Shown: piece by piece, positions 1 through 57,910 of the stretch
Layout of the letters: each line of letters begins with the position of its first letter
How positions within the stretch are numbered: the first letter of the stretch is position 1
Source of the DNA: Campylobacterales bacterium
GTDB taxonomy: Bacteria > Campylobacterota > Campylobacteria > Campylobacterales > Sulfurimonadaceae
Length of the DNA: 57,910 bases
Assembly (NCBI GenBank): GCA_026390075.1
Contig: JAPLGP010000004.1
Coordinates: 1-57,910 of the forward strand
Direction of reading: 5' to 3'
The notes under the pieces: model-generated
Told to the model about the DNA's origin: nothing
Seen by the model: the letters and a program-made list of their open reading frames with translations, nothing else
The model's database searches: none
Translations under genes and position numbers: made by a program

Positions 1-1
1 A

Positions 2-82
2 TCAGGAATCATCAATTCAGACATTTATAAGTTTGGAGCTAAATCTTCAAATAAAATAGTAGAAAAACAAGAGGTGGTTTAA
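2..82 (+). CDS. C-terminal end of an unidentified protein (partial)
   Basis: An open frame enters from the left edge and runs 26 codons to a TAA at 80-82. The visible tail ends in ...KIVEKQEVV. It has no recognisable motif. It is convergent with nuoN, whose stop lies at 153-155, leaving about 70 bases between them; a T-run is present there but no clear hairpin. It may be the end of a real gene, or a chance frame. Confidence 0.35.
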   Translation, partial: SGIINSDIYKFGAKSSNKIVEKQEVV

Positions 83-152
83 GTTTCAGAATGTAACTTT
101 TTTTTAATTTACCTGCCCAATTTTAGAGTTCGTTTGACATCAATGTGGAAAT

Positions 153-1643
153 CTACAACCCTAGCGACTCAACAGAATATTTACTCAATGCATTTAACTC
201 ATTAATCCCCGGAATATCTAAAAGTAACGATGTTCCAACTCCGCCCCATAAAACAACTAACGCAGAAATCACGATAAAGGCCAATGAAACTTTATAACCA
301 TAGTGAACTTCCACATGCCCTGCTTCTTTGAAATAGAGATGCGTGATGACTTTAAAATAGTAGTAAATAGAGATAAATGCACTCACAACTCCAAAAAATG
401 CCAAATATGTGTAACCCGCTTCTATCGCTGATGTTAAAATATAAAACTTCCCTATAAAGCCTATGGTTGAGGGAAAACCTGCAAGTGAAAGCATAAAGAT
501 AGTCAGCGAAGCGGCAATGATGGGTCTTGTTTTTGCAAGTCCATCTAAATCTTCATAATTTATCAGTTTGTCACTCCCTTTGCTTATGTAACTCAAAACT
601 CCAAAAGCACCTATGGCACTTATAAAATAGGCGAAAAGATAAAAGATAATCGCACTCGTTGCACTTGCTGTAGCTTCACCTATGGAAGCAAAAGCGATAA
701 GAAGATAACCACTATGCACAACCGATGAAGCCGCCAACATTTTTTTGACACTCTGCTGAATGACCGCTAAAAGTGAACCAACAAACATGGTAACCAAAGC
801 CCCACCGATGATAAGTGGGTCATAAATAGCATCAAAAGTTATGTAATCTTTTAAAAACAGTCTTAAAACAAAAGCAAAAATTGCGATTTTAAAAACACCT
901 GCCATATACGCCGTAATCGGAAGTGATGCACCCTCATAAACATCCAAAACCCACGCACCAAAGGGAACGGCTGCTATTTTGAACATGACGGTTATCATGA
1001 TGAGCATACTTCCAGCGACTATGAGAAGTTGAGAATGTAACTCAGTGTGGAGAATATACTCTGCGATTGCGTCAAGGTTTGTGCTTTTTGCCTGAGCGTA
1101 AATAAGCATCATTCCAAGGAGATAAAAAGAGGCTGAGAATGAGCCAAGAAGCAAGTATTTGAAAAATGCTTCGGAAGCTTTGAGTGAATCTCGGTTGAGT
1201 CCAACCAAAATATAAACCGACATAGACGCGATTTCTAGGGCTATAAACGCGGTTAAAAGCTCATTTGCCATAGTTAAAACCACCATACCAAAGAGTGAAA
1301 GAAGAAGCAAAACAAAAGATTCATGTGTAAAAAAGTTTGTTTTATCTACAAAAGATTTCGCTATCGCCAAAGTCAAAAAACCACCAAGTAAAAAGAGTGA
1401 AATAAATGTTGCGCTAAAAGTATCATACACAACCATCGAGTTAAATACATCAGGCAAAATTTCCATACTATACTTCTGCCCAACACCATTTGCTGAGACA
1501 ATAAAAGAAACAAAAAGAGTCCCCAAAGTGATGGTATATCCTCTATTTTTAGTGTAATAGACGCTCAACCCAAAAAGCAAAATAAAGATAGCACTGAAGA
1601 GCAAAAAGAAAGGAACAGCCAGTGCAATAAACTCATTACTCAT
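153..1643 (-). CDS. nuoN: NADH-quinone oxidoreductase subunit N
   Basis: Antiporter-like membrane subunit of complex I, part of the proton-pumping arm. The 496-residue protein is hydrophobic throughout, with about 14 predicted membrane segments. It carries the proton-conducting antiporter core, including a transmembrane Lys (PFGAWVLDVYEGA region) and the later VVHSGYLLIA segment typical of NuoN. Length is normal. It is the last gene of the nuo operon; its start overlaps the end of nuoM by 8 bases. The copy of the GGCATGTGGA word at 311 lies in its coding sequence and is read as His-Val-Glu. Confidence 0.93.
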   Translation of the reverse strand: MSNEFIALAVPFFLLFSAIFILLFGLSVYYTKNRGYTITLGTLFVSFIVSANGVGQKYSMEILPDVFNSMVVYDTFSATFISLFLLGGFLTLAIAKSFVDKTNFFTHESFVLLLLSLFGMVVLTMANELLTAFIALEIASMSVYILVGLNRDSLKASEAFFKYLLLGSFSASFYLLGMMLIYAQAKSTNLDAIAEYILHTELHSQLLIVAGSMLIMITVMFKIAAVPFGAWVLDVYEGASLPITAYMAGVFKIAIFAFVLRLFLKDYITFDAIYDPLIIGGALVTMFVGSLLAVIQQSVKKMLAASSVVHSGYLLIAFASIGEATASATSAIIFYLFAYFISAIGAFGVLSYISKGSDKLINYEDLDGLAKTRPIIAASLTIFMLSLAGFPSTIGFIGKFYILTSAIEAGYTYLAFFGVVSAFISIYYYFKVITHLYFKEAGHVEVHYGYKVSLAFIVISALVVLWGGVGTSLLLDIPGINELNALSKYSVESLGL

Positions 1644-3108
1644 AATAAACCGCCTCTTTTTTATCTACAAAAGCTTTTGCAGTTGGTTCAATCTTTTTTA
1701 TAAAATAGTTTGGAAAAATGCCCATTGCTAAAATGAGCAGAGCCAAAGGGATAATTGCCACAAGCTCATGCACTCGTAAATCTTGAAAATTTTGCGTTCG
1801 CTCATTTGTCTCGCCATACAGAACTTTACTGATAGTTTTGAACATAAAAAGCATAGGAATGAGAAGCGAAGTTGCTGCAAAAAATCCGATGATGGTGTCA
1901 TACTCAAATGCACCCAAAATGATGAGAACCTCCGCCACAAATCCTGCTGTGAGTGGAACTCCAACTATGCTCAGGGCAAAAAAAGAAAAGAAAAGTGCAA
2001 ATAGCGGTGCAACTTTTGCAATGCCTCCAAGCGAGTCAATTGTGTAAGTTTGAACACGCTCATACATCATCGCAACCATCAAAAATATAGCCGCTGATGA
2101 GAGTGCATGCGCCACTATAAAAAAAGAGGAGCCAATAAGCCCATAACTGTTATAAATAAAAAATCCCACCACGATTAAAGAGAGATGCGAAGCAGACGAG
2201 AGTGCAAACATTCTTTTTAAATGCGTTTGACTTATGGCAGAAATCCCAAAATAGATAAGCCCAAAAAGTCCAAGCCAAATAAAATAGGGAGCTAACTCTT
2301 GTGAAGTTTCACTGAGAAGTGCAAATAAAAATCTCCATATCGCATAAGTTCCAAGCTTTGCCATCAAAGCCGACATCACGATAACTATACCCATCGGCGC
2401 ACTTCTGTAAGTATCACTCAGCCATGTATGAAAAGGGAAAATCGGGATTTTTATACCAAAAGCAATCATAAAACCACTAAAAACCAAAAGGGATTCTGTC
2501 GTTGTGAGTGTGATATTTTTAAGCTCATCCAGTGCAAAAGAGTAAAACCCAAACTGCTCTTTATGTTCCACCGCCATATATAAAATGGAGAGCAGCATCA
2601 TCAAAGAGCCAAAAATGGTGTACATGTTAAACTTCATAGAGATAAAATTGCTTTTTCCATACCCAAAAAGACCAATCATAAAAAATATCGGCAAAAGCAT
2701 AAGCTCCCAAAAAAGATAAAAAAGCATCAAATCAAGTGCCAAAACTGCACCCATAATCCCGCCCTGAACAAAAAGCAGATTTATCCAATACCCTCTTTTA
2801 TCTCTTTGTTTGTAGAGCGCAATGGCAACAAGTGGCATTAAAATTGCATTCATCATCACAATTCCAAGTGAGACACCATCGACACCAACATCATAATTAA
2901 TTCCATATTGAGAAATCCACGCATGATGCTCTATAAACTGCATCGAAGAAGAGGCATCAAAATTTATGTATAACTTAACTGCCAAATAAGCGACTGCAAG
3001 AGTCGAAATCATATAAACTATTTTTACAAGGTTTATATGCAAATGCACAAAAAAAAGAAATATTGCAGTGAGTATTGGAAGAAAAATGATTGCACTTAAA
3101 ATACTCAT
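1636..3108 (-). CDS. nuoM: NADH-quinone oxidoreductase subunit M
   Basis: Antiporter-like proton-pumping subunit of complex I. About 490 residues and 13-14 membrane segments, with the family's LFYLFWELMLLPIFFMIG segment (conserved Glu) and the FPFHTWLSDTY motif. The start at 3108 is preferred over an upstream in-frame start at 3129, because it has AAGGAG about six bases upstream and forms an ATGA overlap with the nuoL stop, the usual coupling in this operon. It precedes nuoN, which it overlaps by 8 bases. Confidence 0.94.
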   Translation of the reverse strand: MSILSAIIFLPILTAIFLFFVHLHINLVKIVYMISTLAVAYLAVKLYINFDASSSMQFIEHHAWISQYGINYDVGVDGVSLGIVMMNAILMPLVAIALYKQRDKRGYWINLLFVQGGIMGAVLALDLMLFYLFWELMLLPIFFMIGLFGYGKSNFISMKFNMYTIFGSLMMLLSILYMAVEHKEQFGFYSFALDELKNITLTTTESLLVFSGFMIAFGIKIPIFPFHTWLSDTYRSAPMGIVIVMSALMAKLGTYAIWRFLFALLSETSQELAPYFIWLGLFGLIYFGISAISQTHLKRMFALSSASHLSLIVVGFFIYNSYGLIGSSFFIVAHALSSAAIFLMVAMMYERVQTYTIDSLGGIAKVAPLFALFFSFFALSIVGVPLTAGFVAEVLIILGAFEYDTIIGFFAATSLLIPMLFMFKTISKVLYGETNERTQNFQDLRVHELVAIIPLALLILAMGIFPNYFIKKIEPTAKAFVDKKEAVYYE

Positions 3109-5135
3109 ACAGCACTCCTTAAAAACCAATAGAGATACACAAAACCTGACATTACACCGATGAGCATATAAAGTGCGTAAAATCGTACATTTCCATTTTC
3201 AGCAATGGAGATAATTTTTCCAAACTTTAAATACGCAAGTGCGGTAAGGTTAATTTTTTCATCAATCAAAAAATTACTTATTTTTTTCTCAAAAAAATGT
3301 GAGAGTTTATGGAGTGATGCTACGATAATTTTGTTATATATTTCATCTATATAAAATTTCTTTGTAACAATTCCATAGTTTTCTTCCATAATTATTTCGT
3401 TTGTATAGGCATATTTTTTGTAAGTGTTATACATGACAAGAGCGATGAAAAGTGTATTTATGGACATTAAAACCAATTCTTTGGCATGTGGAATTATGAA
3501 ACTTTTATCTGCAAGATTTAGCCAGTGAGAAAAATTCATAGCACCGCCAAACACTTCTGGTATATTGAAAAAACCTGCAAATATGGAGAAAATTGTTAAA
3601 AGTAACATCGGATAAACCATAGATTTTGGACTCTCATCTGCACTCTGCTCACTCTTACTAAAAAAGAGTACAAACATCATTCGTGACATATAAAAGGCTG
3701 TTAAAAGTGAGGTAACAAAAGCTATTGCAAATATTTCCACATGCCCACTCGCATACAATGCACCCATAATCGCATCTTTAGAGAAAAAGGCTGAAAATGG
3801 TGGAATTGCCACTATTGTGAGAGAGGCTATCGCCATCATTTTAAATACTTTTGGAAACTTTATACCACGAAGCTCACGGATATCTTGCTTGTGATGAAAG
3901 GCAACTATAATCGCACCCGCCGCCATGAAAAGAAGCGCTTTGAAAAAGGCATGTGTAAACATATGAAAAAGTGCGCTCGAATACGCCCCAACACCCAAAG
4001 CCATAAACATAAATCCAAGTTGGCTCATCGTTGAGTAAGCTAATATTTTTTTAATGTCGTACTGTTTTGTAGCGATGAGTGCTGCAAAAAGTGCACTCAG
4101 CGCTCCGACATAAGCGATAAGAAGTGCGATATTTGGTGTCATGTTGTAAAGCGGTGCAAATCTTGCAACCATATAAACCCCAGCCGTAACCATCGTAGCC
4201 GCGTGAATGAGAGCTGAAACAGGGGTTGGTCCAGCCATCGCATCGGGAAGCCAAACAAAAAGAGGGATTTGAGCCGATTTTCCCATCGCACCCACAAAAA
4301 GTAAAAAGGCGATGAGACTGAGCGAAAATGGCTCTATTTGTATGAGGCTGAGAAAGATGTTAGAAAAACTAAAACCGCCACTTGGAATGGATAAAAAAAG
4401 AAGCATTAAAGCACTTAAAAATCCAAAATCTCCGACACGATTGACTATAAAAGCTTTATTTCCAGCGTAAGTGTTTTGGATATCTTTAAAATAAAACCCG
4501 ATAAGTGCATAAGAGACAAGCCCAACGCCTTCCCAGCCAATGAACATAATAATCGGGTTGTCCGCCAAAACCAACAAAAGCATAAAAAAAACAAAGATAT
4601 TAAAGTAGGCAAAAAAGCGTCCGTAACTTTTGTCTTTATCCATATAACCCGTTGCATAGATGTGAATCAAAAAACTCACAGGAGCTACAAACAAAAGCAT
4701 AAAAGAACTAAGTGCGTCGGCTCTGAGTGCTACTTCTATGGTAAAGTTACCGATACTCAACCATGTAAAAAGATGCGATGAAAACACCTCTTTTTCAAAA
4801 TAACTGTAGTAGCCAACATAAAGCGCAAGAACTGCACTTATTCCTGAACCTGTGAGTGCTAAAAAAGTATAAATGGGCTGTTTCCACATGTGCCGTGAGC
4901 GATAGCGAGGAAATGCCCTTGGGGTGCCAACACTTTGGATTGCTTCACTTTGTTCGCAATGATCCACCTCGTCATTGCGAAGAGGAACGACAAATTGTTC
5001 GCAATGACCCATTTCGTCATTGTGAGGAGGAACGACGAAGCAATCTCTCTTTTGAAAAATGTTAATTAAGAAAATGAGAGCTGCACTCGAAAGCGGCGAT
5101 AAAAGTAAAATAGTTAACAATAAATTATCTCTCAT
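3105..5135 (-). CDS. nuoL: NADH-quinone oxidoreductase subunit L with repeat-encoded insertion
   Basis: Largest antiporter-like subunit of complex I. At 676 residues it is longer than the usual ~610-620. The core is intact: FIGWEGVGLVSYALIGF, VNRVGDFGF, IPLFVWLPDAMAGPTPVSA and the C-terminal lateral-helix region. The extra length is residues about 31-84, between the first membrane helix and the second. It is encoded by two dispersed repeats, 4938-5045 (reads as FVVPPHNDEMGHCEQ-type peptide) and 4884-4928 (reads GTPRAFPRYRSRHMW). Both keep the frame, so the protein is probably made with a ~54-residue loop on one membrane face. It overlaps nuoK by 11 bases and nuoM by 4. Confidence 0.93.
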   Translation of the reverse strand: MRDNLLLTILLLSPLSSAALIFLINIFQKRDCFVVPPHNDEMGHCEQFVVPLRNDEVDHCEQSEAIQSVGTPRAFPRYRSRHMWKQPIYTFLALTGSGISAVLALYVGYYSYFEKEVFSSHLFTWLSIGNFTIEVALRADALSSFMLLFVAPVSFLIHIYATGYMDKDKSYGRFFAYFNIFVFFMLLLVLADNPIIMFIGWEGVGLVSYALIGFYFKDIQNTYAGNKAFIVNRVGDFGFLSALMLLFLSIPSGGFSFSNIFLSLIQIEPFSLSLIAFLLFVGAMGKSAQIPLFVWLPDAMAGPTPVSALIHAATMVTAGVYMVARFAPLYNMTPNIALLIAYVGALSALFAALIATKQYDIKKILAYSTMSQLGFMFMALGVGAYSSALFHMFTHAFFKALLFMAAGAIIVAFHHKQDIRELRGIKFPKVFKMMAIASLTIVAIPPFSAFFSKDAIMGALYASGHVEIFAIAFVTSLLTAFYMSRMMFVLFFSKSEQSADESPKSMVYPMLLLTIFSIFAGFFNIPEVFGGAMNFSHWLNLADKSFIIPHAKELVLMSINTLFIALVMYNTYKKYAYTNEIIMEENYGIVTKKFYIDEIYNKIIVASLHKLSHFFEKKISNFLIDEKINLTALAYLKFGKIISIAENGNVRFYALYMLIGVMSGFVYLYWFLRSAV
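4884..4928 (-). repeat. 45-bp dispersed repeat, copy in nuoL
   Basis: Its complement begins GGCACCCCAAGGGCA and ends CATGTGG. It matches 10212-10256 in nuoG, same length, with only a handful of differences, but in opposite orientation on the plus strand. Here it is read in frame as part of NuoL (about residues 70-84) and sits 9 bases from the palindromic element 4938-5045. Its end resembles the genome-wide GGCATGTGG word. Confidence 0.8.
4938..5045. repeat. Palindromic dispersed element inserted in frame in nuoL
   Basis: A 108-bp (36-codon) element bounded by perfect inverted ends GATTGCTTC (4938-4946) and GAAGCAATC (5037-5045). Between them are repeated CGCAATGA / TCATTG blocks. The same family is at 6553-6655 and 10557-10745. 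In the nuoL frame it is open and encodes HCEQ and RNDE peptides. Repeats of this look are known in many bacterial genomes, and in-frame insertion recalls Rickettsia palindromic elements; kinship to those is not claimed. Confidence 0.85.
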
Positions 5136-5433
5136 TACTGTTTCCTAACATATCAAATAAATTCGCATCCAATGAGGCTCTATTTCTAAAAAGCACTACA
5201 AACAAAGACATAAAAAGTGCAGCTTCAGAAGCGGCGATGGCAATAATGATGAGTGACATAACCTGAGCGGAGCTATCGGCTAAGTCTGCACTTATGGCGA
5301 TAAGTGAGAGGTTTACAGCATTTAAAAGAAGCTCAATGGACATATAAATCACGATAATATTGCGTCTGCTAATAAGCCCAACAATGCCGATTGAAAAGAG
5401 TAAGATGGAAAGTATCATATACGCTTTTAACAT
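5125..5433 (-). CDS. nuoK: NADH-quinone oxidoreductase subunit K
   Basis: Small membrane subunit of complex I, MrpC-like, linking the quinone site to the antiporter subunits. The 102 residues form three membrane helices with two buried Glu residues: one in the second helix (MSIELLLNAVNL) and one in the third (IAASEAALFMSLFV), both expected for NuoK. Length is normal. The start overlaps the nuoJ stop by one base (TAATG) and the end overlaps nuoL by 11 bases. Confidence 0.95.
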   Translation of the reverse strand: MLKAYMILSILLFSIGIVGLISRRNIIVIYMSIELLLNAVNLSLIAISADLADSSAQVMSLIIIAIAASEAALFMSLFVVLFRNRASLDANLFDMLGNSNER

Positions 5434-5933
5434 TATTCACTCCTTTTTGAAAGAGTAACTGCACCCACAAGGGCAACAAGAAGTAAAATGGAAACCAACT
5501 CAAAAGGCAAAACCCACTTGCTAAAAAGGGTCAAACCCACATCTTTTATCGTTCCAAACTTAGCATCGCTAACGCCATTCACTGCAATATCGCTTCTTAA
5601 AATCAAATCAATCAAAATCGCTGAAAATGGAGCGATGATGAGGGAAGTTGCAAGTAACCATCTGTTTTTATGTTTCTCATCGGGCAAATTTTCATCTTTG
5701 ATATTTAAAAACATAATGATAAATAAAATCAGCGACAAAATCGCTCCAGCATAGATTATAATCTGCACAACAAACAAAAATGAGGCATTTACAAGAGCAA
5801 AAAGTGCAGCGATGCTAATAAGCGTGACGATAAAACTAAGCGCAGAATCAATCGGTCTATGCGCACTTATCATAACGATGGAACTCACAATCGCGATGAG
5901 TGCTAAAGTGGCAAATAATATTTCATTTTGCAA
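5433..5933 (-). CDS. nuoJ: NADH-quinone oxidoreductase subunit J
   Basis: Membrane subunit of complex I next to NuoK and NuoA. The 166-residue protein has five hydrophobic helices and the NuoJ pattern NASFLFVVQIIIYAGAILSLILF, which covers the pi-bulge helix important for coupling (shown here only as a short quote: FVVQIIIYAGAI). Length is typical. It overlaps nuoI upstream by 11 bases and nuoK downstream by one, so it should be translationally coupled to both. Confidence 0.94.
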   Translation of the reverse strand: MQNEILFATLALIAIVSSIVMISAHRPIDSALSFIVTLISIAALFALVNASFLFVVQIIIYAGAILSLILFIIMFLNIKDENLPDEKHKNRWLLATSLIIAPFSAILIDLILRSDIAVNGVSDAKFGTIKDVGLTLFSKWVLPFELVSILLLVALVGAVTLSKRSE

Positions 5934-6441
5934 GGCTAAACTCCTCTTTTGATATCCCTTTTATGCTAAGAAGTTTGGCTTTGTTGTAGATAAAATCTTC
6001 TCTTTTATCACCTATGACGGAGTATAAACCGCTGTCCATTCTTATGGCATCACAAGGACAAGCTTCAACGCAGTAGCCACAAAAAACACACTCTAACAAG
6101 TCGATGTTAAAAATCTCTGGCATCTTCTCATCTACACCATCTTCTCTAGCAATTGCGACTATCTCGATACACTTTGCAGGACATGCCGTAGCACACATAA
6201 AACAGGCAACACAAGCGATAGAATTATCTGATTTTCTATGTGTGAGTCTATGAACTCCGCGGTATCTTGGTGTAATATCTCGAGGAAGTTGTTCAGGATA
6301 GCAGATAGTTGGAATATTACTCACATCGCTTAGATTTGCAGTGAAGTGTTTAAATGTTGTTTTCATCCCACCGAAGATGGCGTGAAGATATATTTTCTCT
6401 AAAAATGTGTTTCCATGTCGTTCTACGACTTTAATTCCCAT
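5923..6441 (-). CDS. nuoI: NADH-quinone oxidoreductase subunit I (2[4Fe-4S])
   Basis: Peripheral-arm iron-sulfur subunit that carries clusters N6a and N6b toward N2. Two ferredoxin motifs are visible: C77-x2-C80-x2-C83-x3-C87 and C118-x2-C121-x2-C124-x3-C128, each followed by Pro as usual. Length 172 is normal. It is the first nuo gene after the inserted chemotaxis gene, and 258 bases with a palindromic repeat lie upstream. It may therefore depend on read-through from that gene or on its own promoter. Only a weak ribosome site (GGGA) precedes the ATG. Confidence 0.95.
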   Translation of the reverse strand: MGIKVVERHGNTFLEKIYLHAIFGGMKTTFKHFTANLSDVSNIPTICYPEQLPRDITPRYRGVHRLTHRKSDNSIACVACFMCATACPAKCIEIVAIAREDGVDEKMPEIFNIDLLECVFCGYCVEACPCDAIRMDSGLYSVIGDKREDFIYNKAKLLSIKGISKEEFSLAK

Positions 6442-6480
6442 AATTCATCCCTGCAACAATCCCCACTCATTTAATCAGTT

Positions 6481-6486
6481 ACTATA
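6481..6486 (-). promoter_or_regulatory. Possible -10 element upstream of nuoI
   Basis: On the minus strand TATAGT follows an A/T-rich stretch, about 40 bases before nuoI. Campylobacterota sigma70 promoters often have only a clear -10, so this could restart transcription of nuoI-N after the inserted chemotaxis gene. Weak evidence. Confidence 0.25.
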
Positions 6487-6552
6487 TTTTACATAATTTC
6501 ACTAAAATATACACCATATTAAAAGATTAGACTTCCTGCATAACCCCTTTTT

Positions 6553-6655
6553 AGATTGCTTCACTTCGTTCGCAATGACGGTCATTGCGAGGAAGAACGA
6601 CGGTCATTGCAAGGAAGAATAACTGTCATTGCGAGGAAGAATGACGAAGCAATCT
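6553..6655. repeat. Palindromic dispersed element with three 22-bp tandem units
   Basis: An intergenic member of the family seen in nuoL and nuoG. The ends are inverted: AGATTGCTTC (6553-6562) and GAAGCAATCT (6646-6655). Inside are three consecutive 22-bp units at 6582-6603, 6604-6625 and 6626-6647, each beginning TCATTGC. It lies between the chemotaxis gene and nuoI and could fold into a long hairpin in RNA. Confidence 0.85.
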
Positions 6656-6699
6656 TGGATTTACAAGAAGTCTATTGGAGTTCTTGTACAACGATATGA

Positions 6700-8658
6700 C
6701 TAAGTCCTAAAAATTTCTAGTTTAACATGAAGATCATCTGTCATAGAATTTAAATATTTAGCTGCAGAAGCTATCTCTTCTACACTTCTTGCATTTTGAG
6801 AAGAGATTTTGTTTATTTCTGAAACTTGAGAGACAATGGATTCTACATTTCTTCCAGTTTTTTCAAAGTCACTCACAGTTTTATCCGTTGCATGTACTGC
6901 TTCATTTACGATAGCAACACTGTCATTAATTTTTTTCTCAACATCTACTGCACTATTTGCCAACTCTTGAATTTCCTCAGAGTTCGTGTTCATCGTTCCA
7001 CTCACATCTACAATAGACTGAACGATAACATTGATAGTAGCATTTATTTCTGTAAGTGACTTTTGAGTTCTCTCCGCGAGTTTTCGTACCTCATCGGCTA
7101 CAACTGCAAATCCTCTTCCATGTTCTCCCGCCCTTGCCGCTTCGATTGCAGCATTAAGTGCTAAAAGATTTGTTTGGTCTGCGATATCTGAAATAACTTC
7201 AAGTACACTTTTAACCTGACTTGCTTCATGAGAGAGAGTTTGCATTCTACCTGAGAGTTCAACTTCAAGTTCAGCACTATTTTGAACTTTTATGCTTAGC
7301 GCAACTATTTCATTTCTAGCAATATTTAAGTTTCCATTTGCCCGAATAATATCTTTTTTACTCTCCGCTGCATCCCTTATAGCTCTTCCAATTTCATCTT
7401 TTATTTCATTTGCTTTTTTTGTTGCATCATTAATTGCGATTACTGATTTTTCAACATTCTCTCCAACACCATTTGCTGTTGTTGATAATTGATGAGAAAT
7501 AGATGCATTTTCACTAGCACTTTTCTTGGATGTTTCTATGAGTTCTCTGAGTGTCAGGATTAACCTATTAAAGCCCTCTGCCATTTCTGCTAACTCTTGT
7601 GGAACATTTTCATCTGTTTTTATAGTTAAATCATGGTTGTGACTAATCTTTAAAAGAGTATTTTTAAAATCTTCTATAGGTTTAGAAATAGCTATTCTTG
7701 TGAGAAAAAATATAAAAAAAGCAAAAAGTACAATACCAATAATTAATCCTACTGATAAAAGAATAATGTTAAGAGATACTCTTTCTATCGTTTTGTCAAT
7801 CTGCTCTTTAACATTTTTATATAACTGAAGTTCAACTTCTCTAAGCAAATCTATAGAAGCGGTTACATTTGTAAACCAAACAGATGCGTCCACACCAAAG
7901 CCACCTACTTGACCTTTCGCTTTTGCAACTTCTATCATAGCCATTGTTTTATCAACGACTTCACCTTTATAGGTATTTTCGTAAAATTTTCGTAAATCCT
8001 CAGATGTTAAAGTAGTAAATTTGCGTTGATTCGCAGCATACGCTCCTAAACTTCCACCAAATTTAAAAAAAGTATCTCCTAAGAAAGTATCTTTAGTAAA
8101 TGCCCCATTTAGATTCGCTCGTATTTGTCCTAATTGCTCTTTTGTTGAAGCCAAATGCGTGTAAGCTTGAATGATATTTCTACTCTCTTTATCATCCATT
8201 TGTGATGGAATTATTGTAGAGTCATCAATCAGTGATACAATAGTTTTTGTATAGTAAGCACCAGTTTCTGGAGCTGTAATAGAGAGTGCATCGATAGCAC
8301 TTCTTTTTTCATTGAGCGTATTAAATGCATCTAAAACAGCTATATTACCGCTTGTAATACTATAAACTTTTTTTACATCCTCAATGGCACTATTTACTTT
8401 TTGTCGCATGGTTGGAAGTTTATCACTATTTTTTGCACCACTGCTTGCAACAAATCCTACGCTCAGCCCTCTTTCTGTTTGCAAAAGATGGACTGCTGAT
8501 GCCAATGCTTCAACTTCTAAAATACGGTTTTTAGTTACTTCAAGATTATTTTTTGTATTTACATCAAAAAATATTTTACCAACAGAGAGTGCTAAAATAA
8601 CCAGTATCGGAACTATTGCCAAAACAGACAATCTCGCTTTTATACTTAGCTTTTTCAT
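6700..8658 (-). CDS. Methyl-accepting chemotaxis protein with NIT-type sensor
   Basis: A 652-residue transmembrane chemoreceptor. The order is: N-terminal membrane helix (about 10-30); periplasmic sensor to about 295, with the [16 protein letters not shown] stretch typical of NIT (nitrate/nitrite-sensing) domains; second membrane helix (about 297-325); HAMP linker beginning ISKPIEDF; and a long signalling coiled coil with the hairpin tip [19 protein letters not shown] and [18 protein letters not shown]. There is no C-terminal CheR-binding pentapeptide. It should signal to CheA/CheW. It lies on the same strand inside the nuo operon, between nuoH and nuoI, which is not the usual order. The ligand is unknown; nitrate is only suggested by the domain. 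Confidence 0.9.
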
Positions 8659-8710
8659 TTTTTCCCTTATATTTTATTATATTGAAGATTTATAAAGATA
8701 ATTTAATCTT

Positions 8711-8726
8711 CAACTTTGAAGTTGAT
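8711..8726. promoter_or_regulatory. Short inverted repeat between nuoH and the chemotaxis gene
   Basis: Seven-base arms TCAACTT / AAGTTGA around two bases. TATAAT-like words flank it on the minus strand (near 8727-8735 and 8680), so it could be an operator over a promoter for the chemotaxis gene. There is no T-run to make it a convincing terminator. Confidence 0.35.
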
Positions 8727-8769
8727 TATATAATAAAAACAGAACGAAATTATTGATTTATATCAAAAT

Positions 8770-10026
8770 TTAGTAACTTAATCCAACAACAACAATAGCT
8801 GTGATAAAAATATTTGCGAGCGAGAGCGGAAGCAAAATATTCCATCCAAGTTTTTGAGTTTGGTCGTAGCGAAATCGTGGAAGCGTCCATCGTACCCAAA
8901 TAAAAACAAAGTGCAAAAAGAAGAGTTTTACCGTAAAAATCGCAAACTGTAAAAGCATCACGCCTACTTCACTGGCATGTGCAAATCCAAGAGCATAATA
9001 GGACATAACTATAATCGAAAAAATCGTAAAACCAATGATAATTGTCGTATAAACCTTTGTTTCATTGAGTCCTGACATAACAAAAATATTGTGTTTTTTC
9101 ATCCATCTTAAAAAGAAAAAAGAGGTAACAGCCGCAAAAGCGATGATGAACCATAACACCAACTCAAAATTATTTATAAGGTCGGCAGTGCTTAAATAAG
9201 GAAGTTGATACCCACCTAAAAAAAGTGTTACAATCAAAGCTCCAGAAGCCGCCATTGCGATATATTCCGCTACAAAAAAGAGCCCAAATTTCATCGCTCC
9301 ATACTCTGTGTGGTATCCTGCAACTATCTCACTCTCGCCCTCTGCCGCATCAAATGGCGCACGATTTGTCTCAGCAAATGCGGTCACGATGAAGATAATC
9401 GTTGCAAGTGGTTGCAAAACAATTCCCCAAGCTGGCAATATGAAAAATGTTTGCGATTGATACGCTACCATTTCGTTAAGGCTGATTGTCCCGTAAGTAA
9501 TAAGCATCGAAACAAGAGACAATCCCATCGCAACTTCATAGCCGATAACCTGTGCAGTCGCTCGCATAGAACCTAAAATGGCGTACTTGTTGTGACTTGC
9601 CCAACCGCCTAAAATGATGCCATAGACGCCTAAACCAGCAAAAGCCAAAAACCACAAAACACCCAAATCTGTCGGAAGTGCCTGCATGTGGAAAGTCTGC
9701 TCGTTGATAGTAATATTGTCCGCATAAGGGATAACCATAAAAGTCAAAAATGCACTCATAAAGGCGATGGATGGGGCAACCATGTAGTAAAACTTATTTT
9801 TAATGTGCGAAGGTAAAAACTCCTCTTTAAAGACAAGCTTCATCATATCTGCCACCGATTGAATGATTCCGCCTAGACGAATTCCGTTGATGTGACATCT
9901 ATTTGGCCCGAGTCTATCTTGAATAAGTGCGGCGATGCGTCGCTCCATCCAAACTAAAATAGGCACAGTTACAAGTGAAAATAGAATGGTTAAAACAAGA
10001 GGTAAAAGGATTAAAATCGTACTCAT
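8770..10026 (-). CDS. nuoH: NADH-quinone oxidoreductase subunit H (long form)
   Basis: Membrane anchor subunit that forms most of the quinone channel. The family signatures are clear: MERRIAALIQDRLGPNR near the N terminus, AETNRAPFDAAEGESEIVAG in the middle, and RWTLPRFRYDQTQKLGW near the C terminus. At 418 residues it is longer than the common 325-350. The extra segment lies between FFFLRWMKK (about 305) and FAIFTVKLFF (about 365) and seems to add one or two membrane helices. It is not repeat-derived by eye. The start overlaps the nuoG stop as ATGA. Confidence 0.93.
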   Translation of the reverse strand: MSTILILLPLVLTILFSLVTVPILVWMERRIAALIQDRLGPNRCHINGIRLGGIIQSVADMMKLVFKEEFLPSHIKNKFYYMVAPSIAFMSAFLTFMVIPYADNITINEQTFHMQALPTDLGVLWFLAFAGLGVYGIILGGWASHNKYAILGSMRATAQVIGYEVAMGLSLVSMLITYGTISLNEMVAYQSQTFFILPAWGIVLQPLATIIFIVTAFAETNRAPFDAAEGESEIVAGYHTEYGAMKFGLFFVAEYIAMAASGALIVTLFLGGYQLPYLSTADLINNFELVLWFIIAFAAVTSFFFLRWMKKHNIFVMSGLNETKVYTTIIIGFTIFSIIVMSYYALGFAHASEVGVMLLQFAIFTVKLFFLHFVFIWVRWTLPRFRYDQTQKLGWNILLPLSLANIFITAIVVVGLSY

Positions 10027-11573
10027 TTTAACACCTCTAAAAGTTCTATAAGACTTGGGGCTTCGCTCTTGTATTTCGTAGCGTAAAACTCTTGTCGCAA
10101 ACCATCGCAGTTGATGAGTGTGCCGCTTTCATGCGCGAAATTTGCGATGGCAAGGACAGTTCCATGTTCGCACTTTGAAGTGCTGAAATGGATAATATTT
10201 TTATTTTCTGGCACCCCAAGGGCACTTCCTCGCATTCGCTCACCGCGCATGTGGGATTTTAAAAGATTATGGTCAAAATTTATTACTACTTCGGCACTTT
10301 TTAAAGAACTTTCAAACTCCTCTTGGCATGTGGAAATATTTAACTCTTTCACACCTGCAAAATTCGCACTACGATCGTTTGTTTTGAGCCAATCATCGCC
10401 AAAACTTTCATCAATGTAAGGCAGTGAGAAAAGAGCTACTTTATATTTTTGACAAAACTCTTGTATGGCTTGAAGTTGCTCAAGACTCAGCGATGGCGAG
10501 GCTAAAGCAACTTTTTTCTTAATATGTAACAAATTTCTCACGAAATCGCTGTTATAGATTGCCGCGCTTTGCTCGCAATGACTCATCTCGTTACTGCTAT
10601 AAATTACCGCGCTTTGCTCGCAATGACTCATCTCGTTACTGCTATAAATTACCGTGCTTCGCTCGCAATGATTCATTTCGTCACTGTTTTGGATTGCCAC
10701 ACTTCCCATGTATCCGTCATTGCGAGGAGGAACGACGAAGCAATCTGCGCTTTCATTCAACTCTCTATAACTCAGCCTTCCAAAGTCGCATAAAAATGAT
10801 AAATTTATCTCTTTATTTCTTCGCGCGCGAAACCTGTACACTTTTTCATTTGTATATTTTGTTTCATTGTAATCGATGAAAATATTACATCCACGAGAAC
10901 AACCGTGGCAGATGCTTTTTGCAGAGTCTAAAAACCAAACTCTTTGAGCAAATCGAAAATCTTTTGAAGTCAAAGCACCCACAGGACAGAGTTCTACGAC
11001 ATTCATTGCATAAGGATTTTGTAACTTATGATTCGGTGCGACTGCAATTCTTGCCTTGTCTCCGCGACCGATAACTCCGAGTTCGCCCGTTTTTGTGATA
11101 TTTGAAGTAAAACGAACACATCGCATACATAAAACGCATCGCTCTTGGTCGAGTATGACATTCGAACCAAGATCAATATGTTTGCCTTTTTTCGTTTTTG
11201 GCGTACACAAATGGCTCTCATAAAGTCCATAATCCATGTAATAATCTTGCAACTTACACTCACCCGCTTGGTCACAAATAGGGCAATCTACGGGATGGTT
11301 GAGAAGTTCAAGTTCTAAAATGGAGCGTTTGACTTCGTTGATTTTTTCACTTTTTGTTGCAACTTCAAGGTTTTCACACACAAAAGTATCACAGGCGATT
11401 TGCGGTCGTTTTTGCCCTTTAATCTCCACCATACACATGCGGCAGTTTCCATCCATGCCCAAATCTTGCTGGTAGCAAAAGTGAGGAATTTCAACACCGT
11501 TATTTATCAGCACATCGATTAAAAGTTCGCCCTCTTTGCATTCGATGGGTCTGTTGTCAACTAAGATTTTCAT
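10023..11573 (-). CDS. nuoG: NADH-quinone oxidoreductase subunit G (short, with repeat insertion)
   Basis: Iron-sulfur subunit of the NADH arm. Visible ligands: [2Fe-2S] C33, C44, C47, C61; His-ligated cluster H93, C97, C100, C106; [4Fe-4S] C146, C149, C152, C196; and a further set C222, C225, C229, C262. The molybdopterin-like domain is much reduced (516 residues against ~900 in E. coli). Residues about 277-339 come from a palindromic element (10557-10745) with a 15-residue unit, YSSNEMSHCEQSAVI, repeated about three times. Residues about 440-454 come from a second repeat (10212-10256). I chose the start at 11573, which makes an ATGA overlap with the nuoF stop; an in-frame start lies 9 bases upstream. 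Confidence 0.9.
   Translation of the reverse strand: MKILVDNRPIECKEGELLIDVLINNGVEIPHFCYQQDLGMDGNCRMCMVEIKGQKRPQIACDTFVCENLEVATKSEKINEVKRSILELELLNHPVDCPICDQAGECKLQDYYMDYGLYESHLCTPKTKKGKHIDLGSNVILDQERCVLCMRCVRFTSNITKTGELGVIGRGDKARIAVAPNHKLQNPYAMNVVELCPVGALTSKDFRFAQRVWFLDSAKSICHGCSRGCNIFIDYNETKYTNEKVYRFRARRNKEINLSFLCDFGRLSYRELNESADCFVVPPRNDGYMGSVAIQNSDEMNHCERSTVIYSSNEMSHCEQSAVIYSSNEMSHCEQSAAIYNSDFVRNLLHIKKKVALASPSLSLEQLQAIQEFCQKYKVALFSLPYIDESFGDDWLKTNDRSANFAGVKELNISTCQEEFESSLKSAEVVINFDHNLLKSHMRGERMRGSALGVPENKNIIHFSTSKCEHGTVLAIANFAHESGTLINCDGLRQEFYATKYKSEAPSLIELLEVLK
10212..10256 (+). repeat. 45-bp dispersed repeat, copy in nuoG
   Basis: Begins GGCACCCCAAGGGCA and ends CATGTGG. It is the inverted counterpart of 4884-4928 in nuoL. 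In nuoG it is read on the minus strand as MRGERMRGSALGVP, while in nuoL the other strand is read, so one repeat is open in frames on both strands. Confidence 0.8.
10557..10745. repeat. Palindromic dispersed element with 45-bp tandem units, in nuoG
   Basis: A 189-bp (63-codon) element from GATTGCC at 10557 to GAAGCAATC ending at 10745. It holds three 45-bp units at 10558-10602, 10603-10647 and 10648-10692; the first two differ very little, and the third is more diverged. The rest matches the element family at 4938-5045 and 6553-6655. It stays in frame with nuoG. Confidence 0.88.
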
Positions 11574-12802
11574 ACGATGCACTCCAAAAACTCAGCTTCA
11601 AAATGCTCTAAAAAGCCATCAATCACGCCACTTGCCGCAGGTGCAAATACGCAAATTGTTTGCCCATTCATACTTTTACTGACCGATTTTAAAACCTCTA
11701 AATCTTGCAAAGTTGCAGTTTTATTGACAAATTTATCAAGCGTTTTATCGACCCATGAAGTTCCTTCACGGCATGGCGTACACTGTCCACATGATTCATG
11801 ATGATAAAATCTGAGAAGATTTTTAAGAGCTTTCACCATCGAAGTATCCTCGTCCAAAACTATCATTCCACCCGTTCCCAAGGCTGAACCAAGAGATTTT
11901 AGGTTTTCATAATCCAGCTTTGCTTCCATCACCAAATGCGCAGGTAATATCGGAGTGGACGCACCCCCAGGGATGACAGCTTTGAGTTTTTTACCATTTT
12001 TCACTCCACCGCCAAGCTTTTGTATGTAATCCCACATGCCAACACCGAACTCCGCTTCATACACGCCAGCGTTTTGCACATGCCCACTTATTGCAAAAAG
12101 AAGCGTTCCGCAGGAGCAATCTGTGCCGTATGCGGTGTACGCCTCTGCTCCATTTTCGATGATAAAAGGAACGGATGCGATGGTTTCAACATTGTTTACA
12201 AGTGTCGGTTCACCGAAATAAAACTCAGGTTCAGGAGATTTCGGTTTGAGTCGTGGATGTCCACGATTTCCCTCAAGCGACTCTAAAAGTGCAGATTTTT
12301 CACCGCAAATATACGCCCCTGCACCTCTGTGAATGGTAATTTCAACTGGATATTTTGCCTCATCACCTAAAATGTTTTTCGCATAGGCTTCATCAATGGC
12401 CGCTTGTAAAATATCGCTAAACTCCTCATACTCGCCTCGCACATAGATGTAAGAACTGTTTGCACCGATTGCGTAGCATGTGCAAATAATTCCCTCGATA
12501 AGCAAATGTGGGTCTTTGGAGATAATTTGTCTATCTTTAAAAGTACCTGGTTCACTCTCATCGGCATTCACTACGAGATATTTTATACCTGCAAAATCAC
12601 TCGCCAACTGCCATTTTGCTCCAGCGGGAGCACCACCGCCACCTTTTCCACGAAGATTGCTTGTTTTGATGATGTCGATTACTTCTTGTGGCTGATATGT
12701 GAAAAGTTTTTCTAACGATGTGTAACGCCCATTTTTTAGAGCCACTTCCAAAATATTGGCATGTGGAATTTCAAAATTCTTACTTACAATTTTAGTTTGC
12801 AT
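11570..12802 (-). CDS. nuoF: NADH-quinone oxidoreductase subunit F (NADH/FMN)
   Basis: The NADH dehydrogenase subunit; it binds NADH, FMN and cluster N3. The glycine-rich RGKGGGGAPAGAKW (51-64) is the nucleotide/FMN site, NADESEPGTFKDR follows, and SCGQCTPCREG near residue 338 plus a later Cys bind [4Fe-4S]. Length 410 is normal. Its presence matters because some Campylobacterota, such as Campylobacter and Helicobacter, have replaced NuoE/F; here NADH input looks intact. It overlaps nuoE by 11 bases and nuoG by an ATGA. Confidence 0.95.
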   Translation of the reverse strand: MQTKIVSKNFEIPHANILEVALKNGRYTSLEKLFTYQPQEVIDIIKTSNLRGKGGGGAPAGAKWQLASDFAGIKYLVVNADESEPGTFKDRQIISKDPHLLIEGIICTCYAIGANSSYIYVRGEYEEFSDILQAAIDEAYAKNILGDEAKYPVEITIHRGAGAYICGEKSALLESLEGNRGHPRLKPKSPEPEFYFGEPTLVNNVETIASVPFIIENGAEAYTAYGTDCSCGTLLFAISGHVQNAGVYEAEFGVGMWDYIQKLGGGVKNGKKLKAVIPGGASTPILPAHLVMEAKLDYENLKSLGSALGTGGMIVLDEDTSMVKALKNLLRFYHHESCGQCTPCREGTSWVDKTLDKFVNKTATLQDLEVLKSVSKSMNGQTICVFAPAASGVIDGFLEHFEAEFLECIV

Positions 12803-13235
12803 TTAAAACCTCATCCAACATTTGCGGTGTTACATTTTCGATATATTTTCCCTCTAAAGTACACATCGGAGCACCGCCACACGCACCCATGCACTCCACT
12901 TCTACAATCTCATATTTGTCACTATGGTTTTCAAGCAAGTGTTTTTTAATTTCTTCGCTCCCATTTAACTCGCAAGAGAGTGTGCGACACACTTCAACCA
13001 CTTTTTTCTCATTTTTGACTAATCTAAACATCGAATAAAACGAAGCGACGCTGTAAATGTGCATGTATGGCATGTGGGAAAGTTCAGAAATTTTTGCCAT
13101 CGCCTTTTCGCTTATAAATCCCTCTTGCTTTTGAGCTAACCATAAAAGTGGCAAGATTAAAGCTTTTTTTTGCGGATAGCGTTTTGCTAAAAACTCAATT
13201 TTCAAACTGTTTGTTTCGTTAAAAGAAAAACTCAT
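12792..13235 (-). CDS. nuoE: NADH-quinone oxidoreductase subunit E ([2Fe-2S])
   Basis: Thioredoxin-like [2Fe-2S] subunit that pairs with NuoF in the NADH module. Ligands are C83, C88, C115 and C119, in the usual C-x4-C and C-x3-C pairs (VCRTLSC and ECMGACGGAPMC). Length 147 is slightly short but complete, with the N-terminal helical bundle present. The start overlaps the nuoCD stop as ATGA. Confidence 0.95.
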   Translation of the reverse strand: MSFSFNETNSLKIEFLAKRYPQKKALILPLLWLAQKQEGFISEKAMAKISELSHMPYMHIYSVASFYSMFRLVKNEKKVVEVCRTLSCELNGSEEIKKHLLENHSDKYEIVEVECMGACGGAPMCTLEGKYIENVTPQMLDEVLNAN

Positions 13236-14878
13236 CTATCCATCTCCCCTGCGATAATATTCAAACTTCCCAAAGTTAAAATCGCATCTGCAAGTTGTGA
13301 ACCCTCGATAATCTCTGGGTACGCACTCATCGCAGTAAAGGAAGGAGCTTTGACTTTGACTTTATAAGGTGTCCCGCTTCCATCACTGACGATGAAAAAT
13401 CCAAGCTCTCCATTTGTCGCTTCGATGGAGCTGTAATGCTCACCAAGAGGAACTTTCACACCCTCGAAGGTAAGTTTAAACTGATTCATAACTCCCTCGA
13501 TTGTGCTATAAACTGCCTCTTTTTTTGGTAGAGTGATAGATGCATTTTTAATATTGATTTCGCCCTCTGGAAGATTTTGCATCACTTGTTCTATAATTTT
13601 TATGCTCTCATCAATTTCGCCAAAACGAACCATAACTCTGTCATACACATCGCCCACACTTCCCACGACAATATCAAATTCATACTTCTCATAACCATAA
13701 TACGGTGCATCTTTACGCATATCAAACGCAACTCCACATGCCCGAAGATTTGGGCCAGTCATTGCGTAATTTATCGCATTTTCGGCACTAATGACGCCTA
13801 CATTTTGCGTTCTGTCATGAAAAATTCTGTTATGTTTTATAAGTGAAAGCGTCTGTGCAACACCGTACTGAACTTTTTTAATAACCTCTTCCAAATCTGC
13901 TTCAAACCCCTCATACAAATCATTCGTCATTCCGCCCACACGCATGTAAGAGTTTGTAAGTCTCGCCCCCGTGAGTTTTGAAAGCAAATCGTAAATATCC
14001 TCGCGTGGATTGTACATATACCAATAGTTTGTAAGTCCACCCATATCCACCAAAACCGCCGCCAAACAGACAACATGGTCTTCGATGCGTGAGAGTTCAA
14101 GAAGCATGACACGAATCGCCTGAATTCGCTCATTTATCTCAACTCCAAGCATCTCTTCGACTGTTTTTACAAAAGCGATGTTGTTGCTGATCGCCGAGCA
14201 GTAGTTCAGTCGGTCTGTGTAGGGAACGATTTGGTTGTAAGTGTGATTTTCGCAACTTTTCTCAAAACCACGGTGCAGATAGCCGATTTCACTCACGGCA
14301 CACTCCACCGTTTCGCCATCTAGGGCTACATAAGTGCGGATTGTTCCATGACTCGCGGGGTGCGAAGGTCCGAGATTAAGAAACATCAAATCCTTGTTAC
14401 ACTCACTAAAAGAACCGCTCTCTAACTTACAAACAACATTTTTACTTAGCAGTCTGCTGTTCATCTCCTCAATCAAATCATCGACTTCATGAAGAAGTTG
14501 CCCTTTTGTTATAGGGTAAGATTTACAAAGCGGATGTCCTACAAATTCCTTATGGTTGAGAATTCTTTTTAGGTTTGGATGATTCTTAAAAATAATACCA
14601 TACTGGTCATAGACCTCTCGCTCAAGCCAGTTTGCACCTTTAAAAATATCTGAGATTGTCTCTATTTTTAACTCTTTGATATAAGTTTTAATCACAATAT
14701 GCTCATGAAATTCTTGATGACGAAGGATATAAAGAAGAGCAAATTTTTCTTCTTGTTTTATGAGATATTGCGTATAGTCGATTGCTGTAATATCTAGGAG
14801 ATAGTTATATCCACTATTAAATTTTTCTAAAATATATTCATGTATCTTGGCATGTGGAACTGTAATTATCTCAGACAT
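13232..14878 (-). CDS. nuoCD: NADH-quinone oxidoreductase fused subunit C/D
   Basis: A natural fusion of the 30-kDa and 49-kDa subunits, as in E. coli. The NuoC part (about 1-150) shows the DQYGIIFKNHPNLKRIL-like signature. The NuoD part (about 165-548) starts LNLGPSHPASHGTIR and has SEIGYLHRGFEK and TDRLNYCSAI, the quinone-site and hydrogenase-like core. At 548 residues it is a little shorter than E. coli NuoCD because the NuoC domain is trimmed. It overlaps nuoB by 8 bases upstream and nuoE by 4 downstream. Confidence 0.94.
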   Translation of the reverse strand: MSEIITVPHAKIHEYILEKFNSGYNYLLDITAIDYTQYLIKQEEKFALLYILRHQEFHEHIVIKTYIKELKIETISDIFKGANWLEREVYDQYGIIFKNHPNLKRILNHKEFVGHPLCKSYPITKGQLLHEVDDLIEEMNSRLLSKNVVCKLESGSFSECNKDLMFLNLGPSHPASHGTIRTYVALDGETVECAVSEIGYLHRGFEKSCENHTYNQIVPYTDRLNYCSAISNNIAFVKTVEEMLGVEINERIQAIRVMLLELSRIEDHVVCLAAVLVDMGGLTNYWYMYNPREDIYDLLSKLTGARLTNSYMRVGGMTNDLYEGFEADLEEVIKKVQYGVAQTLSLIKHNRIFHDRTQNVGVISAENAINYAMTGPNLRACGVAFDMRKDAPYYGYEKYEFDIVVGSVGDVYDRVMVRFGEIDESIKIIEQVMQNLPEGEINIKNASITLPKKEAVYSTIEGVMNQFKLTFEGVKVPLGEHYSSIEATNGELGFFIVSDGSGTPYKVKVKAPSFTAMSAYPEIIEGSQLADAILTLGSLNIIAGEMDR

Positions 14879-15383
14879 TATCTAGCAATCCTTTAAAATC
14901 TTTGTGTCGATTAGGATTATATTTGTTGGTTCTTAAATCATTTTGCAGACTCAAAAGTGCGTCGATAAGGGCTTCTGGTCGTGGAGGACAACCGCCGACA
15001 TACAAATCCACAGGAATTATTTTATCAATCCCCTGCAGTGTCGTATAGTTGTCGTAAAATCCACCGCTACATGCACACGCACCCATACTTACAACCCACT
15101 TTGGCTCACTCATCTGCTCATAAATCTGCTTTAAAATCGGAGCCTGTTTGTAGGTAATCGTTCCCGCAACTATGAGTAAGTCTGCTTGGCGTGGAGAAAA
15201 ACGGACAACCTCTGCACCAAAACGAGAGATATCATATTTACTCGCCGCCACACTCATAAACTCGATGGCACAACATGCCGTTCCAAAAATCATCGGCCAG
15301 AGTGAAGACTCTCTCGCCCAACCAATCGCCTCATCAAGTTTTGTCGTAATTGCCACCTCGAGTGACGGGCTATTTAACTCCAT
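14871..15383 (-). CDS. nuoB: NADH-quinone oxidoreductase subunit B (cluster N2)
   Basis: Carries [4Fe-4S] cluster N2, the final donor to quinone. Ligands fit C37 and C38 (FGTACCAIEF), C103 (SMGACACSGG) and C132 (VGGCPPRPEAL). The 170-residue length is typical. It lies between nuoA and nuoCD with short overlaps on both sides (10 and 8 bases), as expected for this operon. Confidence 0.95.
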   Translation of the reverse strand: MELNSPSLEVAITTKLDEAIGWARESSLWPMIFGTACCAIEFMSVAASKYDISRFGAEVVRFSPRQADLLIVAGTITYKQAPILKQIYEQMSEPKWVVSMGACACSGGFYDNYTTLQGIDKIIPVDLYVGGCPPRPEALIDALLSLQNDLRTNKYNPNRHKDFKGLLDNV

Positions 15384-15736
15384 TTCAAAGCACCTTTTTT
15401 GTAGATGTAGATAAGTCCAGCAAGTAAAAGTATCATAAAAGTAAACATCTCAAAAAGCCCAAAAAGACCAGTCTGGCGAAGTGTTACCGCCCATGGAAAC
15501 ATAAAAAGTATTTCCACATCAAAAATGACAAAGATAATTGCTACAAGATAATATTTAATGTTAAATCGCTCAAAACTGTCTTTGTAAGTTTTTTTTATAC
15601 CACTCTCGTAGGTTTGATTTATAGCAATACCCGATTTTGATTTTTCGCCAATATAACGGCTCAGATGAAATAAAAAAGGGATTAAAACAGTTAAAAGAAG
15701 GATGACAGTAAGCGGTAAATAAAAATTATAATTCAA
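15374..15736 (-). CDS. nuoA: NADH-quinone oxidoreductase subunit A
   Basis: Small membrane subunit with three helices and the conserved FDVEILFMFPWAV segment. Length 120 is normal. The start codon appears to be TTG at 15736, since no ATG or GTG in frame would keep the first helix; AAGG lies about 9 bases upstream. It is the first gene of the nuo operon and is preceded by an inverted repeat overlapping a likely promoter. Confidence 0.92.
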   Translation of the reverse strand: MNYNFYLPLTVILLLTVLIPFLFHLSRYIGEKSKSGIAINQTYESGIKKTYKDSFERFNIKYYLVAIIFVIFDVEILFMFPWAVTLRQTGLFGLFEMFTFMILLLAGLIYIYKKGALKWS

Positions 15737-15745
15737 TAGAAACAG

Positions 15746-15782
15746 CCTTGTATAAATTTACATACACTACGATTATACAAGG
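15746..15782 (-). promoter_or_regulatory. nuoA promoter region with 10-bp inverted repeat
   Basis: Perfect 10-base arms CCTTGTATAA (15746-15755) and TTATACAAGG (15773-15782) flank 17 bases. Read on the minus strand, the first arm contains an extended -10-like TGTATAAT, and a second TATAAT lies at 15784-15789. This could be an operator overlapping the nuo promoter, or a hairpin in the leader RNA. Confidence 0.5.
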
Positions 15783-15826
15783 ATTATAGTACAAAAAAGT
15801 TTTAAAAGAAATTTTGACATGAACAG

Positions 15827-16105
15827 TTAAATATCCATTTTCCCAATCGCACAGGATACAAAACTTTTTGCACTTGTTGTAAAAGTTTGCAATGTGTTTA
15901 GTTCATCGGTAGCTAGTGGATAACCAAGACCCCTAAGTATAAGCTTCAGTTTTTCAATTTGGTTCTCTTGGATATTTAAAGTAATTTTTCGCGGTTCACT
16001 CTCAAGATCAACACTCACTTCACCAAATTCCTCAGCCAAATTTTTGATAAGTGTATTGGCACATCCTCCACATTTAACATTAAAAACTTCAAAAGTTTGT
16101 TGCAT
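15827..16105 (-). CDS. Heavy-metal-associated (HMA) domain protein
   Basis: A 92-residue CopZ-like protein that probably binds a soft metal such as copper(I) through C12-x2-C15 (VKCGGCANT). The first ~70 residues fit the ferredoxin-like HMA fold; the tail (about 70-92) is extra and contains one more Cys. The start at 16105 is chosen because AAGGAG lies about 7 bases before it; a longer frame begins at 16135. CGGC is less usual than the classic CxxC of CopZ. No metal ATPase is adjacent, so its partner is unknown. Confidence 0.75.
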   Translation of the reverse strand: MQQTFEVFNVKCGGCANTLIKNLAEEFGEVSVDLESEPRKITLNIQENQIEKLKLILRGLGYPLATDELNTLQTFTTSAKSFVSCAIGKMDI

Positions 16106-16234
16106 AATGACTCCTTTTTTAATGGATTGTAACATAACTTTAAATATTTATCGTTTGTTATTTTTTTATATATTTAAAAAAGATTCTGTATGTTTAAACC
16201 TATTCATCATCAGGAGCTAAAAAATCTCTAACAT

Positions 16235-16528
16235 CTATATTAAAACTTTTTCAACTGCTATCTCAACGCGTGAAGCTGTTGCTTCACTGACACCATAATC
16301 AAAGCCTATATGTTCTAATGTGCGGTACTCTCGATAGTAACTCAACATGAGAAGGACTTTATCCTCGGGTATTAAACTTTTTCGTCCGCCAATACCATGG
16401 CTCTTAGTCTTTTCTTTTTCATAAGACTTAAAAATATCAATCATTTTTTTAACTATCTCTTTATTTACACCGATTAATCATTTAAAAATTTTTGGTTCTT
16501 TTCTTCTTAATTGTTCATATCTACTCAT
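16235..16528 (-). pseudogene. Decayed transposase fragment (IS5-type N terminus)
   Basis: Translated from an ATG at 16528, the frame reads MSRYEQLRRKEPKIFK, then a TGA at 16478-16480, then continues in the same frame through GGRKSLIPEDKVLLML and YREYRTLEHIGFDYGVSEAT. That is the helix-turn-helix start of a small IS transposase (IS5-like by appearance). It ends at a TAG at 16235-16237, before any catalytic DDE region. So it has both an internal stop and a missing C-terminal part, and it is surely inactive. No terminal inverted repeats were found. Confidence 0.7.
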
Positions 16529-16869
16529 GCTATTTTTACAGTAATTTTAGTGCCTGTTTTTAGAGTTTTGCAAGAAGTCTAATAATTGCTATGAAAGATG
16601 GAGATATGGAGCAAATAAAAATAGAAATAGCCCAATATATTGCTTCTTCTCTGCTTTATATGCTATATTTTTTCAAAAACGATTGTATGTTTGAATTTAG
16701 AAGTAAAAAAGGATAATCGAAAAACAAAAAGATTGTATTTAGCCTTGAAGCTGTAAGTTATTTCACAGTCTCGAAGGCAAGCCATCGGTTCCAAGGAAAA
16801 TGAGTTTTTTCAGAATTTGGGAGAGGATGAAGTAAGAAGTTGTCATGTGGAAAGTTGTAGAACGAGATT
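16529..16869. other. Gene-poor stretch between IS remnant and bioB
   Basis: No convincing gene here. A 41-codon plus-strand frame at 16591-16716 has no ribosome site and resembles nothing I know. A variant of the dispersed word (GTCATGTGG) is at 16842-16850. The string GCAAGAAGTCTAAT at 16570-16583 resembles words flanking the palindromic element at 6526-6540 (inverted) and 6662-6675. The stretch is probably decayed mobile or spacer DNA. Confidence 0.5.
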
Positions 16870-17715
16870 TTATTGTACTTTTTTAGCCACTTCAAAACCA
16901 AGATTTGACAACATCTCCAAATCTTTACTCATCTCTCTACCATTTGTTGTAAGATAATTTCCAATAACAATAGAGTTCGCGCCATGTGCAAAAATCTCCG
17001 TTTGTCTTGTACCAAACATAAGCTCTCTCCCACCTGCGACCATGATTCGCTCGGCATGTGGAATCATCTCTCTTGTGAGTTTTATGAGCTGTAATGCTTC
17101 ATCCACACTCAGAGAATTTGGCTGAAGTTCGAGTGCTTCGTTGTGATGATAGAAGTTTATAGGAACAGATGTTGGATTGAGAGAATGGAGTGATTGCAAC
17201 ATCGAGATTCTATCTTCTTGCGTTTCCCCAAGTCCAAAAATACCACCGCTTATTAGCACTATACCAGCCTTGTTTACATTCTCACAAGTCTCATATCGTT
17301 CACTCCAAGGGTGCGTTGTACAAATTTCTGCGTAAAACTCTTTTGAAGTCTCTAGGTTATGGTTGTACGCTTTTATGCCAGCCTCTTTTAAAACTAGAAG
17401 TTGTTCAAGTGTTGCAGTTCCGTTACATGCGATAAGTCTAAGCTCTGGGGCTACTTCTTGTACGGCATGTGCAACTGAGCAAACAAACTCAAGTGTTTTG
17501 TCATTCAAGCCTTTGTCGGCGGTCACTAAACAAAAACCTAATGCACCGTTATCTCTAGCCGTAATCGCCTCTTTTAAAATAGCATCGATAGGCTTTTTTT
17601 TATAGCGTATGATATCTGCTTTGTACCTTACACTTTGAGAGCAGAATTTACAATCTTCGTTGCATGTTCCGCTATTTATATTACAGATAGAACATAAAAA
17701 AATTTTCTCACTCAT
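16870..17715 (-). CDS. bioB: Biotin synthase
   Basis: Radical SAM enzyme that inserts sulfur into dethiobiotin to make biotin. The [4Fe-4S]/SAM motif is C18-x3-C22-x2-C25 (CNEDCKFCSQS). Further family motifs are YNHNLETS, GGIFGLGET and the C-terminal VIGNYLTTNGR. At 281 residues it is the short form typical of Helicobacter and relatives. Its start overlaps the stop of the phosphodiesterase gene as ATGA, so it is probably co-transcribed with topA. No other biotin genes are in the window. Confidence 0.93.
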   Translation of the reverse strand: MSEKIFLCSICNINSGTCNEDCKFCSQSVRYKADIIRYKKKPIDAILKEAITARDNGALGFCLVTADKGLNDKTLEFVCSVAHAVQEVAPELRLIACNGTATLEQLLVLKEAGIKAYNHNLETSKEFYAEICTTHPWSERYETCENVNKAGIVLISGGIFGLGETQEDRISMLQSLHSLNPTSVPINFYHHNEALELQPNSLSVDEALQLIKLTREMIPHAERIMVAGGRELMFGTRQTEIFAHGANSIVIGNYLTTNGREMSKDLEMLSNLGFEVAKKVQ

Positions 17716-18233
17716 GATTTAATCCTCTCATACGAAAACTCTTGTGCTTCGAAAGTATCCGTTTTTTTCTTTCTTTTGTAGTAAGTTACCAAAAAAGTAT
17801 CTTCTTGTATCTCAAGCATAACACACTCGGAGATATTTTTATCTCTTGCACAGCTCTCCCCTGGGTTTAGAAAAAGAGTTCCGTTGATAAATTCAGATGA
17901 AAAAACATGTGTGTGCCCATATATCACTATGTCCGCATCAGGAGTCATGTAAAAAGGAAGATGCATAAGTTTAAACCTTGTTTGGGCTAACTTAAAATAG
18001 TAAGGTTCTTGCACTAAATTGTACGCCTCATGATGTTGCACTAAATGCGCATCATTATTTCCATACACAGCGACATATTTTTTGGTGCTGTTTTTGAGAA
18101 GCTCCAACACTTCAGGAGCTACAATATCACCCGCATGAATGATAAATTCAGCACCATTTTCTATGAGCATATCAAGAGCTTTTGAAGCTCGTTTTACTTT
18201 TTTATGCGTGTCTGATAGGATGCCGATTTTCAT
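17712..18233 (-). CDS. YfcE/MJ0936-type metallophosphodiesterase
   Basis: A 173-residue calcineurin-like phosphoesterase. Metal-binding motifs are LSDTHKK (D7, H9), HAGDIVAPE, YGNNDAH and the C-terminal YGHTHVF. These match the small YfcE family, which hydrolyses phosphodiesters with two bound metal ions; the natural substrate is unknown. It lies 7 bases after topA and overlaps bioB by 4. Confidence 0.85.
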   Translation of the reverse strand: MKIGILSDTHKKVKRASKALDMLIENGAEFIIHAGDIVAPEVLELLKNSTKKYVAVYGNNDAHLVQHHEAYNLVQEPYYFKLAQTRFKLMHLPFYMTPDADIVIYGHTHVFSSEFINGTLFLNPGESCARDKNISECVMLEIQEDTFLVTYYKRKKKTDTFEAQEFSYERIKS

Positions 18234-18240
18234 TTTTTGC

Positions 18241-20463
18241 TTACTTTATCTCTTCTTTTGGAGTTCTTACTTTACACTTGACGCACTCGAAAACTTCTTT
18301 ATTTCTATACACTCGTTCAGCTAAAACGCCTGAACATCCTTTTTCTTTACATTTTATAGTGCTTGGTTCAAATTTAGAGATAAATTTACATTTAGGATAC
18401 ACTTCACAACCCCAAAATGAACCTCGAAAGGACTGTTTCCAGATAAGTTTGCCACCACAATCTGGACATGGAATATCTGAAGTTTTACTTTCTTGAACTT
18501 GCATACTTTTTGTATTTTTACACTCAGGATATCCGCTACATGCCAAAAATTTACCATTTCTGCCACTTTTAACAATCATATCCTTCCCGCATTTGTCACA
18601 TTTTTCGTCACTTGTTTCAACTTTGGCTTCTACTTTGTTTCCATCTTCATCCACTTGTTCTGTATATTTACACTTTGGAAAACCACTACAAGCGACAAAA
18701 TTTCCAAATCTCCCTGAACGAAGAAGCAACTCTGAACCACATTGCGGACAATTCTTTCCAAGAGGTTGTGCTAATTTTAATGAAACTATTTTATCTTTCG
18801 CCTCATCCACTTGTTCTAAAAAAGGAAAGTAAAAATCACTTAAAAGTTTTTGCCAATCCACATGCCCCTCGGCAACTTCATCAAGTTTTTCTTCCATGTT
18901 CGCAGTAAAAGAGATATCCACAATATTTGCAAAGTTTTTCTCTAAAATCTCTGTAACGGTAAAAGCCATTTCAGTAGGAATAATCTGCTTTTTCTCGATA
19001 GAAACATAAGTACGACTACTCAAAGTAGCCACTGTCGGAGCATAAGTTGAAGGTCTTCCAACACCCTCAGACTCTAACTTTTTAATCAAAGATGCTTCAG
19101 AATATCTTGCAGGCGGTTCTGTAAAATGCTGTTCTGATTTGATACTTTGAAGCTCGATTTTTTCACCCTCTTTTAAGGTTGGTAACAATTTATCTTTGTC
19201 TTCAGTTCCTGTGAGTGCGTAAAAACCATCAAAAAGGAGCTTTCTTCCACTCACTTTGTACTCATTGTTTGCACCTTTTAAGATAATGCTTTGTTGCTCA
19301 AAAAGTGCATCATTCATCTGGCAAGACATAAATCTTTCATAAATAAGCGTGTAGAGTTTAATCTCATCTGCTTTTAAAAACTTTTGAGCGATTTCTGGAG
19401 TAAATTCAAGCATCGTAGGACGGATAGCTTCGTGCGCTTCTTGTGCGCCTTTTGACTTTTTGTTATAAACTTTTGGCTCATCTGGAAGATATTTTTTACC
19501 AAATCTCTTAAGTATAGTCTCTCTCACAGCTTCGACAGCTTCAGCAGCAAGATTGAGTGAATCTGTTCTCATGTAGGTAATCACACCCGAAGTTCCATCA
19601 GGAGTTTTTACACCCTCATAAAGAACTTGCGCGACCATCATGGTTTTTTTAGGAGTAAATCCTAGTTTGCTTGATGCTGTTTGTTGCAAAGTTGAAGTCA
19701 TAAAAGGTGGAGGCGTTGCACTTTTTCTCTGTTTTGTCTCAATAGCCTCGATAATAAAAGAATCATTTTTTACACTCTCTACTATAGAAGTTGCTTCATT
19801 TTTATTTTCTATAGAGAGTTTTGAGAGTTTATCCCCTTGATGCACTACTAAACTTGCTTCTATATCTTTGTTAAAGAGTGTGTCAATTGTCCAAAACTCT
19901 TGGGGAATAAACGCTTTTATCTCCCTTTCACGGTCAACTACAAGCTTAAGAGTTGATGACTGAACACGCCCACCTGAGAGACCTTTTTGGATTTTTGAAC
20001 TCAAAAGTGGAGAGAGTTTATAGCCAACAACACGGTCAAGCAAACGACGCGCTTGTTGTGCGTTTACCATATCCATATCTATTTTGCGAGCATTCTCAAG
20101 GGCATGGTTTATCGCAGTTTTTGTAATCTCATGAAAAACGATACGGGGAAGTTCCTCAGGATTTTTCTTTATGGCATGTGCAATATGCCAACCAATCGCC
20201 TCACCCTCACGATCCTCATCGGTTGCGATATAAATGGTGTCGCATTTTTTGGCTAAAGCAGTTATCTCTTTAACCGTAGCAGCATTCTCTTTTGCCACAC
20301 TATACGCAGGAATAAGTTGATTATTTTCATCCACTGTAATTCCAAAACGAGATTTTGGTAAATCTCTGATGTGTCCCTTAGAAGCAATAACCTCATAATC
20401 TTTACCTAAAAAGTTTTTAATAGTCCGAGCTTTAGCGGGTGATTCGACGATGATTAAGTTCAA
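18241..20463 (-). CDS. topA: DNA topoisomerase I
   Basis: Type IA topoisomerase that relaxes negative supercoils. The N-terminal TOPRIM domain shows IVESPAKARTIKNFLG and ATDEDREGEAIGWHI (acidic metal site). The catalytic tyrosine is Y297 in VITYMRTDS. The C-terminal part (about 575-735) holds four Cys-rich zinc ribbons such as CPQCGSELLLRSGRFG and CDKCGKDMIVKSGRNG; the last is CxxxxC-type. Length 740 is normal. The start is TTG at 20463 with AGGA about 8 bases upstream. It is the first gene of the topA-phosphodiesterase-bioB unit. Confidence 0.95.
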   Translation of the reverse strand: MNLIIVESPAKARTIKNFLGKDYEVIASKGHIRDLPKSRFGITVDENNQLIPAYSVAKENAATVKEITALAKKCDTIYIATDEDREGEAIGWHIAHAIKKNPEELPRIVFHEITKTAINHALENARKIDMDMVNAQQARRLLDRVVGYKLSPLLSSKIQKGLSGGRVQSSTLKLVVDREREIKAFIPQEFWTIDTLFNKDIEASLVVHQGDKLSKLSIENKNEATSIVESVKNDSFIIEAIETKQRKSATPPPFMTSTLQQTASSKLGFTPKKTMMVAQVLYEGVKTPDGTSGVITYMRTDSLNLAAEAVEAVRETILKRFGKKYLPDEPKVYNKKSKGAQEAHEAIRPTMLEFTPEIAQKFLKADEIKLYTLIYERFMSCQMNDALFEQQSIILKGANNEYKVSGRKLLFDGFYALTGTEDKDKLLPTLKEGEKIELQSIKSEQHFTEPPARYSEASLIKKLESEGVGRPSTYAPTVATLSSRTYVSIEKKQIIPTEMAFTVTEILEKNFANIVDISFTANMEEKLDEVAEGHVDWQKLLSDFYFPFLEQVDEAKDKIVSLKLAQPLGKNCPQCGSELLLRSGRFGNFVACSGFPKCKYTEQVDEDGNKVEAKVETSDEKCDKCGKDMIVKSGRNGKFLACSGYPECKNTKSMQVQESKTSDIPCPDCGGKLIWKQSFRGSFWGCEVYPKCKFISKFEPSTIKCKEKGCSGVLAERVYRNKEVFECVKCKVRTPKEEIK

Positions 20464-20538
20464 ATAGTTTTCCTATATATAAAGTATAGTAGTTTTTAAT
20501 TTTGGAAGTGTATCAAAAAAGTTTAAATATAAAAATCT

Positions 20539-20859
20539 TTAACATCCAAGTTTTAAACAAAGCTCATTTTTAACTTTAGTAAAACTACTCTCTTTTAGAG
20601 AAGCTATAAATCTTGAGCCTAGTATTAAATTACTATCGATAGCAATTAATTTTGGTACTATGACAACAGAATCTTTTTTAAGAGTTCCATCTTGAATATC
20701 ATCACTTGTTATGAGGATGCCGTCTCGTGTTAAGCTACTTGTAAGTGGAAGAATTAACAAATCATTTTTATCAATAGTTTGAAAGACAAGCACTGGTCTT
20801 GCTTTGGCTTTTGTAAAATCAGAATATGGCATAGATATAAAATAGATATTGCCTACCAT
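20539..20859 (-). CDS. MazF/PemK-like toxin
   Basis: A 106-residue protein of the PemK/MazF-like family, whose members are typically mRNA endonucleases. It begins with the fold's GNIYFISMPYSD and has KARPVLVF, where MazF proteins carry the conserved Arg-Pro, followed by LPLTSSL. The later KKDSVVIVPKLIAID fits the central strand region. It follows the antitoxin with a 7-base overlap and a GAGGA ribosome site. Activity is not shown by sequence alone. Confidence 0.8.
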   Translation of the reverse strand: MVGNIYFISMPYSDFTKAKARPVLVFQTIDKNDLLILPLTSSLTRDGILITSDDIQDGTLKKDSVVIVPKLIAIDSNLILGSRFIASLKESSFTKVKNELCLKLGC

Positions 20860-21110
20860 TGTGAATAGTCCTCATCTTCGTCATTATAATCATGATTACC
20901 CAGACCTATGGCAATTTTCCCAAAGTTATCTATCTCGTTATCACTCCAAAAACTCCACTCTTCATTTGAATTGTTAATCTTTATATATTTCTCATAGTCC
21001 ATAACTACCACAAAAGGTTTGTCTCTTTTTGTAATAAGTATATCCTCACGAAGAGCTTCTTGAAGTCTCATAGAGTTTTGCTTAATCTCTGTAGCAGATA
21101 TCGTATGCAT
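20853..21110 (-). CDS. Phd/YefM-like antitoxin
   Basis: An 85-residue protein with the N-terminal Phd/YefM DNA-binding pattern: SATEIKQNSMRLQEAL, then ITKRDKPFVVVMDYEKY. The C-terminal half is acidic and Trp/Asp-rich (DNEIDNFGKI ... DEDEDYSQW), as expected for a toxin-neutralising tail. AAGGA lies 7 bases before the ATG, and a clear sigma70 promoter lies upstream. A Phd-like antitoxin with a MazF-like toxin is a known mixed pairing. Confidence 0.8.
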   Translation of the reverse strand: MHTISATEIKQNSMRLQEALREDILITKRDKPFVVVMDYEKYIKINNSNEEWSFWSDNEIDNFGKIAIGLGNHDYNDEDEDYSQW

Positions 21111-21137
21111 AAAATGTCCTTTTTGTCTATTTAGGTT

Positions 21138-21167
21138 ATTATAGTCATGTTAGAGATAACAAGTCAA
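21138..21167 (-). promoter_or_regulatory. Sigma70-like promoter of the toxin-antitoxin pair
   Basis: On the minus strand TTGACT (21162-21167) and TATAAT (21138-21143) are separated by 18 bases. They lie about 30 bases before the antitoxin ATG. Confidence 0.65.
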
Positions 21168-21193
21168 ATATACAAAAAAATTTATAAAGTTAT

Positions 21194-21220
21194 TAAAGTT
21201 ATATTTATGAATACCGATAC
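21194..21220 (+). promoter_or_regulatory. Sigma28 (FliA) promoter of flagellin gene 1
   Basis: TAAAGTT at 21194 and ACCGATAC at 21213-21220 fit the FliA consensus. The distance from TAAA to CGATA (21 bases) is identical in flagellin genes 1, 2 and 3. A small GGGA-loop hairpin (AACA GGGA TGTT) follows near 21232. Confidence 0.8.
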
Positions 21221-21295
21221 TAGTTATAATTAACAGGGATGTTAGTAAACTGAGAAAAATTAGAGCGAAAGGCTCTTACCCAAAAAGGATTTAAG

Positions 21296-22138
21296 ATGGG
21301 ATTTAGAATAAACACAAATGTTGGTGCGATGAACGCACACATGCAAGCTACAATGAACAATGTTGGACTTGACAAAAGTCTTCAATCTTTAAGCTCAGGT
21401 CTTAGAATTAACAAAGCAGCTGATGATTCAGCAGGTTTGGCAATTGCAAATAAACTCTCAGCTCAGTCTCAAGGTCTAGGTCAAGCAATTAAAAATGCGA
21501 ATGATGGTATTGGTATGATTCAAACTGCAGATGGTGCGATGGCAGAGTATGGTGACATCATGAAAAGAGTTCGTGTTCTTGCTACGCAAGCATCGAATGA
21601 TACTCAAGATGCTACTTCAAGAGGATATATATCTAAAGAAGTTCAATCTCTTTTAGCTGAAGCGAGTGATATTGCAAAAAATACTAAATTTAATGGAACT
21701 GTTCTTTTAGCTGGTGCATCTGGTTCTTTAGGTACTGGTACTTTTGTATTCCATGTTGGCGCTTACAATAATGAAACACAAAGTATTGCTTTTGGCTCAG
21801 CCGATGTAGAAAAACTAGCTGGTCTATCAGCAGGTGGAATTCTTGTAAGTAGTCAAACTGATGCAGAAACAGCGATTACTACAATGGATACAGCAATTAA
21901 AGCAGTCGATGGATTGCGTGCGACAATGGGTGCTGCTCAAAATAAACTAGAAAGTACAATAAGAAATATTTCTGTAACTCAAGTAAATATTACAGCAGCA
22001 GAATCAAACATCAGAGATGTTGACTTTGCAGCAGAGAGTGCAAACTTTTCAAAACACAATATCTTAGCACAATCTGGTTCTTACGCTATGAGCCAAGCGA
22101 ATGCTGTGCAACAGAATGTAATGAGATTGTTACAATAG
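21296..22138 (+). CDS. Flagellin 1
   Basis: Filament protein of 280 residues. The N-terminal D0/D1 (about 1-125, starting MGFRINTNVGAMNAHMQATM) and C-terminal D1/D0 (about 205-280, ending AVQQNVMRLLQ) are intact. The central part is only about 70 residues, so D2/D3 domains are absent, as in other short flagellins. It is nearly identical to flagellins 2 and 3 at both ends and differs mainly at 140-200. It has its own sigma28 promoter, AAGGA ribosome site and terminator. Ser/Thr in the centre are possible glycan sites, given the adjacent legionaminic acid operon (inference). Confidence 0.95.
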   Translation: MGFRINTNVGAMNAHMQATMNNVGLDKSLQSLSSGLRINKAADDSAGLAIANKLSAQSQGLGQAIKNANDGIGMIQTADGAMAEYGDIMKRVRVLATQASNDTQDATSRGYISKEVQSLLAEASDIAKNTKFNGTVLLAGASGSLGTGTFVFHVGAYNNETQSIAFGSADVEKLAGLSAGGILVSSQTDAETAITTMDTAIKAVDGLRATMGAAQNKLESTIRNISVTQVNITAAESNIRDVDFAAESANFSKHNILAQSGSYAMSQANAVQQNVMRLLQ

Positions 22139-22167
22139 TTTTAAGATACGAGATTTTTGATTTCCAC

Positions 22168-22199
22168 ATGCCGAAGAATTTTCCTCTTTGGCATCTTTT
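22168..22199 (+). terminator. Terminator after flagellin 1
   Basis: A ten-base stem ATGCCGAAGA (22168-22177) / TCTTTGGCAT (22185-22194), with one G-T pair and a 7-base loop, followed by CTTTT. Its left arm overlaps a copy of the dispersed word at 22164-22172. Confidence 0.8.
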
Positions 22200-22211
22200 C
22201 GTTACAATAGT

Positions 22212-22238
22212 TAAAGTTATTTTTTTAACTGACGATAT
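22212..22238 (+). promoter_or_regulatory. Sigma28 promoter of flagellin gene 2
   Basis: TAAAGTT at 22212 and GACGATAT at 22231-22238, with the same spacing as for flagellin 1. Confidence 0.8.
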
Positions 22239-22247
22239 AATTGTTAC

Positions 22248-22263
22248 TCAGCAAGGAAGCTGA
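22248..22263 (+). promoter_or_regulatory. CsrA-like hairpin in flagellin 2 leader
   Basis: TCAGC-AAGGAA-GCTGA forms a perfect five-base stem with GGA in the loop, the classic CsrA target form. It lies near the predicted transcript start. A second GGA is in the ribosome site (AAAGGATTTAAAATG). A further AGGGC-GAAAG-GCTCT hairpin is at 22276-22290. Confidence 0.6.
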
Positions 22264-22309
22264 ATAAAATTAACTAGGGCGAAAGGCTCTACCAAAAAAA
22301 GGATTTAAA

Positions 22310-23149
22310 ATGGGATTTAGAATAAACACAAATGTTGGTGCGATGAACGCACACATGCAAGCTACAATGAATAATGTTGGACTTGATAAAAGTCTTCAAT
22401 CTTTAAGCTCTGGTCTTAGAATTAACAAAGCAGCTGATGATTCAGCAGGTTTGGCAATTGCAAATAAACTCTCAGCTCAGTCTCAAGGTTTAGGTCAAGC
22501 AATTAAAAATGCAAATGATGGTATTGGTCTTATCCAAACTGCTGATGGGGCTATGTCAGAGTACGGCGATATCATGAAAAGAATTCGTGTTCTTGCTACC
22601 CAAGCATCGAATGATACTCAAGATGCTACTTCAAGAGGTTATATATCTAATGAGGTTCAGGCTCTTTTAGGTGAAGCAAGTGATATTGTTGCAAATACAA
22701 AATTTAATGGGCAAAATCTTTTAGCGGGTACATCAGGTTCAACAGCTGGTGTATTTATATTCCATGTTGGTGCATACAATAATGAAACACAAAGTATTGA
22801 TTTTAGTTCAGCTAATATTACTGCAATGGCTAGTACTTCAGCTGCTGGACTTCTTGTTACAACACAAAGTAAATCGGAAGATACTATTACTTTTATGGAC
22901 ACAGCAATTAAAGCAGTCGATGGATTGCGTGCGACAATGGGTGCTGCTCAAAACAAACTAGAGAGTACAGTAAGAAATATTTCTGTAACTCAAGTAAATA
23001 TTACAGCAGCAGAATCAAACATCAGAGATGTTGACTTTGCAGCAGAGAGTGCAAACTTTTCAAAACACAATATTTTAGCACAATCTGGCTCTTACGCTAT
23101 GAGCCAAGCGAATGCTGTGCAACAGAATGTTTTAAGACTATTACAATAG
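22310..23149 (+). CDS. Flagellin 2
   Basis: A 279-residue flagellin, almost identical to flagellin 1 over the first ~130 and last ~80 residues, with a different centre (about 140-200, GSTAGVFIFHVGAYNNETQS onward). The near-identity of the ends, including silent positions, suggests recent duplication or gene conversion. It has its own sigma28 promoter, leader hairpins and terminator. Confidence 0.95.
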   Translation: MGFRINTNVGAMNAHMQATMNNVGLDKSLQSLSSGLRINKAADDSAGLAIANKLSAQSQGLGQAIKNANDGIGLIQTADGAMSEYGDIMKRIRVLATQASNDTQDATSRGYISNEVQALLGEASDIVANTKFNGQNLLAGTSGSTAGVFIFHVGAYNNETQSIDFSSANITAMASTSAAGLLVTTQSKSEDTITFMDTAIKAVDGLRATMGAAQNKLESTVRNISVTQVNITAAESNIRDVDFAAESANFSKHNILAQSGSYAMSQANAVQQNVLRLLQ

Positions 23150-23177
23150 TTTTAAAATAAAAAAATTTAATTTCCAC

Positions 23178-23210
23178 ATGCTGAAGAGTTTTGCTCTTTG
23201 GCATTTTTTC
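23178..23210 (+). terminator. Terminator after flagellin 2
   Basis: Stem ATGCTGAAGAG (23178-23188) / CTCTTTGGCAT (23194-23204), with two wobble pairs, followed by TTTTTT. A one-mismatch form of the dispersed word (CCACATGCT) starts at 23174. Confidence 0.8.
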
Positions 23211-23221
23211 GTTATAGTAGT

Positions 23222-23248
23222 TAAAGTTATTTTTTTAACTGACGATAT
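23222..23248 (+). promoter_or_regulatory. Sigma28 promoter of flagellin gene 3
   Basis: TAAAGTT at 23222 and GACGATAT at 23241-23248. The promoter and leader are near-identical to those of flagellin gene 2. Confidence 0.8.
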
Positions 23249-23257
23249 AATTATTAC

Positions 23258-23273
23258 TCAGCAAGGAAGCTGA
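23258..23273 (+). promoter_or_regulatory. CsrA-like hairpin in flagellin 3 leader
   Basis: Same TCAGC-AAGGAA-GCTGA stem-loop as at 22248-22263, with GGA in the loop. Confidence 0.6.
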
Positions 23274-23319
23274 ATAAAATTAACTAGGGCGGAAGGCTCT
23301 ACCAAAAAAAGGATTTAAA

Positions 23320-24189
23320 ATGGGATTTAGAATAAACACAAATGTTGGTGCGATGAACGCACACATGCAAGCTACGATGAACGCACACATGCAAGCTACG
23401 ATGAACAATATTGGGCTTGATAAAAGTCTTCAATCTTTAAGCTCTGGTCTTAGAATTAACAAAGCAGCTGATGATTCAGCAGGTTTGGCAATTGCAAATA
23501 AACTCTCAGCTCAGTCTCAAGGTTTAGGTCAAGCAATTAAAAATGCGAATGATGGTATTGGTCTTATTCAAACTGCGGATGGTGCTATGCAAGAGTACGG
23601 CGATATCATGAAAAGAATTCGTGTTCTTGCTACCCAAGCATCGAATGATACTCAAGATGCTACTTCAAGAGGGTATATATCTAAAGAGATTCAATCTCTT
23701 GCCGCAGAAGCTAGTGATATTGGTGTTAATACTAAATTTAATGGGATTGCTCTTTTAGCTGGTACATCAGGTTCAACAGCTGGTACATTTGTATTTCATG
23801 TTGGTGCGTACAACAATGAAACACAATCTCTTGTTATAGGTTCGGCAGATCTTACTACCTTAGCAGGTGCTTCTGGTACAAGTGCTAGTTTTTCTGTTAG
23901 TACACAAGGGGATGCTGAAGGTACTATAACTACAATGGATACAGCAATTAAAGCAGTTGATGGATTGCGTGCGACAATGGGTGCTGCTCAAAACAAACTA
24001 GAAAGTACAATAAGAAATATTTCTGTAACTCAAGTAAATATTACAGCAGCAGAATCAAACATCAGAGATGTTGACTTTGCAGCAGAGAGTGCAAACTTTT
24101 CAAAACACAACATCTTAGCACAATCTGGTTCTTACGCGATGAGCCAAGCGAATGCTGTGCAACAGAATGTAATGAGATTGTTACAATAG
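23320..24189 (+). CDS. Flagellin 3 (with N-terminal octapeptide duplication)
   Basis: A 289-residue flagellin of the same type. It has an exact in-frame 24-bp tandem duplication at 23352-23399 that repeats NAHMQATM in the D0 helix, so the N-terminal helix gains eight residues. The centre (about 150-215) differs from the paralogs. It has its own sigma28 promoter, CsrA-like leader and terminator. The duplication lies in the region normally strict in length for export and packing, so function may be altered. Confidence 0.94.
   Translation: MGFRINTNVGAMNAHMQATMNAHMQATMNNIGLDKSLQSLSSGLRINKAADDSAGLAIANKLSAQSQGLGQAIKNANDGIGLIQTADGAMQEYGDIMKRIRVLATQASNDTQDATSRGYISKEIQSLAAEASDIGVNTKFNGIALLAGTSGSTAGTFVFHVGAYNNETQSLVIGSADLTTLAGASGTSASFSVSTQGDAEGTITTMDTAIKAVDGLRATMGAAQNKLESTIRNISVTQVNITAAESNIRDVDFAAESANFSKHNILAQSGSYAMSQANAVQQNVMRLLQ
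23352..23399 (+). repeat. 24-bp perfect tandem duplication in flagellin 3
   Basis: Two identical 24-bp units, 23352-23375 and 23376-23399, each starting GATGAACGC. The other three flagellin genes have one copy. Confidence 0.95.
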
Positions 24190-24218
24190 TTTTAAGATGC
24201 AAGATTTTTGATTTTCAC

Positions 24219-24258
24219 ATGCCAAAGAAATTTTCTCTTTGGCATATCTTTATTTTTT
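24219..24258 (+). terminator. Terminator after flagellin 3
   Basis: A perfect ten-base stem ATGCCAAAGA (24219-24228) / TCTTTGGCAT (24236-24245) with a 7-base loop, followed by a T-rich tract. A one-mismatch dispersed word (TCACATGCC) starts at 24215. Confidence 0.85.
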
Positions 24259-24277
24259 CATCTTCATTTTTTTAAAA

Positions 24278-24294
24278 TTGGCATGTTTTTTGCT
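24278..24294 (+). promoter_or_regulatory. Sigma54 (RpoN) promoter of flagellin gene 4
   Basis: TTGGCATGTTTTTTGCT has GG (24280-24281) and GC (24292-24293) at the exact -24/-12 spacing. The other three flagellin genes have sigma28 promoters instead. Confidence 0.82.
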
Positions 24295-24328
24295 ACTACT
24301 CAGGAACTATCCATAGGTAAGGTTTCAA

Positions 24329-25171
24329 ATGGGATTTAGAATAAATACAAATGTTGGTGCGATGAACGCACACATGCAAGCTACGATGAACAATGTTGGA
24401 CTTGACAAAAGTCTTCAATCACTAAGCTCTGGTCTTAGAATTAACAAAGCAGCGGATGATTCAGCAGGTTTGGCAATTGCAAATAAACTTTCAGCTCAGT
24501 CTCAAGGTTTAGGTCAGGCGATTAGAAATGCAAATGATGGTATTGGTCTTATTCAAACCGCTGATGGCGCTATGCAAGAGTATGGAAATATCATGAAAAG
24601 AGTTAGAGTATTGGCTACACAAGCAGCCAATGACACTCAAGATGACACTTCAAGAAGCTATATATCTAAAGAGGTTCAATCCCTCTTAGCTGAAGCAAGT
24701 GATATTGCTGTTACAACTAAATTTAATGGGACGACTCTTTTAACTGGCTCATCTGGTTCCTTAGGTACAGGTACATTTGTATTTCATGTTGGTGCATACA
24801 ACAATGAAACACAAACTATTGCTTTTGGCTCAGGAGATGTAGCAAAACTAGCTGGTCAATCGGCTCCTGCAATTACGGTAGGGACTCAGGTATCAGCAGA
24901 ACTTACTATTGGTTATATGGACACAGCAATTCAAGCTATAGATGGATTGCGTGCGACAATGGGTGCTGCTCAAAATAAACTAGAAAGTACAATAAGAAAT
25001 ATTTCTGTAACCCAAGTAAATATTTCAGCTGCAGAGTCAAACATCAGAGATGTTGACTTTGCAGAAGAGAGTGCAAAATTCTCAAAACACAACATTTTAG
25101 CGCAGTCTGGTTCTTATGCCATGAGTCAAGCGAATGCTGTTCAGCAGAATGTACTAAAATTATTGCAATAA
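24329..25171 (+). CDS. Flagellin 4 (sigma54-controlled)
   Basis: A 280-residue flagellin of the same short type, but the most diverged of the four. It has AIRNAND for AIKNAND, SRSYIS for SRGYIS, and FAEESAKFSKHNI near the C terminus. Its promoter is of the RpoN class, like flaB of Campylobacter, so it is probably made earlier and placed near the hook (inference by analogy). The leader lacks the CsrA-like hairpin of genes 2 and 3. A bidirectional terminator follows. Confidence 0.94.
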   Translation: MGFRINTNVGAMNAHMQATMNNVGLDKSLQSLSSGLRINKAADDSAGLAIANKLSAQSQGLGQAIRNANDGIGLIQTADGAMQEYGNIMKRVRVLATQAANDTQDDTSRSYISKEVQSLLAEASDIAVTTKFNGTTLLTGSSGSLGTGTFVFHVGAYNNETQTIAFGSGDVAKLAGQSAPAITVGTQVSAELTIGYMDTAIQAIDGLRATMGAAQNKLESTIRNISVTQVNISAAESNIRDVDFAEESAKFSKHNILAQSGSYAMSQANAVQQNVLKLLQ

Positions 25172-25181
25172 GTAAATCATG

Positions 25182-25222
25182 GTCTAAAGCTATACTTTTT
25201 TTATAAAAATATAGTCTTAGAC
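25182..25222. terminator. Bidirectional terminator between flagellin 4 and maf
   Basis: Arms at 25182-25194 (GTCTAAAGCTATA) and 25210-25222 pair with a two-base internal mismatch around an A/T-rich loop. It lies between convergent genes and overlaps the maf stop codon. Confidence 0.6.
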
Positions 25223-27232
25223 TCTTTCATTTAAAAACTCTTCTAAACCTTTTATATAAATATCTACAATACTAAACATCTCTTTTTGTACTAATTTATC
25301 AAAGTTTTTGATATGCTTTTTCGCATTCTTCAGATTTTTTGTATTGAAAAAGTCAAGTATTGCGGTAAGTGAATATTTAAAAAATGATAAAAAAACAGCA
25401 GTTAAATTAACAGATTCGTTCTTTTGCTTATGAAGTATATATGAGACTATACCTAATAAGTCATAGAGATATTGCTCTTTATTTGAATATGATATAGTTT
25501 TTGAGTAATTTTCTATTTCTTTATATGTCTCTTTTGCATCCACTAATCTTTGTCTTATAGATGAGATATCCTTGTCACTTAGCTTAGTAATAGAACTCTT
25601 TTTTAGATCTTCTTTTATAGCTATAGAAAGTTGGCTTTTGTCAATATCTTCAAATAAATTTGTATCTATATCTTTTGTATATTTTGGTATTGTCTGCGTG
25701 ATATAAGAACCATCATTAAGATTATAAACTGTTTGATACTCTTTTTTTACAATAGGCATATTTCTATATAATGATTGAACAGAGGCATGCATGATTGCAT
25801 TTGTATATACGGTTTCTCGAAAGTTACCACGAACTTGAAAGAGATTTTTTGTGTTTTCCATAACATTAGATAGCTTGTCTTTATTCTCTGTATCAGCTTG
25901 ATATCCATACATATAATCTGCTGAATGGGATTGCCCTGTTTCTTGGTTGACCGCTAGATTTATCCCCAGTAGATATAGTTCTTTTGCATTTAAAAGCAAA
26001 GATAAAATAAGACTTACTGAACCTATACAAGGGCTTGTTAATGCAGTATAGTTACTTACATATTTTTCCCCCTCATCAAAGTAAAATACCTGTTCTTTTT
26101 TAAACATTTGTCGCACTTTCACAGGAATGTTCGACCCAAATATCATAGCAGCATCACTTAAAAAGCCATCTTCTAGTACATCCTCATAAAACTTTAATGA
26201 GGTTTCTCCACCATCAAGTTGAGTAACGACATCTGGCTTTATGTTATGTTTATGGAGAGTATTTAATATGGTTGAGATGGCTACAATTATAAATTTATGA
26301 TGATTGTTTTTTAGCCACTCTATATTGTCAATAAGTGATGGTCCAGCAGCAAGTACAAGTACTGGCTTATCTTTAAAAACAGAGTTACTAAAGTCACCTC
26401 CAACATTAAGTAAATTATATCCGTCATTCATATACTCTAAAGGTTTCATATATTTGAAGAGTGTTGCCTTATATGGGAAAAAAATGTAAGGTTGTGTAAT
26501 TAAAGCATTTTGTATCTGTTTTATTTTATCTTCCGTGTGAGTCGGAAATTTTACATATTTCATATATCTATTATAAAAAAATTGATTAGCAAGAAATTCA
26601 TTCATTATTTGAATAAAGGCATTTTCATCATCAGCAATTGAAAAGTACAACTTTGCTCTTTGTGCTAATTTGTAATACTCGGTAGTAAATAGTGATAGCT
26701 TGAAGAGTTCCAAATTATCTTCTATGATGATGTACTGTTTTGAAGATATTTTTTCATCAATCATCGAAATATGCATCCCCAAGCCTGTTCCAATAACTAT
26801 AAATTTATCTATGTCTATCATGTTCGTGTGACTATTTGTATTCATTGCATAATACTTCATTATGTGAAGTACACCTTCTACAACTTTAAAATCTTCTGGA
26901 GGGTTGTTAAGAAGTTCATCAGGTATATTATATAAAGGAGCCCCTTCAAAAGTTTGATGGTCTTTGTTAAAATCTACCTTATTTTTTAATTTCTCTGAGA
27001 GTTTATTTGAATCTCCACCATATAAATATTGGTTTGAAGTTAAATTTTTAACATCAAAATAACCATCTTTATACTCCAAATCAAGCGTAGGTATATAATC
27101 TCCGCTGTTTAATGCTTTATCAAACATAGCTAGTAATTTTGCTACATCTTTTTGTTCTTTGTTAAAATATTCCATATTTTTTAGATAAGTTTCGTAGGCT
27201 TTTTCTTCTATCAAATCCTGCATTTTATTCAC
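25217..27232 (-). CDS. maf: Maf-family flagellin glycosyltransferase (motility accessory factor)
   Basis: A 671-residue DUF115/MptE-like protein. The signature VLAAGPSLIDNIEWL (about residue 292) and the following IKPDVVTQLDGGE define the sialyltransferase-like core; Maf proteins move pseudaminic or legionaminic acid from CMP to flagellin Ser/Thr. Flanking N- and C-terminal helical domains are present. It is the last gene of the legionaminic acid operon, 16 bases after ptmA and convergent with the flagellins, which supports this role. Sugar specificity is inferred only from its neighbours. Confidence 0.87.
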   Translation of the reverse strand: MNKMQDLIEEKAYETYLKNMEYFNKEQKDVAKLLAMFDKALNSGDYIPTLDLEYKDGYFDVKNLTSNQYLYGGDSNKLSEKLKNKVDFNKDHQTFEGAPLYNIPDELLNNPPEDFKVVEGVLHIMKYYAMNTNSHTNMIDIDKFIVIGTGLGMHISMIDEKISSKQYIIIEDNLELFKLSLFTTEYYKLAQRAKLYFSIADDENAFIQIMNEFLANQFFYNRYMKYVKFPTHTEDKIKQIQNALITQPYIFFPYKATLFKYMKPLEYMNDGYNLLNVGGDFSNSVFKDKPVLVLAAGPSLIDNIEWLKNNHHKFIIVAISTILNTLHKHNIKPDVVTQLDGGETSLKFYEDVLEDGFLSDAAMIFGSNIPVKVRQMFKKEQVFYFDEGEKYVSNYTALTSPCIGSVSLILSLLLNAKELYLLGINLAVNQETGQSHSADYMYGYQADTENKDKLSNVMENTKNLFQVRGNFRETVYTNAIMHASVQSLYRNMPIVKKEYQTVYNLNDGSYITQTIPKYTKDIDTNLFEDIDKSQLSIAIKEDLKKSSITKLSDKDISSIRQRLVDAKETYKEIENYSKTISYSNKEQYLYDLLGIVSYILHKQKNESVNLTAVFLSFFKYSLTAILDFFNTKNLKNAKKHIKNFDKLVQKEMFSIVDIYIKGLEEFLNERV

Positions 27233-27248
27233 CTTTATTCAAATTTTA

Positions 27249-28019
27249 TTATAAGCACCATCCATCATCTACAATGATGTTTTGCCCATTTACATATTGA
27301 CTCATTTCACTAAGTAAATAGATGAGCGTTCCTTTTAAATCTTCGGTATTGAGCATTCCTTTATTTAAACAATTACTTTTATACGCTTCTAAAAATATTT
27401 CAGGCTGTCTATCTAATATTCCACCAGGACTGATTGCATTAATACGAATATTTTTGCCTTTAAAATATTTTGCAAAATATTTTATAAGATGAAGTAAACC
27501 ACCTTTTATAGCTGCATACTCTATAGCATTTGTCATATTTGTATCTTTGTATATTTCAAACCTTGGCGCAGTTACTCCATATATGGATGCCATAACAATA
27601 ATATTTCCATAGCCCTGTTTATAAAAGTATTGACTGAATTGTTGCGTTGTAAGAAAATATCCACCTAAATTCATATTGAGATTTTCACAAAAATCATCAT
27701 ACTCTATATCAAAAACATCGCGTCCAAAATTTTTATTTCTAGGATAGGCGTTATTTACTAAAGCATCTATGCGTCCATATTTTTTATCTAAATATTCGAT
27801 ACAAGCTTGTAAGGAGTTCTTTGAAGTAATATCAAGCTCTACAAAATCAATCGCATCACTTTTAAGCTCTTGAGATAAAGCTTTTGCTGTTTCTTCTCCC
27901 ACTATTTTGTTAATATCTGCAATAATTGCTATACCATTTTGTTCAACAATTGTTTTTACAAACTCTTTGCCAATAAGCCCAGCTCCGCCCGTTACTACTA
28001 CTACTTTATCTTTTAGCAT
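27249..28019 (-). CDS. ptmA: PtmA-like short-chain dehydrogenase
   Basis: A 256-residue SDR with the cofactor motif VTGGAGLIGKEF, NNAYPRN, an active-site Ser region (VMASIYG) and YAAIKGG (YxxxK). It ends VNGQNIIVDDGWCL, as in PtmA proteins of Campylobacter, where ptmA lies next to ptmB/legF and is assigned to legionaminic acid building-block synthesis. It overlaps legF by 14 bases. The exact step is not shown by sequence. Confidence 0.8.
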   Translation of the reverse strand: MLKDKVVVVTGGAGLIGKEFVKTIVEQNGIAIIADINKIVGEETAKALSQELKSDAIDFVELDITSKNSLQACIEYLDKKYGRIDALVNNAYPRNKNFGRDVFDIEYDDFCENLNMNLGGYFLTTQQFSQYFYKQGYGNIIVMASIYGVTAPRFEIYKDTNMTNAIEYAAIKGGLLHLIKYFAKYFKGKNIRINAISPGGILDRQPEIFLEAYKSNCLNKGMLNTEDLKGTLIYLLSEMSQYVNGQNIIVDDGWCL

Positions 28020-28713
28020 CGTTTTCTCTCATAATAAACTCTACAAATTTAAAATCCAATTCACTATCTATGTCAATGGATCTCTCTTCTGGCATAATGT
28101 ATAATCCCGTGTTTTCTAAAAACACGGTGCTGTAGTTATTGCGTATTGTATCTCTCTTCCAGATATATATCGATGCATTCATGTCATAAGTTTTAGGAGA
28201 GTCTTGTCTTCTAAGTATTGTTTCGTTTAAACTTTTTGACACAAAAATTTTTCCATCTTTATCCTGTTCTATGAGATTAAAGTAAGGACTTCTTCTACTT
28301 GGCATTGCAGTAATGAGGTTATCATTATCAGCATCTAAAAATTGTTCAAATGAATTAATAATATCTTGGACATCACGAAGTGGTGCAGTAGCATCTAAGT
28401 CTATTAAGTAATCAAATTTTTCATTATAATACTCTTCACTTCTTATGAAAGCATCTCGAATCACTTCTAGTTTTCCAGCTGTATCACTTGCCATTTTTGC
28501 ATCTCTTTTAAAAAAAACTTCTGCTCCATATTGCTTTGATATATCTGCTATGGCATCAGAATCTGTGCTTACTACTATATGTTCAAAGAGCTTACTCTCT
28601 TTTGCTTGTTCTATAGTATAAGCTATCAGTGGCTTGGAATTGATAACCCTGATATTTTTATTTTTAACACCTTTTGAACCGCCTCTGGCACAAATAGTAC
28701 ATAATATTTTCAT
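28006..28713 (-). CDS. legF: CMP-legionaminic acid synthetase
   Basis: A 235-residue cytidylyltransferase of the CMP-NeuAc synthetase type, also called PtmB in Campylobacter. It should activate legionaminic acid with CTP for Maf. The N-terminal nucleotide loop ICARGGSKGVKNKNIR and the later LIDLDATAPLRD and MNASIYIWKR motifs are typical. It overlaps ptmA and the upstream oxidoreductase gene. NeuA or PseF specificity cannot be excluded from motifs, but ptmE, legG and legI beside it favour legionaminic acid. Confidence 0.85.
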   Translation of the reverse strand: MKILCTICARGGSKGVKNKNIRVINSKPLIAYTIEQAKESKLFEHIVVSTDSDAIADISKQYGAEVFFKRDAKMASDTAGKLEVIRDAFIRSEEYYNEKFDYLIDLDATAPLRDVQDIINSFEQFLDADNDNLITAMPSRRSPYFNLIEQDKDGKIFVSKSLNETILRRQDSPKTYDMNASIYIWKRDTIRNNYSTVFLENTGLYIMPEERSIDIDSELDFKFVEFIMRENDAKR

Positions 28714-29615
28714 TGTTGTTCCTGCACTTTTTTAATGGTTTGCATAACACTTTTTGCCTCTGCATAGCTGCAACAAACAGTTTCTTTGTTCAAAATGGAC
28801 GTATGCATTTTTTCAAAAAAATGATTCTTTTGCAGATTTGAAAAACTATATACTTGTTCTAAAGAGTTTCTGCTTTTTTGTAGTAAAGTTGCATTGATAA
28901 AGTCTAAAGTATAACTATTTTCAATTGTATTTACATGAAGTGTTCTATGTGTTATTTTGCTGATATAATCAACTGTTATATTCACCATCACATTTTTATC
29001 TGTAATGCCAATGAGAGTTGTAAAATCATCCGAATCTATCTCTAAATCGGATATCTTTTTTTGATAGCTTTTCACATCCACAAGATTTCCAAAGAGCCAC
29101 TCTACATAATCTATCTCATGGCTTAAATCAAGCAAAACACCCCCGCCTTGAGCCTTACTTGCACTATATGATTTTGTGTAATCTGTGTTTGGTCGCCAAG
29201 TTGGAAGATATTGTCCACATGCCACATTCGCTGAGAAAACTATTTCATCTTTTAGAAGCTCTTGTAATCTTTGCAAAAGAGGATGAAATCTTAAAACATA
29301 ACCAACATAAACGCTATTTTTTTCTATAGGAAGATTTTTATCCACCTCAAAGAGAGGCTTTTCGCAAAAGATTATTTTATTGTTAAGATGTTTTTCAAGA
29401 TAGGAGAGCTGCTCATAATGTTTATTAGTTTCAGACGCTATGATAAAGTAATCATAGCTATCGAGTGCATCAACTGTTTCAAGAGAGAGAAAAGTCTTTT
29501 GAGTGTTTAACTTTTGTTTTGTCACTACATCAATAATTTTTATCTCTTTAAAATCAGACAACACTTCATAATGTCTTCTACCAATGGAGCCATAGCCAAT
29601 AATAAGCACTTTCAT
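28710..29615 (-). CDS. Gfo/Idh/MocA-family oxidoreductase (in the ptmF position)
   Basis: A 301-residue NAD(P)-dependent sugar oxidoreductase. The N-terminal Rossmann motif is IIGYGSIGRRHYEVL; CEKPLFE at about residue 84 is the EKP motif with the catalytic Lys; and GGGVLLDLSHEIDYV is the H-containing substrate motif. It lies between ptmE and legF with minimal spacing, the position of ptmF in Campylobacter loci. It probably acts on an early sugar precursor, but this is inferred from place. Confidence 0.75.
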   Translation of the reverse strand: MKVLIIGYGSIGRRHYEVLSDFKEIKIIDVVTKQKLNTQKTFLSLETVDALDSYDYFIIASETNKHYEQLSYLEKHLNNKIIFCEKPLFEVDKNLPIEKNSVYVGYVLRFHPLLQRLQELLKDEIVFSANVACGQYLPTWRPNTDYTKSYSASKAQGGGVLLDLSHEIDYVEWLFGNLVDVKSYQKKISDLEIDSDDFTTLIGITDKNVMVNITVDYISKITHRTLHVNTIENSYTLDFINATLLQKSRNSLEQVYSFSNLQKNHFFEKMHTSILNKETVCCSYAEAKSVMQTIKKVQEQQ

Positions 29616-29618
29616 AAC

Positions 29619-30665
29619 TTAAAACACTTCATGATAATCACTGTTGGCTTTTTTAAATTCATCCATTTGTCCTATATCTAACCAATATTCACTAATAGGG
29701 AAAGAGACACTTTGTAAGTTTTTATGAATCACCTCTTCAAAGAGTGTTGGCATGTCATAAAATGTATTTTCAGGTATGAGATTGAGTACTTCTGGCTCCA
29801 ATATATAAATACCTGCACTTACATAAAAATTATGGATAGGTTTTTCTGTTATACCAATAATTTTATTTTCTTTGATATCTACTACACCATAAGGTACTTG
29901 AAAATCATAGGCTCTAACACCCATAGTTGCTTTAGACTGGTTGCTTTTATGATACTCAAGCATATTCTCAAAGTTTACATTTGTAAGCAAATCTCCATTC
30001 ATTACAAAAAAGGTGTCATTCAATTTATTTCGTATTAAGCTCAAAGCACCAGCTGTTCCCATGCGTTTGTCTTCATGGATATACTCTATATTGACTCCAA
30101 ACTCTTTTCCATCTTTGAAGTAATTTTCTATAATTTTCGCTTTATAGCTTACACTAATTATTATATTTGTAAAACCATATTTTTTAAAATTACTTATAAT
30201 TGTTTCAAGTATCGGCTTATTTCCAACATGAAGCATAGGCTTTGGAGTATGTTCTGTTAATGGTCTAAGTCTCGTACCAAATCCACCCGCCATTAACACA
30301 ACTCTGTTTTCTTTATTTTTTGGTTTTAAAAGTTCATTTACTTCAATGATATCTATAAGCTTTCCATCATTATTAATGACAGGAATTTGATAGAGTTTAT
30401 TTTTGAGCGATAACTCTAAAACTTCTTCTCTAATATAGTTTTCTTTACAAGTTATAGGAGTTTTAAAAATTATGGATTCTACAAAGTCATTTAAAGAAAG
30501 ATTTTTTAGCAATGCTCTTCTTATATCTCCATCTGTTAAAGTACCGAGTAATTTTCTATCAGCATCCACAACAAGTGCGATTCTTTTAGAACCGCTTTCT
30601 ATTACTGTAAGCGCTTCTTTTATTGTGGAAGTTGGCTTTAATAATATGTTATCTATATTTTTCAT
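29619..30665 (-). CDS. ptmE: PtmE-like CBS-domain sugar-1-phosphate nucleotidyltransferase
   Basis: A 348-residue protein with two CBS modules (about 1-115) and a nucleotidyltransferase domain (about 120-348). The latter starts MAGGFGTRLRPLTEHTPKPM (G-x-G-T-R-L-x-P-L-T ... PKP). In Campylobacter jejuni PtmE makes the GDP-linked glucosamine building block of the legionaminic acid pathway. The CBS pair may give regulation by a nucleotide. GGAGAAG lies upstream of the ATG. It follows legG by 17 bases. Confidence 0.82.
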   Translation of the reverse strand: MKNIDNILLKPTSTIKEALTVIESGSKRIALVVDADRKLLGTLTDGDIRRALLKNLSLNDFVESIIFKTPITCKENYIREEVLELSLKNKLYQIPVINNDGKLIDIIEVNELLKPKNKENRVVLMAGGFGTRLRPLTEHTPKPMLHVGNKPILETIISNFKKYGFTNIIISVSYKAKIIENYFKDGKEFGVNIEYIHEDKRMGTAGALSLIRNKLNDTFFVMNGDLLTNVNFENMLEYHKSNQSKATMGVRAYDFQVPYGVVDIKENKIIGITEKPIHNFYVSAGIYILEPEVLNLIPENTFYDMPTLFEEVIHKNLQSVSFPISEYWLDIGQMDEFKKANSDYHEVF

Positions 30666-30682
30666 AATACTTCTCCTATTAA

Positions 30683-31840
30683 CTAAAATTGAATATCATA
30701 AAAGATTTTTATTATAATATCTTGTAAATCAATATTTTTTAAAATATCTATTACCTTTTTACTCGCCATTTCTTTGCCATAAGGATTTTCTACATTTTTT
30801 AAGCTCTCTTGAAAAACAGGCTGATATAACTTGTCAAATGCTTTTAAGATACTCTCTTTATACGGTTCACAATCTATGACACTACGAGCTTTTATTCTTC
30901 CTTGTTGTCTTGTTCCTATATTTATTGTTCCTATTTTGAAGCTTGGAACTTCCGCCAGCCCGCTAGAGCTATTGCCGACAACTGCATCCACATGCCGCAA
31001 TGCACTAATATAGCGAAGTTGCCCTAAAGATGCAAACACAACAGCTTTTTGTGGATTTTTAGAAATATATTCGTCACACATGGCATTGATAACTCTTCCA
31101 TCTGTATCACTGTTTGCTTTTGTCATAATGATATTTGTATCTTCTAACTCATCTATTGCATCCAAAATGGCTTGGAACTGCTCCTTGGCTGAAAAATTTT
31201 CAAGAGTAACAGGATGAAAGGTGAGTAAAATATTTTTTTTATTTAATTTAAAATTGATAGACTCTTCAAACTCTTCTTTGCTAAGTAACTTTAATCTTAA
31301 AATATTATCTATTCCAAAACCACCCACATTAAATACATTTTTTGGATTTTCGCCAAGTTGAATAATACGATTTTTATACTCCTCTGTTGTAGCACAATGA
31401 ATATGAGACAATTTCGTTATAGCATGTCTAATAGATTCATCAAATGCACCTTCTGTTCGTTCCCCACCAGCAAGATGCATAATTGGCACTCCCAATATCA
31501 TTGCACAGGAAGCGGCACTTAACATCTCATACCTATCGCCCAAGATAATAACAATGTCTGGATTTAATTCTGAATACGCTTCAGCAAATGAGATTTGCAC
31601 TAAACCCATCGCCTTGGATATCCCAATGGCACTATCGGATGATAAAAGTATCTCAATCTTTTTATCTATTTTAAAATCTTTTTCTATCTCTTTGTAGGTT
31701 AAACCAAATTCTGGAGATAAATGTGTTCCAGTTACAATAAGCTGTAAACTTAACTCTTCATCGTTTTGTATCTCTTTCATTATCCAAAAAAGAGAGCCAT
31801 ATTCAGCTCTTGTTGCAGTTACTACACATATTTTTTTCAT
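30683..31840 (-). CDS. legG: Hydrolysing NDP-sugar 2-epimerase
   Basis: A 385-residue NeuC-type enzyme that epimerises and removes the nucleotide from the diacetylated bacillosamine-type intermediate. Motifs: VTATRAEYGSL at the N terminus, VILGDRYEMLSAA, HLAGGERTEGAFDESIRHAI, and GNSSSGLAEVPSF near the C terminus. It overlaps legI by an ATGA. It is one step before LegI condensation with phosphoenolpyruvate. NeuC proper (for sialic acid) is the alternative; the locus favours LegG. Confidence 0.87.
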   Translation of the reverse strand: MKKICVVTATRAEYGSLFWIMKEIQNDEELSLQLIVTGTHLSPEFGLTYKEIEKDFKIDKKIEILLSSDSAIGISKAMGLVQISFAEAYSELNPDIVIILGDRYEMLSAASCAMILGVPIMHLAGGERTEGAFDESIRHAITKLSHIHCATTEEYKNRIIQLGENPKNVFNVGGFGIDNILRLKLLSKEEFEESINFKLNKKNILLTFHPVTLENFSAKEQFQAILDAIDELEDTNIIMTKANSDTDGRVINAMCDEYISKNPQKAVVFASLGQLRYISALRHVDAVVGNSSSGLAEVPSFKIGTINIGTRQQGRIKARSVIDCEPYKESILKAFDKLYQPVFQESLKNVENPYGKEMASKKVIDILKNIDLQDIIIKIFYDIQF

Positions 31841-32835
31841 AATTGAATCTGCTCATCTTGATTGTAATCTTTATTGGAGAGTTGATTTATAAGTGTATCC
31901 CAAAGCATAGGGCTTAACCCATCCCCTGGCTTTTTAATTGTTAAATTTTTAACAGAAAAAAGCCCACCTTTTGAGATTTTAGTTTTTGCAACGATAGATT
32001 TTCTACAAACATCTCGATTTTTTAACTCACTCTTTGTAGGAGTTTTTATCCCATTGCCAAGAGCTATTTCTATATTTCTAATTGCTTTTACCATCTCTTT
32101 TAACTCTTGTGGATTTAATGAAGCTTGATGATCAGGACCATGCATAGATTTGTCTAGTGTAAAATGTTTTTCAATTATTTTTGCACCCATAGCAACAGCG
32201 GCGATGGGTACTTCTATCCCTAGCGTATGGTCACTGTATCCATAATCCACATGCCATGCAGTTCCTATACTCACCATAGCTTTTAGGTTCACATCTTCCA
32301 TCGCTGTGGGGTATTCGGTCGTGGCATGAAGCAGGGCAATATCCGAGCGATTTGTACCAGAGTCGATTAAAATTTCGATTGCCTTACCTATCTCATCCAT
32401 AGTTGCCATGCCAGTAGAGAGAATGACTTTTTTTCTTAAGTTTCCTATATGTCTTAAAAGTGGTAAATTTGTAACTTCTCCAGAACCTATTTTAAATATA
32501 TCTTGTAACTCAGATAAAAAATCTGCACTCTCTATCTCATCTGGAGTCGATAAAAAAAGTATCCCTTTTGCATCACAGTAGTGCTTAAGTTCTCTAAATT
32601 CATTATAGGTTAATTCAAGTTTTTTAACCATGTCAAACTGCGTTTCTTCATCATCTAAGCCCTGTTTTTGATACGCTGCTTTTTGTGTATATTTTGAAAT
32701 ACTCAGCTCTGCACTAAATGTTTGAAACTTCACTGCATCCACTCCACATGCCACTGCAACATCAATCAATTTTTTGGCTAAATGTATATCGCCATTATGA
32801 TTGACTCCTGCTTCTGCTATGATAAATGCACTCAA
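31837..32835 (-). CDS. legI: Legionaminic acid synthase (NeuB family)
   Basis: A 332-residue enzyme condensing a 6-deoxy mannosamine derivative with phosphoenolpyruvate. The TIM-barrel part (about 1-270) shows IIAEAGVNHNGD, VKFQTF, LSTGMAT and EKHFTLDKSMHGPDH. The C-terminal antifreeze-like SAF domain (about 275-332) has RKSIVAKTKISKGG. Length is normal. It overlaps both neighbours by 4 bases. Two copies of the dispersed word (32247 and 32744) lie inside it. Confidence 0.88.
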   Translation of the reverse strand: MSAFIIAEAGVNHNGDIHLAKKLIDVAVACGVDAVKFQTFSAELSISKYTQKAAYQKQGLDDEETQFDMVKKLELTYNEFRELKHYCDAKGILFLSTPDEIESADFLSELQDIFKIGSGEVTNLPLLRHIGNLRKKVILSTGMATMDEIGKAIEILIDSGTNRSDIALLHATTEYPTAMEDVNLKAMVSIGTAWHVDYGYSDHTLGIEVPIAAVAMGAKIIEKHFTLDKSMHGPDHQASLNPQELKEMVKAIRNIEIALGNGIKTPTKSELKNRDVCRKSIVAKTKISKGGLFSVKNLTIKKPGDGLSPMLWDTLINQLSNKDYNQDEQIQL

Positions 32836-33899
32836 TCTGCCACCCCATAATGATATTTTAGTAAATAGCTACTATATTTTTCTTGTGTACTCAAATCGAC
32901 TTTTTCCCTCCATTGCTTAACAATAGAGTGATAAATTTCTGTATTATAGAGAGATTTTCCTATATAAAAAGGATGCACACCATTTTTAGCAAAATTCTTT
33001 TTATAGTTAAAAATACCATCATTCAGATTAACTCCGCCCCCCAAGATAAAAAAATCCAATCCTCTGTTTTGCAAGGTTTCTATCAGGAGATGCTTAAGAT
33101 AATCATTTGGACGATACGCAAAATACTCCTCAAGCGTACCACCCAAAAAGGAGTATGCTACATAATTGTTGTGTAGCACCAACTCGGCAGATATGACCAC
33201 ATGCTCATAAGATATAAAGATAAATAGAGCATTATTTGGCAATTTCTCTTTGATGGAACGAAAATAGTCTCTACTGAAAAAATAGATATCATCCGCACTA
33301 TTTCTCTGCATCGTCTGCCAATATACATCACAAAATATTGCAATATCTGCTTCACTTACATCTTTTGCCTCAATAATTTGATGTGTCAGATTGCTTCTAA
33401 TCGCTTTTTTGACATTTTTTCTAGTGGAGTGTTCATAAGAGTTCATCCAAATATCTTCTATTTTCAAATCCACAATGATATTTTGGTTGGCAACTACAAC
33501 ATTCATATCTGCAAAATATGTATGATTTTTATAGAGAGGATTAAATCTTGTAAACTCTGCGATAATATTGGCATCTTTGCAATATTGGATAAATGCTTCT
33601 CGTGCTTTTAAAATAAAATCTTTTTCTGTATCATCTTTGATAATCGCTCCATTGTACCCATAGGCACCCTCGATATCATAGTAATTCTTATCCAAATCAT
33701 ACCCAAGTGCATTAATATTTGTTTTAATAAAAGGGTAGAAAAAAATATTTTCCTCTTGCGTATAGACAAAACATTGTGCCTCTTTGCTTGTCAGAGCATA
33801 ATACTCAGCACTCAAATAGGGGTCTTGAAGATGCGAAGGGAGTGCGTAGAAATATGCACTCCATTTTGAATCACTCGGAGTTAGTAGTTCTACGCTCAT
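32832..33899 (-). CDS. FemAB-like GNAT acyltransferase
   Basis: A 355-residue protein of the FemAB/BioF2-like double-GNAT type. The second half has STRKNVKKAIR, then DVYWQTMQRNSADDIYFFS, and ends the fold with FILGGGVNLNDGIFNYKKNF. In this operon an N-acyltransferase is needed for legionaminic acid (LegH step) or for an unusual N-acyl group. Which of these applies is not decided by sequence. It overlaps legI and the methyltransferase gene by 4 bases each. Confidence 0.65.
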   Translation of the reverse strand: MSVELLTPSDSKWSAYFYALPSHLQDPYLSAEYYALTSKEAQCFVYTQEENIFFYPFIKTNINALGYDLDKNYYDIEGAYGYNGAIIKDDTEKDFILKAREAFIQYCKDANIIAEFTRFNPLYKNHTYFADMNVVVANQNIIVDLKIEDIWMNSYEHSTRKNVKKAIRSNLTHQIIEAKDVSEADIAIFCDVYWQTMQRNSADDIYFFSRDYFRSIKEKLPNNALFIFISYEHVVISAELVLHNNYVAYSFLGGTLEEYFAYRPNDYLKHLLIETLQNRGLDFFILGGGVNLNDGIFNYKKNFAKNGVHPFYIGKSLYNTEIYHSIVKQWREKVDLSTQEKYSSYLLKYHYGVAD

Positions 33900-34579
33900 A
33901 TTTTAGTAAGCTCAATCAACCACTCTTTTCGACTTTTGCCATTATTTGTATGAAGCTCTAACATCTCTATTGTATCGATTTTATTGAGACTGTTTTTATA
34001 GATTGTATCAATGTCTTCTCGTGTGGTGTAGCGAAAATAGCCTCGTATTTCAGGACTGTTAATTGCATGATAGGCGATATCCTCATCTTCACTCAGCCAC
34101 TCTTTGTTCGCAAAAGTCATACTAAACATTTTACCGCCACTTTTTAGTTTAGTAAACGACTTAAGAACTATATCTTTTGTTCTCTCATAAGGATTACAAT
34201 AGAGCGATTCAACATCTATGATGGCATCAAAATAGTTATCAGCAAACTCATCTAATTTTTCAAAATAGTCACCTGCTTTAATCTCGCCAATATTGTTTTG
34301 CAATCCTTCAACAGAGAGTCGTCCATACGCACTCTCACAAGCACTTTGACTTCCTTCAATCCCATAAACACAAAAACCTTCTCTTGCCATGTACCAAAGA
34401 TTAGGGCCAGGGCCAGAGCCAAGTTCAAGGATTTTGATACTTTTTCTATCAGAAAAACGGTAAAAATTTTTCGCTACAAATCTTACTAATTCAATTGGAG
34501 GGTATTTTCCCCACTCCTGATTTGAAAAAACCTCTTCCCAATAGTCTAAATTTTGATTCACAAACTCTTTACTATTCAT
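33896..34579 (-). CDS. SAM-dependent methyltransferase
   Basis: A 227-residue class I methyltransferase with motif I ILELGSGPGPNLWYM (about 48-62), an acidic residue after the second strand (YGIEGS), and FDAIIDVESLYCNP as the motif IV region. It overlaps the FemAB-like gene and the aminotransferase gene. Placed in the legionaminic acid operon, it may methylate the sugar or its N-acyl group, as known for some flagellar nonulosonates (inference). Confidence 0.7.
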   Translation of the reverse strand: MNSKEFVNQNLDYWEEVFSNQEWGKYPPIELVRFVAKNFYRFSDRKSIKILELGSGPGPNLWYMAREGFCVYGIEGSQSACESAYGRLSVEGLQNNIGEIKAGDYFEKLDEFADNYFDAIIDVESLYCNPYERTKDIVLKSFTKLKSGGKMFSMTFANKEWLSEDEDIAYHAINSPEIRGYFRYTTREDIDTIYKNSLNKIDTIEMLELHTNNGKSRKEWLIELTKI

Positions 34580-35471
34580 CTAAAAACGCTCCTAAAGTTT
34601 CAACCATTTTGTCTAAATCTTCAAAGACAATATCTTGATGCACAGGTAAATTAAGTATATGATGAGAGAGATAAAACTCATTTTCATACTCTAGCGAAGT
34701 AACCTCTTGAATGAGTTCATGATATAAACTCACAGCACCAAAGCCAAGTGCATTGAGTTTGAAATATAAATGGTCTCGTAGCTTTTCGCTAGGCAATAGG
34801 ATGGGCAGAGTTTGTGGAATTTCATCTTTTAATAAAGGCTTTAATAGAGTTATCTTATCAAAAACTTTTAATTTATCTTTTAAATAGTTATAGTTTTGAA
34901 CTCTTGCATTTGATATTTCATAGAAGTTGTACTCAAATGGATTCACACTAAAACTTTCTTTTATATTTAACGGCTTTTTGGAGATGAGCATGCCTCCGTT
35001 GGCATGTGGAAACATTTTATGCAATGAGAAAAGATAGTAATCTGAATCAACTATTGGTTTTTGAAAAAAAGTAAAAAAGGCATGTGCACAATCTTCGATG
35101 ATGACCATGTTCTTCTTTTTTGCATACTCCTTAATCTCTCCAATATTACTATCAAGAAAACCAAAATAGTGTACCAAGAGCAGTATGTTATTCGGATTTG
35201 CATCGATTAATTTAAATAAAGATTCTTTTTCTATTTCTAAATTTTTTGATAATTTATAAAATTCATACGCAATACCACTCTTTTTAATAGGGTCAAAAAT
35301 ACCAGATCCCTCATTTGTACTGAAACCAATATAGGCTGGGATTAAAATTTTTTTCTCTTTTAATTTTTCTTTTAAAATATACTCAAAAGAGTCCCGCGCA
35401 CTGCTGAAATAGTAGGTATTCATTTTAAAATTATCAATTTTAGTTTGTTTTTTTTCAATTATATACATCAT
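34572..35471 (-). CDS. Short DegT/DnrJ-like aminotransferase
   Basis: A PLP enzyme fold of 299 residues against the usual 360-400. The ACC-like motif VIIEDCAHAFFTF (Asp binding PLP nitrogen) and the Schiff-base lysine K152 in SLHKMFPHANGG are present. The N-terminal domain is reduced. It could be a sugar or small-molecule aminotransferase. It is distinct from legC in the same operon, so a second amination is suggested. It overlaps the methyltransferase gene by 8 bases. Confidence 0.65.
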   Translation of the reverse strand: MMYIIEKKQTKIDNFKMNTYYFSSARDSFEYILKEKLKEKKILIPAYIGFSTNEGSGIFDPIKKSGIAYEFYKLSKNLEIEKESLFKLIDANPNNILLLVHYFGFLDSNIGEIKEYAKKKNMVIIEDCAHAFFTFFQKPIVDSDYYLFSLHKMFPHANGGMLISKKPLNIKESFSVNPFEYNFYEISNARVQNYNYLKDKLKVFDKITLLKPLLKDEIPQTLPILLPSEKLRDHLYFKLNALGFGAVSLYHELIQEVTSLEYENEFYLSHHILNLPVHQDIVFEDLDKMVETLGAFLDE

Positions 35472-35473
35472 GA

Positions 35474-36862
35474 CTAACTTTGTCTAAAACCTCTAAAAGA
35501 TGCATCATGTTTGATGTATAAATCTTCTAACTGCTTTCTGATATTCTTTTTTGTCCTTTCGTGGTAGTTATCAAGTAGTATTTCATTTGCTTCTAGTAAT
35601 GCTTCATAAAATTCATCATCACTTAATTTTGTAAAGTTACATGTTAAAAGGTCTGAGTTTAAATGTTTATTTTCGTAAAAATCTTCTATATCCTTTATCA
35701 TTCCCTTTTCAATGGCAAGATGATAAAGTGGAGAACCTGGATAAGGAGTGACTGGTCTAATAGTTCTCATTTGAGCGCCATCGTCATACTTTAGTAAAAA
35801 CTCCACGCCCTTCATAAGTGTCTCTTTGGTTTCATCAATATTTCCAAAAATGATGTTATACCCTGGGCTGATTTCCTCTTTTAAAGTTGCAACTATACCC
35901 TCTTCAATCTGCTTGGTTGTAAGAACTTTATCCATATTTTTAAGTATCTGGTCATCATACGCTTCAATTCCGTAATTAATAAATACACAACCTGCTTCTT
36001 TCATCAGTTTTAATACTTTTGGTTTTGCGTAGTTAAGGCGACCATTACAATCCCATTTGATATCTAATTTTGCATCTATAATCGCCTGAGATAAACTCAT
36101 CGTTCTACTTATGGAAGACATGAGTAATTCATCTGTGAACCCTATGTAAGTGATTCCATGATTCTCTTTGAGATATTTAATCTCTTCTATAATCGATTCA
36201 TTACTTCTTCCTCTAAACCCTTTATCCATTCTATAGCAGAAGTTACATGTAAAAGTACATCCCCTGCCACTTAAAACTGGCATGATAAAATCTGTCTTAG
36301 AACATCCTGGTAATCTCATAAGTCTGTAATGTTCTATGTTAAAAAGATGATACGCTGGCATCGGTATAGTGTCAACATCTTCAATAAGAGGTCTTGATGG
36401 ATTTATAAAAACCTTATCCTCTACTCTATAGGCTAGTCCAAGAACATCTTTGAAATCTTTTTTTTCTTTTATAAAATCTAAGAGTTCAATAACAGTTACT
36501 TCTCCCTCTCCCATAACAAGGGCATCAGCTTGTAGCTTTTTTAAAAAATACTTTGGTGCAGGTGTTGGACCAAAACCACCTATAATATAAAATGGTTTCT
36601 GTTTTGATTGATTGATTGCATCAGATATTTTAATAGCTTTTTTGTACTCATAATAGCCACCGATAAAGCTGAGCCCGACAATATCGTACTTTTCATTATC
36701 GAGTTTTTGAGTTAAGTGTGATTCCGGATAGTGGTGAATGTCTTGTGCGTATATTTCAACTTCATGCCCATGTTTTAGAAGAATTGCTGCTATATAAGCT
36801 GTTCCTTGTGGAAACCATTGAATCAGTGACTCATTATCGTAAGTTATTAGTAGAACTCTCAT
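35474..36862 (-). CDS. B12-binding-domain radical SAM enzyme
   Basis: A 462-residue class B-type radical SAM protein. The N-terminal cobalamin-binding-like Rossmann domain covers about 1-135 (MRVLLITYDN ... IIGGFGPTPAP). The [4Fe-4S]/SAM motif is C202-x3-C206-x2-C209 (GRGCTFTCNFCYR), followed by FTDELLMSS and a C-terminal domain to about 440. The DxHxxG cobalamin motif is not seen in standard form. Such enzymes often methylate unactivated carbons. It lies 2 bases from the aminotransferase gene and 9 from legC, so it probably decorates the nonulosonate or its acyl group (inference). Confidence 0.78.
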   Translation of the reverse strand: MRVLLITYDNESLIQWFPQGTAYIAAILLKHGHEVEIYAQDIHHYPESHLTQKLDNEKYDIVGLSFIGGYYEYKKAIKISDAINQSKQKPFYIIGGFGPTPAPKYFLKKLQADALVMGEGEVTVIELLDFIKEKKDFKDVLGLAYRVEDKVFINPSRPLIEDVDTIPMPAYHLFNIEHYRLMRLPGCSKTDFIMPVLSGRGCTFTCNFCYRMDKGFRGRSNESIIEEIKYLKENHGITYIGFTDELLMSSISRTMSLSQAIIDAKLDIKWDCNGRLNYAKPKVLKLMKEAGCVFINYGIEAYDDQILKNMDKVLTTKQIEEGIVATLKEEISPGYNIIFGNIDETKETLMKGVEFLLKYDDGAQMRTIRPVTPYPGSPLYHLAIEKGMIKDIEDFYENKHLNSDLLTCNFTKLSDDEFYEALLEANEILLDNYHERTKKNIRKQLEDLYIKHDASFRGFRQS

Positions 36863-36871
36863 TTTTACCCT

Positions 36872-38023
36872 TTATTTTAATATGCTGCTTGAGATGTTTA
36901 CAACTCTCTCTTCAAGCCACAAAGAATTTGACAAATCACTATGCTGAGCATCTTTATAGATGTCCAATTTATTCATTAATCTCCAAATTGGACGCGTCAT
37001 AACATTGTTCTCATTTGTATATTTTAAAAAAGTATCCCTTTCATTTTTGTCTTTAAACACCAAAGCGTTTAGCCAATAGTTTGAAGTACAATTTTTAGGT
37101 TCTGCTACAAACCTTACATCGTCACTTTGAAAAAAACTTTGATACTGCTTTGCTAATTCTCTCTGTTTTTGTATGTATATCTCTATATTTTCCATTTGTG
37201 CAACACCAACTGCTGCTGCTAAATTTGTGAGTCTGTAGTTATAAGCTATTTCGTCGTGTATATATTCGTATGGATGTGGTATTTTTGCAGTGGTTGTTAA
37301 GTGCTTTGCTCTTTTTGCCAATTCTGCATCATCGGTTACAATCATACCACCTCCGCCAGATGTAATAATTTTATTACCATTAAATGAAAATATTCCTAAT
37401 TTTCCAAAAGTTCCAGTATGTTGATTTTTGTAATAGCTGCCTAACGATTCTGCGGCATCTTCAACTACTGCTATATTATATTTGTTGCAAATAGCAACTA
37501 TCGCATCAATTTTGCATGGATGCCCAAAGGTGTGCATTGGAACACACGCTTTTATTACTTTTTTTGTAGTTTTATTTATACAAAATCCACTTTTATCTTG
37601 TGTTGTAAACTCTTCTAAAAACTCTTTTAATTTAGTGGGAGAGAGTCCCATTGTATCTCTATCTACATCTACAAATATTGGTTTTGCATTACAGTAGCTA
37701 ATGGCATTTGCAGTAGCTACAAAAGTAAGTGGTTGCGTTATCACTTCTGAATTTTCATCCACACCAATAAGTTTAAGAGCAATGTGAAGTGCTGAAGTTC
37801 CGTTTGAGGTTGCAACCGCATATTTTGAGCCAACAAACTGAGCCAACATTTTTTCAAATTGATCTACAAATTTTCCAACACTCGATATAAAAGTAGAATC
37901 AATAACTTCATTGAGATACTTTTTTTCATTACCAAAAAACTGTGGTTCATGCAGAGAGATAAACTCTTTTGTTTTATAGAGGTCTTGTATAAATTCAACG
38001 ATAGTTTTACATTTTTGAATCAA
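36872..38023 (-). CDS. legC: LegC-type sugar aminotransferase
   Basis: A 383-residue DegT/DnrJ/EryC1 PLP aminotransferase expected to put the 4-amino group on the 4-keto intermediate made by LegB. The PLP lysine is K218 in SFNGNKIITSGGGGMIV, and VVEDAAESLGSYY carries the PLP-binding Asp. The first ~40 residues (FIQDLYKTKEFISLHEPQFF) are typical of LegC proteins. It overlaps legB by 17 bases. Confidence 0.84.
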   Translation of the reverse strand: MIQKCKTIVEFIQDLYKTKEFISLHEPQFFGNEKKYLNEVIDSTFISSVGKFVDQFEKMLAQFVGSKYAVATSNGTSALHIALKLIGVDENSEVITQPLTFVATANAISYCNAKPIFVDVDRDTMGLSPTKLKEFLEEFTTQDKSGFCINKTTKKVIKACVPMHTFGHPCKIDAIVAICNKYNIAVVEDAAESLGSYYKNQHTGTFGKLGIFSFNGNKIITSGGGGMIVTDDAELAKRAKHLTTTAKIPHPYEYIHDEIAYNYRLTNLAAAVGVAQMENIEIYIQKQRELAKQYQSFFQSDDVRFVAEPKNCTSNYWLNALVFKDKNERDTFLKYTNENNVMTRPIWRLMNKLDIYKDAQHSDLSNSLWLEERVVNISSSILK

Positions 38024-39194
38024 GATATTTCCCTGTGTCTTTATAGTTAAAATCTGGAATAAGTTTTAAAAATTCATTCACAATATCCTCTTTAGACCAT
38101 GATAATTTTTGTTTGAATAGATTTATATTGCTACTAAAAGAGTTCAAATTTAACTCATCATAAAGCGGTTCATTTTTAATAACACCTAAATTTTTAAATT
38201 TTTCCATATCAAGAGTTTCATTCTCGGTAAAAAACTCTTCAAAATCTTTTTCTCCCGTTGTATCACTTGAAGTGAAAAGGCAAGGCCACATCTTGGCATG
38301 TGGAAGTGTATGAATCAGTGTTCTCGCTTCCTCTTCATCCTTGCAAATATAAGGTTCATACCCTAACTCTTTTAAATATTTCACTGCTATATCTGAAAAA
38401 GAGATAAGGTGTAACGCTTCACTGAGTTTTGGAAAGAAAATATCACGGTTCTCTCCAAATATACAACTCATAAGACAAAGTTCTCCGCTCTCCTCTGGCG
38501 TTACAAAGTAGCGTTTTACATCATTTGGTGCAACAATAGGCTGTTTTTTTTCGATTCTTTTGTTAAATCCATGAAGAAGTGAACCATCAGAAAAAGCAAC
38601 ATTTGCAAATCTTGCAGTAGAAATTTTGATGTATTTACTACGACGCATCAAAAACATCTCCATGATTCGTTTACTCGCTCCCATCATATTTACAGGGTTA
38701 GCAGCTTTATCTGTTGAAACACAAAAGTATTTTTTTACTCTTTTTTGAATAGATTGAGCGATTGTTTTATCTGTGTTAAAAATATTTACATCAATCATTC
38801 TCATGAGTGTAAAAGGGTCTTCCTCGCTTCTTACATGCTTGAGTGCGGAAAGGTTCAGCACATAATCATATTTGCCATCCGCTTGAATAAAAGCATCGTA
38901 TTCAATAGAGCCAACATCAAGTGCAAATGTTTTAAAATCACCATCTATGTAACCAAAACTACTTCTAATATCCCGTACAAGTTCAACCATATTGTTTTCA
39001 CTAATATCTACAACATGGAGTTTTTTTGGGGAGCGTTTAAATATCTCCTTTACAACTGCTTGACCTATGCTTCCAGCTCCACCTATAACTAAAAAAGAAG
39101 ATTTTGCAACTGTATCAGCTAGTTTTAACTCATAATTTTTCATATCTTCATTAAATAGCTGTTTTTCTCTTCCGATAAGTTTAAGTATGTTCAT
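38007..39194 (-). CDS. legB: Nucleotide-sugar 4,6-dehydratase (LegB role, CapD/FlaA1-like)
   Basis: A 395-residue extended SDR. The NAD motif SFLVIGGAGSIGQAVVKEIF is at about 34-53, then LSALKHVRSEEDPF, CVSTDKAANPVNMMGASKR (with M/K active site as in FlaA1/CapD-like inverting or retaining dehydratases) and TARFANVAFSDGS. The C-terminal ~80 residues extend beyond the common core. By position it is the first legionaminic acid step. Family resemblance is to the CapD/FlaA1 group, so the symbol rests on context. A copy of the dispersed word is at 38295. Confidence 0.75.
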   Translation of the reverse strand: MNILKLIGREKQLFNEDMKNYELKLADTVAKSSFLVIGGAGSIGQAVVKEIFKRSPKKLHVVDISENNMVELVRDIRSSFGYIDGDFKTFALDVGSIEYDAFIQADGKYDYVLNLSALKHVRSEEDPFTLMRMIDVNIFNTDKTIAQSIQKRVKKYFCVSTDKAANPVNMMGASKRIMEMFLMRRSKYIKISTARFANVAFSDGSLLHGFNKRIEKKQPIVAPNDVKRYFVTPEESGELCLMSCIFGENRDIFFPKLSEALHLISFSDIAVKYLKELGYEPYICKDEEEARTLIHTLPHAKMWPCLFTSSDTTGEKDFEEFFTENETLDMEKFKNLGVIKNEPLYDELNLNSFSSNINLFKQKLSWSKEDIVNEFLKLIPDFNYKDTGKYLDSKM

Positions 39195-39748
39195 TTAGCT
39201 TGTTCTATATAGTAGCTGTAAATAATATGGTCTAAAATCATATGCATGTCTTCTACTAATCCGTATTCATTGTTTTGAGTTGGGACATGAAAGTTTATAT
39301 CTGATTTTTTTTTCAGTTTTCCACCATCGAATCCAGTTGCCCCTATAATTGTGCTGCCTTGTTTTTTTGCATACTTTACAGCTTTTAGAATATTTTTTGA
39401 ATTACCGCTACAAGAAATTGCAATCAAAATATCATTTGATGCTATCCTATCTTTGAGTTGCATTGAAAAAATCTTATTATAACCTATGTCATTCGCTATA
39501 GCTGTGCACACAGGAGTATTATCGTTTAAACTTTCTACATCAAAACTTCTTATACCTCTTCTTTTTAATCCTATGCCTAAATCATTCACCATATGTGAAG
39601 CAGTTGCCGCACTTCCACCATTGCCTATAATGTAAATTTTACCTTTTGTTTTTTCAAGAGCTTGTATTATTTGAACAACAGCATCTGCATCAATATTATT
39701 AAGTAAAGTTATAAGTTTTTGTGTGTATCTTTTGACGAACTCCCGCAT
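39191..39748 (-). CDS. gmhA: SIS-domain phosphoheptose isomerase
   Basis: A 185-residue SIS protein of the GmhA type, which converts sedoheptulose-7-phosphate to D-glycero-D-manno-heptose-7-phosphate. Motifs: IYIIGNGGSAATASHMVND, CTAIANDIGYNKIFS, AISCSGNSKNILKA and a C-terminal EDMHMILDHIIYSYY. The ATG at 39748 is preferred, with AAAGG about 8 bases upstream, over a GTG at 39757. It heads the minus-strand operon but could serve the heptose-type genes of the divergent operon. A general sugar isomerase is the alternative. Confidence 0.8.
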   Translation of the reverse strand: MREFVKRYTQKLITLLNNIDADAVVQIIQALEKTKGKIYIIGNGGSAATASHMVNDLGIGLKRRGIRSFDVESLNDNTPVCTAIANDIGYNKIFSMQLKDRIASNDILIAISCSGNSKNILKAVKYAKKQGSTIIGATGFDGGKLKKKSDINFHVPTQNNEYGLVEDMHMILDHIIYSYYIEQAK

Positions 39749-39829
39749 TTTAAGCACCTTTAAGTAGATATGTTGTATTTTACTTCATTAATTTAAATAT
39801 GAATATTAAATCGACTATAAAGAAGCATA
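39749..39829. promoter_or_regulatory. Divergent promoter region between the two glycan operons
   Basis: This A/T-rich gap of about 80 bases separates the minus-strand gmhA-maf operon from the plus-strand operon. On the plus strand CTATAAAG lies just before the ATG at 39830. On the minus strand TAAAAT is present about 25 bases before gmhA. Elements are weak. Confidence 0.4.
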
Positions 39830-41281
39830 ATGTACGAAGATATATATTTTTTAGATTCCAAAGAGGCTCTACGGGTTGCTAGTGAGCAAAATAGATGGGG
39901 CGGTGAGGTTGGTTATAACTTACAAGCTTGTTATTATGATGGTGAAAAAATAGAGAGTGATTTGCCAAATCTTTTTCATTTACCAATAGATACTCTACTC
40001 GAAGGATTAGTTTATGGGAGAGATAGAATTCCATCACAAATAAACTTTGCAGGATTGGACATCTCTTATCAAGTTCAAATACAAATTTTAACTCATTTTA
40101 ATATGACAATGGAACAAGCAAGAGAATATAGAACTCAAATTAATTCACAATATATAAGCCAATTAAAAAATTTAAAGCTGAATTTTAGTGAACCATTAAG
40201 ATTTTATCTCATGGCGAATAGTCAAACGACAGTAATGCAATTCATTTCAAAAAATATAGCAGATATATTCAAAGATATGGAATATGAAGTGTTGTTCGAT
40301 TTATATAGAGGTACAGAAGATGTTACATGTTTTAAAAAAATATATGAGTTCAAACCACATGTAACAATTAATATCAACCACTTAAATAATGGATTTTTGA
40401 GTGAAGATGTTTTTAATTTTGTTTGGTTTCAAGATCCAATGGATCATCTTATGAATGACTCTAAAATGCATCTCAGAGATAGAGATTATATATTTTCATA
40501 TCAAACCATTTTTACTGAAATACTCTTAAAAAAAGGTGTTGATGCAAAAAAAATATTTAAACAGCAAGTATTTCCTATAAATCCAAAAGAGTTTTTTTTA
40601 GATGATACCGAGACAAGAGAAGAAAAAATTGTTTTTGTAGGTAGCTTTTATCCAGCTGATTATGGGGACTATATACCAGATTACATTCACAATGATTTTA
40701 TACTACTAATTGAAAAAGGTCTTTCATTATCAAAAGAACGCATCAGGTCAATTTACAATAATTATAATCTTACTATGCCAGAAGAGTTGAATTTTATAAA
40801 CTATATACAGCAAAGTTACATAAGAAACATGAGTGTAGATTGGTTGAGCCAAAACAAGAAAGAAAAAGTTGAAATATACGGTTATAGATGGGAAAACAGT
40901 AATAACGAACAAGTGATTTCAAAATATAAAGGTAAGGTTGAAAGAGAAAATCTCAATGCTTTATACAATAGTGCCAAGTATGTTTTAGCAGCTTCTGGTC
41001 AAGTTATTAACACCCAAAGATTAGGGGAAATAATTTATAGCGGAGCTATTCCAGTTATATATGATTCTAGAGATATTTCTGATGAAGATGAAACATGGGA
41101 TGATGAATGTCTCTATTTTAAAACCAAAGAAGATCTAGATTATATTTTGGATAACAAGATAGAACCTAAGCAGTATAGAACAAAAAAGATATTGGACTAT
41201 TTTAGTTATGATAGTTTTATAAATACAATTTTAAGTCAGATTGACCAAAAAATCCAAAAAGAGAATACATATGTCAGATAA
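39830..41281 (+). CDS. CgeB-like glycosyltransferase
   Basis: A 483-residue protein with two Rossmann-like halves. The C-terminal half has LYNSAKYVLAASGQVINTQR and IIYSGAIPVIYDSRD, the nucleotide-sugar region of CgeB/GT1-type enzymes. The N-terminal half has VNININHLNNGF-like sequence and FVWFQDPMDHL (the W-x-x-D motif also found in bacterial Maf-like and CgeB proteins). Its likely role is adding a sugar to flagellin or to a surface glycan. It is the first gene of the plus-strand operon and overlaps the radical SAM gene by 11 bases. Confidence 0.68.
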   Translation: MYEDIYFLDSKEALRVASEQNRWGGEVGYNLQACYYDGEKIESDLPNLFHLPIDTLLEGLVYGRDRIPSQINFAGLDISYQVQIQILTHFNMTMEQAREYRTQINSQYISQLKNLKLNFSEPLRFYLMANSQTTVMQFISKNIADIFKDMEYEVLFDLYRGTEDVTCFKKIYEFKPHVTININHLNNGFLSEDVFNFVWFQDPMDHLMNDSKMHLRDRDYIFSYQTIFTEILLKKGVDAKKIFKQQVFPINPKEFFLDDTETREEKIVFVGSFYPADYGDYIPDYIHNDFILLIEKGLSLSKERIRSIYNNYNLTMPEELNFINYIQQSYIRNMSVDWLSQNKKEKVEIYGYRWENSNNEQVISKYKGKVERENLNALYNSAKYVLAASGQVINTQRLGEIIYSGAIPVIYDSRDISDEDETWDDECLYFKTKEDLDYILDNKIEPKQYRTKKILDYFSYDSFINTILSQIDQKIQKENTYVR

Positions 41282-42365
41282 ATTTAACATAGATTCGCAT
41301 AAACTCTCTCTGCATCCAACGCTTGTTTCCAAATGGTATGAAGCCAAAGATGATTGGCAACAACTCAAAGCTATCTATCCTATTTATGTAGAAATATCCC
41401 CTTATGGCGGGTGTAATCATAGGTGTACTTTTTGTGCTTTGGATTATATGGGCTATGAAAATATTGGCTTAGAATTTAATGTTTTAAAAAATACTTTGAC
41501 AAACATGGCAGAACATGGTGTCAAAAGTGTTATGTTTGCGGGAGAAGGCGAACCTTTGCTTTTTAAAGATTTAGACCTCATCGTCGAGCATTGTAGCAGT
41601 GTTGGCATTGACACCTCTTTAACGACTAATTTTGTTCCATTAAACAAAAAAAATATTGAGCGATGTATTGAGAATTGTTCATGGATTAAAGTGAGTTTAA
41701 ATGCAGGAACAGCGAAAAGTTATGCCGAGATTCACCGAACCAAAGAGATAGATTTCAAGCGAGTGATGAATAATCTCAAATATGCTTTGGAATATAGAAA
41801 AGCAAATAATTTGAAATGCACAGTCGGAGTGCAGATGTTACTGCTTCCTGAAAACAAAGATGAAGCAAAAATTTTGGCTTTAGTCTGTAAAGAAATAGGC
41901 GTGGATTATTTGGTAATCAAGCCTTATTCTCAGCATCTTTCAAGTGAGACACACAAATATGAAGATATAGATTACAGCATGATGCTTTATTTAGAAGATG
42001 AGTTAAATGCAATATCTGATGAGAAGTTCAGCGTAGTCTTTCGTGCAAACACGATGAAAAAGTATGTTGAGAAAAAACAACCTTATTCCACATGCCATGC
42101 AACACCATTTTTTTGGGGCTACATCGCAGCCGATGGCAAGGTATTTGGATGTAGTGCCTATCTTGGCAAAGAGGAATTTTGCTATGGAAATATTTATGAG
42201 AACAGTTTTTCAGAAATTTGGGAAAGCGATAAAAGAAAAGCTTCTTACAACTATGTACAAAACGAACTCGATATAAAAAACTGCAGAGTAAATTGCAGAA
42301 TGGATGAAGTCAACCGCTATCTATGGCGACTAAAAAATCCGCAAGAGCATGATAATTTTATATGA
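41271..42365 (+). CDS. Radical SAM/SPASM-domain protein 1
   Basis: A 364-residue radical SAM enzyme with C48-x3-C52-x2-C55 (CNHRCTFC), the GEGEP motif (FAGEGEPLLF) and a C-terminal Cys-rich SPASM-like region (STCHATPFFWGYIAADGKVF ... NCRVNCRMDE) for a second Fe-S cluster. I chose the ATG at 41271, with AGAG upstream; a longer frame begins at 41241. The substrate is unknown, but its place in a glycan operon suggests a sugar or sugar-nucleotide. Two related genes occur at 49618 and 54587. Confidence 0.75.
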   Translation: MSDKFNIDSHKLSLHPTLVSKWYEAKDDWQQLKAIYPIYVEISPYGGCNHRCTFCALDYMGYENIGLEFNVLKNTLTNMAEHGVKSVMFAGEGEPLLFKDLDLIVEHCSSVGIDTSLTTNFVPLNKKNIERCIENCSWIKVSLNAGTAKSYAEIHRTKEIDFKRVMNNLKYALEYRKANNLKCTVGVQMLLLPENKDEAKILALVCKEIGVDYLVIKPYSQHLSSETHKYEDIDYSMMLYLEDELNAISDEKFSVVFRANTMKKYVEKKQPYSTCHATPFFWGYIAADGKVFGCSAYLGKEEFCYGNIYENSFSEIWESDKRKASYNYVQNELDIKNCRVNCRMDEVNRYLWRLKNPQEHDNFI

Positions 42366-42410
42366 GAATAAAAGCAATTGAAAAAAAATTCTCTTCAAAG
42401 GTGTCTGGTA

Positions 42411-45269
42411 ATGAGTAACGATGTTAAGACTAATAAACTATTTTTAAAGCTGAAAACTTTAGAAGATGCCAACCCTAAAATTACTCTTAATATACAAAAT
42501 GAACTTTACAATGTTGTTAAAAAGATACTTGCAAGAATTCCTCAATATATGCCAGAATACACAGCACATGATATTGACCACTGCATAAATATTTTAGATA
42601 TTATAGGCAAGATTTTGCCAGAAAAGATAGAACTAAATATTGTTGAATTACAGATTTTAATATATGCTGTTTTCTTACATGACATTGGAATGGTTGTAAA
42701 TAAAGATGAAGCAGAAAAGTTACAAAAAAGTGAAGAATTTTCAAAAATCACAAGAGAATTTGATAATGAAACAAGTGATGATGAAATTCTCACAGAGTTA
42801 ATAAGAAGAACCCATGTACAAAGAAGCTTAGAATATGTAGATAAATTCAAAAATGATTTTACTGAATATAAAATTGATTTTTCTTTTAACGCGATAGACA
42901 TTGATGAATATGTAAAAAATGTTATAGAAAGTCACGAATTACCTGTTTCTGCATTAACAAATAAAATAAAATATCCAACAGAAACTCAAATAGATTCATA
43001 CACAGCCAATATTCAATTTTTGGCGCTATTGTTAAGACTTGGCGATATACTCGATTTTGACATAACCAGAGCACCACATTTTTTATATAAACATATTGGA
43101 CTTAAAAATAAAATAAGTCAAGAAGAGTGGCAAAAACATCAAGCTATTACGGGACGAACATATTTCCCTTTAGAAGTTAAATTTGTAGCCAAACCTAAAT
43201 CCATTCAGATTCATAGAAAGATTGAAGAGTTTATGGAGTGGATAGAGAGAGAAAGAAAAGAGAGCATAGAATTACTGGCATCTAATCTTAATAGAGAAAA
43301 ATATAATTTAGAACTTACAAAAGAAATTAAAATTGATATTCAACCACAGGGATATGAATATACCAAATTAGAAATAAACTTAGATTATGAAAAAGTTTTG
43401 AATATTTTGATGGGAACTGAGTTGTATGACAATGTAGATGTTTTTTTGCGAGAATTATTACAAAATTCATATGATGCATGTAAATATTATCAAGAGCTTT
43501 ATAATAAAACTAAAGATGATTTAGATAGTGACTATAAACCTAAAATCATTATTAAGTATGATTCAAAAGAAAATATACTTGAAATTATAGATAATGGAAT
43601 CGGAATTGATGAGGATACTTTTAGAGATTATGTCATTACAATAGGTAAAAGTTATTATAAGAGCAAATATTTTGAGATAGAAAACACCCAATTTAAGCCA
43701 ATAAGCAATTTTGGAATAGGTATTTTGTCTTGCTTTATGGTCTCAGATACCATTGAAATAGAATCCTATAAAAAAGATTCAAATCCTATTCATTATGTGA
43801 TGAATATCGGTGATAAATATATTAGCAAATTAACAACTTCTAAGAATAAAAATGGCACAAGAATAAAATTAAAATTGCATGATGATTTTTTTGAAAAATT
43901 GGAAAATAAAAGTATAAAAGATATTATCAATGCGAATATATCTTATCAACCAATTCCTATCTCTTTAAGAGAGAATGAAAAAGAAGAAGTTACTTTCTGT
44001 AAACAGAGTATAGAAGTTCCACAGCAGTATCAATTAATTGATGGTTTTATTACAATAACTTTTGATGAAACTGATGAGCTAGAAGGCTATATAGTAATTC
44101 ATAAACAACAAGGACAACATCAATATCTAGAAGAAAGTAAACTCTCTCAGCAAAATTTTGTCATTACAAATAAAAAAAATCCAATACCATTACAACCGTT
44201 ATGGTTACAAAATATAAAATACAATATTAATATTCCAGATAGCCGTAAACTTCATTTAAAAGCGTCAAGAAATAGCGTGTATGAAGATGCCAATTTACTT
44301 ATTATTAGGGAGAAAATTGCTCAAAAAATTATAGATTATTTTAAACAAAATGAGCATAAGTATCAAAATAATTTTATTCACATGATTGAGTATTTAGGTG
44401 ATGGAAGAGGAAATCTGTTAAGGTTCCAAAGTGAGTACGATTTTTTAATCAATATAAAAATGTTTCAAGTTTTTACTATACAGACACTTGATAATGGACA
44501 AGTTAATATGCAAAGCAAATATCTTAGTTTTCAAGATTTTGTTGATGAGTTAGAATCAAATAAACAGATAAAGATAGCAGTTGTAAAAGATGCTTATTTT
44601 CAAAATCAAACAAATCTCTCTATCTTAATGCCTTATTTTAATGCAAATTATGAATATATTGTTATTGATAATTTTTATAGTATAAATTATTTTTATCAAT
44701 TTATTGAACCAATATGTGAAAAAATTGAAGTGTACACAGCAGATATTGGTGGATTGACTTATCAATCTTTTATAGTAAATAAGAAAGAAAATTTATCTAT
44801 TGATTCATATAAAAAAGATTATTCTTGGACGAATATAAATAAAAATATAGATGAAAAATATTTTGCTGTAATATCAAATAACCATTATAATGGCCTTGAT
44901 ATTACACTAATCAATGGTGCTCATAAACTTGGAAAACTAATGGAGGAACACAAAGATAAATTTTATGTAAAAGGGTTCAAAAACTCAATCATTAATAACT
45001 TTTCAAAAAAATATATTCATAATAAACAACTAGACATATTCATATGGGAAGAAATTGAAAATCATTTTTTCTTTAATACAAATAATTTAGAAGCTTATGC
45101 TGCTAAATTTCAGAGATGTTTTTTGGATACATTTTTAGATTCACTAAATTGTGTTTTAGATGAGAAAATGTTAACCAAATTAGTTAGTGAAAATCTCATA
45201 AAAGAAGAAGAAAAAACAAATTATTTTCTAACTAAATCAGATTTTCCACAATGGTATTTTAAAGTATGA
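42411..45269 (+). CDS. HD-domain plus GHKL (Hsp90-like) ATPase protein
   Basis: A 952-residue protein. Residues about 45-270 carry an HD phosphohydrolase-like domain with TAHDIDHC (H53-D54) and FLHDIGMV (H90-D91). From about 330 there is a GHKL ATPase: N-box ELLQNSYDACK (about 347), G1 EIIDNGIGIDE (about 392) and G2 SNFGIGILSCF (about 432). The C-terminal ~400 residues are not recognised. Similar HD-ATPase proteins exist in bacteria with little known role; a chaperone-like or defence role is speculation. It sits inside a glycan operon with no obvious link to sugars. The start at 42411 is chosen over a TTG at 42378. No exact copy of the dispersed word lies in it. Confidence 0.75.
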   Translation: MSNDVKTNKLFLKLKTLEDANPKITLNIQNELYNVVKKILARIPQYMPEYTAHDIDHCINILDIIGKILPEKIELNIVELQILIYAVFLHDIGMVVNKDEAEKLQKSEEFSKITREFDNETSDDEILTELIRRTHVQRSLEYVDKFKNDFTEYKIDFSFNAIDIDEYVKNVIESHELPVSALTNKIKYPTETQIDSYTANIQFLALLLRLGDILDFDITRAPHFLYKHIGLKNKISQEEWQKHQAITGRTYFPLEVKFVAKPKSIQIHRKIEEFMEWIERERKESIELLASNLNREKYNLELTKEIKIDIQPQGYEYTKLEINLDYEKVLNILMGTELYDNVDVFLRELLQNSYDACKYYQELYNKTKDDLDSDYKPKIIIKYDSKENILEIIDNGIGIDEDTFRDYVITIGKSYYKSKYFEIENTQFKPISNFGIGILSCFMVSDTIEIESYKKDSNPIHYVMNIGDKYISKLTTSKNKNGTRIKLKLHDDFFEKLENKSIKDIINANISYQPIPISLRENEKEEVTFCKQSIEVPQQYQLIDGFITITFDETDELEGYIVIHKQQGQHQYLEESKLSQQNFVITNKKNPIPLQPLWLQNIKYNINIPDSRKLHLKASRNSVYEDANLLIIREKIAQKIIDYFKQNEHKYQNNFIHMIEYLGDGRGNLLRFQSEYDFLINIKMFQVFTIQTLDNGQVNMQSKYLSFQDFVDELESNKQIKIAVVKDAYFQNQTNLSILMPYFNANYEYIVIDNFYSINYFYQFIEPICEKIEVYTADIGGLTYQSFIVNKKENLSIDSYKKDYSWTNINKNIDEKYFAVISNNHYNGLDITLINGAHKLGKLMEEHKDKFYVKGFKNSIINNFSKKYIHNKQLDIFIWEEIENHFFFNTNNLEAYAAKFQRCFLDTFLDSLNCVLDEKMLTKLVSENLIKEEEKTNYFLTKSDFPQWYFKV

Positions 45270-45291
45270 CAAACATAAAAAGAAGTTCAAA

Positions 45292-46296
45292 ATGAGCAAT
45301 ATTCAAAAAAATAGCACTCTATACATCGAAATAAAAACTCTCCTTCAGGATGCTAGAAACAGAGTTTACCAAACAATTAACATCACTATGACCGAGACTT
45401 ATTGGCAGATAGGCAGAAAAATTGTAGAAGAGGAACAAAACGGAAAACAGAGGGCAGAATATGGCAAAGGGCTTATAAAAATTCTTTCAGGTGAGCTAAC
45501 AAAAGAGTTTGGTAAAGGTTTTTCGGTAGATAATTTAGAAAATATGCGAAAGTTTTATGTGACATATTCAAAATCGGAGACAGCGTCTCGGAAATTTGCT
45601 CTTAGTTGGTCACACTATATATTTCTTACAAGAGTAAGCAATGAAAATGAAAGAAACTTTTACGAAATAGAAGCTGTGCAAAACAGTTGGACTTTAAGAG
45701 AACTCAAAAGACAATTTGACACGGGGCTTTTTGAAAGGTTGAAACTGAGCTACGACAAATCAAAAGTACAAGAACTTTCGCAAAAAGGGCAAATCATAGA
45801 ATCTGCCAAAGAGATGATAAAAGACCCCTATATTTTGGAGTTTGTAGGTTTGCCAATATTGAAAAGTTACAGTGAAAGTGAACTAGAACAAAAACTCATA
45901 GATAAACTTGAGCACTTTTTACTAGAGCTTGGTAAGGGTTTTACATTTGTAGCTCGTCAAAAAAGAATCACAATTGATGAAAAACATTTTGCTGTTGATT
46001 TGGTGTTTTACAATCGTTTTTTAAAATGTTTTGTAGTGGTAGATTTAAAAATTGGAGAGCTAAAACATCAAGATATTGGTCAGATGATGATGTATGTAAA
46101 CTATTTTGACAGGGTTGAAAAAACAGACGATGAAAATCAAACTATTGGGATAATTCTTTGCAAGGACAAAAGCAAAGCTCTTGTAGAGATGACTCTTCCA
46201 AAAGAAAATACTCAAATTTTTGCAAGTAAATATTTAACCATACTTCCAAATAAAGAGGAACTGCAAAACCTCTTGGAAGAGGAAATAGATGAATAG
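45292..46296 (+). CDS. DUF1016/YhcG-type PDDEXK nuclease
   Basis: A 334-residue protein. The N-terminal DUF1016_N part (about 12-150) has TETYWQIGRKIVEEEQ, ALSWSHYIFLTRV and SWTLRELKRQ. The C-terminal nuclease domain (about 190-330) has FAVDLVFYNR and CFVVVDLKIG, matching the D ... D-x-K core. YhcG-family proteins are found near restriction-modification and other defence genes. It is 22 bases after the HD-GHKL gene, on the same strand, so the two are probably co-transcribed. Its role is not experimentally clear. Confidence 0.85.
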   Translation: MSNIQKNSTLYIEIKTLLQDARNRVYQTINITMTETYWQIGRKIVEEEQNGKQRAEYGKGLIKILSGELTKEFGKGFSVDNLENMRKFYVTYSKSETASRKFALSWSHYIFLTRVSNENERNFYEIEAVQNSWTLRELKRQFDTGLFERLKLSYDKSKVQELSQKGQIIESAKEMIKDPYILEFVGLPILKSYSESELEQKLIDKLEHFLLELGKGFTFVARQKRITIDEKHFAVDLVFYNRFLKCFVVVDLKIGELKHQDIGQMMMYVNYFDRVEKTDDENQTIGIILCKDKSKALVEMTLPKENTQIFASKYLTILPNKEELQNLLEEEIDE

Positions 46297-46338
46297 TTTT
46301 CAATATAAATTTCATAAAAAATCTAAAGCGAGATACAA

Positions 46339-47269
46339 ATGAAAAAACAAAAAGCAGTAGTTACAGGCGGGGCAGGATTTATTGGCTCACATATGGTGGA
46401 TTTATTGGTTGCGAACGATTATGAAGTGGTGGTTATTGATAACCTTGCAAACGGTCGTTTAGAAAATATAGAACACCACAGAGGTAAAATTGAGTTTTGG
46501 CATGTGGATATTGGCGACTATGAAGTGGATTTAGATGCTTATTTTGAAGATGCGGATTTTGTTTTTCACTACGCTGCACTCGCTGATATCGTACCCTCTA
46601 TAAATAATCCTCTTAAATATCACAAAGCAAATGTAGATGGTACTATCAGAGTTTTAGAAGCTGCTAAAAAATCTAAAAATCTAAAAAAGTTTGTTTATGC
46701 TGCTTCGAGTTCATGTTATGGAAACTGTGGGTGAGCAGTATGTTATGCATTGGGGACAGGTTTATAACATGCCTGTAATTTCCATGCGATTTTTTAATGT
46801 TTATGGAGTGCGACACCGAACTAGTGGAACTTATGGGGCAGTATTTGGTGTCTTTTTGGCACAACTTCTTAACAACAAACCTCTTACTATCGTCGGAGAT
46901 GGCACGCAAACAAGAGATTTTACCTATGTAACTGACATAGTAGATGCGTGTTATAGAGCGAGTCAAAGTGACATTACCCAAGAGATTTTCAATGTTGGAA
47001 GCGATAACACTTATAGCATCAATTATTTGGTCGATTTACTCGGCGGTGAGAGAGTTTATATACCAAAAAGACCAGGTGAACCCGATAGCACTTATGCGGA
47101 TATAAGCAAAATAAGAAAGATGCTCGGGTGGACTCCAAAAGTTAAATTTCCTGATGGCGTGAAAATCATGCTAGAAAATATAGAACAGTGGCGGGAAGCT
47201 CCTATTTGGGATGAAGAGAGCATACAAGAGGCAACCAAAGATTGGTTTGCTTGTTTGGGAGAGAAGTAA
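46339..47269 (+). pseudogene. NAD-dependent sugar epimerase/dehydratase, broken by deletion
   Basis: Two frames of one extended SDR gene. The 5' part (46339-46734) has VTGGAGFIGSHMVDLL and KKFVYAASSSCYG, then runs into a stop. The 3' part, in another frame from about 46715, resumes at VGEQYVMHW, SMRFFNVYG and GDGTQTRDFTYVTD to the natural end at 47269. The segment between SSSCYG and GEQ, some 23-28 residues that should contain the catalytic Tyr of YxxxK, is missing. So this is a deletion plus frameshift, not a sequencing slip of one base. The enzyme should be inactive. The neighbouring genes look intact. Confidence 0.85.
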
Positions 47270-48061
47270 ATGCTAAAAGAAAAAGCAAATAATATAAGAA
47301 AAAATATTTTAAAAATAGCGCATAGCTCTAAAGGTCCTCATGTAGGAACGGCTTTATCTTGTGTAGATATTTTGAGTGTTTTGTATTTTGATACTTTAAA
47401 TATTCCATCGTTTGAAGATGAAAATAGAGATATATTTATACTGAGTAAAGGACATGGTGCTATGGCACTTTATGCTACTTTATATGAGAAAAATTATTTA
47501 TCTAAAGAAGATTTTTTTAGTTATTATCAAAATGGTGGTGCGCTACCAGCACACTTAGATAAAAATACCAACAAAGCCATAGAAGTCTCAAGTGGAAGCT
47601 TAGGACATGGTTTACCTCAGGCGTTAGGTTTCGCATATTCTAAAAAATTAAAAAATTTAGACAGCAAAGTTTATGTTTTGATGGGAGATGGTGAAACTGA
47701 GGAGGGTTCTATTTGGGAAGCCGCAATGCTTGCTCCTAAGATGGGACTTGATAATTTAACAGTATTTATAGATAGAAATAATCTTCAAGGCTATGGAAGA
47801 CCTAGCGAGTTGGTCTCTTTTGAGCCAATTGATGAGAAGTTCAGAAGTTTTAACTGGGATGTTTACAGAGTTGATGGGCATAATGTAGATGAGATACAAA
47901 CTGCCATCAACATAAAAAGTGATAAAACAAAGATGATAATTTGTGATACTACAAAAGGTAAAGGAGTCTCATTTATGGAAGATGAGATGAAATGGCATTA
48001 TTTTATTGTTACAAATGAATTCTTATCTGAGGGAACTAAAGAGCTGGAGAATAGTTTATGA
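47270..48061 (+). CDS. Transketolase-like N-terminal (ThDP-binding) subunit
   Basis: A 263-residue protein matching the first half of transketolase. The ThDP/metal motif is GDGETEEGSIWEAAM followed by IDRNN at the usual distance. HSSKGPHVGTALS and SKGHGAMALYATLY mark the N terminus. It needs the C-terminal partner encoded next (4-base overlap). Split transketolases in sugar loci can transfer a two-carbon or acyl unit to a nucleotide sugar, or act on a specific ketose; the substrate is unknown here. It starts directly after the broken epimerase. Confidence 0.85.
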   Translation: MLKEKANNIRKNILKIAHSSKGPHVGTALSCVDILSVLYFDTLNIPSFEDENRDIFILSKGHGAMALYATLYEKNYLSKEDFFSYYQNGGALPAHLDKNTNKAIEVSSGSLGHGLPQALGFAYSKKLKNLDSKVYVLMGDGETEEGSIWEAAMLAPKMGLDNLTVFIDRNNLQGYGRPSELVSFEPIDEKFRSFNWDVYRVDGHNVDEIQTAINIKSDKTKMIICDTTKGKGVSFMEDEMKWHYFIVTNEFLSEGTKELENSL

Positions 48062-48951
48062 GAAATACAGCTGCAAAAGAAATATATACCTACTGTAAAG
48101 AAAATGAAGATGGCTTTTTAATCGCAGGTGATGCTGGTTTTGGTGTTTGGGATGATTTTCAAAAAGAGCTGGAATCTCAATATATAAATCCAGGCATCAA
48201 TGAACAAGCCACTATTGGTCTTGCAAGTGGAATGGCTCTGAGTGGGCATAAAGTTTTTTACTATAACATAATCCCATTTGTTTTGATGCGTTGTTATGAG
48301 CAGGTAAGATTAGATATTTGTTATCATGAATTACCCGTTATCTTAATAGGTATTGGTTCAGGTATAACTTATGCCCCTGCAGGTATGACACATTACAGTA
48401 TAGAAGATATAGCTTTGGCAAAAACAATGCCGAATTTAAATATCATCTCTCCAAGTGATCCTGTGCAAGTTAAAAAAGCAGTAGCGTATGCGATAGAAAG
48501 TAAAAATCCAACATATATTAGAATAAGTAGAAGTGGCGAACCAAAAATATTTGATGAAAATATAGATATAACAAAACCGATATACTTAAAAAATGGTTCA
48601 AAAAAAGCTATTATATTTCACGGTTCCATTGTTGATGAAGTTTTAAAAGCAAGTGAAGGTTTAGAAGATGTAAGCATTATCTCTTTACCTATGATAGCAC
48701 CGTTGGATGAAGATGAAATAAGTAAAATATTAAATAAATATGAAATAGTTTATGTGGTTGAAGAGCATTTTAAAGAAGGTGGATTGGGTTCAATCTTAAG
48801 TGATTTTGCGATGGAAAACAGTATTATCGTAAAAATCAAAAAAATAGCTATAGAAAATCACTACATCCATAAAATAGGCAATTGCGATTATCTAAGAAAA
48901 GAGTTACATATAGATTCACTATCGATTATATCAAAGGTTACAAATGTCTAA
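48058..48951 (+). CDS. Transketolase-like C-terminal (pyrimidine-binding) subunit
   Basis: A 297-residue partner of the preceding gene. The catalytic Glu lies in NPGINEQATIGLASGMAL, and ITYAPAGMTHYSIEDIAL resembles the substrate/pyrimidine site. The last ~120 residues form the transketolase C-terminal domain (VYVVEEHFKEGGLGS). It overlaps the N-terminal subunit by 4 bases and the methyltransferase gene by 8. Together the two halves equal one full active-site pair. Confidence 0.85.
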   Translation: MRNTAAKEIYTYCKENEDGFLIAGDAGFGVWDDFQKELESQYINPGINEQATIGLASGMALSGHKVFYYNIIPFVLMRCYEQVRLDICYHELPVILIGIGSGITYAPAGMTHYSIEDIALAKTMPNLNIISPSDPVQVKKAVAYAIESKNPTYIRISRSGEPKIFDENIDITKPIYLKNGSKKAIIFHGSIVDEVLKASEGLEDVSIISLPMIAPLDEDEISKILNKYEIVYVVEEHFKEGGLGSILSDFAMENSIIVKIKKIAIENHYIHKIGNCDYLRKELHIDSLSIISKVTNV

Positions 48952-49606
48952 AGAAATATATTTATTTAATAAACTTCACAAAAAAACTTCAAGAAAATAT
49001 ATTGATAGAATGGTTGATGATAAAATCAACTGTATGCTAAAGTCAAAAGAGTATGGGTATGATTATTGGGATGGTGATAGACGATTTGGCTATGGCGGAT
49101 ACAAATATGATGGCAGATGGAAAGAGATAGCAGAGGATTTAATTACTCAGTACAATCTTACAAATGAATCAAAAGTTTTAGATGTTGGTTGTGGCAAGGC
49201 ATTTTTACTCTATGAACTTAAGCAACTATTGCCAGATATTACCATTGCTGGTTTTGACATCTCTTCTTATGCTATACAAAATGCTCAAGATATGATAAAA
49301 GATAAGTTATATATCCATAAAGCTCAAGATAAATATAGCTATGCCGATAATGAATTTGATTTGGTAATATCGTTAGGCACTCTGCATAATCTAAAAATTT
49401 TTGATTTAAAAAAAGCAGTTCAAGAGATAGAGAGAGTCGGCAAAGAGAAGTTTATTATGGTTGAATCCTACAGAAATGAGGAAGAACTTTTTAACTTAGA
49501 GTGTTGGGCTCTTACTTGTGAGAGTTTTTTTACTCCTGAGGAATGGGCTTGGCTTTATAGTGAGTGGAACTATAGCGGTGATTATGAATTTATATATTTT
49601 GAGTAA
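48944..49606 (+). CDS. SAM-dependent methyltransferase
   Basis: A 220-residue class I methyltransferase: motif I VLDVGCGKAFLLYEL (about 79-93), acidic end of strand 2 in IAGFDIS, and FDLVISLGTLHNL as motif IV. The N terminus has a Tyr/Gly-rich stretch (DGDRRFGYGGYKYDGRW). It overlaps the transketolase C subunit gene. Target is unknown, likely a sugar intermediate of this operon. Confidence 0.72.
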   Translation: MSKEIYLFNKLHKKTSRKYIDRMVDDKINCMLKSKEYGYDYWDGDRRFGYGGYKYDGRWKEIAEDLITQYNLTNESKVLDVGCGKAFLLYELKQLLPDITIAGFDISSYAIQNAQDMIKDKLYIHKAQDKYSYADNEFDLVISLGTLHNLKIFDLKKAVQEIERVGKEKFIMVESYRNEEELFNLECWALTCESFFTPEEWAWLYSEWNYSGDYEFIYFE

Positions 49607-49617
49607 GAGGAATTAAA

Positions 49618-50685
49618 ATGGCAAGTAAATATTCGAGTTTAAAAATATTTCATTATCAAGACAAATTAGATAGTTTACCAAAAGAAATAGATGTCATCAA
49701 AGCACCGATACATATAAGAATCAAACCAACAAATGCCTGTAATCATAACTGTTGGTATTGTGCTTACAAGGTAGATTATCTGCAACTTGGTCAAGATATG
49801 GTGGAGAGAGATTTTATTCCACATGCCAAGATGATGGAAATATTGGATGATTGTAAAGAGATGGGAGTCAAAGCCATTACTTTTAGTGGTGGCGGAGAAC
49901 CTTTTACATACAGATACTTTGCTCAAACCATAAAAAAAATTATTGAAAATAATATTGCATTTGCCTCTTTAACAAATGGCAGTAGATTAAATGGTGAGCT
50001 TGCAGAACTTTTTGCATACAATGCAACTTGGTTAAGAGTCTCCATTGACGGATATGATGATGAGAGTTATGCAAAGGCAAGAGATGTCAAAATCGGAGAG
50101 TTTTCAAAGCTCTTAGAGAACATGAAAAATTTTGCAAATATGCCAAATAGAAGTTGTAATTTTGGCGTAAGCTTTATTATTGATGATAAAAACTATAATG
50201 AAATTTATAAGTTTTCATCTTTAATGAAATCAATAGGTGTGGATAGTATTAAACTCTCAGGCTGTGTCGTTGCAAACGAAGGAAGTGAGAATAACAAATA
50301 TCATGAACCATTCTATGAAAAAGCAAGAGAATTGTCTCAGAGAGTCAAAGATGAACTAGAAGATGAAAGTTTTGAAGTATTTGATAGTTATCATTTACTC
50401 GAAGATAAATTCAAAAAAGAGTATGACTGGTGTCCATATTCACAAATACTTCCTGTTATTGGTGCTGATTTAAATATATATCCTTGTCAAGATAAAGCAT
50501 ACAACTTAGATAATGGACTTGTCGGTACCATAAAAGATAAAAGTTTTAAAGATTTTTGGTTTAGCGACAAAAATAAATTCTTTAAAATCAACCCTTCATG
50601 CGACTGTCATAACCACTGCGTTGCAAACGATAAAAATAAGATGATACTTGATTATTTAAGTGTCGAACATTTAGGCTTTGTTTAA
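49618..50685 (+). CDS. Radical SAM/SPASM-domain protein 2
   Basis: A 355-residue radical SAM enzyme with C41-x3-C45-x2-C48 (CNHNCWYC), SGGGEPFTY, and a C-terminal SPASM-type region: CPYSQILPVIGADLNIYPCQ and CDCHNHC. It is paralogous in layout to the product of 41271-42365. AAGAGGAAT lies upstream of the ATG. A copy of the dispersed word is at 49819, read as Pro-His-Ala. The substrate is unknown. Confidence 0.77.
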   Translation: MASKYSSLKIFHYQDKLDSLPKEIDVIKAPIHIRIKPTNACNHNCWYCAYKVDYLQLGQDMVERDFIPHAKMMEILDDCKEMGVKAITFSGGGEPFTYRYFAQTIKKIIENNIAFASLTNGSRLNGELAELFAYNATWLRVSIDGYDDESYAKARDVKIGEFSKLLENMKNFANMPNRSCNFGVSFIIDDKNYNEIYKFSSLMKSIGVDSIKLSGCVVANEGSENNKYHEPFYEKARELSQRVKDELEDESFEVFDSYHLLEDKFKKEYDWCPYSQILPVIGADLNIYPCQDKAYNLDNGLVGTIKDKSFKDFWFSDKNKFFKINPSCDCHNHCVANDKNKMILDYLSVEHLGFV

Positions 50686-50686
50686 A

Positions 50687-51406
50687 ATGGGTTATATACT
50701 TGTAACAGGTTCAACTAAAGGCATAGGCTTAGAAATAGCAAAAAGTTTATCCTATGCTGGATTTTCTGTGATTGTTACAGGCAGAGATGAAATAGCACTG
50801 AGTGAAGCAAAAAATATTTTAAATAATAAAGTAGAACATAAATTTGTAAAAATAGATTTTCAAAACAGCAGTGAAGTTGACAATTTTTTATCGACTTTAG
50901 AAAATATTGATGCTGTTATTCACAATTTGGGTGCGAAGATAGAGGGAGATAAACATCCTATAAATATAGATGTTTTAAACAAAAGCATAAACCTGAATTT
51001 TTCTCTCTCAGTAAAGATAAATAATGCTTTGGTCGATGCTTCTACATCTACTATTTCAAAAATTATATACATTGGTTCAACTGCATCTTTACATGCAAAA
51101 GCTTCGCCTTGTTATGTCTTATCAAAAAGCTTAATCGACACATATGTTAAAAATATATCTGGACTTTATGCAGACAAGGGTATATTAATCTGTGGTGTGC
51201 AACCAGGTATTATTGCACATGCTGGAAGTGACTGGGATAGAAAAAAAGAGAGTGAGCCACAAAAATATAACGATGTTAAAGCAAAACAGCCACTTAAAAG
51301 ATTTTTAATGCCAGTGGATATAGCAGAATATATTTTACTATTAATGAAGCTAAACTCTTTGGCATTAACAGGCTCAATGATGAAACTTGACGCAAATGAT
51401 TACTAG
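50687..51406 (+). CDS. Short-chain dehydrogenase/reductase
   Basis: A 239-residue SDR: cofactor motif VTGSTKGIGLEIAKSL, VIHNLGA (NAG-like), an active-site Ser in IYIGSTASLHAK and YVLSKS (YxxxK). I chose the ATG at 50687, just after the radical SAM stop; an upstream TTG at 50678 would overlap it. It probably reduces or oxidises a keto-sugar in this operon. Confidence 0.78.
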   Translation: MGYILVTGSTKGIGLEIAKSLSYAGFSVIVTGRDEIALSEAKNILNNKVEHKFVKIDFQNSSEVDNFLSTLENIDAVIHNLGAKIEGDKHPINIDVLNKSINLNFSLSVKINNALVDASTSTISKIIYIGSTASLHAKASPCYVLSKSLIDTYVKNISGLYADKGILICGVQPGIIAHAGSDWDRKKESEPQKYNDVKAKQPLKRFLMPVDIAEYILLLMKLNSLALTGSMMKLDANDY

Positions 51407-51414
51407 GAGAAAAA

Positions 51415-52650
51415 ATGGGTAGTTATAAAAACAATAAATGTAGGATATGTTCAAGCAAAGAGTTGAGTAAAGTATTAGAGCTCAAACCATCACCTGTTGC
51501 TGATAGTTATGTCTCAAAAGAACAACTTAACCTTACCCAAGAACTCTTTGAGATGGATGTTTATTTATGCTCGGCATGTGGATTGGCTCAACTTTTAACA
51601 GTTGTTCATCCAGAAGATATTTATATTGACTATCTCTATAAAACAACTACATCAGTAGGCTTACCTCAGCATTTTTTAGATTCTGCATCAAGCATAATTA
51701 ATAAATATGACATAGAAAAAGAGAGCTTTATTGTAGATATTGGAAGTAATATAGGCTCTCTTTTAAGTGGATATCAAAACTTAGGAATGAAAGTTTTAGG
51801 GATTGACCCTGCAGTTGCAATAGCAAAAGAAGCAACCTCCATGGGCATAGAAACTTTACCAATCTTTTTTACTTCAGAAACTGCAAAAGCCATAGCTCTC
51901 AAATATGGCAAAGCTAAAATAATCAACTCAAACAATATGATGGCAAATATAGATACCATTAATGATGTAGTTGAAGGAATTAAAACTTTACTAGCAGAGG
52001 ATGGAATTTTTGTAATGGAAACTTCATACATACTTCATCTCATAGATAATATGGTGTTTGACACGATTTATCATGAGCACTTATCCTATTTTGGACTCAA
52101 ACCTCTTCAATACTTATTTGAGAAAAATGGTCTTAAAATAGTAGATGCCGAGATTGTTGAAACCAAAGGTGGTTCTTTAAAATGCTTTGTAGAACATGAT
52201 AAAAATCAAGAAGTAAGTTCAAATATTTTAGAAATCACAAATACAGAAAGTTCAAGAAATCTTTATAAAACAAATATATATAAAAGCTATATGGATAAGA
52301 TAAACAGACAAAAAAATCTTATGCTAAAGTCATTACAAAATATAACTAATGAAGGAAAAGTAGTTTATGGATACGGTGCATCCAATACCACAACTACACT
52401 TTTACATCACTTTGAAATCAGTAAATACTTTGATTATATAATAGATGATAATGTCATAAAGATAGGAAGATACAGTCCAAATTTTCATATACCAGTTGTT
52501 TCTTCCGATATTATTTATGAAAACAGACCTGACTATATTGTTATATTTGCTTGGAGATTTGCAGATATTATAATGTCGCAACATCAGAGATTTCTTGATA
52601 ATGGCGGTAAATTTATCATTCCATTACCATCCTATAGAGTAGTTGGTTAG
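51415..52650 (+). CDS. Sugar C-methyltransferase (zinc-binding, TylCIII/NovU-like)
   Basis: A 411-residue protein with the three-part layout of nucleotide-sugar C-methyltransferases: a zinc finger (C9-x2-C12 and C52-x2-C55), a SAM domain with IVDIGSNIGSLLSG (about 104-117) and the YHEHLSYF motif (His/Glu active site), then a C-terminal domain with VYGYGASNTTTTLL. These enzymes methylate a carbon next to a ketone of a TDP- or other NDP-sugar. AGGAG lies upstream. It suggests a branched or C-methyl sugar as product. Confidence 0.83.
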   Translation: MGSYKNNKCRICSSKELSKVLELKPSPVADSYVSKEQLNLTQELFEMDVYLCSACGLAQLLTVVHPEDIYIDYLYKTTTSVGLPQHFLDSASSIINKYDIEKESFIVDIGSNIGSLLSGYQNLGMKVLGIDPAVAIAKEATSMGIETLPIFFTSETAKAIALKYGKAKIINSNNMMANIDTINDVVEGIKTLLAEDGIFVMETSYILHLIDNMVFDTIYHEHLSYFGLKPLQYLFEKNGLKIVDAEIVETKGGSLKCFVEHDKNQEVSSNILEITNTESSRNLYKTNIYKSYMDKINRQKNLMLKSLQNITNEGKVVYGYGASNTTTTLLHHFEISKYFDYIIDDNVIKIGRYSPNFHIPVVSSDIIYENRPDYIVIFAWRFADIIMSQHQRFLDNGGKFIIPLPSYRVVG

Positions 52651-52654
52651 CATC

Positions 52655-53419
52655 ATGAAATATTTTGTAGTGGTTGGCGGAAGTAAAGGCATTGGCAGAG
52701 AATTTATCAAGCAAGTTATAAAAAAGAAAACAAATAGAGTATTACTCCTATCTAGAACTAATATTGATATAAAATCTGAAAATATTGTACATTTTCAAAC
52801 AGATTTATTATCAAATGAAGCTATACAAACAACAATCAATTCTATAAAAAAATTAGACCATAAAATAGATAGTTTACTGTTTTGCCAAAAGTACCGACCA
52901 ATAGATACTAAAAAACGCAGTTTGAGTGATGAGTTGATGGTAAGTGTGGAATCAACAAAAATGATTATAGAAGCTTTAAGAGATTCTTTCTCCAAAAAAG
53001 GTTTAAAAAGTATTGTTCTTGTTGGTTCAATCGCTTCAAAATTTGTCGCTACAGAACAAGCAGTAGATTATCATATCGCTAAAAGTGCTTTAGTTGGATT
53101 GATGCATTACTATGCTGTATCTCTTGCTAACAAAGGTATGAGAGTCAATATGGTATCTCCAAGCACTACCCTCAAAGATGAAAACAGAGATTTTTATAAA
53201 AAGAATCATGAACTGTACGATTTATATAAATCTGTTAGTCCTCAGAAGAAACTCCTTAAATCTAAAAATGTTACGGATTTAATACGCTATTTACTCTCTA
53301 GAAAATCTAAGTTTGTAACAGGTCAGAACATACTGATAGATGGTGGTTTATCTTTACTGTGGCAAGAAGCAGTAGCGAGAAACTTCAAAAATATTGGAAA
53401 TATTAAACTAACTCAATAA
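52655..53419 (+). CDS. Short-chain dehydrogenase/reductase
   Basis: A 254-residue SDR: VVGGSKGIGREFIKQV, the active-site Ser region VLVGSIASKFVA, YHIAKSAL (YxxxK) and the C-terminal FVTGQNILIDGGLSLLW. The N-terminal NAG-like motif is altered (LLFCQKYR), which is unusual. The ATG at 52655 is preferred over a start at 52643 that would overlap the C-methyltransferase stop. Likely a keto-sugar reductase. Confidence 0.76.
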   Translation: MKYFVVVGGSKGIGREFIKQVIKKKTNRVLLLSRTNIDIKSENIVHFQTDLLSNEAIQTTINSIKKLDHKIDSLLFCQKYRPIDTKKRSLSDELMVSVESTKMIIEALRDSFSKKGLKSIVLVGSIASKFVATEQAVDYHIAKSALVGLMHYYAVSLANKGMRVNMVSPSTTLKDENRDFYKKNHELYDLYKSVSPQKKLLKSKNVTDLIRYLLSRKSKFVTGQNILIDGGLSLLWQEAVARNFKNIGNIKLTQ

Positions 53420-53436
53420 ATAGATAAGGGAAAAAA

Positions 53437-54603
53437 ATGAATCAATTTTTGGATCACTACATAAGCAACCAAATTACACCCGTCAAACAGGATATAAGTA
53501 ATATAAAACAACATTTTAGTAGAAGAAGTTCTTTGTATAAAACATTGGGTTTAGCTCCGATATTTTTTAAGGATAAAAAAGTATTAGAAGTTGGACCGGG
53601 GGGTGGATATAATCCATTGGTGACACAAAGTTTTGGATTAGCACAGTATGATTTAGTTGAGCCAAACCAATATGCGATTGAAGATATAAATAAGATTTTT
53701 TCTGAGTATGAAGTAGATAAAAAAAATATTTCTATCCATAACTGCATGTTAGAAGATTTTGAGACTAAAAATAAGTATGATATATTGATATGCGAAGGAA
53801 TGATACCGGGACTTCACAACAAAGAGGAAGTGCTAAAAAAATTTAATGATTTGCTTAATCCTAATGGAATAATGATATTGACATGTATTGATGAAATATC
53901 CTATTTATTTGAAATTTTAAGACACTATATTGCATCCAAGTTAGTAAGCCAAGAAAACACTTTTGATGAAAAGTTAGATATATATGAGGCGGCTTTTACT
54001 TCACATTTGGATACATTAAAAGGGATGAGCAGATTTAAAAGAGATTGGTGTGCAGACAATTTGATGGGAACAATGCATTTTAACTACAATTTTTCTTTTA
54101 AAGAGTGTATAGAATTTTTTAACAAAGAATATACTTTTTATAACTCCTCTCCTAATATATTCACAGAGTACAGATGGTATAAAGAAATTCCTATGAGTAG
54201 TGTGGAATTTAATAGTTATTTCATAGAACAGTTTAATGAAAAAAGACATAATTTACTTCACTATCAGGCTATCTTTAAAGAACGAAAAGCGGATGATAAC
54301 AATGAGTTGATAGCTCTTTGTAAGGAACTATTTTCACAGATAGAAGATTCAGTTATAAATAATAAAGATACAAACGCAGATATCGCTACCACATTGGATA
54401 AAATTTGTACCAATCTTATCAGTCTGAACCAAGAAAACAGTGTAGTCTATGATAGCATCAAAGAGATTGGAAATTTAATAAGAAATAGCGAATATAGCGT
54501 GGATGTTGTCTCAAATAAATATCAAAATTTTAAAGAGGCTTTTGGTAGAGGAACTTTTTATATAAGTATGGTAAAAGAGGAATATGATGCGCAACAATTC
54601 TGA
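53437..54603 (+). CDS. SAM-dependent methyltransferase with long C-terminal helical part
   Basis: A 388-residue protein. The methyltransferase domain (about 40-170) has VLEVGPGGGYNPLVTQSF as motif I and YDILICEGMIPGLHN as motif IV. The C-terminal part (about 280-388) is rich in Asn, Lys, Glu and looks helical, perhaps a coiled coil. AAGGGAAAAA lies before the ATG. It overlaps the next radical SAM gene by 17 bases. The target is unknown. Confidence 0.7.
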   Translation: MNQFLDHYISNQITPVKQDISNIKQHFSRRSSLYKTLGLAPIFFKDKKVLEVGPGGGYNPLVTQSFGLAQYDLVEPNQYAIEDINKIFSEYEVDKKNISIHNCMLEDFETKNKYDILICEGMIPGLHNKEEVLKKFNDLLNPNGIMILTCIDEISYLFEILRHYIASKLVSQENTFDEKLDIYEAAFTSHLDTLKGMSRFKRDWCADNLMGTMHFNYNFSFKECIEFFNKEYTFYNSSPNIFTEYRWYKEIPMSSVEFNSYFIEQFNEKRHNLLHYQAIFKERKADDNNELIALCKELFSQIEDSVINNKDTNADIATTLDKICTNLISLNQENSVVYDSIKEIGNLIRNSEYSVDVVSNKYQNFKEAFGRGTFYISMVKEEYDAQQF

Positions 54604-55522
54604 AATATCGCAACAATTAGCTAAAAGATTAAATCTGGGTACTCTTGGTGAAGCTGTAGTTTTTCCAAAATATTTTGAAATAGAAACAGTCAATGCGTGT
54701 AATGCAAGATGTATTATGTGCACTATCAATGAATGGACAGGGAATGATTCTCAAATCATGAGCGATGCGTTGTTTGATAAATATGTTGCAGAAGTTTCAA
54801 AATTTAGTGATTGGATAGAAATAATTTGTCTCAATAGAGATGGTGAACCAACCTTAGATAAAAAGATTGCGTCTAAAGTTAAAAAACTCAAAGATGTCGG
54901 GATTAAAAAAGTAAGATTTGTCAGTAATGGACAAAACCTGAATGAAAAGTTAGCAAGAGAGGTTTTAGAAGCTGGGATAGATGAGATTATGTTTTCTATT
55001 GACTCGATTGAAAAAGAGATGTATGAGAGCATTCGAGTGAAATTAGATTTTGATAAAGTCATGAAAAATACGCTCGAATACATTAAGCTCAGAAATGAGA
55101 TAAATCCTTTGTCTATGGTAACGGTGAGAATGGTTGAACTTCCACAAAATATATCCCAAAAAGAGTCTTGGTTAAAGTTTTGGAATGAAAAAATTTCCAA
55201 GCACGATAAGGCTTATACTATGCCTATGCATAACTGGGGAAATCAACTTGGAGAAGATAAAGATAAAGTAGCATTTTACGCCGATAAGCCATGCACTTCG
55301 CCCTTTTCTTCTATGGCAATTCACAGTGATGGCAAAGTAGGAATTTGCGCGGCGGATTATAATACAAAAAATTTCATGGGCGATTTTTCCACGCACAGCA
55401 TTCAAGAGATTTGGCAAAACAGTAAATTTAACGATGTACGAGAGTGCCACTTAAACAGAGATAGAAATAAGTATGATATATGCCGTGGTTGTGATATTTG
55501 GGATAGAAGTTACAGCTCATGA
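54587..55522 (+). CDS. Radical SAM/SPASM-domain protein 3
   Basis: A 311-residue radical SAM enzyme with C38-x3-C42-x2-C45 (CNARCIMC), then NRDGEPTLD in place of the usual GGEP, and a SPASM-like tail: CTSPFSSMAIHSDGKVGICA and CRGCDIW. Two ATGs are adjacent (54584 and 54587); the second has better spacing from AGAGGA. Its stop overlaps the next start as ATGA. The substrate is unknown. Confidence 0.76.
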   Translation: MRNNSEISQQLAKRLNLGTLGEAVVFPKYFEIETVNACNARCIMCTINEWTGNDSQIMSDALFDKYVAEVSKFSDWIEIICLNRDGEPTLDKKIASKVKKLKDVGIKKVRFVSNGQNLNEKLAREVLEAGIDEIMFSIDSIEKEMYESIRVKLDFDKVMKNTLEYIKLRNEINPLSMVTVRMVELPQNISQKESWLKFWNEKISKHDKAYTMPMHNWGNQLGEDKDKVAFYADKPCTSPFSSMAIHSDGKVGICAADYNTKNFMGDFSTHSIQEIWQNSKFNDVRECHLNRDRNKYDICRGCDIWDRSYSS

Positions 55523-56934
55523 AAAAAGTATTTGTAAGCGGTGATTTTAACATTTTACATCCAGGGCATTTGAGATTTTTAAAATTTGCAAAAGAGAGCG
55601 GTAACTTCCTCACAGTAGGCATAAACAATGATTTACTCTCTTCAAATAAGGGTATAAATCAAGCCGTACGACTCGAATCTATTCAAGCTACAAGTTATGT
55701 TGATGAAGCTTTTATTTTGGATATTTCGGCGTTAGAATATATTAGAAATCATAAGCCTGATATCGTCGTAAAAGGAAAAGAGCACGAAAACGAAGAGAAT
55801 CCAGAACTCGAAGTCATTGAAAGTTATGGAGGAAAACTTCTTTTTAGTTCTGGAGAAATTGGTTTTTCTTCTATGGATTTACTGCGAGAGGAGTTTTTTG
55901 CATCTGATTATAATGTAAAACACAACTCAAAGTATTTGGCAAGACATGCGTTTAAATTAGATGATTTGAAAAGTATTATAGAGAAGTTTTCTCATCTAAG
56001 CGTCCTTGTAATCGGCGATACTATTGTAGATGAGTATATCACTTGTGAAGCTCTTGGCATGAGCCAAGAAGACCCAACTATCGTCGTTACTCCACTTGTA
56101 AATAACAAATTTATAGGCGGTGCTGCCATAGTAGCCAGTCACGCTGCAACACTTGGTGCGAAAGTAAAATTTATCTCTGTTGTTGGCGAGGATGAGAACA
56201 AATCGTATGTACAAGATGGCTTAGATAAATTAGGTATTGATGTCTCTTTATGCACGGATACAACGAGACCAACGACACTCAAACAGCGATTTCGTGCAAA
56301 AGAAAAAACACTGCTTCGTGTGAATCATCTCAAACAACATGGCATTAGCAAAGATATTGAAACTACCATTTTAAATAAAATTCAAGACTCTATCGCTGAT
56401 ATTGATTTGATACTTTTTTCTGATTTTAGTTATGGTGTTTTGACAAATACCTTGATAAACGCCATCACAAAACTGGGTGTAAAAAATGGCATCTACATGG
56501 CGGCAGATTCTCAAAGCTCCTCTCAAGTGGGAGATATAGCAAAATTTAAAAACATGTCGTTAGTGACACCAACAGAGAGAGAAATTAGGCTTTCACTCAA
56601 TGATTTTAAATCAGGTCTCGTTGTTCTTTCCAACAAATTAGCAGAAAATACACATGCCAAGTATATCTTTACAACACTCGGAGCAGAGGGCTTGATGATA
56701 TATAACAACTCAAAAAATGAACTTTTAACAGACAATGTAAATGCTTTGGGAAGCGTTGTAAAAGATGTAAGCGGGGCAGGAGATTCACTTCTTACATGCA
56801 GTGCTATGGCGCTTTGTGTTGGAGCAGATATTTGGCAAAGTGCCTATTTAGGTTCACTTGCTTCTGCGATACAGATAAGCCGAGTAGGAAATGTTCCTAT
56901 AAAAAAAGCGGAACTTTTAAAAGAGCTAGAGTAA
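55519..56934 (+). CDS. Domain-swapped HldE-like nucleotidyltransferase/kinase
   Basis: A 471-residue bifunctional protein. The N terminus (about 1-130) is a cytidylyltransferase-like domain with H14-P-G-H17 (FNILHPGHLRF). From about 155 it is a PfkB/ribokinase-type kinase, with FIGGAAIVASHAATLGA and the catalytic D422 in VSGAGDSLL. E. coli HldE has the same two activities in the opposite order (kinase first). The expected role is phosphorylation of heptose-7-phosphate and nucleotide transfer to heptose-1-phosphate. Substrate choice (D,D-heptose or a modified sugar) is unproved. It is coupled to both neighbours, by ATGA and by TAAGTG. Confidence 0.78.
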   Translation: MKKVFVSGDFNILHPGHLRFLKFAKESGNFLTVGINNDLLSSNKGINQAVRLESIQATSYVDEAFILDISALEYIRNHKPDIVVKGKEHENEENPELEVIESYGGKLLFSSGEIGFSSMDLLREEFFASDYNVKHNSKYLARHAFKLDDLKSIIEKFSHLSVLVIGDTIVDEYITCEALGMSQEDPTIVVTPLVNNKFIGGAAIVASHAATLGAKVKFISVVGEDENKSYVQDGLDKLGIDVSLCTDTTRPTTLKQRFRAKEKTLLRVNHLKQHGISKDIETTILNKIQDSIADIDLILFSDFSYGVLTNTLINAITKLGVKNGIYMAADSQSSSQVGDIAKFKNMSLVTPTEREIRLSLNDFKSGLVVLSNKLAENTHAKYIFTTLGAEGLMIYNNSKNELLTDNVNALGSVVKDVSGAGDSLLTCSAMALCVGADIWQSAYLGSLASAIQISRVGNVPIKKAELLKELE

Positions 56935-57660
56935 GTGAAAGCTCTACTTTTAGCCGCAGGTCTAGGATCAAGGCTTCGTCCCATTACCAACACCATTCCA
57001 AAATGTTTAGTCCCCATTCATGGCAAACCACTTTTAGAATATTGGCTTGAAAATTTGAGTAAAGCAGGGGTGAGTGAGTTTTTGATAAACACTTCTTATC
57101 TTAGCGAACAAGTAGAAGAGTTTATAAAGCAAAGTCCACATGCCAAGAAAGTAACTTTAGTGCATGAAGAGGAGCTTTTAAACACGGGCGGAACACTTTT
57201 GGCAAATAGAGAGTTTTTCGCAGATGAACCATTTATGCTTGTTCATGCCGACAATCTCTCTTTTTGTGATTTTGGGGCGTTTATAAATGCACATGCCACA
57301 AGAAACTTGGCATGTGGAATTACCATGATGCTTTTTGAGAGTGACAACCCTTCGGCATGTGGAATTGTAAAAGTGGATGCAAAAGGTGTGGTTCAAGAGT
57401 TCCATGAAAAAGTAAAAAACCCACCATCCAACCTTGCAAACGGGGCTGTCTATATTTGTGAGCCAAGTGTTATAGAGTTTATGGCAACGCTTGGCAAAAA
57501 AGATGTGGATTTCAGTCTTGATGTCTTACCACACTATATGGGAAAAATAAATACCTACCTCAACACCACTTATCATAGAGATATAGGCACAGTTGAGAGT
57601 TATGAGCTAGCGCAAATTGAAAGTCAAGAGATATTTAAAATACTCCTGCAAAATCAGTAA
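56935..57660 (+). CDS. Sugar-phosphate nucleotidyltransferase (HddC/RmlA-like)
   Basis: A 241-residue nucleotidyltransferase: LLAAGLGSRLRPITNTIPKC (G-x-G-x-R-L-x-P-x-T ... PK), VHADNLSF as the metal site and FHEKVKNPPSNLANGAVYI. The start is GTG at 56935, directly after the TAA of the previous gene. It should activate a sugar-1-phosphate with GTP or another NTP; a heptose is likely given the HldE-like neighbour. It contains three exact copies of the dispersed word (57136, 57309, 57354), the densest cluster in the window. Confidence 0.8.
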   Translation: MKALLLAAGLGSRLRPITNTIPKCLVPIHGKPLLEYWLENLSKAGVSEFLINTSYLSEQVEEFIKQSPHAKKVTLVHEEELLNTGGTLLANREFFADEPFMLVHADNLSFCDFGAFINAHATRNLACGITMMLFESDNPSACGIVKVDAKGVVQEFHEKVKNPPSNLANGAVYICEPSVIEFMATLGKKDVDFSLDVLPHYMGKINTYLNTTYHRDIGTVESYELAQIESQEIFKILLQNQ

Positions 57661-57668
57661 TCTCCTTA

Positions 57669-57773
57669 TTAACCTAAAATCAAAACCAATTCTTCAGTTT
57701 TATTATCATATCTATAATTTACAATCTCACCCGTAATTATCAACTGAGTAACTTGCTCAATCACATCAAATTG
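57669..57773 (-). pseudogene. Possible C-terminal remnant of an unknown protein
   Basis: An open minus-strand frame of 34 codons closed by TAA at 57669-57671 and preceded in frame by TGA. It reads FDVIEQVTQLIITGEIVNY and looks protein-like, but has no start or ribosome site. It could be a decayed gene end or chance. Confidence 0.25.
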
Positions 57774-57839
57774 TCAAACGAACTGCTAAACTAGGCAGTC
57801 AATAAATCACAAAAAGCTATATTTTGATTGTTGAACCTT

Positions 57840-57857
57840 AAACTAATAAATTAGTTT
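57840..57857. promoter_or_regulatory. Perfect inverted repeat before a possible gene start
   Basis: AAACTAAT-AA-ATTAGTTT has eight-base arms. It lies about 40 bases before a possible start at 57896, so it may be an operator; a following T-run is too short for a strong terminator. Confidence 0.35.
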
Positions 57858-57895
57858 TGCTAAACTTTAATTTCATTTTTGGAATAGGAGGTTTG

Positions 57896-57910
57896 GTGTT
57901 AAAAAGGAGA
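57896..57910 (+). CDS. Possible start of a gene running off the window
   Basis: TAGGAGG (57885-57891) is followed after four bases by GTG and five open codons to the window edge. The strong ribosome site is the only evidence. Confidence 0.3.

What the first reader, a model, noticed from the sequence alone, without database searches (positions are those of the whole stretch)
42411..46296. HD-GHKL ATPase plus DUF1016 nuclease pair inside a glycan operon: possible defence cargo
A 952-aa protein joins an HD phosphohydrolase-like domain to an Hsp90-like ATPase and an unknown C-terminal half, and a PDDEXK nuclease of the YhcG type follows 22 bases later. Neither fits sugar synthesis. Glycan loci are exchange hot spots. 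Sensor ATPase plus HD plus nuclease is a design seen in anti-phage systems, but this pair is not one I recognise. No exact copy of the dispersed word falls in these 3.9 kb (weak evidence for recent arrival).
Basis: inference. Interest (0 to 1): 0.74.

Follow-up and report, generated by a model that had tools for sequence, protein, structure and literature searches.

The report
HD-Hsp90 gene beside a wandering nuclease
Two unrelated passenger genes sit inside a sugar-coat operon: a rare enzyme-chaperone fusion (an HD phosphohydrolase joined to an Hsp90-like machine) that in other microbes sometimes lies beside anti-virus genes, and a common nuclease gene that turns up in many operons of this genus; they are neighbours here but probably not a matched pair.

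Summary
The 952-aa protein (42411-45269) is an HD-CE domain (PF24391) fused to an Hsp90-type ATPase; its 'unknown C-terminal half' begins with an Hsp90 middle domain (hhalign E=1.6e-27). HD and ATPase residues are invariant in 49 of 49 aligned members. A YhcG/DUF1016 PD-(D/E)XK nuclease follows 22 bases later. No YhcG was found around 91 other HD-Hsp90 ORFs (66 with at least 2 kb on both sides). Eight same-genus genomes show the empty site (radical-SAM directly followed by epimerase); one has a core-deleted YhcG there and no HD gene. YhcG is a recurrent operon passenger in this genus (49 of 130 genomes; about 90%-identical copies at different sites). HD-Hsp90 is patchy (7 of 397 phylum genomes), AT-rich here, and occurs in bacteria and archaea. 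Nearest-neighbour genes are enriched for defence families (at least 10 of 71 versus 2 of 68 distant genes; Fisher p=0.03). Best reading: a stand-alone, horizontally moving, probably defensive protein in which an Hsp90 clamp controls a phosphodiesterase-like HD enzyme, parked beside an independently inserted nuclease. Function is untested; no paper on the fusion was found.

The parts
42411..45269 (+). HD-Hsp90 fusion protein, 952 aa (ATG start; an in-frame TTG lies at 42378)
42549..43253 (+). HD-CE domain (residues 47-281): H53, H57, H90, D91, H135, H175, D212 invariant in 49 of 49 aligned members; fold closest to class I cyclic-nucleotide phosphodiesterases, weakly
43407..43988 (+). Hsp90-type GHKL ATPase domain (residues 333-526): E348, N352, D355, D394, G396, G398, G435, G437 invariant
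43989..44678 (+). Hsp90 middle-domain-like region (residues 527-756); SRN at 619-621 aligns with the SRE loop of HtpG
   Evidence: hhalign E=1.6e-27; low model confidence here
44679..45266 (+). C-terminal region (residues 757-952), mainly helical from about 839; possible dimerisation part, unassigned
   Evidence: inference
45292..46296 (+). YhcG/DUF1016 PD-(D/E)XK nuclease, 334 aa (PADLOC candidate family PDC-S02)
   Evidence: D236 and D251-x-K253 present
41241..42365 (+). radical-SAM/SPASM gene: left edge of the insertion site
46339..47269 (+). NAD-dependent epimerase gene: right edge of the site; frame broken by about 68 missing bases relative to same-genus relatives

Best explanation
Two independent passengers share one slot of a flagellin/surface-glycan operon. 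(1) A YhcG nuclease gene entered between the radical-SAM and epimerase genes in an ancestor shared with one sister species (shown: shared junctions; empty in eight others). (2) An HD-Hsp90 gene sits between the radical-SAM gene and YhcG, in this genome alone of those compared (shown); it probably came later by horizontal transfer (inferred; loss in the sister is not excluded). HD-Hsp90 is a single-gene, patchily spread family that tends to lie beside defence genes (shown, moderate statistics). Proposed mechanism (inferred): the Hsp90 half works as an ATP-driven dimeric clamp that recognises a client, such as a phage protein or a stressed host protein; closure of the clamp switches on the N-terminal HD phosphohydrolase, whose fold and ligand pattern resemble cyclic-nucleotide phosphodiesterases, so that it hydrolyses a nucleotide or nucleic acid and halts the cell or the phage. 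YhcG is not needed for this.
For: Architecture and invariant residues of both enzymes. No YhcG near 91 other HD-Hsp90 ORFs. Empty and partly filled sites. Patchy: HD-CE in 8 of 397 phylum genomes, own genome included, 7 of them with the Hsp90-type ATPase; only the window's own genome of the 199 searched matched over the whole length. Relatives in Bacillota, Bacteroidota, Elusimicrobiota and two archaeal records, on three plasmids (one over 96% of the query, two over the HD-ATPase part) and on 5 IMG/VR contigs at E<=1e-3, one of them weak. Nearest-neighbour genes: at least 10 of 71 match PADLOC at E<=1e-50 (Old twice, CBASS cyclase, reverse transcriptase, PifA, DpdF, four PDC families) against 2 of 68 distant genes in the same loci, p=0.031. 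HD fold nearest to PDEs. YhcG at many sites.
Against: The closest relative (L035, about 52% identical by BLAST) lies among ordinary-looking genes such as a glyoxalase. The enrichment is modest, not corrected for phylogeny, and compares genes inside the same 9-kb flanks. Foldseek E for the PDE match is only 0.05, and Z 12.9 can be a common helical arrangement. No client, substrate or phage phenotype is known. Loss of the HD gene in the sister genome is not excluded.
Confidence: 0.58

Rival explanations
1. The two genes form one two-gene defence system: HD-Hsp90 senses and licenses the YhcG nuclease.
For: Same strand, 22-base gap; a GHKL ATPase proposed to control a PD-(D/E)XK nuclease is known in one polypeptide, VcSduA (PMC12137116, passages read).
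Against: No co-occurrence in 91 relatives; YhcG alone at the same site in a sister genome; YhcG next to many other genes in the genus.
Confidence: 0.07
2. HD-Hsp90 is a module with exchangeable downstream effectors: an ART-like protein in three Campylobacterota loci, an unknown 347-aa protein in Sulfuricurvum, recruited YhcG here.
For: ART-like genes of about 200 aa beside the HD gene in L024, L036, L039; a 347-aa gene 2 bases after the HD gene in L041.
Against: ART match below Pfam's cut-off and in only two of the three; in L039 the gene is divergent, on the opposite strand; among the three nearest genes on each side of the relatives no family recurs in more than five proteins; the 347-aa gene has no Pfam match.
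Confidence: 0.13
3. HD-Hsp90 is a stress chaperone or nucleotide-signal regulator unrelated to phage, e.g. tuning a cyclic nucleotide.
For: Real Hsp90 N and M domains; PDE-like HD fold; ordinary neighbours at L035.
Against: Very patchy, present on mobile DNA, enriched near defence genes.
Confidence: 0.2
4. The YhcG gene is itself a self-moving (homing-like) element that inserts between co-transcribed genes and seeds small defence clusters.
For: About 90% identical copies at different sites; 25 of 27 copies co-directional with both neighbouring ORFs and 22 of 27 within 30 bases of one; a surE/thiF-like operon entered inside (L196) and directly downstream (L186, L197); AAA genes added beside YhcG at the L180 site but not at L181.
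Against: No target duplication or recognition sequence sought or shown; operon-dense genomes make tight spacing common and my ORF starts are the most upstream ones, which overstates overlaps; ordinary recombination plus the need for a promoter may suffice.
Confidence: 0.15

Closest known systems
HtpG / Hsp90 chaperones (and NCBIfam PRK14083 'HSP90 family protein')
   Same: GHKL ATP-binding motifs; middle domain with the Arg loop; alignment over 393 columns
   Different: N-terminal HD domain; far below the HtpG curated cut-off (125 versus 371 bits); rare; the genome has a separate HtpG-like gene
Pfam HD-CE (PF24391) proteins
   Same: domain well over the cut-off (166 versus 27 bits)
   Different: HD-CE also occurs without Hsp90, e.g. 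L040 next to a DNA methyltransferase-like (by eye) and an ORC-CDC6-like gene; I found no paper describing the domain
VcSduA, a Shedu protein with a GHKL ATPase domain (PMC12137116; passages read)
   Same: GHKL clamp proposed to control a catalytic domain in phage defence
   Different: effector is a C-terminal DUF4263 nuclease there, an N-terminal HD here
YhcG/COG4804 PD-(D/E)XK family (PMC1189080, passages read; PMC4316617, passages)
   Same: same domains; one type I R-M association noted; in a Rickettsia element a DUF1016 gene lies between traU and traW, another operon-inside position
   Different: here inside a glycan operon, beside an HD-Hsp90 gene
Class I cyclic-nucleotide phosphodiesterases
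   Same: best fold matches, Z 12.9 over 235 residues; H-x3-H ... HD ... D spacing (PDE motif recalled)
   Different: 9-15% identity in the rows shown, Foldseek E 0.05; substrate unknown

Membership tests
Hsp90 (superfamily) | N-box ExxxNxxDA and DxGxG ATP-binding motifs | tested here: met
   E348, N352, D355, D394, G396, G398 identical in 49 of 49
Hsp90 (superfamily) | middle domain with catalytic Arg loop | tested here: met
   hhalign E=1.6e-27; SRN 619-621 on HtpG SRE; sequence only, model poor there
Hsp90 (superfamily) | C-terminal dimerisation domain | tested here: inconclusive
   helical tail, not aligned beyond residue 756
HtpG (equivalog) | NCBIfam curated cut-off | tested here: not met
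   125 versus 371 bits
HD-CE PF24391 | curated cut-off | tested here: met
   166 versus 27 bits
Class I PDE | catalytic-domain fold | tested here: inconclusive
   best Z 12.9, Foldseek E 0.05
Class I PDE | hydrolysis of a cyclic nucleotide | not testable with these tools
   -
YhcG / PDC-S02 nuclease | DUF1016_N plus YhcG_C over cut-offs | tested here: met
   PDC-S02 E=2.1e-142
YhcG / PDC-S02 nuclease | PD-(D/E)XK residues | tested here: met
   D236, D251-x-K253, also in L179 and L181
A two-gene HD-Hsp90+YhcG defence system | conserved linkage | tested here: not met
   0 of 93 loci (91 with an HD-Hsp90 ORF)
Known PADLOC defence system (for the HD-Hsp90 protein) | strong whole-protein match to a PADLOC model | tested here: not met
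   only REase_II E=6.3e-6 over the GHKL part
Shedu (VcSduA type) | DUF4263 nuclease domain | tested here: not met
   not among the Pfam matches of either protein at E<=0.01
Anti-phage defence | protection from phage | not testable with these tools
   -

The most novel reading that the evidence does not exclude
HD-Hsp90 is an undescribed single-protein immune sensor-effector found in bacteria and archaea: a true Hsp90 clamp turned from chaperone into a client-triggered switch, whose closure turns on a fused phosphodiesterase-like HD enzyme that destroys a nucleotide pool or second messenger during phage infection.
Probability: 0.33. Interest if true: 0.8.

Novelty: new variant of a known kind. 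Interest (0 to 1): 0.55.

Why it matters
Hsp90 is among the best-known chaperones. A widespread, mobile bacterial form wired directly to a phosphohydrolase and lying beside defence genes would make protein-folding state a direct trigger of immunity. It would add a GHKL-clamp effector unlike Shedu, and it can be tested with one gene. The YhcG result also warns against reading adjacency as a system: in this genus the nuclease sits next to many different genes.

Tried and rejected
Rejected: HD-Hsp90+YhcG as a conserved pair (one search was a failed script, its repeat). The 91 loci are not all distinct: L104 repeats L038 and L121 repeats L044 by their neighbours, and several contigs end inside or just after the gene. 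Rejected: an HtpG paralogue. Rejected: full-length relatives among the sampled relatives; the other 21 matching genomes of 199 matched in the ATPase part only, as HtpG does. First viral scan with the single protein found nothing; with the alignment it found 5. Phage-collection hits covered only the ATPase part and a little beyond. No solved relative of YhcG. The full-length model is poor at residues 556-830, so the middle domain rests on sequence. The HD search named PDEs and, lower, exopolyphosphatases and dNTPase-like HD proteins; families not listed are not excluded.

The PADLOC near/far numbers are my reading of distinct family names, not a tool's count of proteins. Near: 25 of 43 families were displayed, so 10 is a minimum; seven of the ten were seen protein by protein. 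Far: 6 families, five of them PDC-S06 with the same score pattern as the single protein L065, hence counted as one protein; in the worst case the far count is 6 and the difference would not be significant. At E<=1e-10 the family lists were 186 near and 53 far. One search used ten hand-picked neighbours, 9 of which matched at E<=1e-75, so it is not a rate. A5 and A6 drew on 40 of the 80 genome loci (long flanks only); the script's near list of 77 held five duplicates and one HD-gene fragment that I dropped, leaving 71.

The 49-row alignment took 48 of the 80 genome loci by a length filter (780-1010 aa, not cut by a contig end, no N); L042, the third closest, fell out and was used only. The 20 extra YhcG regions were the best-scoring copies with room around them plus the two other copies of this genome, not a random draw. 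Of the 17 other genomes with the radical-SAM gene, 12 were fetched and 5 were not. Papers: searches for HD-CE, Hsp90 plus HD plus conflict or defence, and DUF1016/YhcG found no description of the HD-Hsp90 fusion; the library is open-licence PMC only and I read passages, no whole text. Passages in PMC3710099, PMC11090510 and PMC11341870 did not bear on it.
Full report
What is there. The two ORFs are as described: 42411-45269 (952 aa from ATG; TTG at 42378 possible) and 45292-46296 (334 aa), same strand, 22 bases apart, inside a surface-glycan operon with Maf-like, SIS, Polysacc_synt_2, radical-SAM/SPASM and epimerase genes. Pfam gives HD-CE (PF24391) and HATPase_c_3 for the first, DUF1016_N and YhcG_C for the second, all over cut-off. 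PADLOC calls the second PDC-S02, a candidate defence family, and has no good model for the first.

The 952-aa protein is an HD-Hsp90 fusion. A profile of five close HD proteins against 22 HtpG-like proteins aligns residues 333-756 with HtpG 16-469 at E=1.6e-27, and SRN 619-621 falls on the HtpG SRE loop that carries the catalytic Arg (role of that Arg recalled). The AlphaFold model (mean pLDDT 70.5) is good for the HD and ATPase parts, poor for 556-830; Foldseek's best matches are TRAP1 and other Hsp90s. In 49 aligned proteins (the window's and 48 relatives) all HD-type residues (53, 57, 90, 91, 135, 175, 212) and the N-box and DxGxG residues are identical in 49 of 49, which argues that both enzymes work. 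The HD part alone (pLDDT 86) is closest to class I cyclic-nucleotide phosphodiesterases: they lead both lists (Foldseek E 0.05; Z 12.9 over 235 residues). The tool warns that helical models can reach such Z without kinship, so this is a lead. The H-x3-H spacing (H53, H57) plus HD plus D resembles the PDE signature as I recall it.

Distribution. The HD-CE domain occurs in 8 of 397 sampled phylum genomes, the window's own included; in one of the eight (G404, L040) it stands without Hsp90. In 199 genomes searched with the whole protein, 22 matched but only the window's own over the full length; the others matched in the ATPase part only, as HtpG does. One genome-collection scan gave 161 relatives, 80 kept. 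The tree groups the window protein with a same-order genome (60% identical over 533 columns), Sulfuricurvum, an Endomicrobiaceae bin and an Aliarcobacter plasmid gene; other clades hold Bacillota, Bacteroidota and a Methanomicrobiales bin; a second archaeal record is (L117). Three plasmids carry the HD-ATPase part, one of them 96% of the protein but with a broken frame. Five IMG/VR contigs encode relatives, one weakly, and one is the same stretch as genome locus L044. The HD gene is the most AT-rich of the eight genes computed (GC 25.8%, GC3 17.6%).

Is it a pair? A profile of 28 YhcG proteins finds none in 93 loci of relatives, of which 91 hold an ORF matching HD-Hsp90 and 66 have at least 2 kb on both sides (same with the single YhcG). 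At least two of the 91 are repeats of others. So there is no sign of linkage.

The insertion site. Eighteen of 130 same-genus genomes, own included, have a match to the radical-SAM protein. I fetched the region in 12 of the 17 others. In 8 (G086, G426, G099, G056, G011, G008, G074, G052) radical-SAM is followed directly by the epimerase: the empty site. In G092 the slot holds a YhcG (84.7% and 89.9% identical over its two retained parts) and no HD gene. In 3 (G524, G002, G061) the order differs. Window and G092 share the TGA stop of radical-SAM, where the other eight have TAA, and a similar YhcG-epimerase spacer and epimerase start, so YhcG most simply entered once in their ancestor. The HD gene was added in the window lineage, or lost in G092. 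The G092 YhcG lacks the stretch with the nuclease residues, in frame, so it has lost that activity or is decaying.

YhcG in this genus. Forty-nine of 130 genomes, own included, carry hits at E<=1e-20. Of 27 copies examined with flanks (chosen by score and room, not at random), 25 are co-directional with both neighbouring ORFs and 22 lie within 30 bases of at least one. The three closest copies lie beside a type I specificity gene (G021) or before a 470-aa gene that follows a WD40-caspase-like gene (G018, G023), with AAA genes added in G023 only. Copies about 90% identical (L186, L187, L188, L191) lie at three different sites, L187 and L188 sharing one. In one genome (L196) YhcG splits the surE-like and thiF-like genes that are adjacent in L186 and L197, where another YhcG lies further down (gene names from sequence by eye). 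Published notes fit: YhcG as a predicted nuclease once seen with type I R-M (PMC1189080, passages), and a DUF1016 gene between traU and traW of a Rickettsia element (PMC4316617, passages).

Defence association of HD-Hsp90. In 40 long-flank loci, nearest genes matched PADLOC at E<=1e-50 in at least 10 of 71 cases (Old twice, PDC-M38A, PDC-S06, PDC-S46, CBASS cyclase, PDC-M01A, a reverse transcriptase, DpdF, PifA), the farthest genes in 2 of 68 (PDC-S06, bSEFIR); Fisher p=0.031. These are counts by family name, not phylogeny-corrected; the worst case is given under Tried and rejected. Nine of ten hand-picked neighbours matched PifA, Old, PDC or Borvo-type models strongly. Against this, the nearest relative (L035) lies among ordinary genes.

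Mechanism. Shown: domain make-up, intact motifs, patchy and mobile distribution, no fixed partner found. Inferred: an ATP-driven clamp senses a client and gates the HD enzyme. The nearest tested precedent is VcSduA, where a GHKL ATPase is proposed to control a nuclease (PMC12137116, passages). I put a defence role at roughly 0.55 and this gating step at 0.4.

Verdict. A good observation with a wrong link: two independent passengers. The HD-Hsp90 family deserves attention by itself; the nuclease next door most likely does not belong to it.

Noticed in passing
L168, L179-L202 (same-genus genomes) and window 45292-46296: YhcG genes behave as operon passengers: about 90% identical copies at different sites, copies inside other glycan operons (L198, L199, by eye) and inside or just after a surE/thiF-like operon.
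   Followed up: partly
window 46339-47269: The epimerase gene after YhcG is split into two frames; about 68 bases present in same-genus relatives are missing. Decay or assembly error.
   Followed up: partly
L024:10747-11340, L036:10703-11299, L039:7257-7865: A family of about 200-aa proteins beside HD-Hsp90 in three Campylobacterota loci; sub-threshold Pfam ART match in two of the three; rare (4 of 298 phylum genomes by profile, one of them L039's own genome).
   Followed up: partly
L040:5994-10634: Four-gene row: DNA-methyltransferase-like ORF (by eye), HD-CE, ORC-CDC6-like ATPase (PF24389), and a protein with a weak HFX_2341-like match; a different HD-CE context.
   Followed up: no
L041:11865-12905: 347-aa protein of unknown family starting 2 bases after the HD-Hsp90 gene of a Sulfuricurvum bin; matches in 2 of 200 phylum genomes, one a short piece at a contig end.
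   Followed up: partly
L180 and L181: WD40-caspase-like gene followed by YhcG and a 470-aa gene; one genome has AAA_21 ATPase genes inserted before YhcG at the same site.
   Followed up: no
window 21296-25171: Four ORFs of 279-289 aa in a row on the + strand next to a Maf-type gene (25217-27232); probably flagellin copies, identity not checked.
   Followed up: no
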